Positions 1 to 45,799 of a DNA stretch of 45,799 bases are shown one piece after another; within the stretch, counting starts at the first letter, position 1; the number at the start of each line of letters is the position of its first letter. Source of the stretch: Planctomyces sp. (GTDB taxonomy: Bacteria > Planctomycetota > Planctomycetia > Planctomycetales > Planctomycetaceae); assembly GCA_027483145.1 (NCBI GenBank), contig JAIXVG010000434.1, positions 1-45,799 of the forward strand, in the 5' to 3' direction. The position numbers were made by a program, and so were the translations under genes. Under the pieces are notes generated by a model. That model saw only the letters and a program-made list of their open reading frames with translations, ran no database searches and was not told the origin of the DNA.

Positions 1-3000
1 CATCACCGACTCCACTCGCCCGTCGGCAACCAGCACCGCTTCCACAAAGAAATTCGGATAGTCACTCGCCGTAACCGGAACTTCAACCGTCGTTGTTTTT
101 CCAGCAAGAGCTAGGACCTGGGGCGTTGCATAAACGCTTTCTCGTGGCCGAACGAATAGCAGCACATACGAATCGGCCCGGTTGGTTTGAACCAAAATCC
201 TGGCCGTTTCGCCAGGGGCATAGGTCGCTTTATCGAGGGTGATTTCCAGATCATTAAAGACAAACTCTCGCCCGTCTTCCGGCTTACCATTTGCCTTAGC
301 GCCGTTCACCCAAAATAGGTAACCCCCTTCAATCGTTTCGCCTGTAGTGCTGGTCACTTCATGAGCCACGCGATATTGCCCCGCAGCAGCCGCTTTGAAC
401 TTGGCTTCGACTTCACCAGTCTCAGCCGAGACCAGTGTCTCAATTGTTTCGACAACCGTTTCAACCAGCTTTCGACTCGAACGCCCTTCCGCATCTTTCT
501 GTTCGACATATCCCAGTCGCAATAGTTTCAACTGGCCTTTGCCCCCAACCGCCTGACCATCAATTGTCTGCGACTTCGACGAAACGACAATTGTCTCACC
601 CGTCTGATAGTACCCCTGGTTAACAGACAAGTTGACCGAGAATGGTTTGTGGGCGATCAGCACTTCGCCCCGGCCTGCAACCATTCGCCGGGAGGGATCA
701 ACAACTTCAACGGTCACTTCATAGCGGTGGTCGGTGTCACCATAAAGGGCTTTCACCGCTGCGGTATCGACCTCAATTGTGACCGTACCATCTGCGCCAA
801 GCTCGACCTCTTTCTCGATAATCATTTCGGGAGCCGACTGCGAATGCGGCGCCCACCACGGGTTAGGGGGCAAGCATCCCCACCGGGCAAAGCCAGGGTG
901 CCAACTAGCCGTGGTTCCAAACCACCAGGCCCCCCGGCCGTATAGCCAATCCCAGCGCGAAGGGGGGTACCACGTTTGCTGCATGGTCGACCGCAACACT
1001 TTGTACTTCAGCTTCCCTTCCGAAACGGGGCCACCCCAGTAGTAAGCGGCCTTAGCGGAAATCGAGAACGTCTCTCCCAAGGCAACTGGTTGCTTGGGAC
1101 CGTCAACGGTCACTTCGAACTCGGGCTTCTTGTACTCTTCAACACGAAATGTTCCAGCCGCTAACTGGGTCGAGTCAGCGAATCGCAAAATGACCTGGTA
1201 GTTCCCAAGAGCCGCTTTAGCGGTCAGTGGAAACTCTCCTTGCAGCCCCCCATACCCATCAACCTTGTAATCTTGCTTGAATGCCGACTGCCCCTGCGGA
1301 TCGATAATCTCCAGCGTCGCATTTTGACCTGCGAACGCCGCCTGCAGCGGGGCGTCGTACCGGGCGACTTGTGCCCAGGCCTTAAACTTAATTGTCTGTG
1401 CCGGGCGGTAAACCGGTTGATCAGTCACCAGAATCGCTCGCGGCTCGGCATACTGCTGCACCACTTCCGTTCGGTACCAGAAGCCATCGAAACCCAGCGT
1501 CGCCAACTCGCCATTCTTCCCTTTAGCGACAATCAGCCAGCGGTATTCAGGGGGAACATCTGCCTCCGAGACGAGAACCTGACCATTCTTGTCAGTCGTC
1601 AGGTCCAGCTCGCGGACGACGATCTTCTGCTGCCTCGGCTTGTCCGAATAGGGGATGTTCCAACCAAAGAACTGCACCTTCGCATCAGCCAGCGGCTTAC
1701 CTGTCTGCAGGTCGGCCACATGAAACAAATTTCCTTTGTTGGTCTGTACGGTGACAATTCCGGCATCAAGTAGCCAGCCCACAATCCTTGTCGAATGCCC
1801 CCCAGGAGCGGTTGCTTCGATAAAGTAAGCCCCCGGTTTGTCGGTCGGCAGTTTTGTCTCGCCGTATGTGTCCAGGTGCTCTGCTTCGGGTTTCAGGGCC
1901 TCGGTCCACTTAAGCGTTTCAGGTTCCAGGTACTGCGATTGATTTTGATGAACTAACCTGTATCCCAGATTATTGACATCAAGGTTTTCGTAATTGAGTT
2001 CCTTCGGCTTTGACTTCAGGTAGGCCTGCACATCCTGAATGACTTGCTCAGAGCGAATCTTGCGGGCGGTGAAAGTCACTTCCGAAGCATTACGATACCG
2101 AAACGAAATCGGCAGACCTTGGGCAGCAGGCCTCGATGCGAGCGAAGAGAACTCAATCCAGTTCTCGCGAATCTGCGCGATGCGCTCGCGGAAATCTCTG
2201 ATCTCTTCCCGGCCCGCTTTGTCCTTTGGATTGAGAAGCGTGATCCCCTTTTCATACCAGTCAGCAGCCTTGGGGTACTGCAGTCGATTCAGAAAGATGT
2301 CAGCCAGTCGTCGCACACTGCCGACGGCATAGCTTGCCCGCTGCACCGTACCGCGGGCAAAAATCCTCTCGTGGACTCGAATCGGATTAAACTCATCTTT
2401 CAATTTCAGTCGCTTTAAACCTGTTGCCAATCGCGCGATGGTTTCTTCCTCGGTCAGCGTCCGCACGTTCAGGGCTGCTTCGGTTTCGTCCTTCTTCTGA
2501 GTCGAGCCAGCCAGCGGTCTCGGGAACTGGTCGGTTTGATACAGCCCGAATGCCTCTTCCAAATAGATGGCCCAATGCGAATCACACTGGTCTGCCAATT
2601 CGGGTGAAGTGGTCTGGGCCGCGTTCAACAACCAGCGCCACCGTTCCCCGTCGTTCCTCGCTGCGGCAAACGTTGCGGGCAGCTGCAAATAGATTGGCTC
2701 CCCCGTTTCGTCGACCGGGGTTCCTTCCAATTCGGGACGTCCTTGCCAACCCCGGCCGTATCCTCGATTCCAGCTAACGGTCTCGTAGTCGGGGAGAGTC
2801 TCCAGGTCAGTCGTCTTGAGAAGCTCGGTCAGCGTCAGAGGCTGGTCAACTCCCCGTAAGGCGAAGGCCCAACTGACGTACAACCTTCCCAATTCGCCCG
2901 GTGTCGTCGTGGGGTCTTTCTTCGCCAATTGTTCGGCTTTAGCGAACAACTGCAGTTGGCGAACTCGATCGCGGTCACGGCTACTAAGCTGTTGTCCGCT

Positions 3001-3402
3001 GGTATCGCTTTCCCCTCGCTTGAACTCCCCATCGCGAAGGACCCCGTTGTGCACCGAAACCCGGTCAATGGTATAGGTGACACTCCATAAGGCCCTCCAG
3101 TTATCGCCATGCCTCTTCAGGACCTCATCAACAAACTCATCCAACACCGACAGATTTCCGAGCGATTCCTGACAGGCAATGTGGCCGGCGCTAATCTCTT
3201 CAAGTCGACCCCGTTCCGTAAACGGCCCCAGTGCTAATTTTCGAAAGCCCTCTGCCGCTTCGCGGAAACTTCCATCTGCTTGCCACTTGCGACATTTTTC
3301 CAACAGCACGTTTGGGTCACCTGATTCAGCAGCCATTGTCCACCAACTTCCTGCTAGCAGAGTCACTGCTGCCAAGCCAAAGATCACGCGATTTGTGCTC
3401 AT
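1..3402 (-). CDS. Alpha-2-macroglobulin family protein, N-terminal part (runs off left edge)
   Basis: The frame stays open from the ATG at 3402 to base 1, about 1134 residues, so the C-terminus lies outside the window. It starts with a signal peptide (basic start, hydrophobic core, cut after about residue 23). A helical region of roughly 500 residues follows, then macroglobulin domains. The MG2 signature TDQPVYRPAQTIKF lies near residue 660, followed by the typical EEYKKPEFEVTV junction. A bait-region domain starts with LDKATYAPGETARI near residue 1045. A Trp/Pro-rich insert sits at about residues 810-855 (bases 835-975). Bacterial homologues are periplasmic or lipoprotein protease traps. Any thioester motif would lie in the missing part, so its presence cannot be judged. 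It is divergent from the BatA/VWA gene. Confidence 0.9.
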   Translation of the reverse strand, partial: MSTNRVIFGLAAVTLLAGSWWTMAAESGDPNVLLEKCRKWQADGSFREAAEGFRKLALGPFTERGRLEEISAGHIACQESLGNLSVLDEFVDEVLKRHGDNWRALWSVTYTIDRVSVHNGVLRDGEFKRGESDTSGQQLSSRDRDRVRQLQLFAKAEQLAKKDPTTTPGELGRLYVSWAFALRGVDQPLTLTELLKTTDLETLPDYETVSWNRGYGRGWQGRPELEGTPVDETGEPIYLQLPATFAAARNDGERWRWLLNAAQTTSPELADQCDSHWAIYLEEAFGLYQTDQFPRPLAGSTQKKDETEAALNVRTLTEEETIARLATGLKRLKLKDEFNPIRVHERIFARGTVQRASYAVGSVRRLADIFLNRLQYPKAADWYEKGITLLNPKDKAGREEIRDFRERIAQIRENWIEFSSLASRPAAQGLPISFRYRNASEVTFTARKIRSEQVIQDVQAYLKSKPKELNYENLDVNNLGYRLVHQNQSQYLEPETLKWTEALKPEAEHLDTYGETKLPTDKPGAYFIEATAPGGHSTRIVGWLLDAGIVTVQTNKGNLFHVADLQTGKPLADAKVQFFGWNIPYSDKPRQQKIVVRELDLTTDKNGQVLVSEADVPPEYRWLIVAKGKNGELATLGFDGFWYRTEVVQQYAEPRAILVTDQPVYRPAQTIKFKAWAQVARYDAPLQAAFAGQNATLEIIDPQGQSAFKQDYKVDGYGGLQGEFPLTAKAALGNYQVILRFADSTQLAAGTFRVEEYKKPEFEVTVDGPKQPVALGETFSISAKAAYYWGGPVSEGKLKYKVLRSTMQQTWYPPSRWDWLYGRGAWWFGTTASWHPGFARWGCLPPNPWWAPHSQSAPEMIIEKEVELGADGTVTIEVDTAAVKALYGDTDHRYEVTVEVVDPSRRMVAGRGEVLIAHKPFSVNLSVNQGYYQTGETIVVSSKSQTIDGQAVGGKGQLKLLRLGYVEQKDAEGRSSRKLVETVVETIETLVSAETGEVEAKFKAAAAGQYRVAHEVTSTTGETIEGGYLFWVNGAKANGKPEDGREFVFNDLEITLDKATYAPGETARILVQTNRADSYVLLFVRPRESVYATPQVLALAGKTTTVEVPVTASDYPNFFVEAVLVADGRVESVM

Positions 3403-3498
3403 TAGATATCCCTTTAACCACGGCTGATTGAACGCCATAGCCGTGGTTGATCACTATAGTGCAAATGAACTGATCGCAATCAGTCAAACCTCATCGGG

Positions 3499-3569
3499 TG
3501 CCATTGCTGGTTTGCCCAGCAGGGCGATTTACCACGCGACTTTCGAATGCCCTAGACGTAGGTCAGGCT
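3499..3569. repeat. Imperfect 71-bp repeat, copy 1
   Basis: This stretch aligns without gaps to 3679-3749, 180 bp downstream; 54 of 71 bases match by eye. It begins with a hairpin built on TGCTGG/CCAGCA around the loop TTTGC and ends in AGGTCAGGCT, which continues here into a second hairpin. Confidence 0.7.
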
Positions 3570-3586
3570 CCCGCCTGACGTTTTTT
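3562..3586 (+). terminator. Terminator-like hairpin plus T-run
   Basis: Perfect 7-bp stem GTCAGGC/GCCTGAC with loop TCCC, one G, then six T. It has intrinsic-terminator form on the plus strand, yet no plus-strand gene lies directly upstream. It is probably part of the repeat element, or it ends stray transcription. Confidence 0.45.
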
Positions 3587-3678
3587 GGACTGCGTATTTC
3601 CTCAGAAAGCGGGCGTCAGACACAGCGTGACCTGCACTTACTGTACTTGACATCAGTGAACCAAAGGCATTGGCCGTC

Positions 3679-3749
3679 TGCCACTGCTGGCTTGCCCAGC
3701 AGTCCGATTTGACAACTAACCCCCGAATGCTCCAGATGGAGGTCAGGCT
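3679..3749. repeat. Imperfect 71-bp repeat, copy 2
   Basis: Second copy of the repeat at 3499-3569. Its first hairpin is better: ACTGCTGG (3683-3690), loop CTTGC, CCAGCAGT (3696-3703), a perfect 8-bp stem. The second hairpin is not completed here because the sequence turns to GACTG after AGGTCAGGCT. Confidence 0.7.
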
Positions 3750-4037
3750 GACTGTTAGACCCACCTTCGTTCACAAAAGTTCCGAAATTCTACCCGATCT
3801 GGAGTTTAGAGAATTGCTCACACCGGGTAATCACCAACAACCTCATCACCCAGCCTCTGCATTTGTACCAAACCACGGGCTTTTCTTTTTGATTCCGAGT
3901 AAACTACCCGTTAGTTGATGTTGACCTGTTATTGCGGCTCGATGGCAACGTCAATGCCGTTTGCACGTCTTGGCTCACAAGCTTGCAACCCGGTTCAATT
4001 TGCTTCCGTTGACCCTTAGCCCAAGCCCACTCGCTTT

Positions 4038-6578
4038 ATGTGGATTGCCCTCCTTAACCCATTCCTTGCCTGGGGACTGGCTGCTGCCGTCATCCCCATC
4101 GTGCTCCATTTGTGGTTACGGGCCAAGCCAAAGCGGCTGATCTTTCCTGCTTTGCAACTGCTCAAAAAGCATCAGCAAAAAACCATTCGTCGGATGCAGG
4201 TGAAGCACTTCTGGCTCATGCTCCTCAGAATGCTGATGATCGCAGCCCTTGTGCTGGCACTGATGCGGCCCACATTACCCCCCGCCAACTACTTTCCCAC
4301 ATTCTCGGAATGGGGGATCGGGCTGGCAATTCTCGTTGTTGTGGTCGCTGCCGCGTGGGCCTATGGACGATTTATCTCAAAACCCGAGCGAAGTGTCTCT
4401 GCCGAGAGGCAGCGGGTTGGAAGAATTCGTTTCACAGCTGGCACCATGGCCATTTTGGCCCTGCTAGCGTTTTCGGGCTGGCCTTACACCAAGCGGCTCG
4501 CAGCCGAAATCAAAGATCCCCCCCGTGGAGCAATCGATCAGCTTCCCGTTGCAGCCGCTCTCGTCTTCGACACCAGCCCGTCGATGGAATACCAGTTTGA
4601 ACAAGCCTCACGGTTGGATGTTGCAAAAGCCTCCGCGATTCGACTCATTGAACGGTTTCCACCAGGGAGCAAAGTGGCGGCGGTCAACTCGGCCGAGCTG
4701 GAGCTGCCTCCGTTTGGCGGAGATCTGGTAGCTGCTCGTAATCGTGTTCAGGGGCTAAAGCTTTCTACCAGCTCGCGGCCTCTTAACGAAGCCTTGCGAA
4801 CAGCCTTGAAGCTGCACGAAGCAGACATGGAACTCGGTGGCATCTCTGACCCCAAAGAGGCAGGCCGAGATCGCGCGATTCGTGAAATCTATCTGTTTAC
4901 CGACATGCGCAAAAGCGCCTGGCAATTCGGCGGCGATACTCAACTGAAGGCCGAACTGGAGAAGCTCAAGCAAATTGGCCTTTTCGTCATAGATGTTGGT
5001 CAGCCAGGCTCGCAGAATGCTGGAGTCGGCCAGATCCGTCTCGCCCCAGAAACGGTCATTGGCAACGGTTTGCTAAACCTCGAAGCCAGCATCTGGGGAA
5101 CTCGGGTTGAAGAGGCCCCGGCTATCGAGTTATGGCTGACTGACGAATCAGGGAAGCTCGTCCGCAAATCGCAGCAATTGGTTTCAACAGCTTTATCCGC
5201 AGCGCCAATTGAACCGGCGCCAAATCCCGATTCAACTGCTGTTGATGGCATTAGCGTTCCCAAGGCCAAGTCACTCTCCTCAACCCGGCTACTTTCGTTT
5301 GCGATTGATGGATTGGCAGGATCGGGTGATCGACAAGGGGAGTTGCGGTTTGTCGGAAGTGACCCCATCGCAGCCGATGACCGGGCCTACTTCACCGTCC
5401 GAGTCAAACCGCCACCCAAAGTGCTGGTAGTCGGTTCGCAGATTGCCGCTGCGGCACTATGGAGCGAAGCACTTGCCCCAACCGATTTGGTTACGCTCAG
5501 CCGCGCAAAGTACAACGTGACAGTTGTTGAAGCGTCACAACTGGCGGGGCAAGACCTGAGCCAGTTCGACGCCGTCACGCTAATTAACGTTCCTCGCCTG
5601 GCACCAGCCATCTGGACGAAGCTCAACGAGTTCGTGCGCGGCGGGAGAGGACTGTTTGTTGCCCTGGGAAATAGCTCTCTCGTCGCCCGGCGAAACCCGC
5701 AAGGGATTGATCCAACCAGCTATAACACCGCTGAAGCCAAATCTGTACTCGCCGCCATACCGAAAGCCTCATTGAGGTTCTCAACCCCGACCAAGCTTAG
5801 CACCAGCGAAAGCGTCGCCCCGATCTTTAAAAAGCTCGACGAAATTGGTGGTCTGGCCGAACTTCAAGCAACCGACTTTCGCCGCTATTGGGCCGTCGAA
5901 CCGGCTGGCGATGCTACAGTTCTGGCGAACTTTATCACGAAGAAGTCACCCCCCGCACTGGTTGCCCGCAATGTCGGCAAGGGCCGATCTTTGCTATGGG
6001 CGACAGCCGTCGATGGAAACACCTGGAACGATTTACCAGTCAGCTGGGTCTATGTCGCCCTTGCCGATCTTATTACGCAAGACCTGCTGGGGGTCGAGTC
6101 GAGCAGGGTTAACTTCGAGGTCGGTGAAGACGCGCGGCGACTAATCAACCTGCAAAAGCAGGACACCACTCTCCTGTTGCGCGAGCCCGGCTTTACTCAA
6201 CGCCGGATCGAGTTGGCGGCTGACGCTTTCGAAGTCTCAGCCCCCTCCCTCCCCCTGCCTGGTCACTACCAGGTCGAAAGCCTTGATGGAGAGCGCCCGT
6301 TTCAATGGTCGTTTAGTGCCAACTTTCCACCCGCCGAGTTCCAGGAAGAAACCGTCTTTTCTGAAGACCTGAGCTTGTTGTTAGGTGAAAAACGGTTTGT
6401 CGTCGCCAAAGACCCGGAAACACTGGAGCGAGCGATCGATTCCAGTCGCCTGGGCCAGGAGATCTATGGCCTGGTCCTGATGTTGATGATCGCAATCTTC
6501 ATCGGCGAACATCTGTTGGCGAACTGGTTTTATGAACTACCCAACGGAGGCCCCACCGAACAGGCCACTACCGCCTGA
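4038..6578 (+). CDS. BatA/VWA-domain membrane protein
   Basis: An 846-residue inner-membrane protein. The N-terminus (residues 1-80) is a BatA-type region: a hydrophobic segment, the PKRLIFPAL stretch, and a second membrane helix ending in ALMRPTLPP. Two more hydrophobic segments follow at about 92-108 and 135-147. A von Willebrand factor A domain starts near residue 174 with the MIDAS-type motif DTSPSM (178-183). The long middle part resembles the class-I-glutamine-amidotransferase-like region of planctomycete BatA proteins, and a last membrane helix lies near 815-835. Members often sit beside MoxR ATPases, but none is present here. The substrate is unknown. It ends 33 bp from the convergent PQQ gene. 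Confidence 0.88.
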   Translation: MWIALLNPFLAWGLAAAVIPIVLHLWLRAKPKRLIFPALQLLKKHQQKTIRRMQVKHFWLMLLRMLMIAALVLALMRPTLPPANYFPTFSEWGIGLAILVVVVAAAWAYGRFISKPERSVSAERQRVGRIRFTAGTMAILALLAFSGWPYTKRLAAEIKDPPRGAIDQLPVAAALVFDTSPSMEYQFEQASRLDVAKASAIRLIERFPPGSKVAAVNSAELELPPFGGDLVAARNRVQGLKLSTSSRPLNEALRTALKLHEADMELGGISDPKEAGRDRAIREIYLFTDMRKSAWQFGGDTQLKAELEKLKQIGLFVIDVGQPGSQNAGVGQIRLAPETVIGNGLLNLEASIWGTRVEEAPAIELWLTDESGKLVRKSQQLVSTALSAAPIEPAPNPDSTAVDGISVPKAKSLSSTRLLSFAIDGLAGSGDRQGELRFVGSDPIAADDRAYFTVRVKPPPKVLVVGSQIAAAALWSEALAPTDLVTLSRAKYNVTVVEASQLAGQDLSQFDAVTLINVPRLAPAIWTKLNEFVRGGRGLFVALGNSSLVARRNPQGIDPTSYNTAEAKSVLAAIPKASLRFSTPTKLSTSESVAPIFKKLDEIGGLAELQATDFRRYWAVEPAGDATVLANFITKKSPPALVARNVGKGRSLLWATAVDGNTWNDLPVSWVYVALADLITQDLLGVESSRVNFEVGEDARRLINLQKQDTTLLLREPGFTQRRIELAADAFEVSAPSLPLPGHYQVESLDGERPFQWSFSANFPPAEFQEETVFSEDLSLLLGEKRFVVAKDPETLERAIDSSRLGQEIYGLVLMLMIAIFIGEHLLANWFYELPNGGPTEQATTA

Positions 6579-6611
6579 CCTGCGACTGCGCGAGATCCGG
6601 ATATGGTGGTT

Positions 6612-8432
6612 TCAATCGGCAGCCGCAGTCGTTTGGGCGCCAGCATCAGTTCCCAGTTCGAAGCAGGCCATCTCTTCACCATTGCGAACAAACAACTTTC
6701 CATGGGCCAGGACCGGATGATTCCAGGTCTTCCCTTCAATGGCCTGAATCGTCCCCAGCTCGACATGCTGCTTGGGGTTGGCCTCCAGTAAGACCAGTTG
6801 ACCTGCCTCGCCGAGAACAATTAGCAGCTTTTGGTCAGCCAGACCCAGGACCTGACCCGAACCGTAGCGACCTTTTTTCCACAAACGCTTCCCAGTGGTC
6901 GGATCGACAGCCGCAAACAATTGCCCGTCGAACCCATACAGCGTTCCATCAATCAGAACCGTGTCGTTGAAGTAAGGCTTAAGATCGCGCGAAGTGTAAG
7001 CAGCTTTGGTTGACCAGGCGCCGTCCGGACTTTTTTCAAGATCAATTAGCCGCGTCCCCACGTCAAAGTACGTCGAGACAATGATCTGATGGTCATTCAG
7101 GATAACCGGTTGCAAGACCCGTTCAATTCCTTCAGAAATGGGCCACTCATGGGTCCATAGAGATTCACCAGTCATGGGACTAACGCTGGTGAGGCCCACT
7201 TCCGAGAAGGCCAGCAACTGAGGAACACCCAACAGAGTTGCAGAATGGACTGATGCATAACTCCGAACCCCATCGCCAGTCGTCCAGGCGATTTCGCCGG
7301 TCGCAGCCTTATAAGCGATCAGACTTTTTCCTGATTGACCCCGCGCAAAGAGGACGACCAGGTCATCAACAATCAGGGGTGAAGCCGAGAAGCCCCACTC
7401 GGGGGTTTTCGCACCGGTGTCGGTCGCCAGGTTCCGCTGCCAGATCTTTTTACCGGTTGCCGCATCAAGGCAATTGACGAGGCCGCTGGCACCCATCGTG
7501 TAAAGCTTCCCGGCAGCGAATGCGGGTGTCGAACGAGGACCCGCACCGGCGACAACCTCTTCAAAACGAACCGCGTCGGCATTTTGCCACAGAGGTAAGC
7601 CGGTATCGGCTGCATAGCAAACCACCAGTTCATCGGGGCCACGTTGTTCCTGCGTGTAGAGTCGGTTGCCGACAACTGCAAACGAGCTCCAACCTGGCCC
7701 AATCTTCTGCTTCCAAAGTTGCTTCGGAGGATTTTTGCTCCAATCCTTCGAGAGTGAGACGCCGCGCACCTGGCTATCCCGATTTTCACCCCGAAAGCCG
7801 GGCCAGTCACCGGCAGTTAAGGTGATTGGTTCCGCAGGTGTTGCAGCGGTATCAACAGAAGTTGCTGCTACTGGCAACTGAGGCTGGGCAGCCAGCAAGC
7901 GATCTTCAGCCGTTGGGACCCACCGCCAATTGATGGTTGCCTGCATTGCCCCATCGATGCCATCGATCCGAATGAGTAGCGTGTAAAACAGGGGAAGTAG
8001 CAGTAGTAGCGAGACGATCGGAACTCGCTGGCCAGAAGTCCTGCGCGCCAGCAGGAATGAACCCAGGCCCCAGGCCGTCAGCATGAGGGGGAGAGAGAAC
8101 AGGATAAAGCCGACAGGAATGTTCGTTTTATCGGCATAGAGGAAAACGACGACCGACCCGGCAATCGCGACCGCCAGTTCGGCCAGGCGTTCGGTCCATG
8201 GCTGCCTGATAAAAAAGAGCCATAGCACCAGAAAAACGACGGTCGTCACCATTGGTGCAAAGAGCTGCACCATGAATTCGAGGACCGTTCCCTGAGCGAG
8301 TGTCTTCGCCCCTTGAATCGCGATCCAACAGCCGGCAATTGGAATCAGCAGCAGCCAGAATCGAGTCGCGATTGAACGAATCGAAACTGCAGGGGCCTGG
8401 GCAGAAGTTGACGAGCTGTCTGTCTGGGACAT
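6612..8432 (-). CDS. Membrane-anchored PQQ-like beta-propeller protein
   Basis: About 606 residues. The chosen ATG at 8432 has AGGAAC nine bases upstream; an in-frame codon at 8462 would add ten residues without a better ribosome site. Residues 20-165 hold about five hydrophobic helices, placing the N-terminus in the membrane. A DWPGFRG motif then opens a WD-like PQQ-binding propeller with blade motifs such as AADTGLPLW, DAATGKKIW, AATGEIAW and DPTTGKRLW. The DWPGFRG form is very common in planctomycetes, in proteins annotated as outer-membrane assembly (BamB-like) or PQQ-dependent dehydrogenases. No dehydrogenase residues could be confirmed, so a scaffolding role is as likely as an enzyme. 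Confidence 0.88.
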   Translation of the reverse strand: MSQTDSSSTSAQAPAVSIRSIATRFWLLLIPIAGCWIAIQGAKTLAQGTVLEFMVQLFAPMVTTVVFLVLWLFFIRQPWTERLAELAVAIAGSVVVFLYADKTNIPVGFILFSLPLMLTAWGLGSFLLARRTSGQRVPIVSLLLLLPLFYTLLIRIDGIDGAMQATINWRWVPTAEDRLLAAQPQLPVAATSVDTAATPAEPITLTAGDWPGFRGENRDSQVRGVSLSKDWSKNPPKQLWKQKIGPGWSSFAVVGNRLYTQEQRGPDELVVCYAADTGLPLWQNADAVRFEEVVAGAGPRSTPAFAAGKLYTMGASGLVNCLDAATGKKIWQRNLATDTGAKTPEWGFSASPLIVDDLVVLFARGQSGKSLIAYKAATGEIAWTTGDGVRSYASVHSATLLGVPQLLAFSEVGLTSVSPMTGESLWTHEWPISEGIERVLQPVILNDHQIIVSTYFDVGTRLIDLEKSPDGAWSTKAAYTSRDLKPYFNDTVLIDGTLYGFDGQLFAAVDPTTGKRLWKKGRYGSGQVLGLADQKLLIVLGEAGQLVLLEANPKQHVELGTIQAIEGKTWNHPVLAHGKLFVRNGEEMACFELGTDAGAQTTAAAD

Positions 8433-8543
8433 GAGAAGTTCCTGTGCAAAAAGTAATTGCAACTGTTGCAGTTACCTTTAGTGTGCGAACTTCACCAGAA
8501 ACGGTCAACTCGAAAACGTTTACGGACGGTCCCGCTCGCCGGA

Positions 8544-8750
8544 CTAGTTGTTCTGGCGGAGGCCGTGTTGGCTGTCATCGAGGCGGACGGTGGTGAAGGC
8601 GGTAGGAGAACCGAGGGCTTCGCGGGCGGTCACCCAAGCTTCGGACTGGCCTTGTTCATAGCCAGCCGAGTAGCCACTAACCCAACACGAGTAGACGCAC
8701 CAGCCAAGAACAGGGACAGCCCAGAGGAGCCAGGAGTTTTGTGACGTCAT
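8544..8750 (-). CDS. Small single-pass membrane protein, function unknown
   Basis: A 68-residue product with one hydrophobic segment (about residues 7-27, Trp-rich) followed by a short polar tail. The ATG at 8750 is preceded by GAAAGGG eight bases upstream, a good ribosome site, which is the main reason for accepting it. It lies upstream of the PQQ protein on the same strand with a gap of about 110 bp, so the two could be co-transcribed. No family is recognised. It could be a chance frame, but the start context and membrane helix argue otherwise. Confidence 0.5.
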   Translation of the reverse strand: MTSQNSWLLWAVPVLGWCVYSCWVSGYSAGYEQGQSEAWVTAREALGSPTAFTTVRLDDSQHGLRQNN

Positions 8751-9790
8751 GTCAAAGCCCTTTCGTGTTGATGCAGTTGGCGTCTGTTTCGGTTAGCGAT
8801 CCAATCTGGCCTCTCAGGCGGGGGGTCAGAAACTTCAGAAAAATGGTGGGGTGACTTCCCAAAAATCGTTTTCGAGAAATCACCAATTATTCTTCGTTTG
8901 TTAATCAAATTTTCATAAATGGTTTAGCTCAAGTCAACCGGCGAATTCGCAGAATTCACATTTCGAGAGGCTTATTTCTTCATATTTGGCTCACAAATGC
9001 CTCAAAAATGGTGTTTGCTGCTTAGAGACTTGGCGATTAGAGCTGGTTCGGGCAGATTCGATGAAAATGAGCGATCACCCGCAGCCCGCTCCAGAAGGTG
9101 AGTCTTGCAATCATATGTCCTTCTACCAGTGGATGTTGCGATAACGGATGGTGCTCTGACGTCATGCTTTCCTTTCTTCAGAATGGAGAAGTTTTCGTGC
9201 CAAACCGCGATGCAGTTGGCCCTGATTGTCAAAGTGACAAAGTTTTTGAACCATGAAGCTCTGCGTCCAAATCTTCATTGAGTCTTAACAATTGAGTTCT
9301 TAACAATTGGAGCGTCAGGCCTTCGCCCCAACTAGAAAGTGAGTCGTGGTGCAGTGCACTCGCCCCTCACCCTATCTGGCGGGGTTGCGCGAGTTTGCCC
9401 GAAATTCGGAGCTGTCGCGAAATCGATCCGAAAACAGAGATGATTGCCAACGTTGGTTTTGTCCTCACCACGAACGTGACGTAGGTTGCAGAAGAACTGC
9501 AGGCAGAACGACTTCTGGCTATTGCAGCCTGGCGAGTCTCGGCACTGCGCTACTTCCAGCTAACTGGTCCATGCGGGTCCGGCCTGGCGGCAGACGCCGA
9601 ATGGTTTTGGCACCGTAAACGTTTATTTAAAAACAATTTAAGGCGAGTTCAGAAAAACTTTCTGGCCTTTTTTCGAAAACTTCCTGAGGGCGGGCTTTTA
9701 GTAATGGCAACGGCAGCAAATGATCTTGCGAATCTGGTGAATGCAACATCCCCGGTTGTGAGCGATTACCGAGGTCAAAAAGGAACCGAT
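8751..9790. other. Long gene-poor stretch upstream of the nucleotide-sugar dehydrogenase
   Basis: Just over 1 kb with no convincing gene. The part at about 8870-9010 is AT-richer than its surroundings. A short tandem repeat lies at 9278-9306. The short plus-strand frames here lack ribosome sites and family features. It must hold the promoter of the dehydrogenase; no specific element was assigned. Confidence 0.5.
9278..9306. repeat. Tandem direct repeat, two units
   Basis: TTGAGTCTTAACAA (9278-9291) is followed directly by TTGAGTTCTTAACAA (9292-9306), then a partial third unit TTGGAG. It could be a regulator binding site about 490 bp before the dehydrogenase start, or just slippage. Confidence 0.5.
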
Positions 9791-11119
9791 ATGGCGGCGT
9801 TCGATCAGTTGGCAGCCAAGATTGATGACAAGACCGCAGTCATTGGGGTCATTGGACTCGGCTATGTAGGTCTCCCCCTCATTCGAGCCTTCACTTCGGC
9901 TGGCTTCCGAGCCATGGGGTTTGATGTCGACCAGACGAAGGTCGATAAACTGCTGGCTGGCCAAAGCTACATCAAGCACATCGACTCGGCCTTTATTTCG
10001 AAACTCATCTCTGACAAGCAGTTCGAACCAACAGCCGACATGAGTCGGTTACGCGAAGCAGACTGCATCATTATCTGTGTTCCGACGCCGCTCAACGAAA
10101 GCCGTGATCCCGACCTCAGCTTTATTGAGGGGACGGCCCACTCGATCGCTCGGGCACTTCGGCCGGGTCAACTGGTCGTCCTGGAAAGCACCACTCACCC
10201 CACGACAACCCGCGTCAATGTGCTGCCGGTGCTCGAAGCGACTGGACTGAAAGCGGGCAAAGACTACTTCCTGGCGTTCAGCCCTGAGCGAGAAGATCCG
10301 GGCAATCCGAACTTTTCGGCTGAAGGGATTCCTAAGGTGGTCGGGGGTTACGATCCACTGAGCCGCGATCTGGCCTGTGCGATGTATGGTCACGCGGTGG
10401 TTCGCGTGATTCCTGTTTCGTCGATGGAAGTTGCTGAAGCGTGCAAGATCCTTGAGAACACGTACCGGGCGGTGAATATTGCCATGGTGAATGAGCTGAA
10501 AATGCTCTACGACAAAATGGGTATTGATGTTTGGGAAGTGATTGATGCTGCCAAGACCAAGCCATTTGGTTTTCAGGCCTTCTATCCTGGGCCGGGGTTA
10601 GGTGGTCACTGTATCCCGATCGATCCGTTTTATTTGACGTGGTTGGCTCGCAAGCATGGCGAAGCGACCCGATTCATTGAACTGGCGGGTGAGATCAATA
10701 CTCACATGCCTAAGTATGTCATTACCCGCCTGGCTGAGTTCCTGAATGACATGGGGAAGCCAATCAAGGGGAGCAAGATTGCGCTGCTGGGGGTGGCCTA
10801 CAAGAAAGACGTGGATGATCCACGAGAAAGCCCATCGTTCGTGCTGGCTGAGCTGCTTTTGGAACGAGGGGCCGAGCTGACCTACAACGATCCACATGTT
10901 CCATCGCTTCCCAAAATGCGGCATCACCCCAATATGCCGGCGATGGACAGTCAAGAGCTGACGCCAGAGTACCTGGCAGCCCAGGACTGTGTGTTGATCG
11001 CAACCGATCACACCGCTTATGACCACGATTTCATTTGCCAGCATGCTCGCATGGTTTTGGATACCCGGAACGCAACCAAGGGTGTGAAGCAGAATCGTGA
11101 GAAGATTCGTAAGGCCTAA
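9791..11119 (+). CDS. Nucleotide-sugar dehydrogenase (WbpA/UDP-N-acetylhexosamine type)
   Basis: About 442 residues from the chosen ATG. It should oxidise a UDP- or GDP-sugar to the uronic acid with NAD+ for surface polysaccharide synthesis. The N-terminal NAD-binding fold shows VIGLGYVGLPL near residue 20. The central domain carries ENTYRAVNIAMVNEL. The catalytic loop GGHCIPIDP has the active Cys at residue 274, and the C-terminal UDP-binding domain begins near GVAYKKDVDDPRESP. KPFGFQAFYPGPG before the Cys favours UDP-GlcNAc/ManNAc enzymes over UDP-glucose enzymes, but the substrate is not certain. The ATG at 9791 has AAGGA six bases upstream and matches family length; an earlier ATG at 9704 would add 29 unfamiliar residues. 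It stands alone, away from other polysaccharide genes. Confidence 0.92.
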   Translation: MAAFDQLAAKIDDKTAVIGVIGLGYVGLPLIRAFTSAGFRAMGFDVDQTKVDKLLAGQSYIKHIDSAFISKLISDKQFEPTADMSRLREADCIIICVPTPLNESRDPDLSFIEGTAHSIARALRPGQLVVLESTTHPTTTRVNVLPVLEATGLKAGKDYFLAFSPEREDPGNPNFSAEGIPKVVGGYDPLSRDLACAMYGHAVVRVIPVSSMEVAEACKILENTYRAVNIAMVNELKMLYDKMGIDVWEVIDAAKTKPFGFQAFYPGPGLGGHCIPIDPFYLTWLARKHGEATRFIELAGEINTHMPKYVITRLAEFLNDMGKPIKGSKIALLGVAYKKDVDDPRESPSFVLAELLLERGAELTYNDPHVPSLPKMRHHPNMPAMDSQELTPEYLAAQDCVLIATDHTAYDHDFICQHARMVLDTRNATKGVKQNREKIRKA

Positions 11120-11256
11120 GGGGCAGTTGGGGTGAAGTATCGCGCGTTTTGCCGCTTTGCTTTTCAAGTCGGCAACCGCGAACCGACCGAGTTTGCCGAT
11201 GCCTGTTGCCTCGGATGCCCTTTGCTGGCAAGCCCTGGCAGTGAGTTGAGATCACA

Positions 11257-11306
11257 GAAACAGTACCGTGCAGCCGCGGTGCAATCGTGGCGCACGGTAC
11301 TGTTTC
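11257..11306. repeat. Perfect 15-bp inverted repeat, 20-nt loop
   Basis: Left arm GAAACAGTACCGTGC (11257-11271) is the exact reverse complement of the right arm at 11292-11306. The 20-base loop lies at 11272-11291. No T-run follows on either side, so it is not a standard intrinsic terminator. Its place between converging genes still suggests a role in ending or processing transcripts. Confidence 0.75.
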
Positions 11307-11370
11307 GACAAGACAGGTTCTGGCCGGGACTGGCGAACGAGACCGGGACGAGAGTGCAGGGAAGCAGTCC

Positions 11371-11402
11371 TGAAGTACCCGACACTTGGAATTGTCGGCT
11401 CG
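11371..11402. repeat. Dispersed GTCGG hairpin repeat, copy 1
   Basis: Stem CCGACA (11379-11384) and TGTCGG (11393-11398) close an 8-base loop. The flanks GAAG.ACCCGAC and GTCGGCTCG match the copies near 19752 and 20512. See the finding on compensatory change. Confidence 0.6.
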
Positions 11403-11506
11403 GTGAAGCAAGCGACTGTTTGGCGGGTCGTGCGCCGGACCTGTGGGGTAGCCCCGTGTCGCTCGCTGTGGAATGGCGTCGCCAATAATGAAAACGCAGT
11501 GAGCGG

Positions 11507-12166
11507 CTAGAGGGGCAGCAGCCATAGCGTCGCGGCGGCGAATAGTCCGGCGGCGGAAACGTATGGACTAAGCAGTGGGCGCTGCGACTTAACCAAGGAT
11601 GCGGCGACTGCGCCTGTTAAGCAGATGATGGCTGACGATGTCAGCATCCCAGAGCTATAGGTCAAACCATGCGAGAGGCTTGTCGCTTCTGAGGAGTGGA
11701 GCAAGCCAGTCAATAGGCCAAAGCCGACGGCTGCCAGGATGCTGCCTGTTGTCCCAGCCGATGCTGGCAATGATCTGCTGATCGAACTGACGATGATGGT
11801 GGTGGCGAGGACGAAGCCATAGGTTGCGGCAGCCAGTTCGACCCAGCCCGAGTAGCTGACAACTTGCGGGCTAATTAGCCCTGCAAGTGTTCCGGCACTA
11901 AAGCCCGCCAGCCCTGAGAGCGGTAAAACAACTCGCTTGCGTCCCGACTGCTGAGCGGCCCATAACCCAAGTGCGAGCCACGGAAACAGGTGGTCGATTC
12001 CGCTGAGTGGGTGAACGAGTCCGTCCCAGAAGCTGGTGAGGGGTGAAATGGGACTGTGAGTGTGATGCCGCCCTCCATCGTGTCCGGGGTGTCCTTCGGC
12101 CGATTGGGCCATGTGGCACAAGGCAAAAAGCAGGCAAAGACAAACCCCAAAACGGGAACGACTCAT
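11507..12166 (-). CDS. HupE/UreJ-family metal permease with His-rich N-terminus
   Basis: About 219 residues. The ATG at 12166 is preceded by AGGAAA at good spacing and begins a signal peptide, MSRSRFGVCLCLLFAL. After the likely cleavage site comes a metal-binding run, GHPGHDGGRHHTH. The core has the HupE/UreJ pattern HPLSGIDHLFPWLALGLWA, with the conserved HP and DH, and about six membrane helices. HupE and UreJ proteins import Ni2+ (or Co2+) for hydrogenase, urease or similar enzymes. No such enzyme is adjacent, and the metal is inferred from the family only. It is divergent from a His/Gly-rich exported protein. Confidence 0.85.
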   Translation of the reverse strand: MSRSRFGVCLCLLFALCHMAQSAEGHPGHDGGRHHTHSPISPLTSFWDGLVHPLSGIDHLFPWLALGLWAAQQSGRKRVVLPLSGLAGFSAGTLAGLISPQVVSYSGWVELAAATYGFVLATTIIVSSISRSLPASAGTTGSILAAVGFGLLTGLLHSSEATSLSHGLTYSSGMLTSSAIICLTGAVAASLVKSQRPLLSPYVSAAGLFAAATLWLLPL

Positions 12167-12533
12167 GGGTTGTTTCCTGACAAAATGAGCTTGTAGCAAA
12201 AGCAATAAAGAACTGCGGTCGCCGCCAGTAATACAGCGAGCGATTGGAGCGAGTCAACGAGTCCCTAAGTATTTCAATGGACGAGCTGCTGGTCGTCAAT
12301 GCTGTACTCAAGGTGTGAGCGAGTGTAATCGAAGTGATATCGCTTCAATGCGGGGCGGGCGCTGTTCGACCGATTGGATTAGGGACCATAAGCCGATTCC
12401 TCGATGTTTTTCGCTTGAAACGCATGGAAAGTCGATGTTTTTGCCGGTTGGCATGGCCCATGCGTTATTGACGGACCGTGACAGGAAATTGTGAGTTCCT
12501 GTGAGGTTCGAGCAAGTCAGCAAGGGGTTGATC
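12167..12533. other. Divergent promoter region
   Basis: Lies between the HupE-like gene (leftward) and the His/Gly-rich exported protein (rightward), so both promoters should be here. A near-palindrome GAAGTGATATCGCTTC (about 12331-12346) is the only site that stands out; it has one imperfect pair and is a possible regulator site. No gene seen. Confidence 0.4.
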
Positions 12534-12908
12534 ATGTTCAAGGCATTGGTTTTGGGAGGGGTGGTGGCTGTCGCCGCATTGACTGGGTTCGGGGCTAATC
12601 AGGCATTTGCCGGTGATTGGCATCATGGTGGCTGGGGTGGCCATCATCACCAGCATCAGGGGGGATTTGGTGGGGGATACGGCGGTGGTTGGGGTGGGGG
12701 CTATCGAGGTGGGTTCGGTGGTCCCGGATACTATCCTCCTCCATTCCCTGGCCCAATTGGTGGTCCTGGATTCGGTGGTTCTGGCTGCGGTCCCCGCCCT
12801 CCCGTTTATGGCGGACCTGTTTACGGCCACCCCGGCTACGGTTATGGCTCAGGGATCGGCTACAACAAGCCTGGTTTCTCGCTCTACATTGGCAATGGCC
12901 GGTGGTAA
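12534..12908 (+). CDS. Small exported Gly/His/Tyr-rich protein
   Basis: A 124-residue product from the ATG at 12534, with AAGGGG about eight bases upstream. It has a classical signal peptide ending in NQAFA. The mature part is low-complexity: WHHGGWGGHHHQHQ, then runs of Gly with Tyr/Trp, then Pro-Gly-Tyr-rich repeats up to a more ordinary tail, KPGFSLYIGNGRW. Proteins of this kind are common and poorly understood in planctomycetes; suggestions include cell-wall or surface matrix parts. The His clusters could bind metal, which fits the divergent HupE-like permease. No enzyme domain is visible. A 10-bp hairpin follows the stop. Confidence 0.75.
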   Translation: MFKALVLGGVVAVAALTGFGANQAFAGDWHHGGWGGHHHQHQGGFGGGYGGGWGGGYRGGFGGPGYYPPPFPGPIGGPGFGGSGCGPRPPVYGGPVYGHPGYGYGSGIGYNKPGFSLYIGNGRW

Positions 12909-13501
12909 CTGAATCATAACGGAACAAGTTAGTGGAACAGGGAGTCTATCGCGGAGTGCAAGACTCCCTGAGCGTTTGTCGTGGGGTATGACAGCCGAGT
13001 TGGTATTGAGAAATGTCCAGCAGACAGTGTTCGAAAATAGAGCAGTTCGACAGTTTGGCCGTGTTCGCGATTCGGATCTATTTGTTTCCAGTCAAGTCGT
13101 CAGGCTGAACCGTGTTTGCCAAAAAAGGTCATCAGCAGTTTTTTGATGGCCAATCAAAATTGTTTTCCAAAGCACTAACCACTGCTTTTTTGCAGAGCTA
13201 TCGGTGATTGAGAAAAGTGTGCGGCGGGAATTGACTTACGGGCTGGGTGTCAGTGAGAAATTCCGGTCAGTTTGGCATGACTTTTTGCAGCACAAAAGTG
13301 GAGTGGTACGCCAGTTGGCATGATCCGTGCAGTTAGAACAATCGTTATCCCTTGCATGCTGCATGGCATGCGGAATACTTCCGGGTATTGCGAGTATGTA
13401 CGGCAAACGATGACAACAGTTTGTGCCAGTTGGATCCAACGCTTCAGGTTGAAGTGTTTGTGGGCTTCTTGATCGCAATGGTGTTAGAGGAGGAAAAGGA
13501 A
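12909..13501. other. Intergenic stretch between two small exported-protein genes
   Basis: No gene is supported. It holds the hairpin at 12938-12970 and a short inverted repeat TTTTGAT (13141-13147)/ATCAAAA (13153-13159) in a T-rich patch. The remainder shows nothing recognisable and should include the promoter of the next gene. Confidence 0.45.
12938..12970 (+). terminator. Hairpin after the Gly/His-rich gene, possible terminator
   Basis: Perfect 10-bp stem, CAGGGAGTCT (12938-12947) with AGACTCCCTG (12961-12970), around a 13-base loop. It lies 30 bp after the stop codon. There is no clear T-run, only AGCGTTTGTC, so intrinsic termination is uncertain. Confidence 0.5.
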
Positions 13502-13819
13502 ATGTTACGACGAATGATGTTAGGTTTGCTGGCGGTCGCTGCGTTCGGAACAGCAACGATCAGTACCCAAACGGCTGATGCACACTTCCGCGTTCGCGGA
13601 CCAGTGCGGGTCGTTGCTCCACGAACCGTCGTCCGGTTAGGGCCGGTTCGTGTGGTTGCCCCACGCACCGTTTACCAATCTGCCTATCGCGCTCCGGTGG
13701 TCTACCGGCCACCGGTCCCGGTTGGATATGGGTATCAGCAGTATGGGTATCAGCCCTATGGGTACGGGTATGGGGGTTATGCCCCAACTTATGCTCATCA
13801 TCCCCATTACGGGTGGTAG
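13502..13819 (+). CDS. Small exported Tyr/Pro-rich protein with internal duplication
   Basis: A 105-residue product whose ATG at 13502 follows a very strong purine-rich site, AGGAGGAAAAGGAA. The signal peptide ends near STQTADA. The mature part begins HFRVRG and contains an 11-residue unit GPVRVVAPRTV repeated twice, about 15 residues apart. A Tyr/Gly/Pro-rich tail (GYGYQQYGYQPYGYGYGGY) ends in PHYGW. No catalytic domain is visible; it belongs with the small Tyr-rich exported proteins seen often in planctomycetes. The strong ribosome site and clean downstream terminator suggest an abundant single-gene transcript. Confidence 0.78.
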   Translation: MLRRMMLGLLAVAAFGTATISTQTADAHFRVRGPVRVVAPRTVVRLGPVRVVAPRTVYQSAYRAPVVYRPPVPVGYGYQQYGYQPYGYGYGGYAPTYAHHPHYGW

Positions 13820-13891
13820 TTATACAGGCTTGCTGAGGCCGCTTGATTGCGGTGTGCAGCATCCGTCATAAAGAGTTGATGATCACCTAGA

Positions 13892-13920
13892 GCCTGGCAG
13901 GAGACTGCCAGGCTTTTTTT
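13892..13920 (+). terminator. Rho-independent terminator
   Basis: Perfect 9-bp stem GCCTGGCAG (13892-13900)/CTGCCAGGC (13905-13913), GAGA tetraloop, then seven T. It ends the transcript of the Tyr-rich exported protein. Confidence 0.9.
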
Positions 13921-13968
13921 GCTGACTGGTACAATGAGCAATGACCAGCTGGTAGTAGCTAACTGGGG

Positions 13969-15183
13969 TCAAGAGGCTGCGATCGTAGCCCAGACCTGAT
14001 TGGCCTGATTGATCAGGGCTAAGTCTTCGCAGCCTGCGAGGAGCCGCTCAACCTCGGCGGCTGACTCGAGTGGAATGCTGAAGAGGTCTTCGACCTGGTC
14101 GCCAGGCAAGCCGCTGAGGGTATAGAGCTGTGCGAAATCGGCCGCTTGTGCCCATTGAGTCGCTGGGACCATGTCCTTGGGCGCTAGCTGCTTGAGGTGC
14201 GGCGCACAATCGCGGGGGAGGCCTGCAGCCTGCACAAGCTGCATGCCGGGTCCCAATTCTGCCTGCAGGCTGGTCAGCAGGACAATTCGCCCACCTCGCT
14301 GGACGACTTGCCGGGCGGTTGCCAGTGCGCGGCCGACATCTTCCCAGGTTGCCGCATTGCCGTCGACGCTAGTCGCACTGACGACAACCGTTTCGACTCG
14401 AGTAGGAAACGAAGTTTTCCAGTACTGGGACAGCTTGTTACGGGCAGCCCGGGTGATTGCTTCGAGGCTGCCAACGAATACTTCGGCTGGTTGGTTGGGA
14501 GCAGCAGATGGGATTACCACAACACCAAACTGGACACCCAGCAGCCAACTGACTTCCTCTACAAGTTGCCGCCAAGGGCGATCGTCTTCCGGGTTGAGTT
14601 CGGTGTGACCAAGGGCGTGGGATCGGGCAATTGTCTCGGTATTGGACAGACCGGGAAAGATGGCTGCAGCGGGGGATCTGTAACCAAGTACCGGATCGAA
14701 CGCCAGCGTGCCAATCGGAAAAACAACATCTGCTTCAAGGGCGATGCGCGACAGGTAAACCCGCTCTCCGGAGAGGCTGGAAGCAAGATAGCCTGTGCTC
14801 TCTGCTGCGGTGGGATCGTGGATTTTCCAGGAGACGTCGGACCTGACCGCTGCGGGGAGATACTGCCGTGGGTCGGGCGGGGTATTTGACCAACTGGCAG
14901 GCTGTAACAGAGTCACATTCTGCGGCGAGACGCCGATGCGGGCCAATTCTTCCCAGACGGCGGCCAAAACGGTGCTGGTACCAGGGACGCCCCGATCGAG
15001 AACAATCACGATTTTATCTTCGGGCAAAACGGCTTGCCGCAAGGGTGGAAACTCGAGCGGCTGCTGAAACGCTTCAGTAAGGGCGGCCGTCCAGTCGGAT
15101 GACGGAGCAGGGCCGGAGAAATAGCTGGATGCAGGTTGGCCCAGGGACGAACCTTCCCACGTCATTCCCGGTCCATAGGTCAT
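13969..15183 (-). CDS. LarA-like (DUF2088) protein lacking the usual catalytic residues
   Basis: About 404 residues from the ATG at 15183; a TTG at 15213 is an alternative. The N-terminal half has the lactate-racemase fold signature VIVLDRGVPGTST (residues 59-71). The middle has IHDP (121-124) and the stretch GYRSPAAAIFPGLSNTETI (167-185), matching the LarA segment that normally reads GGRKSVLPGI. In LarA that Lys holds the nickel-pincer cofactor; here it is missing, and the GxHR-type His is replaced by PASW. By family knowledge it should therefore not be a working LarA racemase, though another reaction is possible. A HupE-type permease lies about 2 kb away. It is divergent from the ECF sigma gene. 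Confidence 0.8.
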   Translation of the reverse strand: MTYGPGMTWEGSSLGQPASSYFSGPAPSSDWTAALTEAFQQPLEFPPLRQAVLPEDKIVIVLDRGVPGTSTVLAAVWEELARIGVSPQNVTLLQPASWSNTPPDPRQYLPAAVRSDVSWKIHDPTAAESTGYLASSLSGERVYLSRIALEADVVFPIGTLAFDPVLGYRSPAAAIFPGLSNTETIARSHALGHTELNPEDDRPWRQLVEEVSWLLGVQFGVVVIPSAAPNQPAEVFVGSLEAITRAARNKLSQYWKTSFPTRVETVVVSATSVDGNAATWEDVGRALATARQVVQRGGRIVLLTSLQAELGPGMQLVQAAGLPRDCAPHLKQLAPKDMVPATQWAQAADFAQLYTLSGLPGDQVEDLFSIPLESAAEVERLLAGCEDLALINQANQVWATIAAS

Positions 15184-15523
15184 CAACTGCGACACTGCGC
15201 TCTTGCCTTTCAACTACTAAGGGACCTTTAAACCAGTCAGGTTGCCGGTTTTTTGCGTAAGGACGGGGGATTGTGTTGGGTCTCTTCCCGGGATCCTAAT
15301 TGCATCGCCCGTCGGCTACCAAACGGTTCCGGTGCGGGTACAGTAAATCAAATCGATGCAGGTCGGAAGGAATGGAGTACGCCGTAATGGCGATCGGGAA
15401 CATTTGATTGCCTTTGTGAGAGCCCGTCCGCGACACCTTTGATGTGGCGATCTCGCGAGGTCAAATTGAGGGCTTCGGACAGGCGCAACCGGTTATCAGG
15501 TAGGTTTTTGGAACGAACACTGA
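15184..15523. other. Divergent promoter region
   Basis: Separates the LarA-like gene (leftward) from the ECF sigma gene (rightward). No gene, repeat or clear promoter motif was recognised. The LarA-like protein may start at a TTG at 15213, inside this stretch. Confidence 0.4.
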
Positions 15524-16132
15524 GTGACTGAAGCGAGCGATGATGAACTGATGCTGATGCTCCAGGGGGGGGACTCTCAGGCGTTTCGGGCACTCGTCGA
15601 GAGGCATCAGCGGCCGCTGATGGGTTTCTTTGTTCGGCAGACCCGAGATCCGCAGTTGGCGGAAGATTTGACTCAGGAGACGTTGCTGCGGGTATACAAC
15701 CAGTCGTGGGACTATCTGCCACGAGGGCAGTTCCGGGGCTGGATGTTTCGGGTTGCCCGGAACTTACTGATTGACAACGTCCGGCGACGGTCGAGCGATG
15801 CCCTGGTTCACAGCGTGAAGGGAAGCAGCAGCGATGACGATGACGAACCGCTGCTGACATCGCTTTCGGCTGAAAGTCGTTCGCCTGACGATCAGGCGAG
15901 TATCGCCGAAGTGACCCGGGTGGTAGATGAGTTGTTGCCCGAATTGCCCGAAGAGCAGCGGCTGACCTTTCAGATGTATCACTTTCTGGGGCTGAGCCTT
16001 CCGGAAATTGCTGATTCTTTGGAAACGAACTTGCCGACGACCAAAAGCCGATTGCGACTGGCCCGGGAGAAGCTTCAGGACCAGTTACGGGCGAGGGGTT
16101 TTCGTGATCCGCAGCTTCCCGAAGCGGAATAG
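15524..16132 (+). CDS. ECF-type RNA polymerase sigma factor
   Basis: A 202-residue protein starting at GTG. Region 2 runs from about residue 20 to 90, with DLTQETLLRVY and GWMFRVARNLLIDNVRRR, the parts that bind core polymerase and the -10 element. Region 4 (about 135-190) has LPEEQRLTFQMYHFLGLSLPEIA and TTKSRLRLAREKL, a helix-turn-helix for the -35 element. The linker is longer than usual and acidic (SSSDDDDEP). No anti-sigma factor is adjacent, so how it is controlled is not visible. A PspA/IM30-like gene follows 210 bp downstream on the same strand, which hints at an envelope-stress role. Confidence 0.92.
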   Translation: MTEASDDELMLMLQGGDSQAFRALVERHQRPLMGFFVRQTRDPQLAEDLTQETLLRVYNQSWDYLPRGQFRGWMFRVARNLLIDNVRRRSSDALVHSVKGSSSDDDDEPLLTSLSAESRSPDDQASIAEVTRVVDELLPELPEEQRLTFQMYHFLGLSLPEIADSLETNLPTTKSRLRLAREKLQDQLRARGFRDPQLPEAE

Positions 16133-16342
16133 CGGTTGGTTTTTGCGAAGAGTTGAAAGGGTGTTGATCCGGCTCGGTTATTTTGGCGTTTGTCCCCCAA
16201 TGGCTATCGAACAGACCGCGCCCGGTTTGTGCAAAATTGTTTAGTATTCGTGATTCGATTGGTTTGCGGCAGCATTCTTGCCCCAGACCGCACCGCGACT
16301 GTGTGCAAATGTTCATGACTGTTTTGCCTGGAAGAGGCCGAG

Positions 16343-16894
16343 ATGACTTACTTCAGCCGATTGACCGATATTGTGACCTGTAACCTGTCGCGGCTGTTGG
16401 AGTCGGCTAGTGATCCCTGCCGAGCGATCGATGACATCATTCGCGAGATGGAGGAGGGGCTGGCTGGGGCAAAGCGGAGTGTTGGAGCAGCCAGAGGTGC
16501 AGAAGATCGAATTCGGGCAGAACTAAATCAGCATCGTGATCAGATCGAATTGTGGGCGACGCGTGCGCGGAACGAAGTGGCAGAGCACAACGAGATGGCT
16601 GCGCGGCAATCGTTGCTAAGAAAGCGAGAGCTACTGCACCTGGTCGAAGGGCTCGAACAGCAGCAAGAGGCTCATCGGAATACGGTCAACCATTTGTTGA
16701 CGATGCAACGGGCACTGGAAGCCCGGCTGTCTGAGGCGCTTCGAAAAAGATGCGAGCTGCATAGCGGCGACCTGGCGCGACTGGCCAGTGGAGACAACGC
16801 CCCCTGTTCCGATGAGGCCCACCAGCACATCGAGCTGGAGATGGAAGCGTTGCGCAGGGAAGTTCATGGTACTTCGGCGAGTGCGTCGCAATGA
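16343..16894 (+). CDS. Short PspA/IM30-family coiled-coil protein
   Basis: A 183-residue, almost fully helical protein. The N-terminus, YFSRLTDIVTCNLSRLLESASDP, and the next helix, AIDDIIREMEEGLAGAKRSV, match the start of PspA/IM30. Long charged coiled coils fill about residues 60-150. PspA/Vipp1 proteins bind damaged inner membrane and form ESCRT-III-like assemblies. This one is about 40 residues shorter than E. coli PspA, chiefly in the C-terminal helices. An SD-like AGAGG precedes the ATG. It follows the ECF sigma gene and may belong to its regulon. No PspBC or PspF partner is present. Confidence 0.82.
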   Translation: MTYFSRLTDIVTCNLSRLLESASDPCRAIDDIIREMEEGLAGAKRSVGAARGAEDRIRAELNQHRDQIELWATRARNEVAEHNEMAARQSLLRKRELLHLVEGLEQQQEAHRNTVNHLLTMQRALEARLSEALRKRCELHSGDLARLASGDNAPCSDEAHQHIELEMEALRREVHGTSASASQ

Positions 16895-17201
16895 CGAATG
16901 TGGCAAAGCCACATTAATGGTGCCGCGGCCAAGCAAGATGTTGTGTTGCGCGAAATGCAGGCCGGAAAGAGAGTGGCCAATCAACAAAACTTTCGCCATT
17001 TTGGCGGGGAAAAGTGGCTGAGTGTTGGCGATTGGCGACGGGACTGCCCACAATCATTTGTGACTGCTTGCGGGCGATCATGAGGAATTGTGGGCTGCGT
17101 CGTTTTTGTGGCCGTTTTTTTAAGTTCGTTGCGCCCATCGGTCACGTTCGCGGCGACTCGCGGTATTGAAGCGGCAAAGCTTTTCAATAGAGGCCTTATT
17201 G
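16895..17201. other. Intergenic region with a spaced inverted repeat
   Basis: No gene. GCCCACAAT (17046-17054) and ATTGTGGGC (17087-17095) form a perfect 9-bp inverted repeat with a 32-base gap, about 110 bp before the protease gene. It could be an operator or a leader structure. Confidence 0.4.
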
Positions 17202-19541
17202 ATGCAGTTTTTCAACGTGCCATCTTTCCCGGGGCAGAGGGCTTCGACTTTAACAAGTTTACAAGGGATTTTGTGGTGCACCTTGTTGTTGTGGTCATGC
17301 ACGGCTGGGCTGGCCAGCAGCTTAGTGTGGGCTGACGATGGCTTGAGGTCCGGAAAAGGCGATCAGTTCTTGCTCCCTGTCTCGGCCCTGACTCCTGAAA
17401 ATAAACTGGCAGAACGGCTGGTTGAAGATGTGGCGATTGAAGCCCGTCAGGCAGTAGTGGTGATTTCGGTGGCGGGCCGTAATGGCGCACGCGAAGGGTT
17501 GGGAAGTGGGGTGATCATTCATCCGCAAGGATTAGTGGCCACGAACCTGCATGTGATTGGGGAAGCAAGGCCCATTTCAGTCGAGCTTAGTGGCGGACGA
17601 AGCTTGCCCGTCGAGTCGATCCTGGCTACTGATCAATTGCGAGATTTAGCCATTCTGAAAGTGGCTGCAACGGACCTTCCATTCCTTCCGCTGGCAGACG
17701 ATCGAGAAGTACGCGACGGTCAGGCGGTTGTTGCGATCGGGAACCCGCTGGGTTTGGAACGAAGTGTGGTGTCGGGGGTTTTGTCGGGACGACGCGAGAT
17801 CGAGGGGCGGACCATGATGCAAGTGGCCGTCCCGATCGAGCGAGGGAATAGTGGCGGGCCGCTGCTCGATCGTTCGGGTCGGGTTGTTGGATTATTGACC
17901 CTGAAGAGTTTGCAAACGCAGAATCTGGGTTTTGCAGTGCCATCAACGGCGCTACTACCCCTGGTCGAGAATCCTAATCCCGTTCCACTTAAGAGGTGGT
18001 TAACGATTGGGGTGCTCGATGCCAACGAGTGGGTTCCTTTGGGAGATGCCGACTGGTCACAGCGCGCGGGGCGGGTGCGGGTGGCAGGTGTTGGTACTGG
18101 GTTTGGCGGCCGGGGGCTGTGTTTGTCCCAAGCTGACCTTCCACCGCTGCCATACGAATTGTCGGTCAAGGTTCGGTACGACGAAAAAGAGGGAGCGGCG
18201 GGCTTAGCGTTCTGCAGTGATGGTCGTGATAAGCACTACGGATTCTATTTGACGAACGGTGGGATGCGGCTGACCCGGTTTGATGGCCCCGATGTCTTTT
18301 CGTGGAAGATTCTTGCCGATATCAGGCCCCCACGGCTCGATACTGATGGGTGGATCGACTTGAAGGTGCGGATTGATGCAGAGCAGATTGTCTGTTACCT
18401 GAATGGCGACCAGGTTACGCAAACGAATGACCGAACCTATCGTGATGGGAAAGCTGGGCTGTGTAAGTTTCGAACAACAACTGCAGAGTTCCGTAGTTTC
18501 CGCGCCGGGGCCTATAGCAATGATGTCGAGGCGAACCGTGTTGCCACGCAGCGCGTGCGGGATGCGGCTGGCAAAGTGTTTGCCGGTGACCAGCGAGAGC
18601 GTGACTGGATTGCCGAGATCGCGGGGCAAGAGGCGATCGAGCCTGATCTGGAAGCCATGCTGACCTATGCCAAAGAGCTTGAGCAGCAGGCCGCGCGGCT
18701 GAAAAAGATTGCAACTCGAACACACGTGCGGCAGGTCCAGAAGCAATTGGCAGAACTGCTTAAAGGGAACGAAGCTGACTCGGTCGATTTGTGCCGGGCA
18801 GCGCTATTGATCTCGCGGCTGGATAACTCGGAACTTGATATTGAGGCCTACATGCGGCAGGTCGGCCGATTGAGCGAGCAGTTTCGAGCATCGATCGGCA
18901 GGGAAGCAACCGGGGCCGAGAAGCTGGTATCGCTCGACAAGTTACTGTTCAGCGAATTGGGCTTTCATGGGAGTCGGAACGACTACGATAACCGTGCGAA
19001 CAGCTATTTGAATGAAGTGCTTGATGATCGCGAAGGGCTGCCGCTGACCCTTGGAATTCTGTATATCGAGCTAGCCCGACGCGAGGGGGTCAAAGTGGCT
19101 GGGATTGGTTTGCCGGGGCACTTTGTGGTTAAGCATCTCTCGGCAGAGGATGGCCACCTGATTGATGTGTTTGAGAAGGGAAAGCGAATCAACTTGACCG
19201 ATGCAATTCGAATGGCGGTCAACAATAGTGAAGGGCCTTGGTCGGATGACTATCTCATCCCGATGAGTCCCGAAGCCATTCTGCAGCGGATGTTGCGAAA
19301 CCTGATTTCAAGCGCACGACGTGAACGTGATACCGAACGATTGTGGCGGTATGTGGATACCCAACTGCTGCTGAATCCATCGAGTGTTGAAGATCACTAT
19401 TATCGGGCAGCGTTGGCACTCGAAGATCGCGATTGGGATGCAGCCAGGGATGATGTCGATTGGCTGAAGAAGAACGGGGCAGGGCTGATTGACCCACGGG
19501 CGATTGATGAGTTGGAGGGGGTTGTGAATCGGCGTCGTTAG
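17202..19541 (+). CDS. Exported trypsin-like serine protease fused to a SirB1-type domain
   Basis: About 779 residues from the ATG at 17202, which has GAGG nine bases upstream; a TTG at 17166 is less likely. An N-terminal hydrophobic segment (about residues 22-44) acts as a signal peptide or anchor. Residues 65-255 form an HtrA/DegP-like trypsin fold with a complete triad: His117 (TNLHVIG), Asp148 (LRDLAIL) and Ser217 (RGNSGGPLL). Residues about 280-440 look like a LamG/DUF1080-type beta-sandwich. A helical stretch follows. Near residues 580-700 comes a SirB1/transglutaminase-like domain (GFHGSRNDYDNRANSYL, GLPLTLGILYIELAR, GLPGHFVVKH), then TPR-like helices. No PDZ domain was seen. Substrate is unknown. 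Confidence 0.85.
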   Translation: MQFFNVPSFPGQRASTLTSLQGILWCTLLLWSCTAGLASSLVWADDGLRSGKGDQFLLPVSALTPENKLAERLVEDVAIEARQAVVVISVAGRNGAREGLGSGVIIHPQGLVATNLHVIGEARPISVELSGGRSLPVESILATDQLRDLAILKVAATDLPFLPLADDREVRDGQAVVAIGNPLGLERSVVSGVLSGRREIEGRTMMQVAVPIERGNSGGPLLDRSGRVVGLLTLKSLQTQNLGFAVPSTALLPLVENPNPVPLKRWLTIGVLDANEWVPLGDADWSQRAGRVRVAGVGTGFGGRGLCLSQADLPPLPYELSVKVRYDEKEGAAGLAFCSDGRDKHYGFYLTNGGMRLTRFDGPDVFSWKILADIRPPRLDTDGWIDLKVRIDAEQIVCYLNGDQVTQTNDRTYRDGKAGLCKFRTTTAEFRSFRAGAYSNDVEANRVATQRVRDAAGKVFAGDQRERDWIAEIAGQEAIEPDLEAMLTYAKELEQQAARLKKIATRTHVRQVQKQLAELLKGNEADSVDLCRAALLISRLDNSELDIEAYMRQVGRLSEQFRASIGREATGAEKLVSLDKLLFSELGFHGSRNDYDNRANSYLNEVLDDREGLPLTLGILYIELARREGVKVAGIGLPGHFVVKHLSAEDGHLIDVFEKGKRINLTDAIRMAVNNSEGPWSDDYLIPMSPEAILQRMLRNLISSARRERDTERLWRYVDTQLLLNPSSVEDHYYRAALALEDRDWDAARDDVDWLKKNGAGLIDPRAIDELEGVVNRRR

Positions 19542-19807
19542 GGAACAACACGGGGTTCGTTGTTGGATAAGAGTCAACTTGCTTCGAGTCGCAGTTTGTC
19601 GAGATTGTTGCGCCGGTGCGCTTTACTGAGTCGGTTCTTTGCTCTGTGGAGTTTACCGTTCGACTCAATCCTAATCCGCCGCTGTTCAGGCAAGAAACTC
19701 TTGAGACTAAGCCACTTGCTGACGCTGCGGGTTACGGGGAAGGCGAAGAACCCGACAGTTGGCATTGTCGGCTCGGCAGGGTAATGGATTGCTCGATGAG
19801 CGATCAG
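19542..19807. other. Intergenic region between convergent genes
   Basis: No gene. It contains a weak 6-bp hairpin AACAAC/GTTGTT just after the protease stop and one copy of the dispersed GTCGG hairpin repeat. Confidence 0.45.
19745..19775. repeat. Dispersed GTCGG hairpin repeat, copy 2
   Basis: Stem CCGACA (19752-19757) and TGTCGG (19766-19771), loop GTTGGCAT. The flanks CGAAGAACCCGAC and GTCGGCTCG match the copy near 20512 closely and the copy near 11379 less so. Confidence 0.6.
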
Positions 19808-20296
19808 CTACTTGCTTGGTGGCGGGGAGCTGTCCAACTGCAAGTATGGGGCAAGTTGTTCGAGTTTTTTGTTGCCGATGCCGTCGACTTTGGAGATGTC
19901 GCCAATCGTCTGGAAGGGACCATGGGCTTCGCGATAGGCAACGATTCGCTTGGCGAGGGTTTCGCCTAAGCCATCGAGTTGGGATAGCTCGAACCAGTTG
20001 GCCCGGTTGGGATCAAGGCGAAGTTGGAGCGGCTGGCCTTGAGCATCGACGATTGCGATTGGTGGCCGTCCCCAACCGTAGTATCTGATCGATTGCAGGG
20101 TGACTGTCAAGAATACGCCAACGATAACCAGGGCCACAAAGGCCTGATCGGGGGGGAGTAAGTCGCCAATGATCGGGAGTGGCTTTGGGGCTGCCGGCGC
20201 TGTCTGGATCTCGGACGAAGCGACGCCTGGGGCGGGCGAACCAGATGGTTCTGCCGGTGATTGATCGCTCGCAGAACTGGTGGGCTGTTCGGTCAC
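19808..20296 (-). CDS. ComEA-type helix-hairpin-helix membrane protein
   Basis: About 162 residues starting at GTG 20296; a TTG at 20314 would add six. A Pro/Ser/Ala-rich N-terminus leads to one membrane helix (FVALVIVGVFLTVTL) and then a short beta-rich stretch. The C-terminal 65 residues are a helix-hairpin-helix pair: DPNRANWFELSQLDGLGETL, IVAYREAHGPF, and IGDISKVDGIGNKKLEQLAPYL. This matches ComEA, which binds incoming DNA without sequence preference at the membrane during uptake. No comEC or other competence gene is adjacent, so a role in DNA uptake is only a family inference. Confidence 0.85.
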   Translation of the reverse strand: MTEQPTSSASDQSPAEPSGSPAPGVASSEIQTAPAAPKPLPIIGDLLPPDQAFVALVIVGVFLTVTLQSIRYYGWGRPPIAIVDAQGQPLQLRLDPNRANWFELSQLDGLGETLAKRIVAYREAHGPFQTIGDISKVDGIGNKKLEQLAPYLQLDSSPPPSK

Positions 20297-20442
20297 TCGT
20301 GCTGTGATTCGCAAATGCGGGATATCATCCTACAGCGAACAACATCGGTTGTTGGCTTTGCTCGTACGAACCGTCGTATCGTATGTAGGTACTGGTTATA
20401 TCAAGACTTTCGACCAAATGAAGGTACTTTCTCAGATCAAGA

Positions 20443-20459
20443 CACTGGCGAAGCCAGTG
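20443..20459. repeat. Short perfect hairpin, GAA loop
   Basis: CACTGGC (20443-20449), loop GAA, GCCAGTG (20453-20459). A compact 7-bp stem in non-coding DNA, 52 bp before the GTCGG hairpin. No T-run follows. Confidence 0.6.
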
Positions 20460-20504
20460 GCACACAGCGATTTGATTTTGACAGTGCACCAGTCGACCGA
20501 ATTC

Positions 20505-20537
20505 GAAGAACCCGACGATTCGCACCGTCGGCTCGAT
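20505..20537. repeat. Dispersed GTCGG hairpin repeat, copy 3
   Basis: Stem CCGACG (20512-20517) and CGTCGG (20526-20531), loop ATTCGCAC. The innermost pair is G-C, where copies 1 and 2 have A-T, so both sides of the stem changed together. Confidence 0.6.
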
Positions 20538-20592
20538 ACGCCACTGGGTGCTGCGATGGCCAAATACGGTCAATGGCCAATTCTGGACAGCT

Positions 20593-21654
20593 CTATTTGC
20601 GTGGTGGATTGCTGCCGGGAGCAGTTCGAGAGCCGGGAAGTGGAACCCGGGTCTGCCCTTTGGGAGGAGGGAGTGGGTCGATCCCTCCGGCGGGTTCGAT
20701 GCCGTCTTCGTGTTGTCCACCGCGGGTGTAGTCTTTCAGGTTGGGGCGGAACGGGTCTTTGCCGAAGACCTTTTGAACTGCTGAGGCAAGGGCATTCTGA
20801 TTGATGACCAAATCCGAGAACAGGTAGACCGTTTCTAGGTTACCCGTATTGTCGATCAACTGAACTGCCGACGGCAAATACGTTTGCTTGTCAAGCAGGA
20901 TGGTAGCTTTGGCGTAGCTGGCGGCGTCTGACTGAAAGCGGGGGATCGCTTGAATCTTGGCTTGCTTGGCGGTCTCACTCAGCAGCTTCAAGCGAAATCG
21001 TCTGTTGGCATCGGCGGCAGGCATTCCGAAGAGGAACGGGAGCGGGCCGTTGATGATATTGGCTCCGCGCATTTCTTCAGGGAGGGTGATGACTTCGTAG
21101 GTCTTTTCTTCAACGTTGATTTCGATGATTTCTCGACCATTGCAAACCCAGCGTTCTTCGTTACCAGGAACAGGTCGAAACGGATTTCCTTCGCCATTAA
21201 CGCGTCGCGATTTTTCCCCTTTCGCGATTTCAGCTGGGACCAAATCAATGCGGCCGTGATCGGGGGCTTCATAGTAGAAGAGACCAATGTTGCGAGTTTC
21301 AACCGAGAAGACCTTGTTGTAAACAAGCCGCTGATGGCGACCGTGCAGTTTTTGAATCTTGGATGAAAAGCGTTCCCAGTCACGCAAGATCTGGAGCATT
21401 TCTGGGCTGAGTGGTTCCTCATCAGCGTCGGCTTCGGCGTCAGGATAGTCGCTCTGGGCATCGGTACGGGCGATGGCATTCGATCGCTGATCTGTCTCTT
21501 TGGCTGGCAGGTTCCCTTGTGGACGGGGGCGAGGCTGTCCACTTTGGGCAGCGGCTTGATTGGTCGTCCCGCTCAAGCAGATCAGCATCAAGGAGGCTGT
21601 CAGCGAGGCCCGGGCCAAGAGGGACTTGGGGGTCGAAAAGAGTTGGCAGTTCAT
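20593..21654 (-). CDS. Exported TIGR03009-type planctomycete protein
   Basis: About 353 residues. The ATG at 21654 has AAGGA about 11 bases upstream and opens a signal peptide ending near TTNQAAAQ; a longer frame reaching 21852 has no signal peptide at its start and was not used. After an acidic, low-complexity linker (DAEADADEEPLSPEM) comes one domain of about 230 residues with a beta-rich, LolA/LolB-like pattern. Typical pieces are VYNKVFSVE, GLFYYEAPDHGRIDL, GPLPFLFGMPAADANRRF and LPSAVQLIDNTGNLETVY. The pattern matches, from memory, the planctomycete family TIGR03009; function is unknown. The C-terminus is Pro/Gly-rich. Confidence 0.82.
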   Translation of the reverse strand: MNCQLFSTPKSLLARASLTASLMLICLSGTTNQAAAQSGQPRPRPQGNLPAKETDQRSNAIARTDAQSDYPDAEADADEEPLSPEMLQILRDWERFSSKIQKLHGRHQRLVYNKVFSVETRNIGLFYYEAPDHGRIDLVPAEIAKGEKSRRVNGEGNPFRPVPGNEERWVCNGREIIEINVEEKTYEVITLPEEMRGANIINGPLPFLFGMPAADANRRFRLKLLSETAKQAKIQAIPRFQSDAASYAKATILLDKQTYLPSAVQLIDNTGNLETVYLFSDLVINQNALASAVQKVFGKDPFRPNLKDYTRGGQHEDGIEPAGGIDPLPPPKGQTRVPLPGSRTAPGSNPPRK

Positions 21655-22203
21655 CTGAAGAGGATTCCTTCCCGCGACCGACGCAAGCCCGCAGAACTTT
21701 TCAGCCCTGCGCCAGTGGCCCGCGCGGAGATGTTGGGCATACTGTCGATGTAGACCAAATGGCATGGTTAGCCAGCTTGAGTTACACCAACTATGGGGGG
21801 CATCATGCCCCGCCACGTTCGTTAGGTGACGGGCTTGTGAACCCATCATCAAAGAGGGTTATGGATTATGTGGATACAACAGAATCATGGGCCTGCGACC
21901 AAGGACCTGATGGTGCCTGGTTTCAGCCACACGGTTAAACCAACAAATAGCAAAATCGTGCCTGTCCGGATGCCATTTGGTGCGCCCATCCGAGCTGGCA
22001 AATGCTCGTCGTGAAATGTAGTCGTGCTGCGAAAACGACTCTAGGGGAGTTTTTGGCCTAAATCTCTCGGGGGATAACCAGCCGTACAGCACCCATCACG
22101 ATTGCTGCCTGGGCGTTCAGGTCAACTCCGGGATTGACGGAATTAGGGTTTCTCAGACAATGCGCGTGTTGTGTGAATTTGCGAAAATATCGCCGCGCCG
22201 GCA
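21655..22203. other. Divergent promoter region
   Basis: Lies between the TIGR03009 gene (leftward) and hldE (rightward). No gene is supported. It includes a hyphenated palindrome at 21797-21811. Promoters for the LPS-core operon are expected here but none was assigned. Confidence 0.45.
21797..21811. promoter_or_regulatory. Hyphenated palindrome, possible operator
   Basis: GGGGCAT, one C, ATGCCCC: 7-bp arms around a single base, about 140 bp upstream of the TIGR03009 start and about 390 bp upstream of hldE. The symmetry suits a dimeric repressor, but nothing else supports this. Confidence 0.3.
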
Positions 22204-23766
22204 ATGGATTGCCTCATGTCGTATCACCTGATTGAGCTTGTCGAACAATTAGGATCACCGCACGTACTGGTGGTTGGAGACTTGATTCTCGACCGGTACA
22301 TCTGGGGTGAAGCAGAACGGATCAGCCAGGAGGCTCCGGTCATTCTGCTGCGAGAAGACCGGCAAGAGCATCGGCTAGGTGGGGCAGCGAATGTGGCCCA
22401 CATGCTGCGCGGGCTGGATGCTCAGGTGACCCTCGCGGGGCTGGTTGGCTCTGATGAAGATGGTCAGATCGCTCGAGCAGAATTGGAACGTCTGGGGATC
22501 GATCACTCGGCGACGCTGACCGATGCCTCCCGGCCAACAACGGTCAAAATTCGATTCATGGGGCGTGCTCAGTATCGCCATCCCCATCAAATGCTGCGTG
22601 TTGATCGGGAAGTTCGTACGGCGATCTCGGCTGAGTTAAGCGAAAAGCTGCTGGCCGATTTGCTTCCCAAATTGCCGCGCTATCAAGCGATTTTAATTAG
22701 CGACTATGCCAAGGGGGTTTGCGAAAAGAAGTTGCTTGCTCCGCTGATCGAAGCGGCCAAGGGGCTGGAGATTCCGGTCATCGTTGATCCGGCCAATCAT
22801 GGGAGCTGCAGCGCGTATCATGGTTGCACGGCGGCAACACCTAATCGGCTGGAAACAAGCCGCGCGACGGGGTTGGAAGTCAAGACGGTTGAAGAGGGGA
22901 TGGAAGCTGCGAAGCGGTTGTGTGCCGTGGCGAATCTGGATCATGCTTTCGTCACGCTTGATCGGGACGGGATTGTTGTTGGATACAAAACGGGCGAGGC
23001 GTCTCATTTTCCGACCCGGCCTCGCGAAGTGTGTGACATCACCGGCGCTGGCGACATGGTGCTGGCCATGATTGGTGTTGGGGCCGCTGCAGGGATTGCA
23101 CCTGATGACCTGGCCCGGCTGGCCAATGTGGCAGGTGGATTGGAAGTGGAACAGATTGGGGTGGTGCCGATCAGCCGCCGCGACATTCTGCAGGACTTAC
23201 TGCGTTGGAGTCGCCCGGAAGAATCGAAGTCGCGCCATGGCGGGAAAGTGGCTGACTTGGATGAATTACAGCGACACGTCTCGGCCAGGCGTAAAGCGGG
23301 TCAATCAATCGTGCTGACCAACGGCTGCTTCGACCTGCTGCATGTCGGGCATGTGACTTATCTGCAGGAAGCGGCCAAAGAAGGGGACTGCCTGATTGTC
23401 GCCCTGAATAGTGATGCCAGCGTGCGGCGTCTGGAAAAGGGGCCTGATCGTCCCATTTTTGATGAGCATTATCGTGCCCAGATGCTGGCAGCTCTGGAGG
23501 CAGTTGATTTTGTGGTGGTTTTTGATGAAGACACCCCCCATGCGGTCCTTGAAGCCATTCAGCCTGATGTGTTGGTGAAGGGCGGGACTTACTCTGTTGC
23601 TGACATTGTCGGACGGGAAGTAGTCGAGGCCTATGGTGGTCGCGTTAAGGCGATGGGCGCTGTCGAAGGCCTGTCGACTACGGACATTGTGCGTCGGTTA
23701 CGGCAAGTTTCGGCACCGACGCTCAAAATGCCAAGCATTACGATGCCAGAACGGAAAGCTGGATGA
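22204..23766 (+). CDS. hldE: Bifunctional heptose-7-phosphate kinase / heptose-1-phosphate adenylyltransferase
   Basis: A 520-residue cytoplasmic enzyme that phosphorylates D-glycero-D-manno-heptose 7-phosphate at C1 and later adenylylates heptose 1-phosphate, giving the precursor for LPS inner-core heptose. The N-terminal kinase (about residues 15-330) is PfkB-like, with VVGDLILDRYIWGE, the substrate motif GGAANVAHML and the catalytic DITGAGD (usually DTTGAGD). The C-terminal nucleotidyltransferase (about 365-505) has TNGCFDLLHVGHVTYL with the HxGH motif, and LEAIQPDVLVKGGTY. Another ATG at 22216 would shorten it by four residues; neither start has a clear ribosome site. First gene of the LPS-core operon; its end overlaps the next start by four bases. 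Confidence 0.95.
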   Translation: MDCLMSYHLIELVEQLGSPHVLVVGDLILDRYIWGEAERISQEAPVILLREDRQEHRLGGAANVAHMLRGLDAQVTLAGLVGSDEDGQIARAELERLGIDHSATLTDASRPTTVKIRFMGRAQYRHPHQMLRVDREVRTAISAELSEKLLADLLPKLPRYQAILISDYAKGVCEKKLLAPLIEAAKGLEIPVIVDPANHGSCSAYHGCTAATPNRLETSRATGLEVKTVEEGMEAAKRLCAVANLDHAFVTLDRDGIVVGYKTGEASHFPTRPREVCDITGAGDMVLAMIGVGAAAGIAPDDLARLANVAGGLEVEQIGVVPISRRDILQDLLRWSRPEESKSRHGGKVADLDELQRHVSARRKAGQSIVLTNGCFDLLHVGHVTYLQEAAKEGDCLIVALNSDASVRRLEKGPDRPIFDEHYRAQMLAALEAVDFVVVFDEDTPHAVLEAIQPDVLVKGGTYSVADIVGREVVEAYGGRVKAMGAVEGLSTTDIVRRLRQVSAPTLKMPSITMPERKAG

Positions 23767-24821
23767 AGCTGGCAGTTTTTCTGCCCAACTGGGTGGGCGA
23801 TGTGGTGATGGCAACCCCGGCGATCAGGGCCTTGCGACAGGGATTTCCTGGAGCCAGCCTGACGGGCGTGATGCGTCCTTATGTAGCCGATGTGCTGCGC
23901 GGGACCGACTTACTTGATGACGAAGTCTTTTATGCACCCAAAGGGGGCGATCGCAGCCAACGCCTTTGGTCCGTCATAAGGCGACTGCGAGCAGAGCGAT
24001 TTGATGCAGCGGTGCTGTTTCCTAATTCGCTTCATTCGGCAGGAGTAGCCTGGCTGGGGGGCTGCCGTCAACGATGGGGGTTTGCTCGAGACGGACGGGG
24101 TTGGCTGCTGACTCATCCGGTGCCGCCAAGGCCCAGAAAAGACCCTTATCCGGTTCTGCTGGAATACTTAAGGCTGGTCGGAACGATGGGTTGTCCCACG
24201 AGTTCGACCCAGATGGAACTGGCTATTACCAAGCCCGATCGGGAGGCGATTACCCAGTTTTGGAGCAAGCACCCCAACGTCAACCCGGCTGATGGGTTTG
24301 TGTGCCTTAATACCGGTGGAGCATTCGGGAGTGCGAAGAACTGGCCGATTGATCGATTCACCGAACTGGCCAAAGAGATTCGGCTGCGCTACAGGAAGAC
24401 AGTTCTGGTGCTATGCGGACCGGCAGAGCGGGAAAGTGCCAGAGAGATCGCTCGGAACGCTGGGCTGGATCGAGTGTTGTCGCTAGCGGATGAGACATTA
24501 AGTCTGGGCTTAACCAAGGTGGCTATTCGGGATTCGCAGTTACTTGTGACGACCGATTCGGGTCCCAGGCATTTTGCAGCGGCGTTTGGCATTCCAACGG
24601 TAGCACTCTTTGGGCCGACGCATCAGGCCTGGAGCGATACGTTCTCGCCAGTTGCTACGAACTTGCAAGCGAGTGTCCCCTGCGGCCCATGTCAGCAACG
24701 CGTCTGCCCATTGGCGCATCATCGATGTATGGACGAGCTAAGTGTCGAGTCGGTCATGGCAGCAGTAGAGGGAGTACTCGGTCGCCGAGACGTGATTCCG
24801 CTCAAGACTCGTTTTGCGTAG
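23763..24821 (+). CDS. waaF: ADP-heptose:LPS heptosyltransferase (WaaF type)
   Basis: A 352-residue GT9-family enzyme that should move heptose from ADP-heptose onto the LPS inner core at the cytoplasmic face of the inner membrane. Signs are the opening LAVFLPNWVGDVVMATPAIR, the central GGAFGSAKNWPIDRF, and the C-terminal donor-site region TTDSGPRHFAAAFGIPTVAL followed by FGPTHQAWSDTF. A Cys-rich tail, CGPCQQRVCPLAHHRC, follows as in WaaF. It starts in the ATGA overlap with hldE, so the two are translationally coupled. WaaC and WaaF types are hard to separate by eye; the sequence looks more WaaF-like. Confidence 0.9.
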   Translation: MKLAVFLPNWVGDVVMATPAIRALRQGFPGASLTGVMRPYVADVLRGTDLLDDEVFYAPKGGDRSQRLWSVIRRLRAERFDAAVLFPNSLHSAGVAWLGGCRQRWGFARDGRGWLLTHPVPPRPRKDPYPVLLEYLRLVGTMGCPTSSTQMELAITKPDREAITQFWSKHPNVNPADGFVCLNTGGAFGSAKNWPIDRFTELAKEIRLRYRKTVLVLCGPAERESAREIARNAGLDRVLSLADETLSLGLTKVAIRDSQLLVTTDSGPRHFAAAFGIPTVALFGPTHQAWSDTFSPVATNLQASVPCGPCQQRVCPLAHHRCMDELSVESVMAAVEGVLGRRDVIPLKTRFA

Positions 24822-24924
24822 GAGTGTACTGGGTTGCTAACGGTTAACGCTGCTTTGGACCAACAAGTGGTAGCTGCCGCTGTAATCAAATAGCGATTGG
24901 CAGTGTCGGAAGGAGGGGGAGCAG

Positions 24925-26097
24925 ATGCGGATTGGGCTAGTCATTTTGCATGCAGACCCACAGCGCGGCGGGGCTGAACGCTATACGGTCGACTTGGCAG
25001 GAGCGCTAGCGGCTGAAGGGGATGATGTCAGCCTGATTGCCAGCAGCTTTGGCGAGGTTCCTGCAGGGGTGAAAACGCTTGTCGCTGCATCCCCGGGCTG
25101 GACACGATCGGGGCGATACCTGCGGTTTCTGGGTTCGGTCGACCAGATACTTGATCGCGAACGATTCGATGTGGTTCATGCGGCGCTGCCAGTGCGGCGG
25201 TGCGATGTCTACCATCCGCATGCCGGGCTAGCGCTTGACGCCGTCAGGCAGGGGCACCAGAAAAGGACCGGCTGGGCACGGTGGTGGTCCCGAATTGGAA
25301 ATCGGTTAAACGGGCGTCGCCAGTTGTTTGCCAATGTTGAACAAAAGTTACTGGGAAGTGTTCAGCCACCGATTGTCATTTCGCTGTCGGACTATGTTGG
25401 GGCTGGGATTGCGGGGACGTATCGATTGCCAGCCAACCAGGTGGTCAAGCTGTTCAATGCGGTCGATATCAAGCGGTTTGATCCTGAGCGGATTGATTTA
25501 TCACGTGAACCGATTCGGGCCAGCTTGAATCTGGCGAGTGATGACGTTGCGGTCCTGATGATTGCCCAGGACTTCGAACGGAAAGGGCTGCCGGAAGCGC
25601 TGCGTGCTTTTGCGTCTGTTGCTGCGTCACGATTGAAGCTGATTGTGGTGGGTAAGCAGCCAGTAGCCCCTTATGAGAAGCTGGCCGAAGAGCTGAAGAT
25701 TTCTGATCGAGTGATCTTTGCCGGGCCAACAAAGGAACCGGAGCGGTTTTATGCTTCGGCAGACGCATTTATGCTGCCGACAAGACACGATCCTTGCAGC
25801 CTGGTGGTTTTGGAGGCGCTGGCGATGGGGCTTCCCGTTATCAGCACCCGCTTCAATGGGGCCTGCGAGATTATGACCGACGGAGAACATGGAGCCATCG
25901 TTGCGTCGGCTGATGACCACGCTGGTTTAGTGACGGCGCTGGCTGGGCTGTTGGATGACCAGCATCGCACCGAACAGCATGAGGCTTGCCTGGGGCTGCG
26001 CCAGCTCCTTTCGCATACACACCATTTGCGGCAATTGCGTGATATCTACAGCCAGGCCATGTCGCGCAGTTTACCTTCGCGTCGGCGGGCGGCTTAA
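24925..26097 (+). CDS. GT4-family glycosyltransferase, likely LPS core (WaaG-like)
   Basis: A 390-residue GT-B glycosyltransferase. The N-terminal acceptor half starts with VILHADPQRGGAERYTVDLA. The C-terminal donor half has LIVVGKQPVAPYEKLAEEL, then the family signature DPCSLVVLEALAMGLPVI, with the E-x7-E-type loop and a final GACEIM. Context and the overall pattern (CDVYHPHAG, FERKGLPEALRAF) resemble the core glucosyltransferase WaaG. Sugar and acceptor are inferred. A strong ribosome site, GGAAGGAGGGGGAG, precedes the ATG. It lies about 100 bp after waaF, and its stop codon overlaps the next start. Confidence 0.9.
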   Translation: MRIGLVILHADPQRGGAERYTVDLAGALAAEGDDVSLIASSFGEVPAGVKTLVAASPGWTRSGRYLRFLGSVDQILDRERFDVVHAALPVRRCDVYHPHAGLALDAVRQGHQKRTGWARWWSRIGNRLNGRRQLFANVEQKLLGSVQPPIVISLSDYVGAGIAGTYRLPANQVVKLFNAVDIKRFDPERIDLSREPIRASLNLASDDVAVLMIAQDFERKGLPEALRAFASVAASRLKLIVVGKQPVAPYEKLAEELKISDRVIFAGPTKEPERFYASADAFMLPTRHDPCSLVVLEALAMGLPVISTRFNGACEIMTDGEHGAIVASADDHAGLVTALAGLLDDQHRTEQHEACLGLRQLLSHTHHLRQLRDIYSQAMSRSLPSRRRAA

Positions 26098-26960
26098 TGT
26101 CAATTCGCCATTTAGCCAGCATTAGCCGGCAATTCAACAGTGAGTGGGTTGCACTAAACGGCGGGCAAGTTTATCTTGAAAAAAGGTGTCAGGAACCTTT
26201 TCAAAGGGTTCAGCTCGATTCATTCGAAGCGTTCTGGAGTCTGCAATCGGCTGAAGTGGCACGCGAGGTTGGGGAACGGCAGACCAGCCGGATCGAACTC
26301 TTACTGAGTGTCGAACATCGTGCGTTTTATCTCAAGCGGCATGGCCGACCACACTGGAAGGAATGGGTCAAGCCACTCTTGCGTCTGACCTGGCCCGTCT
26401 TGGGAGCTATTCCCGAATGGGAAGCGATTGCCCAATTTGAGAAGGCCGGTGTACCGACAATGCGGGGAGTGGCGTGTGGCTGGCAAGGTGGTCGATCGTT
26501 TCTGCTGACCGAGTCGCTCGAAGGTTACACCCGGGCCGATCACTGGCTGGAACAGGCGAAAAGCCGCGAGCAGCGAAACAAGTTGGTGGTTCAAGTGGCG
26601 GCTATCGTTGCGCGGATGCACTTAAATGGGTTGCATCATCAAGACCTCTACCTGTGCCACCTTTTACTGAAGTGGGGAGCAGACCGTAATGCTTGCGATA
26701 CTCGCCTGATTGATCTGGGGCGTGTACGAAAACATGGCCGACTACCACTGCGGTGGCGAATCAAAGACCTGGCTCAGTTATATTACTCGTGCCGTGGATT
26801 GCTTTCAGCGGTGGAGATGCTGCGATTCTGGCGAAGATACTGGAACGAATCGGGCGTCAGCAGGTCCCCATCGATCAAGCGAAGGGAACGCCGACTGATT
26901 GCCCGGATTGCCGCCAAGGCTAGCCGAATTGATCGGCACACTCGCAAGAATGACTTGTGA
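26097..26960 (+). CDS. InaA/WaaP-type lipopolysaccharide kinase
   Basis: A 287-residue protein of the Kdo/WaaP kinase superfamily, which phosphorylates LPS core sugars with ATP. The key part is the catalytic loop GLHHQDLYLCHLLL (usual form HRDLY.CHF), followed by RLIDLGRVRKHGRLPLRWRIKDLAQLYYS, whose Asp takes the place of the kinase DFG Asp. The N-terminus has FYLKRHGRPHW and WEAIAQFEKAGVPT, also typical. It begins at TAATG, sharing a base with the previous stop, so it is translationally coupled to the glycosyltransferase. Core phosphorylation usually stiffens the outer membrane by allowing divalent-cation bridges. Confidence 0.88.
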   Translation: MSIRHLASISRQFNSEWVALNGGQVYLEKRCQEPFQRVQLDSFEAFWSLQSAEVAREVGERQTSRIELLLSVEHRAFYLKRHGRPHWKEWVKPLLRLTWPVLGAIPEWEAIAQFEKAGVPTMRGVACGWQGGRSFLLTESLEGYTRADHWLEQAKSREQRNKLVVQVAAIVARMHLNGLHHQDLYLCHLLLKWGADRNACDTRLIDLGRVRKHGRLPLRWRIKDLAQLYYSCRGLLSAVEMLRFWRRYWNESGVSRSPSIKRRERRLIARIAAKASRIDRHTRKNDL

Positions 26961-27042
26961 GGTGGATTACCACGCCCAACCACGAGCTTTGAGAATTGTC
27001 CTGTTTCGAAGCCCTCAGCTTCTGCGATCAACAGATCGCGGC

Positions 27043-27711
27043 TTATAGCACGCCGTATTTTTCGTAGGCAGCGGTTGCCTTCATTCCCGCGCGAATGGCA
27101 TCGCGGGTAATGTTCTCGGCGTGAACTTTGTTCCAGGCCTTTTCGATGGCGATGGCTTCGACCTCTTGCGGCACGACCACAACACCATCTTCATCGGCGA
27201 ATACCAAGTCCCCGGGCGAGAATTTGACTCCATCGATCTCAACTGGGACATCGATGTTGATCACGCGCTGGCGGTTCTGGCTGTCGTAAACGCAGGTTCC
27301 GCGAGCGTAGACCGAAAATCCAATGTCTCGAATCTTGGCGACGTCCCGAATCGCCCCGTCGATGATGGCACCCAGGCAACCACTGTTTTTGGCGGCAGTT
27401 GTTAACAACTCGCCCCAAATGCCCGACCGCATTGAACCGCCAGCCGCAGCGATCAGTACGCTCTCTTCGCCACAGCCATCAACGGCGTCGAGTTCTAGCT
27501 CGTAAGGTTTGGGGTCTTTATGGGCCATGTCGGCCCACAGCGTCGTTTTGCACCGTCCTACCAGTAAACCGGGAGTTGCCAAAGAGGGCAGCGAAATCCG
27601 GGGGGACTGGTGCGTGTAGCCAATTGAATCGAGCGCATCGGCGACAACTGCGGCATATAGAGTTTCTCGCAGTTGCTCTAGAGAAATCCTAGTTCTTGCA
27701 TTCGTTTGCAT
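27043..27711 (-). CDS. RraA-family protein (4-hydroxy-4-methyl-2-oxoglutarate aldolase-like)
   Basis: A 222-residue protein with the RraA/HMG aldolase fold. Motifs are IAAAGGSMRSGIWGELLTTA, GAIIDGAIRDVAKI (with the Arg-Asp pair that binds substrate and metal in aldolases), FSVYARGTCVYD, and FADEDGVVVVPQEV near the end. Family members are class II pyruvate aldolases, oxaloacetate decarboxylases or, in E. coli, the RNase E inhibitor RraA. The retained residues favour an enzyme. The ATG at 27711 has AAGGAT eight bases upstream. It is divergent from an MlrC/M81 gene with 246 bp between. Confidence 0.88.
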   Translation of the reverse strand: MQTNARTRISLEQLRETLYAAVVADALDSIGYTHQSPRISLPSLATPGLLVGRCKTTLWADMAHKDPKPYELELDAVDGCGEESVLIAAAGGSMRSGIWGELLTTAAKNSGCLGAIIDGAIRDVAKIRDIGFSVYARGTCVYDSQNRQRVINIDVPVEIDGVKFSPGDLVFADEDGVVVVPQEVEAIAIEKAWNKVHAENITRDAIRAGMKATAAYEKYGVL

Positions 27712-27957
27712 CAGGTTTATCCTTGTGCTGGGGGAAGCAGGATTTCAACCCAAAGCTCAACCTCTGTCCAGCTTGGGACGCGAGACCATTAGAAAGTCGG
27801 AATAAGCCTCTAGTTTGGCGAGCCTCGAATACTGGTTAATCTTAGGAGGTAGAAGAATCGTACAGGCCCCACCTCGTTCAGCTTCACCGCCTTCGCCAGT
27901 AAGTTCGCTTCCGCTACTCGTGACGCTCACGATCGAAATCAGCAGAAAGTAAGAAAA

Positions 27958-29514
27958 ATGCCGAGAATCGGAATCATCGGTCTGTCGCAGGAATCAAACA
28001 CGTTTCTGTCGAAGCCCACGACCTACGAGCATTTTGCGAACGAAATGCTGGTTGAGGGGGAAGAACTGACCTCCGAGTACGCGGGGACTCATCACGAGAT
28101 CGCTGGTTTTTTGAGCGAGCTCGAAGCCCAGGGGGCCGAGACTGTTCCGATTTTTATGACGAAGGCCTTGCCGTTTGGCACGATCGTCCCCGAAGCCTAC
28201 ACGAAAATCGAAGATCGGCTGCTGCACTGTTTGAAGCATGCAGGTAAGTTAGATGGCCTTTTGCTGGCACCCCACGGGGCTACTGTTAGTGCTAACTTTC
28301 CCGATGCCGATGGACGTTGGATGGAGCAGGTTCGCGGAGTGGTTGGCCCCAATGTTCCGGTTGTGGCAACGCTCGACCCGCATGCCAATTTGTCTCAGTT
28401 GATGGTCGACTCGGTCGATGCCCTGGCAGGCTACCGCACCAATCCCCATATCGATCAGGCTGCATGTGGTGTCGAAGCCGCCAAGATGCTGCTGGGTCAT
28501 TTGAGGGGCGACTGGAAATTGACTCAGGCGGCCAGCTTTCCGCCGGTCGCAATCAACATAGAGCGTCAATGCACAAATGAGCACCCGCTGGTCGAAGTGC
28601 TGGCTCATTTTGACCGAGTGCGCAAGCTTCCTCAGGTGATTTCAGCCAGCCTGATGCTGGGATTCCCCTATGCGGACGTCGCTGAGATGGGGTCGGCTGC
28701 TGTCGTGGTTACCAATGGCAGCAGGTCGCTTGCACAAGATTTATCGAATGAACTGGGACAGGTAATTTGGGACTACCGTGAGCCGCTGCGTGGACAGTTC
28801 ATTACGGTTCCGGAAGGGGTCGCGATGGCGAGCAGTATGCCGGGCCCCGTTTGTCTATTGGATATGGGAGACAATGTCGGCGGTGGATCTCCGGGTGATG
28901 GAACATTACTGGCGATCGAACTGCAACGAGTGGCCGAAGCTCCAGCGTTTGTCTGTATTTATGATCCTGAAGCCGTGGCGAAGTGCGCGGCCGCCGGTGT
29001 GGGGAATGCGCTGACGCTTGCAGTTGGTGGCAAGACCGACAACCTGCATGGAAGTCCGCTGGTCGATCAGTTTACTGTCAAGCAAGTATTTGACGGTAAG
29101 TTCCAGGAGCATGAACCTCGGCATGGAGGCCAGAAAGACTTCGATATGGGTCTGACAGCGGTCATCCAAACGGCGAGGGGGCTGACAGTGATGATCACTT
29201 CCGAGCGAGTGGTCCCAGTCTCATTGCAGCAATTGTTAGCATTTGGAATCGATCCCAAGCAATTCCAGTACATTGTGGCGAAGGGGGTGAACGCTCCACT
29301 CGCGGCCTATAAACCAGTCTGCCCCAGCATTGTGCGGGTGAATACATCAGGGGTTACGGTAGCCGATATGACCCTCTTGAATTTCCGACACCGCCGTAAG
29401 CCGATGTATCCGTTTGAGCTCAATACCTATTGGGCTGCCCCATCAACTGGTCGCGGTCGGGACCGAACTGCCGGAACGCAAGTGAAGCATGTCCCTTTGG
29501 CCCCGCATGAATAG
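27958..29514 (+). CDS. MlrC-type M81-family metallopeptidase
   Basis: A 518-residue protein of the MlrC family, named after the last enzyme of microcystin breakdown in Sphingomonas. The N-terminal domain (about 1-290) opens IGIIGLSQESNTFL and carries LLLAPHGATVSANFPDADG, ATLDPHANLS and GYRTNPHIDQAACG, with the His and Asp residues that bind zinc in the family. The C-terminal domain has LLDMGDNVGGGSPGDGT and RVVPVSLQQLLAFGIDP. Most members are far from microcystin users and their substrates are unknown. A cytoplasmic hydrolase acting on an amide or peptide fits best. Divergent from RraA. Confidence 0.9.
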   Translation: MPRIGIIGLSQESNTFLSKPTTYEHFANEMLVEGEELTSEYAGTHHEIAGFLSELEAQGAETVPIFMTKALPFGTIVPEAYTKIEDRLLHCLKHAGKLDGLLLAPHGATVSANFPDADGRWMEQVRGVVGPNVPVVATLDPHANLSQLMVDSVDALAGYRTNPHIDQAACGVEAAKMLLGHLRGDWKLTQAASFPPVAINIERQCTNEHPLVEVLAHFDRVRKLPQVISASLMLGFPYADVAEMGSAAVVVTNGSRSLAQDLSNELGQVIWDYREPLRGQFITVPEGVAMASSMPGPVCLLDMGDNVGGGSPGDGTLLAIELQRVAEAPAFVCIYDPEAVAKCAAAGVGNALTLAVGGKTDNLHGSPLVDQFTVKQVFDGKFQEHEPRHGGQKDFDMGLTAVIQTARGLTVMITSERVVPVSLQQLLAFGIDPKQFQYIVAKGVNAPLAAYKPVCPSIVRVNTSGVTVADMTLLNFRHRRKPMYPFELNTYWAAPSTGRGRDRTAGTQVKHVPLAPHE

Positions 29515-29580
29515 CGCGTAACGAGTCGTTGTGATGCCGCATTGCAATTTGAAACACTGCCACATGCTGGGACGTTTTGT

Positions 29581-30303
29581 TTAGTTGCTGTTGATTGCAG
29601 GCCTGGCCCGTTGAAACGCTTTGTTGATCTGGGCGTAGCGCAGTTGGGCAATTGGGAGCAAATGTGTTGACGGCGTTTGTGCCAGACTGCGAATCGCGCG
29701 GCGTAGTGCGCCGCGCATCCCCCGATATCGGCCCAGTTGCGAGAAGACCTCGGCCATATTAAGCCAGTCTTTGCCCGCACCCAACTGGTCATTAAGCTGC
29801 CGGTGAAGCTGGCTGGCCTGGTAGAGGAGTCGCAGGCCCGTCTTGGGTCGCCGGTTTGCTGCAGCAAGCAGCCCACGGGATCCAAAGGCGTTTGCTTGCT
29901 CGATCGGGGTGGCAGCATCTTCAATGACGGCTGCGGTGCTGATCAACTCTTTGGCCAGGTCGAATTCGCCGCAAGAGAAGGCGTCGTTGGCAAGAGCTTC
30001 AAGATCGGCCGAGTCGCTGCTTATTTGAAGATTGACGACCCGCTGTTGAAACCGTCTGGCCATGTCGAATTCGCCCAGTTCGCGATAGACGACAGCCAGA
30101 TCGCTCAAAACAACAACTTGAGCGTCAAGCTCATTGCTGGCAGTGGCCAGATCAAAGGCGGCCATCAGGTGTCTGATCGCAAAGGAGGGCTGATCGCTCA
30201 AAATGGCGCTTCGACCAGCCTCTAATAAGTCACAAAGGGTTTGGCCACGGCTGGTTGGCGAAATTGCCGAGGCAGGGAAACCGGATGAGGAGTCGCTAGT
30301 CAT
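29581..30303 (-). CDS. TPR-type helical repeat protein
   Basis: About 240 residues, nearly all helical. Recognisable tetratricopeptide-like units include VVLSDLAVVYRELGEFDMAR (about residues 64-83), a related pair near 100-125, and DWLNMAEVFSQLGRYRGMRG (about 193-212). Such proteins are scaffolds for protein contacts; no partner or enzyme domain is visible. The ATG at 30303 (a GTG lies directly before it) has GAAAGG upstream. No signal peptide, so it is probably cytoplasmic. The leader at 30307-30525 contains a small CTCTC/GAGAG hairpin. Confidence 0.72.
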   Translation of the reverse strand: MTSDSSSGFPASAISPTSRGQTLCDLLEAGRSAILSDQPSFAIRHLMAAFDLATASNELDAQVVVLSDLAVVYRELGEFDMARRFQQRVVNLQISSDSADLEALANDAFSCGEFDLAKELISTAAVIEDAATPIEQANAFGSRGLLAAANRRPKTGLRLLYQASQLHRQLNDQLGAGKDWLNMAEVFSQLGRYRGMRGALRRAIRSLAQTPSTHLLPIAQLRYAQINKAFQRARPAINSN

Positions 30304-30525
30304 CACTCGAGCCTTTCGATGTGGATTGGGCCATCATCAACTAGCGAGCGAAATTGCGGGGTAAACCTCTCGGAATCTGAGAGATGAATCCGTCGACAAT
30401 CGTGCGACCTGAGAGAGTCCCAAGATACGCAATTTGCCGATTTTGTCAATTCTGACGACCAGAAATTAAATTGGGCTAGAACAACTGCCCGTACCTGGGC
30501 TGCTTTATGGGCCGAGTTTTGGGGC

Positions 30526-32175
30526 CTATTTGCCGGCGAACTTGCTGTAGACACCCCAAATACCACCGACAAGCATCCCGATCGATGATAGGGCGAGGAA
30601 GACATCCCATATTGCGGACGGCCTGAGTCGCGGGTCGGTTTTGGTGTACCGGAAGTAAAGGGCAGCTCCCGCCAGCATCGGCAGCATCAGGGCTTGAGAG
30701 ATGCCCGACACCAAAATGAGGGTGACCGGGTTAGCCCCTGTCAAGAACATCATTAGGCACAGTAGCGGAAGGAGTACACTAACCACCAAAAGCCATCGCT
30801 CGTCTGATTTTGCACCAGCCCGTTTGACGCCTCGAAAAAGGCGGGTTGCGTCAACGATGGTGCGGGCATGTCCGGCGCAAGCAATCAAGTATGTCGAGTA
30901 CAAAACGGCAATGGCTCCAAACAGGAAGATCCACCGGGCACTGGGTCCGAAAATGGGGACATAGGCCGTCGCCAGCGTGCTAACCATCCGCACGCTGTCG
31001 GGATCGCGACCTTCACTGTAGAGGACTGCCACTCCCATCAAAAAGAAGGCGATGGTTGCCACCGTGTAGATCACCATTGAAGCGAGGGCATCGCACATCA
31101 TCACCCGAATCCAACCAGCTGCACGGTTGGCCCAGGCATCGGACTGTTCTTTGGGGCCGGTCGCCTGAGCGTAGCCCTTTTCAAGGCACCAGTAGGGGTA
31201 GGCAATTAGCTCGGTTGCACCAACACCAATAATGCCAAAGGTAGCAAACGCGGTTGTGAGCGGGCTGACGCCATCCTCGGGATCGGGGAGAGAGAATGAC
31301 AACCCGCGCCATATCTCGGCTGCGGAGATAGACCATTGTTCCGTCAATTGTAGTCCAACGACGTTGCTAACAGTGACAAACGTGAATCCAACAACCAGGA
31401 ATGTCGAGATGTGCTGAATCAGCGAGTAGCGACCGATCCATAACAGGGCCGAGGTACCAAATCCAAATGCGATGGCCCACAGTCGATCGTCCGTAGTGGT
31501 CGGTTCCACGATTTTTCGACCAGCGGTCACGTCAGCCAGGCGAGTTGCACCTTCTTCGCCCGCGGCAGCGAGTTCTGCTCGCGTGATTTCCTGCCCACGC
31601 TGAATTCTTGCCTGCGAAAGAGCGGAGAGTTTTGACCACTCTGTTTTGCTTCCAGCGAGATCATTTTCCCACTTTACGAATCGCTTGATATCGGATTCGG
31701 CAGGGAGGGAAACCATGCGAGCATAGTCGCCAGTGATCGGGAGCGAAATGGCCATTGCCTGACCGACGCCGCCAACGATGCCACCCAGCTGTCCAACACT
31801 GGCAGCCATCATGAGGACCCAGTACCAGATGAGCCAGTTAACGCGCCAGCGTGGCCCTGGGACGGAATTGAGCGCCTCGAGGGTTGGAACCCCTTCGCTG
31901 ACGGTGTAGCGTCCCAATTCGACTTGGACGAAGACCTTGATCAGGCAACCAATCAGAATCAGCCACAACAAGCTGATGCCAGACTGAGCACCAGTTTTGG
32001 TGGTTCCAATCAATTCCCCCGAGCCGACGACACTTCCTGCAATGATGAGGCCCGGGCCCAGCTTTCCCAGAATGTCCCAAAGCCGCGTTGGCGGCTCTTC
32101 AATGAGTGAAGGGGGAACCGTTTGGTTAATGGCAGGTTCTTCAAGGAATGCGTCGACGGGCGTTTGGGAGTTCAA
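30526..32175 (-). CDS. Atypical Nramp-like transporter with large loop insert
   Basis: A 549-residue membrane protein starting at TTG. It has the Nramp layout of about 11 hydrophobic helices, opening LGPGLIIAGSVVGSGE (about residues 39-54). Classical Nramp proteins have DPGN in helix 1 and a Met-Pro-His in helix 6 to bind Mn2+/Fe2+. Here helix 1 has GSVVGSGE and helix 6 has GVGATELIAYPYW, so those ligands are missing. A hydrophilic insert at about residues 146-229 separates two helices that normally have a short loop. The name follows the fold; the transported ion may differ from Mn/Fe. It overlaps no neighbour and seems to be a single gene. Confidence 0.82.
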   Translation of the reverse strand: MNSQTPVDAFLEEPAINQTVPPSLIEEPPTRLWDILGKLGPGLIIAGSVVGSGELIGTTKTGAQSGISLLWLILIGCLIKVFVQVELGRYTVSEGVPTLEALNSVPGPRWRVNWLIWYWVLMMAASVGQLGGIVGGVGQAMAISLPITGDYARMVSLPAESDIKRFVKWENDLAGSKTEWSKLSALSQARIQRGQEITRAELAAAGEEGATRLADVTAGRKIVEPTTTDDRLWAIAFGFGTSALLWIGRYSLIQHISTFLVVGFTFVTVSNVVGLQLTEQWSISAAEIWRGLSFSLPDPEDGVSPLTTAFATFGIIGVGATELIAYPYWCLEKGYAQATGPKEQSDAWANRAAGWIRVMMCDALASMVIYTVATIAFFLMGVAVLYSEGRDPDSVRMVSTLATAYVPIFGPSARWIFLFGAIAVLYSTYLIACAGHARTIVDATRLFRGVKRAGAKSDERWLLVVSVLLPLLCLMMFLTGANPVTLILVSGISQALMLPMLAGAALYFRYTKTDPRLRPSAIWDVFLALSSIGMLVGGIWGVYSKFAGK

Positions 32176-32477
32176 TTGACTTACTTTGTTCTGCGTCTTG
32201 AAGTGCGGTTGATTGGATTAGGGCGAAGGGGAGAAAAGGCAGATCGGTCTCTGCAAGGCAATCAAGTCTTGCTATGGGAAATTGATCAATGGCTGTTTAG
32301 TCGGGCGTGCCGGAAGAGGAGTATCGAGGAGCAGGGGCGTTCCAATCGCAACGGGCCGTTCTGCTTTGTATGGAACTGACCTATGTGCTGCCGCAATGAG
32401 ATGAGTGTCGAGATTCGACAGCAAACAGAGTTCGAGAAAGAAGACTTCGAGAGGAGGAGGGTCAAATCGCGGCCTGC
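32176..32477. other. Short intergenic region
   Basis: Upstream of the Nramp-like gene and downstream of the two-TM protein gene (both leftward). No gene. A 5-bp hairpin GTCGA/TCGAC lies near 32407-32419; nothing else recognised. Confidence 0.35.
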
Positions 32478-32975
32478 TTACATCGGGAACTGGGCCAGTT
32501 GCCGAAAGAGTGTTCGTAGTTCGCTGTGATGCCTGAGGGAACCCACAACAGAGTAATGGTCGAGACCCATGCCACGGATCTTGCGAACGAGTTGGGGGAA
32601 CAGCTCGCGGTTGAACAACTGGCGCTGCCTGTATTCAACCCAGGCGATTGAGAGAAACATCGAAAGCAGTCCCAGGCCAAAGTAGAGATACCAGCCAGGG
32701 AGTCCGATACCAGACATCGCTTCGGTCAGCGAACAGATTCCAAACCAGACGAGAATCGCAGTCGAGGCGGGGAGGTAACAAAGGGCTGCAAGCCGCTCAT
32801 TCATCTGGACGAGCATGCCATACAGGACTGGATGCTCGATCGGATCGGCATGGCCAAGAGCCTGAGACGCCTCGCATTGCAATTCGCCGTTTCGCCGCGT
32901 CACTAAGATGGACTCCCCTTCTTCGGGGAGATAGTCGACGAGATACTCGAGCTCTTCGAAGGGAGTGTCGGGCAT
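32478..32975 (-). CDS. Two-helix membrane protein, function unknown
   Basis: A 165-residue product. The first 60 residues are acidic and soluble (FEELEYLVDYLPEEGESIL). Two membrane helices follow at about residues 63-83 and 92-111, and then a basic C-terminal tail (RQRQLFNRELFPQLVRKIRG). The charge pattern places both ends in the cytoplasm. No family is recognised. Coding status is supported by a sensible membrane topology and a gap-free fit between the Nramp-like gene and threonine synthase, all on the minus strand. The start has only a weak ribosome site (GGAC). Confidence 0.68.
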   Translation of the reverse strand: MPDTPFEELEYLVDYLPEEGESILVTRRNGELQCEASQALGHADPIEHPVLYGMLVQMNERLAALCYLPASTAILVWFGICSLTEAMSGIGLPGWYLYFGLGLLSMFLSIAWVEYRQRQLFNRELFPQLVRKIRGMGLDHYSVVGSLRHHSELRTLFRQLAQFPM

Positions 32976-33053
32976 GGGACGTCCACAGCGTAAACCGGAG
33001 AATGGATCGCCATCCGGTCGTAAGATTTACGCCGGATTTAACGTGCCTACAGT

Positions 33054-34517
33054 TTACCGGAAGCTTTCAAGAACATCCATAATTCGTGCGAGTTCATTTT
33101 CGACGATGGTCGGCTTATTGCCAAACTCGGTGGTGGTAACACCATGCGGAAGGAGTTTTTTCTCCATAAGTCCCGGATCAGCCGAGTGATACGCCACGGT
33201 AGCGTCGGGGTCTTTGAGCTGGTGCCCAGTCAAAATGCAGACGACCCGGTCGGATGGAGCAATGATCCCTTCCCGCCGAAGTAGTCGGGCACCGGCGACG
33301 CTGGCTGCACTGGCAGGCTCGCAGCCAAAGCCACCCGCACCCACTTGAGCCTTTGCGTCCAGAATTTCCTGGTCAGAAACTTCCCGCACGACGCCATCGC
33401 AGAAATCGAGTGCCCTCAAGCACTTCTTGAGGTTCACGGGGCGATTGATTTCAATCGCGGAAGCAAGCGTATCGGCCCGGCGATTGGCCGAATCCATCTC
33501 TTGGTAGAAGCCATTAATTGATCCCGGATCGGTTGCTCCACCGTTCCAACGGACTTTTTGGTGTTCGTACAGTTGATAGAGCGTATTGGCACCAGCTGCG
33601 TTGATCACGGCCAACCGTGGAACACGCTTAATGAGGCCGAGTTCCTTCAGTTCCATAAAGGCCTTGCCGAACGAACTCGAGTTGCCGAGGTTTCCCCCTG
33701 GGACGACAATCCAATCGGGTGGCTCCCAGGCCATTGCCTCAAGGACGCGATACATGATTGTCTTCTGCCCTTCGAGCCGAAAGGGGTTCACGCTGTTGCA
33801 CAGGTAAATCCCTTTCTCGACAGAAACTTCGCGGACGCGCTCGAGGGCATCATCAAAATCGCCCATAATCTGCAGTGTTTTGGCATCGTAATCGAGGGCT
33901 TGCGACAGTTTGCCATACGCGATTTTCCCACTGCCGACGAATACGACGCAGCGAAAAACGTTGGTCGTGCTGGCATAAATGGCAAGGGAAGCGCTGGTGT
34001 TTCCGGTGGAGGCACAGGCTGCCATTGAAGCGCCAACCATCTTGGCGTGCGTGGCTGCAGCGGTCATGCCGTTGTCTTTGAAACTGCCAGAAGGGTTCAA
34101 GCCTTCGTACTGCAGAAAGAGCCGATCGGCGTTCATCCCGACGTACTTGCCAACCATCGCAGCGTTTTGCAGAACCGTCTGCCCTTCGCCGATGGTGATG
34201 ATCGCCTTTTCAGGGGCAAATGGAAGCAGGTTACGGAATCGCCAAACGCCGGAGAAGTCGAGAGGGTTGCCACGATTGGACCACCGCTTCTCGAACCAGT
34301 TGAGCCGGTTTGGAACGTCCAGCCGGTTCCAGTCGTAGCGAACATCAAGCAGCCCCCCGCACGTGCGGCACGCTGTGAGAGTATCGTCGACGGAATAGGT
34401 AGCTCCGCAGGTCGGCTCGATGCACTTTTGAAACGCGGAGTCCTTGAACTGGCTTCGTTCGCCAGAGGATTTCCGCCCTGAGAGAGCCGACTGGATTCGT
34501 CCAAGCAAAGTTGACAT
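33054..34517 (-). CDS. thrC: Threonine synthase
   Basis: A 487-residue PLP enzyme that turns O-phospho-L-homoserine into L-threonine. The N-terminus has a four-Cys zinc-ribbon-like part ([12 protein letters not shown]...CRTCGG), as in the plant/archaeal-like class. The PLP Lys is in [15 protein letters not shown], followed by [17 protein letters not shown] and the phosphate-binding [35 protein letters not shown] and [11 protein letters not shown] complete the family pattern. The class is shorter at the N-terminus in many bacteria; the extra 35 residues before the Cys motif are unremarkable. It is isolated from other threonine genes. Confidence 0.93.
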
Positions 34518-35096
34518 CGAGGGTGTTCAGGCTTCTGAAGTGAATGAGAATTCGGTCAGTCGATATCGTTTCGTCGCGTTTTTGCGGTGATCGTCTGGAG
34601 GAGCGGTCGTTCTGCAACTCTGGATTGTTGCGGGATAACCAAACCCTCGCTTGGAGTTTAGCTTGCGGGAAACCCAACCCTCCAGAGACTTTCGCAAAAC
34701 GGCGGAAAAACAAACAGACTATAGGGGCCGTCGCTCGTGCGGCAGGGTGCACCCGAAAGATCGTGGGTGCGCTCGGGCTTTTATTTAACGCTCAATGGAC
34801 AGAATTCCGGAGTCTCGCTGGATTGCTACTGGTCAATTGGCCACAATTCTGAGGGATTAGGGTCGGTGATGACGATTTTGAGCTCTGTTCCCGCGTCTCT
34901 TGGCCGTTTTCTCTGGCTGGTATCTCCAAAACAGTGGACTTCGGAACGGGAATTGGCTGTCGAGCGTTCGCTTCGTCAGCTTCTAAAGCATTATCCAGCA
35001 ATAAGTAAAGTCGATTAATCGCAAGCTGCCCGAAGGTTTGCCGCAGGGTGGCCGGGGGAGTTCGGGTGACCCGTCTCCTGCGGGGAAGGTTCGGTT
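34518..35096. other. Divergent promoter region with hairpin
   Basis: Between thrC (leftward) and the REC-ATPase gene (rightward). It holds a possible small gene (34869-35018), a 10-bp palindrome GGGTGCACCC (34745-34754), and an overlapping hairpin GCACCC (34749-34754)/GGGTGC (34765-34770). Seen from thrC, this hairpin lies about 230 bp upstream of its start. Confidence 0.4.
34869..35018 (+). CDS. Possible small protein, 49 residues
   Basis: Frame of 49 codons from ATG, with GGATTAGGG 5-13 bases upstream. The first part is hydrophobic (ILSSVPASLGRFLWLV), the rest charged and helical (SERELAVERSLRQLLKHYP). It ends 78 bp before the REC-ATPase gene on the same strand and could lead that operon. 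No family is known; it may be chance. Confidence 0.3.
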   Translation: MTILSSVPASLGRFLWLVSPKQWTSERELAVERSLRQLLKHYPAISKVD

Positions 35097-35993
35097 ATGC
35101 TGCAGATTTTGCTGATTGATCGGGACGCTGGGCGTGCTCAAGAGATCATTCGGTTGCTGGGTCCACTTGAGTTTCCAGTGGAACACCGGCAATCTGCGTC
35201 ATTTGGGCCAATCGACGAAGCGAACGTTGTGATTCTTGCCGATGAAGAAACATTGAAAGAAACGACTACGCCTCTTGAGTTTGTAGCAAGACTACGCGAA
35301 ACGAACCGGGAATCGGTTCTGGTGGTTTTGGTTGGGCAAACGGATGACCAGACTTTAGCAGGGATGATTCGGGCGGGAGCAGCAACGTTTGTCCGGCGCA
35401 GACTGCTGGCAGAACAACTGGTTGATACGATCACCAAACTTCTGGCAATTTTGACTTGTCCAATCGGAGCAGGTCAGCCAAAGGGCCTTCTGGTGCGATC
35501 TGAATTTCACTACCTCCTTGAGAATGACCTGAAGCAGTTCCCGTCGGTGCTGGCGGGGATCGAGGACGAGCTGCGCAAACGAGACATGTTCACCGCTTCA
35601 GAGATCACGCGAATTGCAATCGCCCTGCATGAAGCGGTCGATAACGCGGTCTTTCATGGGAATCTGGAAGTCAGTTCTGCGCTGCGCGATTCGGGTCACC
35701 CTGAAACCTATACCGGTTTAGCAGAACAACGGCGTCAGCAGTCTCCCTATCGAGAGCGAAGGATTTCGCTCTCAGTGCGGCTGACTGATGATGAAGCGAC
35801 GTTTATCGTCCGCGATGACGGTCCAGGGTTTGACCCCCAAAGCGTTCCCGATCCAACACTTCCAGAGAACTTGTCCCGTCCCAGCGGGCGTGGCCTGTTG
35901 TTGATTCGGTCGTTCTTCGACGAAGTGCAGCATTATGGCCGAGGAAATGAAGTTCGCCTGAGAAAGCTGTGCCAGCGACCAGCCGCGACGTAA
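35097..35993 (+). CDS. Divergent receiver fused to an RsbW-type ATPase
   Basis: 298 residues. The first 115 are a receiver-like fold: the acidic pair Asp8/Asp10 is kept, and an Asp (49, in VVILADEE) lies at the phosphoacceptor position. The usual Thr on strand 4 is Gly, and the Lys on strand 5 is Arg (FVRRRLL). Residues about 150-290 are a HATPase_c_2 domain like anti-sigma kinases RsbW/SpoIIAB, with N-box HEAVDNAVFHGNLEVSS, G1 DDGPGFDP and G2 GRGLLLI. A family-typical insert of about 40 residues lies between N-box and G1. A paralogue (39582-40481) sits on the other side of the hybrid kinase. Ribosome site GGAAGG precedes the ATG. Confidence 0.85.
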   Translation: MLQILLIDRDAGRAQEIIRLLGPLEFPVEHRQSASFGPIDEANVVILADEETLKETTTPLEFVARLRETNRESVLVVLVGQTDDQTLAGMIRAGAATFVRRRLLAEQLVDTITKLLAILTCPIGAGQPKGLLVRSEFHYLLENDLKQFPSVLAGIEDELRKRDMFTASEITRIAIALHEAVDNAVFHGNLEVSSALRDSGHPETYTGLAEQRRQQSPYRERRISLSVRLTDDEATFIVRDDGPGFDPQSVPDPTLPENLSRPSGRGLLLIRSFFDEVQHYGRGNEVRLRKLCQRPAAT

Positions 35994-36024
35994 TGATTGT
36001 CGTCAGAATCAAGGATGGTTTTGT

Positions 36025-39000
36025 ATGAAACGTGTGTTACTGGCCTGTGAACAATCTGACCGGCGGCAGCTACTTGACTCTCGACTTCGCACGGGTGACT
36101 GGGACTTGGTAACAGTCGGATCGGTCGATGAAGCGGTCGAGTTGCTCAATGGGCAGTTTTGCGAAATCGCACTGCTTTCGTCGGGATGCGCTGGGCTAGC
36201 AAAGCGGCTGGCAGAAGTTACTAATGCTCCTCCACCTCTATGTGCCTTGCTGGTCGAACCGGGTGATTTAGATGGTGCGATGGATGCATTAGCCAGTGGG
36301 GTGCGGCACGTCGCTTCGACCGTTCGAGCAACCGATGAACTGCGTGGCTGGATTGGTCAGTTGCTCAACGGAATGATAGAAGAGCAAGTTTCTCACCAGG
36401 CTGCGCATGTATCAACCGCGGCGCTGGGACTGGCGCTCCAAAGTGCTTATCAGGATGTCGCCTCCCTTAATCGCCGATTGGTCAGCGAGAACGTCCAGCG
36501 GCAACAAGCAGAACACGACCTGGAAGAATCGGAACGAGTTTATAAGTCGATTGTTGACAACTTGCCTCATTCGCTGTTCCGCAAGGATTTGTCAAGCCGA
36601 TTCACGTTCTGCAATCAACGGTTTTGCGATGTGTTGCATACAACTTGGCAAGAGTTGGAAGGGAAGACCGACTACGATTTCTTCCCTAAGGAACTGGCAG
36701 AGAAGTATCGGGCTGATGATCGTTACGTGTTTAAGTCGCGGCTCAGTTTTGAAACAGTTGAAGAATCGATTACTCGCACGGGGGAGCGGCGCTACATCCA
36801 TGTACTGAAGTCCCCAATTTTTGATGCGAACGGATACTGCGTCGGACTCCAGGGGATGTTCTCGGATGTGACCGAGCAAGAGTTAGCCGAGCGTAGCCTC
36901 GCACGTGAACGGTCGCTGCTGGAAACGCTCATGAAGACGATTCCTGACAGCATCTACTTCAAGGATGCAGCTGGAAAGTACTTGCGAATCAATCAGGCAA
37001 AAGCGGTGGCGTCTGGCCTCGCCGATGTGGAGGCAGGGATTGGCCGGTCTGATCATGAATTCTTTACGGCGGACTGTGCGGCCCAGGCCCAACAGGATGA
37101 TGATCTAGTAATGGTTTCGGGTGAGCCGATTATTGGTCAAGAAGAGCTGCTGACCTGGCTGGATGGTCACAAATGCTGGATGTCGACAACGAAGCTTCCT
37201 CTGCGCGATGTCGATGGGCAAGTGGTGGGAACATTTGGTGTTTCGCGTGATATCACTGGGGCACGGCAGGCGGCTGAAGCATTGAAGGATGCAAAAGAGG
37301 CAGCCGAATCGGCCAGCCGGGCCAAGAGCGATTTTCTGGCGAATATGAGCCACGAAATTCGAACGCCACTTAATGCCATTATTGGCATGACCGAGCTGGT
37401 CCTTGATACGCCCCTGAACATCGGCCAGCGAGAGTATCTGCGAATTGTGCAGGAATCGGGTGAGTCGCTGCTCGCGGTCATCAACGATATTCTTGATTTT
37501 TCAAAGATCGAAGCTGGTCGGCTGTCACTGGAAGAAACATCGTTCGACCTGCGCGAAATGGTTGGCGACACCATGAAGTCGCTGGCAGTCAGGGCGCACA
37601 AGAAACATCTTGAGCTGGCATGCCATGTTGCGCCTGCTATTCCGCAATTGGTCATCGGGGACCCCACTCGCCTGCGGCAAGTCATCTTAAACCTGGTCGG
37701 GAATGCGATTAAGTTTACCGAAGCAGGCGAAGTGGTGCTCGATATCAGCTTGTCTCTTAAACCGGCCCAATCGGAAGACTTGCTCCGACTTCATTTTGAA
37801 GTACGAGACACGGGGATCGGTATCCCGGAAGAAAAGTACGAAGCGATTTTTGAGGCGTTCGAGCAGGCCGACACTTCGACAACGCGTAAGTATGGTGGGA
37901 CAGGACTGGGACTAGCCATCTCGTCGCGCCTGGCAGAACTGATGGGGGGGCCAATTTGGGTCGAAAGCGAAGTTGGGAAGGGAAGTACGTTCCACTTTGA
38001 AATTGAAGTGGGTACCGATGCAACGCTTGAAGCTGCCAGCGACATTCATCCGGTTGAGCTGGCCGGGATTCGAGTTCTGATTGTTGATGACAATTCTACG
38101 AATCGGCTGATCCTGGAAGAGATGTTCAATAACTGGGGGATGCGACCTCGCGCTGTCGAATCAGTCGATGCCGCGATTCGAGAGATTCAGTTTGCAGGAG
38201 ACCAGGGAGCCCAATTCTCGCTGTTGGTGACCGATGCTCATATGCCCGAACGGGACGGGTTTGACTTGTGCCGCTATTTGCAGCAAGCCCCGGGATCGGG
38301 TGGCAGCATTATTATGATGCTTACGTCGGGTGATCGACCTGAAGACATCACTCTCTGCCAGGAACTGGGGATAGCCGCCTATCTCATCAAACCGGTCAAG
38401 CAGTCAGAGCTGTTCGACGCGATTATTCGACTGATGGCCCGCCAAGGGGTTGAGTCTTCAACTCCTGTAGCTGCAACACCTGGGAGTCAGATTCCACGTC
38501 GCATCCTGCTGGCTGAAGACAGCGTCGTTAATCAGAAAGTGGCGATTGGGCTTCTTTCGAAATGGGGTCATACAATCACGGTGGCTAACAACGGCCGCGA
38601 AGCCTTGGAAAACCGCCAAACCGGCGAGTTCGATCTCATTTTGATGGACGTCCAGATGCCCGAACTTGATGGGCTGGAAGCGACGGCTGCGATACGCGAG
38701 TGGGAATCGTCCCGAGGTCTGCACATCCCGATTGTGGCCATGACTGCCCACGCACTGCAGGGAGATCGCGAGAAGTGCCTCGAAGCGGGGATGGACGACT
38801 ACCTAATGAAGCCGATTCGGTCTTCACAGCTTTTTCAGATGGTCGAACTGCGAGCCGCCCTTCCTCGCGCTGTAATGTCTGTCGTCTCGCAACCGGATCA
38901 GACCGATAGCGGGCAGGCAAGTCTGGATGTAAGTCCCAAGCTCCTCGATCAGGGAGCCCAAGAGCAAGAGATGATGCCGTTGGGTCATCCCACTTACATC

Positions 39001-39339
39001 GATTGGGACCAGGCAAGGCATTCGGTCGATGGAGATGCCGATTTGCTCAATGTTGTTGCAACTGCCTCAACGGAAGAGATTCCCCTGCTCCTTAAGTCAT
39101 TGGAAAATGCTTTGACGCAGGGTGACAATATTGGTTTTCGTCGGGCAGTCCATACCCTGAAAAATGGCTTCGGAACGCTCGGTGCAAGGGAAGCCGCTCG
39201 ACTGGCAGCAATCATGGAACAAGAGGCGGCCAGGGCACAATCCGTCGATCAGGATAAACTAAAAGAGCTGAAAGACGTGGCCGAAAGCGTGCTAAAGCAA
39301 TTGAACACGTTTCTGCATGGCGAACCACTGTCGAAATAA
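36025..39339 (+). CDS. Hybrid sensor histidine kinase with pseudo-receiver, two PAS, two receivers and HPt
   Basis: 1104 residues, no membrane helix, so a cytoplasmic sensor. In order: a receiver-like fold lacking acidic residues and phosphoacceptor (1-115, pseudo-receiver); a coiled coil (135-172); PAS 1 (173-285, KTDYDFFP); PAS 2 (298-412, FKDAAGKYLRIN); HisKA with His443 (NMSHEIRTPLN); HATPase with the N-box (Asn556/Asn560), DTGIGI and GGTGLGL; receiver 1 with Asp737 and KP at 789-790; receiver 2 with Asp875 and KP at 929-930; HPt with His1043 (AVHTLKNGFG). All residues needed for a His-Asp-His phosphorelay are present. AAGGA lies eight bases before the ATG, 31 bp after the upstream REC-ATPase gene. 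The signal is unknown. Confidence 0.93.
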   Translation: MKRVLLACEQSDRRQLLDSRLRTGDWDLVTVGSVDEAVELLNGQFCEIALLSSGCAGLAKRLAEVTNAPPPLCALLVEPGDLDGAMDALASGVRHVASTVRATDELRGWIGQLLNGMIEEQVSHQAAHVSTAALGLALQSAYQDVASLNRRLVSENVQRQQAEHDLEESERVYKSIVDNLPHSLFRKDLSSRFTFCNQRFCDVLHTTWQELEGKTDYDFFPKELAEKYRADDRYVFKSRLSFETVEESITRTGERRYIHVLKSPIFDANGYCVGLQGMFSDVTEQELAERSLARERSLLETLMKTIPDSIYFKDAAGKYLRINQAKAVASGLADVEAGIGRSDHEFFTADCAAQAQQDDDLVMVSGEPIIGQEELLTWLDGHKCWMSTTKLPLRDVDGQVVGTFGVSRDITGARQAAEALKDAKEAAESASRAKSDFLANMSHEIRTPLNAIIGMTELVLDTPLNIGQREYLRIVQESGESLLAVINDILDFSKIEAGRLSLEETSFDLREMVGDTMKSLAVRAHKKHLELACHVAPAIPQLVIGDPTRLRQVILNLVGNAIKFTEAGEVVLDISLSLKPAQSEDLLRLHFEVRDTGIGIPEEKYEAIFEAFEQADTSTTRKYGGTGLGLAISSRLAELMGGPIWVESEVGKGSTFHFEIEVGTDATLEAASDIHPVELAGIRVLIVDDNSTNRLILEEMFNNWGMRPRAVESVDAAIREIQFAGDQGAQFSLLVTDAHMPERDGFDLCRYLQQAPGSGGSIIMMLTSGDRPEDITLCQELGIAAYLIKPVKQSELFDAIIRLMARQGVESSTPVAATPGSQIPRRILLAEDSVVNQKVAIGLLSKWGHTITVANNGREALENRQTGEFDLILMDVQMPELDGLEATAAIREWESSRGLHIPIVAMTAHALQGDREKCLEAGMDDYLMKPIRSSQLFQMVELRAALPRAVMSVVSQPDQTDSGQASLDVSPKLLDQGAQEQEMMPLGHPTYIDWDQARHSVDGDADLLNVVATASTEEIPLLLKSLENALTQGDNIGFRRAVHTLKNGFGTLGAREAARLAAIMEQEAARAQSVDQDKLKELKDVAESVLKQLNTFLHGEPLSK

Positions 39340-39581
39340 TCATTAAGCTGTTCGTTTGGTTTGTGCGGTTCACTTTTGCTGGTGGGTTGCTGACAAAGTT
39401 TTATCGGTATAGTTTTACTCTCCCTCAGAGCATATCCGAGAACCGTCCGGTGTGACGATACCGCCTGGCTAACACCGGTTTATGAACGGATACAATCGGG
39501 TGCTTGGATAAGTTTTGAGTTTCGCGAGTTATTCGAGACTGAACGATCGCGAAGGCTGAACGCCGCGCAGGAGCAGAGAAT

Positions 39582-40481
39582 ATGTCGTCGATTCTGATTG
39601 TTGATGATTCGCTCATGGATCGCCGGCTGGTCGGAGGGCTGCTCGATCGACAGGCCCATCTTGAAGTGAAGTATGCATGTGATGGCCTGCAGGCGCTGCA
39701 AATGGTGGCCGATGCAGTTCCCGATATGGTCTTGACCGATTTGAATATGCCAGGGCTTGATGGCCTTGAGCTTGTCAAGTCTCTCCACCTGGCCCATCCC
39801 GAAGTTCCCGTAGTGGTGATGACGGCTGTGGGAAGTGAAGAGATTGCGGTAGCAGCCCTGGCCGCAGGAGCGGCAAGCTATGTCACCAAGAACCGCCTGG
39901 CGACAACGCTCGTTCAAACAGTTGACCAGGTTCTGTCGGTCGCCCAGGAACATCGCCTTCGCCGCCGGATTATGAACTACTTGACCGAACAGCGAATTGA
40001 GTTTCAAATTGATAACGATCAAGAGCTGATTGGTGCTGTGATTGAGTATCTGCAAGATACAGCCGCTGATGTCGGTGCCTATTCGCCCGATGAGCGGATT
40101 AGAGTTGGGGTCGCTTTACAAGAAGCAATGACGAATGCTTGCTTCCACGGAAACTTGGAAGTCAGCTCGTCCTTGCGTGAGATCGACCACCGAGCCTATT
40201 ACGACCTGGCCCGCTCACGCAAAGAGCAAGAACCCTATGCGAGTCGGAAGATCACCGTTGAAGCGATCTTTTCTAGCGGGGAAGTTCGCTTCACGATTAC
40301 CGACGATGGGCCTGGGTTCGACCCAGGCCAGTTACCCGATCCGACCGATCCCAAAAACCTGGAACGGCCTTGCGGGCGTGGTCTACTGCTTATGCAAACT
40401 TTTATGGACGAAGTTCGATTCCTTGGACGTGGTAATCGAGTCGAGCTAGTCAAACGGTCCGGAATGAAGGCAGCTGCCTGA
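39582..40481 (+). CDS. Response regulator: receiver fused to an RsbW-type ATPase
   Basis: 299 residues, paralogous to the product of 35097-35993. The receiver (1-120) is complete: Asp8/Asp9, phosphoacceptor Asp53 (LTDLNMPGLDG), Thr81 (VVMTAVG) and Lys103 (YVTKNRL). The output (about 145-290) is a HATPase_c_2 anti-sigma-type domain with N-box LQEAMTNACFHGNLEVSS, G1 DDGPGFDP and G2 GRGLLLM. Phosphorylation, probably by the neighbouring kinase or its HPt domain, could control the ATPase's binding to a sigma or anti-anti-sigma protein; this is inference. No such partner is encoded nearby. The 242-bp gap before it could carry its own promoter. AGGAG lies about 11 bases before the ATG. Confidence 0.9.
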   Translation: MSSILIVDDSLMDRRLVGGLLDRQAHLEVKYACDGLQALQMVADAVPDMVLTDLNMPGLDGLELVKSLHLAHPEVPVVVMTAVGSEEIAVAALAAGAASYVTKNRLATTLVQTVDQVLSVAQEHRLRRRIMNYLTEQRIEFQIDNDQELIGAVIEYLQDTAADVGAYSPDERIRVGVALQEAMTNACFHGNLEVSSSLREIDHRAYYDLARSRKEQEPYASRKITVEAIFSSGEVRFTITDDGPGFDPGQLPDPTDPKNLERPCGRGLLLMQTFMDEVRFLGRGNRVELVKRSGMKAAA

Positions 40482-40541
40482 ACCCGTCTGATTGCAGTGG
40501 TTTGAACTCGAAATGTAGCGAAGTCAGTTACAAAGTTTCTA

Positions 40542-40596
40542 CAAAGCCAATCGGCCCGTCTCTACTCTCGATTTGAGAGAGGACGGGCCGACTTTG
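40542..40596. terminator. Strong bidirectional hairpin terminator
   Basis: Main stem TCGGCCCGTC (40551-40560)/GACGGGCCGA (40582-40591), perfect 10 bp. It is extended inside by CTCTC/GAGAG around loop GATTT and outside by CAAAG (40542-40546)/CTTTG (40592-40596). It lies between the convergent REC-ATPase and isomerase-like genes and can end transcription from both sides. Confidence 0.8.
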
Positions 40597-40618
40597 TTCA
40601 GCCTAACTGCTAGGCGGT

Positions 40619-41560
40619 CTAGGTCAACTCCGCCCGAACCCGCTCCAGCAGCTTCTTCGTAGCCATGATCCCATCTGGTTCGGAAAGCTGCGAGCCTTCG
40701 TACTCAATACCCACGTAGCCTCGATAGCCAAACGACAGAACGATTTCCAACATCTTACGATAGTCGGTGTGAATTTCGTTTCCATCTGCATCAAAGTCGT
40801 GTGACTTAGCACTCACGCCGAGCGCGAATGGCATTAAGTCGTTAACACCCTGATAACGGTCGTACTGAATTTTGCCACCGACTCGGAAGTTCCCAAAGTC
40901 GGGCAAAGTGCCACACAGAGGGTGATTCACTTCACGCATAACAGCCGCCAGCCATGAGCCGTTTGACGATAAGCCGCCGTGGTTTTCAACGATCACCCCG
41001 ATCTTCTGCTTGGCCCCATACTCGGTTAACTGGCGTAGCCCGTCTGCTGCTCGCACGATTTGCTCGCGATAGGTCCCGCCACTTGAAGCATTCACGCGAA
41101 TGCAGTGACAGCCCAGAATGCTGGCGGCATCGACCCACTTGTAGTGGTTCTCAACGGCTTTCTTACGGGCCGCTTCGTCAGGATCGCCCAGCGCCCCTTC
41201 GCGGTCGCACATAATGAGGACCCCTTTAACGCCAACATCGTCGGCCCGCTTACGCAGTTCCTTGAAGTGGTCGGCATTCTTGCCATGGTCGAAGTAGAAT
41301 TGGTTCACATACTCGACCGCGTTGATTCCGAATTCTTGTTTGGCCATCTTGGGAAAGTCGAGTGGATCCCCTTCTTTCGCAAAGAAACGCTTATGGAGCG
41401 ACCATTGAGCCAGCGAGATATCGAACAGCGAGTCTGCTGCATGCAAACGTCGCGAACCTCCCGCAACCCCCAGAGCGATCGCTCCGGCTGCAGCAGCAAG
41501 AAATGAACGTCGTCCAAATTGATTTGTCGAAAAAGTGGATAATCGATTAACGGTCGCCAT
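40619..41560 (-). CDS. Tat-exported sugar phosphate isomerase/epimerase-like protein
   Basis: 313 residues from the ATG at 41560, with AGGAG upstream. It begins with a twin-arginine signal, [17 protein letters not shown], so it is probably exported folded. The mature part is a xylose-isomerase-like TIM barrel (AP endonuclease family 2): [73 protein letters not shown] and [11 protein letters not shown]. The Glu, His and Asp residues that bind metal in this fold appear to be kept. Planctomycetes have many exported members; the substrate is not known. It converges with the signalling locus. Confidence 0.9.
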
Positions 41561-41803
41561 CGAGAGAACGCTCCTGAAAGGGGACAATTTGGCAGGGAAC
41601 AGGCGAGAGGTGCAAACACGAAGTTTGATCGGTCCAAGAACAGACCGGATGCTTAACCTTCACGCCATGTAGGTTAGCCTGTAGTGCATGCTGGCAGCAA
41701 GCAGACTGAACTGAAAGCCGATCCGAATACCCTCTGATGCATCCGGCTCCAGTCGGGAATCGAAGTGATTGTGAGCAGGCACAACCAGGACTCAGATAGG
41801 TTC

Positions 41804-42391
41804 TTATTGGTACTTTGTGCTGAGTAAGCTCAAGAACTTTTGGCGAAACTTAGTCACTTTCGGTGCAACAACCACGCGGCAATAACTATTCCGCTCTCCC
41901 TGGAGCCGGAAGTATTCCTGGTGATAGTTTTCGGCGATATAGAACGTCGCTGCAGGTACAACTTCGGTGACGATGGCGGCGGGGTAATCGCCGCTGGCAT
42001 CCAGCTGCTGGATGAAGGCCAATGCTTCCTGCTGCTGGCTGTCGCTATGCGTATAAATGGCCGAGCGGTACTGCGTTCCGATATCGGCCCCTTGCCGATT
42101 GAGCGTGGTTGGATCGTGAACCACAAAGAAGACATCAAGAAGTTGCCCGAATGTGATTTCCTCTGGGTCATACTTAAACTGGATGACTTCAGCATGCCCG
42201 GTCTTACCGGTGCAAACCTGCTCGTAGGTTGGATCTGGGACCGAACCTGCGCAATACCCGGACTTCACGTTCGATACGCCACGTAACTGCTCAAAGACAG
42301 CCTCCACGCACCAGAAGCAACCTGCCCCCAGAGTGGCCGTTTCCAGTTTTATATCCACTTGCAATTCCTCAAACTGGACCACTGTGCCCAT
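41804..42391 (-). CDS. msrA: Peptide-methionine (S)-S-oxide reductase
   Basis: 195 residues. It reduces methionine-S-sulfoxide in oxidised proteins back to methionine. The active-site motif GAGCFWCVEAVF is near residue 23, with the nucleophilic Cys first in CFWC. GYCAGSVPDPTYEQVCTG, GHAEVIQFKYDPE, HDPTTLNRQGADIGTQYRS and the C-terminal YHQEYF complete the family. No signal peptide, so it acts in the cytoplasm. Resolving Cys residues would come from the C-terminal part (SYCRVV). No MsrB domain is fused or adjacent. Confidence 0.95.
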   Translation of the reverse strand: MGTVVQFEELQVDIKLETATLGAGCFWCVEAVFEQLRGVSNVKSGYCAGSVPDPTYEQVCTGKTGHAEVIQFKYDPEEITFGQLLDVFFVVHDPTTLNRQGADIGTQYRSAIYTHSDSQQQEALAFIQQLDASGDYPAAIVTEVVPAATFYIAENYHQEYFRLQGERNSYCRVVVAPKVTKFRQKFLSLLSTKYQ

Positions 42392-42450
42392 CAGTATCGA
42401 CCGTTGGCATGCAAAAAAGGGTCGTTGGATGCGCCGCCAAAACCTATCAA

Positions 42451-44229
42451 TTAAGGGGTTGGAGCCGGAGGACTGGCCACAGGTGGAGTTGTCGATGATG
42501 GATCTGCCCCGGGCTCATCATCCTTGGGTTCGTCCAACCGGACCAGCAACCCTGGTTCGGACTTTTCTCCGAAGTGAATGATGATGGGTGCTTCGGCCTG
42601 AGTCAGATTGTAGAGCCCGGTTTCGATAACGATGTCCTCACGATTGACGCACGTCATCGCTACCTTCTGGGTTGCTTTGTCAACGCGCCCTTGAACCGTC
42701 AGCGTCTGGTCGGTCTTCGTATTGTAAAGCGTTCCACTGATCAGGCCGTCCTGCGACACGGCCAATTGGAGGAGCCTGGTCAGCTCGGTATCGTCTTCCG
42801 ATGTGGAGAGGGCAAAAGTTCCGAGCGGCATCCATTCGACCTTGGCCGCGACGTCGTCATTCTCTGGAGGATCGACTGTGGCCAAATCGGCAGCTACTTG
42901 AGCCACTTCAGTGGTACTGCCAACATCCTGACCGTCAACCAAGACCCGCTGATCCTGATAAACGACGTTCCCTCCAGTGCCATAGTCGTAATAATAGTGC
43001 TCGGTTGGCGTGTATCCCCACGTGTTGAACCAACTCGATACACCAATCCAGGTGGGGACGGTCCACCAATATCGCCATGGTCGATTACCGTAGCCATAGT
43101 GCCACCATCCACCTGAATGGCTATGTGAGCCCCACCAGTAACCATTAAGCCAAGGGCGGCTGGGCAATTGTCCCCATCGATTTCGCACTCCGTTGCCCCA
43201 ACCATTCCAGTAAGCGCCGCGCTCGGGGCGAAGAGTATTCCAGCCAACAAGCGAGTTTCGGCTATTGCCAACTGCCAGGTTCCAATTGTTGTTGACGTTA
43301 TTGATTTGTGTCCGATCGGCGTTAAGCCAGGATGGAGGACGCCGATTGGGCCTGACGTTATCTACACCCAGAAAGTCCCCTAGCTGACCCGGCTTGACCG
43401 CGGGCAGAGTACCTGGCCGATCAATCCCCGGCCGATTGACTCCGGGCCGATTAACTCCGCCAGGTAAGTTGCCTAACCCAGGTTTCCCCTCGCCAGGCTT
43501 CACGACACCCGGAAGCTTATTGGCAATATCGGGCTTGCCGGGGAGTTTGCCGTCGACGTTAGGTAGTGCAGGGCGGCTTCCGGGCCTATTGGCAATGCCA
43601 CCAAAATCGGGAATCGATCCACCTGGTTTGCCTGGAAGTGGCTTTGCCGCTGGACGGTCGATACCACCAGGTAACGTTGTTGGAGTGCCGGGCTTATTCG
43701 GTAGGTTCGGCTTTGCGGGTAAGTTGGGCCGCTCGGTGACCCCAGGAAGTGGAGTCGGCCGCTGCGGTCTGGAGATCGGTCGGTTGCCAGGCAGGGCTGG
43801 CTTGGCCCCTCCGCCTCCGGGGAGTGTTCCGCCCGGCTGCGGAGCCGGACGATTGACTTGTGGCAAGTTGGGGCGAGCAGGTGCCGAGGGAGAACCGACC
43901 TGAGGAGGATTGGGCCGGGCGACTGGCGACGCCGGTCGCGCCGCGGGACGTGAGACGGCCGGTACCTGAGGCCGTGGTGCCGCAGGACTAGGAGCAGCTG
44001 GTCGTGGAGCCGCCGGTCTAGGCGCCGCTGGACGTGGGGCTGCCGGTGCAGGTCGTGGAGCAGGACGAGCCATCGCTGGCCGGGCACCACCACCACCTCC
44101 TCCACGGACTCCTCCGCCACCCCCTCCGCCGCGTCCACCAATCGCCCATAGCGGTTCGCTGGGAACCATGACGACCAAGATAGCGACCAGCAGAATGTTC
44201 CCGATCCGTTGTACTGTAGTGGTCGACAT
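42451..44229 (-). CDS. Large exported Pro/Gly-rich protein with Trp/Tyr-rich centre
   Basis: 592 residues from the ATG at 44229, which has AGGAG upstream. The signal peptide ends near SEPLWA. Next come a Gly run, then AAPRP repeats (about 55-100), then a long Pro-Gly-Leu-Asn-rich region (about 120-325) with many LPG, NRPG and KPG units. A Trp/Tyr/Asn/Gly-rich part (about 330-450) follows (NGYWWGSHSHSGGWWHYGYG). The last 130 residues are more ordinary and beta-rich (YQDQRVLVDGQDVG, SGTLYNTKTDQTLTVQGRVD), ending in an acidic, Pro-rich tail. No catalytic domain is visible. A surface, cell-wall or matrix protein is the likeliest guess. It lies 121 bp after the SnoaL-like gene on the same strand. 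Confidence 0.8.
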   Translation of the reverse strand: MSTTTVQRIGNILLVAILVVMVPSEPLWAIGGRGGGGGGGVRGGGGGGARPAMARPAPRPAPAAPRPAAPRPAAPRPAAPSPAAPRPQVPAVSRPAARPASPVARPNPPQVGSPSAPARPNLPQVNRPAPQPGGTLPGGGGAKPALPGNRPISRPQRPTPLPGVTERPNLPAKPNLPNKPGTPTTLPGGIDRPAAKPLPGKPGGSIPDFGGIANRPGSRPALPNVDGKLPGKPDIANKLPGVVKPGEGKPGLGNLPGGVNRPGVNRPGIDRPGTLPAVKPGQLGDFLGVDNVRPNRRPPSWLNADRTQINNVNNNWNLAVGNSRNSLVGWNTLRPERGAYWNGWGNGVRNRWGQLPSRPWLNGYWWGSHSHSGGWWHYGYGNRPWRYWWTVPTWIGVSSWFNTWGYTPTEHYYYDYGTGGNVVYQDQRVLVDGQDVGSTTEVAQVAADLATVDPPENDDVAAKVEWMPLGTFALSTSEDDTELTRLLQLAVSQDGLISGTLYNTKTDQTLTVQGRVDKATQKVAMTCVNREDIVIETGLYNLTQAEAPIIIHFGEKSEPGLLVRLDEPKDDEPGADPSSTTPPVASPPAPTP

Positions 44230-44350
44230 CGAAAAGACTCCTGATTCGCAATTCGCCGCGCAGGCTTTTGGCAGAGAGCTGCAAGTAATAACAGAGCCAG
44301 TAACAGCTGAGGTGGAGGATGACTGAACGTTGCTTAACTTGGCTGACTGA

Positions 44351-45298
44351 TCATTCACTTGGCGATTCCTCTGTAGCAAGAGGAGCGTCGTCTCCCACTC
44401 GTAGAACAGTGACTGGTTCAATCGACGGCCGCATCTCGCCATCGACATCAATGGCCGACCAGGCAACCCGATAGCTGTCATGATCGATTGGAGTAATCGA
44501 TTGAGTGGCTGTCGCCAGCTTTCCCCCCGGAAGGGTAATGGTCCAGTGAATCGACCAGCGCTGCTCGTTCATTGTCCAATGCCCTTCGCCAATACTTCCT
44601 TCGGAGTTGAATGCCCAGCTCCGAATTTCTTGACGATTGGCGTCCCAGGCGATGTATTCAGTCCCTGTCTTCTCGGTCTCGTCAGACTGCTGAATTCTAA
44701 AGCTGCGAATGAGAAATCGGCCCGATTCGTCCCATGTCACTTCCGACGTCACCAGACGATCTTCGATATCGTCTTGCCAGAACCCCACCAGCCAATCGAG
44801 ATCATCGAGCGGGTCGGGCGGGGTCTCCTCGACAGCCGCCAGTAACCATCGACCGCCGACCTTTTTCAGCTCAGCGACAAAGCTCGATGGAGTGATTTCT
44901 TCGTTGCTTGTTAAGTTCGCCGTTCCGCGAATGAGCGCCAGGTTCTCTCCATCTTCTGCCACATGGGTGATCTCTGCCTGAAGACTGACTTTGGGAAACT
45001 CGTCAAACAACGCAGCGTAATGGGCCTCAATCTCGGCTCGTCCCCTCAGCGAGATTTTTGAATCGGCATCAGTATAGGTCGCATCTTCGGTCCAATACTG
45101 AGCGAGCGCCGGGGCATCTTTCTTGGCGAACGCTGCGCCAAACCCGCGCAGCGACTCCTTCACTTCGCTGGCCAGAGCCGCTGGATCGGCCGTCTGGGGA
45201 TTGGCGGTGCCGGTCTCTTCTGCGAGCGTGAACCCAGGTTGTCCAATCAGGCACAGGACCCACAAGCTGGCCGTTCGTAACGGGAAAGAAAGTCGCAT
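44351..45298 (-). CDS. Exported SnoaL-like (NTF2-fold) protein
   Basis: 315 residues with a signal peptide (MRLSFPLRTASLWVLCLIGQ, cut near TLAEE). Residues about 40-160 are SnoaL/SgcJ-like: a nuclear transport factor 2 fold with FAKKDAPALAQYWTEDATY, GRAEIEAHYAALFDEFP and GGRWLLAAVEE. A second part (about 165-305) repeats a beta-rich lipocalin-like pattern (LDWLVGFWQDD, EGHWTMNEQRWSIHWTI). Many planctomycete proteins have this two-part structure, often annotated as SgcJ/EcaC-family oxidoreductases; no enzyme activity is shown. AAGG lies nine bases before the ATG. The gene probably heads a transcript with the Pro/Gly-rich gene. Confidence 0.87.
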   Translation of the reverse strand: MRLSFPLRTASLWVLCLIGQPGFTLAEETGTANPQTADPAALASEVKESLRGFGAAFAKKDAPALAQYWTEDATYTDADSKISLRGRAEIEAHYAALFDEFPKVSLQAEITHVAEDGENLALIRGTANLTSNEEITPSSFVAELKKVGGRWLLAAVEETPPDPLDDLDWLVGFWQDDIEDRLVTSEVTWDESGRFLIRSFRIQQSDETEKTGTEYIAWDANRQEIRSWAFNSEGSIGEGHWTMNEQRWSIHWTITLPGGKLATATQSITPIDHDSYRVAWSAIDVDGEMRPSIEPVTVLRVGDDAPLATEESPSE

Positions 45299-45576
45299 GA
45301 TGAAACCTTAACAGCCAATTCGAATAACTTGCCAGACCTGGCCACAGAGCCAACGATGAACTGATGAGGGGGTATCGGTGCAATCGATTTCGGCCAGATG
45401 GGTCTGGCTGAAAATTCTATGTCAGATTTTCCAGAATAGATTGTGCCCAGAAACGGTTGCCAAAGGAAGCTTGCTGGCCAAGAACGAGTCGGAAAGTAGA
45501 ACGCCGCGACCACGCTTGTTGGCTGCAGCCTCAGGTCAAGGAGGCAACTCGCCCAAAGCTGGACCGTCAAACTCGA

Positions 45577-45799
45577 TCACCGCGAATTGATGATCGAAGG
45601 GCGCGAAGTCAACCACACGGCGAACGCAGTACAGGCCAGCCCAAAGCTCAGGGTGACGGACCAGCAGACAACATTGGTTGGCAGGCTTGCCAGGCTAACC
45701 GGGTCAGTCACCAACAAACGCCTCAGGCCCGCTACGCCGTATGTGAGAGGGTTGCAAAACATGATCCAACGGAGCCATACCGATTCGCCCGGCGGGAAG
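45577..45799 (-). CDS. ABC-2 type transporter permease, C-terminal end (runs off right edge)
   Basis: The last 73 codons of a gene that continues beyond the window. The sequence VWLRWIMFCNPLTYGVAGLR, then LRRLLVTDP, is typical of the last periplasmic loop of ABC-2 (DrrB/NodJ-like) permeases. It is followed by the final membrane helix (about LSFGLACTAFAVWL) and a short polar tail. Such permeases export drugs, lipids or polysaccharides with a separate ATPase. Partner and substrate are outside the window. The 278 bp to the SnoaL-like gene hold no gene. Confidence 0.82.
   Translation of the reverse strand, partial: FPPGESVWLRWIMFCNPLTYGVAGLRRLLVTDPVSLASLPTNVVCWSVTLSFGLACTAFAVWLTSRPSIINSR

Follow-up and report, generated by a model that had tools for sequence, protein, structure and literature searches.

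Proteases of the HtrA/Deg group, such as DegP, DegS and HtrA1, have at least one C-terminal PDZ domain. PDZ domains catch peptide ends and switch the protease on, and the enzymes are generally oligomers, with the trimer as the basic unit. The planctomycete protein described here shares with them the trypsin fold, the H-D-S triad, the GNSGG motif and probable export, but it has no detectable PDZ domain.

The SirB1/Transglut_core2 family (PF13369) includes E. coli YchA and human FBXO21. One account states that the function of this family is unknown, describes FBXO21 as a ubiquitin ligase component with an inactive Transglut_core2 domain and no catalytic Cys, reports that human menin also lacks the catalytic Cys, and discusses papain-like families, menin included, in which Ser replaces Cys (PMC10318531). 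Menin (PF05053) combines an inactive transglutaminase-like domain with TPR, and its pocket is reported to take KMT2A peptides beside a transglutaminase-like 'thumb' (PMC13256885). SirB1 and Transglut_core2 are also named in a figure legend on candidate CLP-protease interactor families in a chloroplast study (PMC8889267). As for CBM66, its members reportedly bind fructans, with a trimmed xanthan as the ligand in one case (PMC11002231). No published description of a protease-CBM66-like-SirB1 fusion was found in the literature searched, and the terms transglutaminase, SirB1, TPR and LamG are absent from the text of a 2008 survey of domain architectures among prokaryotic serine proteases (PMC2605481).

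Architecture and distribution of the fusion protein

The window, i.e. the whole stretch of DNA that was analysed, consists of positions 1 to 45,799 of contig JAIXVG010000434.1 of Planctomyces sp. The fusion gene is one open frame of 779 aa, for which the frame also allows an alternative TTG start upstream, at 17166. Its features are as follows:

17202..19541, + strand: whole gene, 779 aa, with probable export signal, HtrA-type protease, CBM66-like domain, helical linker, SirB1 domain and TPR-like helices (frame, Pfam, model)
17202..17336, + strand: probable N-terminal export signal, residues 1-45, with a hydrophobic stretch from residue 23 and low model confidence (hydrophobicity)
17421..17981, + strand: trypsin-fold HtrA-type protease domain, residues 74-260 (Pfam, NCBIfam, HtrA1 fold match)
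17550..17552, + strand: catalytic His117 (alignment, 72/72)
17643..17645, + strand: catalytic Asp148 (alignment, 72/72)
17850..17852, + strand: catalytic Ser217 in GNSGG (alignment, 72/72)
18024..18515, + strand: CBM66-like beta-sandwich, residues 275-438, with conserved Cys307 (62/72) and Cys398 (72/72) (profile, fold, alignment)
18522..18761, + strand: helical linker, residues 441-520, with one long helix at 479-520 and low confidence at 441-490 (model)
18714..19517, + strand: region whose predicted fold was superposed on human menin (7uj4), residues 505-772
18846..19298, + strand: SirB1/Transglut_core2 domain, residues 549-699 (Pfam)
19041..19043, + strand: Pro614, at the place aligned with the transglutaminase catalytic Cys (weak profile alignment; Pro 72/72)
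19119..19121, + strand: His640, transglutaminase-type His, kept in 68/72 (alignment)
19164..19166, + strand: Asp655, transglutaminase-type Asp, kept in 72/72 (alignment)
19311..19535, + strand: TPR-like helices, residues 704-778 (weak Pfam match, model, relatives)

The original prediction, made from the DNA letters, was of a single exported protein in which a trypsin-like protease is followed by a beta-sandwich-like region and then by a SirB1-type domain with TPR-like helices. Pfam, NCBIfam and the structural model bear out this order. The AlphaFold2 model of the full-length protein, for which 72 family sequences served as input, has a pLDDT of 86 and a pTM of 0.84. Because HtrA chains fill the fold-search list of the full model, the C-terminal 518 residues were also folded separately (pLDDT 88.5, pTM 0.86). 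A hydrophobic N-terminal stretch is present in 69 of 80 relatives (the best 80 of 540 places in a second collection), and the protein is probably exported, judging from hydrophobicity alone.

A survey of this domain order found the full-length fusion, defined as a match over at least 680 query residues, in 31 of the 392 genomes of the phylum sample, among them 23 of the 28 genomes of the window genome's own taxonomic family. Partial matches that end at contig ends in two genomes (G281 and G349) were left out of this count. The second collection has 540 places whose encoded protein is related to the query over at least part of its length; each of the best 80 aligns over at least ~650 query residues, with 41-52% identity and the same domain order. 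Among ten loci scanned out of these 80, Trypsin_2 and Transglut_core2 are found in all ten. The fusion is thus a conserved family rather than a local oddity. It could in principle be an artefact of a frameshift or of two joined genes, which was the concern attached to the original prediction, or of wrong assembly. Nothing was found in favour of an artefact, however: several single-contig genomes carry the fusion (for example G373, at 51% identity), which excludes frameshift and mis-assembly, and its full-length presence in 31 of 392 genomes and at the best 80 loci of the second collection makes an artefact so improbable that it can be set aside.

The three domains also evolve as a unit: a search for the middle domain in 40 genomes, those of the own and near relatives, gave 22 strong matches (E no higher than 2e-68), every one in a frame of at least 501 aa, versus five weak matches elsewhere. 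SirB1 domains as such are widespread, being present in 241 of the 392 genomes of the phylum sample, and the fusion is the rarer form. Other long SirB1 frames (G044, G201, G189, G001, G063, G141) are not claimed as further fusions; their N-terminal parts look like chance frames in GC-rich DNA.

In the tree, the window protein sits on a long branch, grouped with a Planctomycetaceae row that lies next to Schlesneria rows. By their labels, the best 80 of the 540 places comprise 73 planctomycete members, five Verrucomicrobiota members and two given only as 'bacterium'. The five Verrucomicrobiota-labelled members (L113, L120, L124, L126, L135) form one clade with a support of 96; the labels are those of the depositors, and the clade may reflect either spread beyond planctomycetes or wrong labels.

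The HtrA-type protease, its CBM66-like partner and the gene neighbourhood

The full triad that had been predicted, His117/Asp148/Ser217, is located in the sequence (H117 in TNLHV, D148 in DLAILK and S217 in GNSGGP) and is invariant in two alignments of family members (30/30 and 72/72). Trypsin_2 matches residues 101-231 with an E-value of 7.8e-30, and the best fold match of the protease is the HtrA1 catalytic domain 3tjn (Z 29.0 over 188 residues, 33% identity). On these three grounds, there appears to be strong selection for proteolysis. The NCBIfam Do/HtrA models cover only residues ~72-256, with scores far under their whole-protein cut-offs. The absence of PDZ and the replaced C-terminus were likewise borne out, in that no PDZ model matches the fusion protein at E up to 1 in Pfam, and none was found via NCBIfam. 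Where HtrA proteases have PDZ domains, the segment behind the protease is, by profile and by fold, CBM66-like, and the SirB1 domain follows.

The middle domain had been called LamG-like. It is indeed a beta-sandwich, but it is better described as CBM66-like or 3-keto-disaccharide-hydrolase-like. In the window protein it stays below the Pfam cut-off, with weak matches over residues 309-418 to PF06439 (0.019) and Laminin_G_3 (0.034), while PF06439 is above cut-off in eight of ten relatives scanned (ten loci out of the best 80). Against the CBM66 of B. subtilis levanase (SacC), the domain gives an E-value of 5e-8 in profile comparison and a Z of 22.1 over 151 residues at 1.9-2.0 Å in fold comparison. 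The beta-sandwich fold is thus shared with CBM66 and the PF06439 3-keto-disaccharide hydrolase-like domains, but the identity to the SacC domain is 18%, and the fusion's domain sits in a protease whereas that of SacC sits in a glycoside hydrolase. Cys307 (18120-18122) and Cys398 (18393-18395) possibly form a disulfide. Apart from CBM66 and levanases, the Foldseek matches of the C-terminal model are mostly longer proteins that include a jelly roll, with low TM-scores and with toxin receptor-binding domains among them; they were put down to a shared common fold.

The predicted fold makes sugar binding plausible, and no more than plausible. It allows an alternative account of the whole protein, in which the enzyme would be dedicated to the maturation or shedding of one particular surface glycoprotein, would owe its specificity mainly to the CBM66-like domain, and would not serve general quality control. 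The strength of the fold match, the good conservation of the domain (67% mean column identity among 25 members) and the fact that no conserved chaperone gene set adjoins the fusion gene at the loci searched argue for this account. However, no conserved target gene adjoins it either, and such beta-sandwiches are often purely structural, the Foldseek matches including jelly rolls of other functions. We consider this account unlikely.

More generally, no conserved neighbour of the fusion gene emerged when the window's open reading frames were searched against 20 loci and the best 80 named loci, 44 of these 100 loci being shorter than 15 kb. Directly upstream in the window, on the same strand and ~300 bases before the protease gene, lie genes for an ECF sigma factor and a PspA/IM30-like protein (15524-16894). 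An envelope-stress theme is tempting here, yet this pair does not recur as such elsewhere in the family: the PspA-like gene is found at 0/100 and the ECF sigma factor gene, weakly, at 4/100. Genes for a rhomboid protein, a TGS-GTPase and an M16-peptidase occur downstream at 13/80, 8/80 and 8/80 loci, respectively, and are absent from the window locus; we leave them as lineage-specific.

Elsewhere in the window, a lipopolysaccharide-core-type run (22204-26960) contains, by domain scan, a glycosyltransferase and a Kdo/WaaP-type kinase, preceded by frames that look like HldE and a WaaF-type heptosyltransferase. A nickel-dependent lactate/malate racemase-like protein, with Lar_N over the Pfam cut-off, is encoded at 13969-15213, and a large hybrid sensor kinase with PAS, receiver and Hpt domains at 36025-39339.

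The SirB1 domain and the helices behind it

The predicted SirB1 domain is clearly found in the domain search: Transglut_core2 matches residues 549-699 with an E-value of 1.2e-38 and 132 bits against a cut-off of 23.5, and NCBIfam also assigns the C-terminal part to SirB1. Whether its catalytic Cys and His are kept had been raised with the original prediction, and the answer is divided. His640 and Asp655 are kept in 68 and 72 of 72 members, respectively, while the Cys is absent, with Pro614 at the aligned place in 72 of 72. The register of Pro614 comes from a weak profile alignment to transglutaminases (probability 17%, E 0.0015), with a profile built from ~18 usable of 26 transglutaminase-core stretches; both the family motif and a helix that starts at 614 in the model are consistent with it, which falls short of proof. 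In the 30-member alignment, the only Cys column of the SirB1 part is at residue 739, and it is variable. The same Pro-His-Asp is seen in 13 of 13 SirB1 proteins outside the fusion among the relatives searched, whose open frames are mostly 283-317 aa, and in E. coli YchA the three triad positions are occupied by Ala, Gln and Asn. The loss of the Cys is therefore a trait of the SirB1 family and not of the fusion, and transglutaminase activity of the domain is very improbable.

The retained His640 and Asp655, kept likewise in the 13 non-fused proteins, could instead point to an enzymatic domain that uses a different nucleophile, in which case the protein would both cut its clients and modify them by cross-linking or deamidation; papain-like families in which Ser stands in for Cys, menin among them, have been discussed (PMC10318531). 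The invariant Pro speaks against this, as do the triad positions of YchA and the variability of residue 616 nearby (T 25, S 4, A 1; n=30), which is thus not a fixed nucleophile, and we regard such a dual enzyme as highly improbable.

The most conserved SirB1 positions are H589, G590, R592, N600, D609, R610, E611, G612, P614, P638 and D655. The motif D609-R610-E611-G612 is invariant in the 72 fusions but not in the non-fused SirB1 proteins compared. Behind the domain, the model has helices over residues 690-778, and TPR_9 matches residues 704-753 (E 4.7e-4), under the cut-off in the window protein and above the 35-bit cut-off in five of ten relatives scanned. The fusion protein shares with YchA and FBXO21 the same Pfam domain, the lack of the catalytic Cys and, probably, TPR-like helices behind the domain, but differs from them in that a protease and a beta-sandwich precede it.

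Residues 505-772 superpose on human menin (7uj4) with a Z of 15.0 over 245 residues at 4.8 Å and 11% identity, a score to be read against the fact that mostly helical models can reach a best Z of 14 without clear relatives. The menin family PF05053 has no match in the fusion protein at E up to 1 in Pfam. The likeness, i.e. an inactive transglutaminase-like domain with TPR, is one of predicted fold only. Menin is a nuclear eukaryotic protein, and the identity is 10-11%.

A possible peptide grip in place of PDZ

The architecture is well documented; the mechanism is one that we infer. The HtrA-type domain would cut substrates in the envelope, and the CBM66-like domain may anchor the enzyme at, or sense, a surface glycan. 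By analogy with menin, the SirB1-TPR module would be a catalytically dead transglutaminase fold with a menin-like pocket in which a short peptide stretch of the client is held, and would thereby take over the role in recruitment or activation that falls to PDZ domains in HtrA enzymes. The dead transglutaminase and TPR of menin pocket short peptides, and FBXO21 acts in a ubiquitin ligase. Most simply, clients would be gripped by the C-terminal module while the CBM66-like part would place the enzyme at a surface glycan, so that the sugar-binding-like and menin-like modules most likely share the recruiting work of PDZ domains. The originally suggested link to protein quality control is a putative one. 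Taken as a whole, the explanation of an exported, glycan-addressed protease whose clients are gripped by SirB1-TPR is put forward tentatively, with somewhat less than an even chance of being right. It is weakened by the distance of the menin match, by neighbour genes that point to no pathway, and by the His and Asp kept without the Cys, which a pure scaffold would not need.

Alternatively, the C-terminal module may regulate or assemble the protease, through oligomers or active-site shielding as PDZ domains do in DegP, without binding clients. HtrA enzymes are generally oligomeric, the modules are joined by the long helix 479-520 in the model, and the confident overall model (pTM 0.84) suggests a fixed domain arrangement. 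On the other hand, judged from the sequence, the most conserved SirB1 positions surround the former active-site segment, a placement more in line with a pocket for a ligand than with an oligomer interface. We hold regulation or assembly to be a real but rather unlikely option.

Transglut_core2/SirB1 domains might even be general peptide-grip modules for proteolysis, with those of FBXO21 picking clients for ubiquitination and the grip here replacing PDZ while a glycan-binding domain adds an address; this extension is possible, though doubtful. If true, it would explain mechanistically what this family does, its function being stated as unknown (PMC10318531). Transglut_core2 spans E. coli to human FBXO21, and its fusion to a protease with a simple readout lets the role of the domain be tested. 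An HtrA-type protease domain can couple to a module other than PDZ, and the fusion names a conserved, apparently unstudied planctomycete protease.
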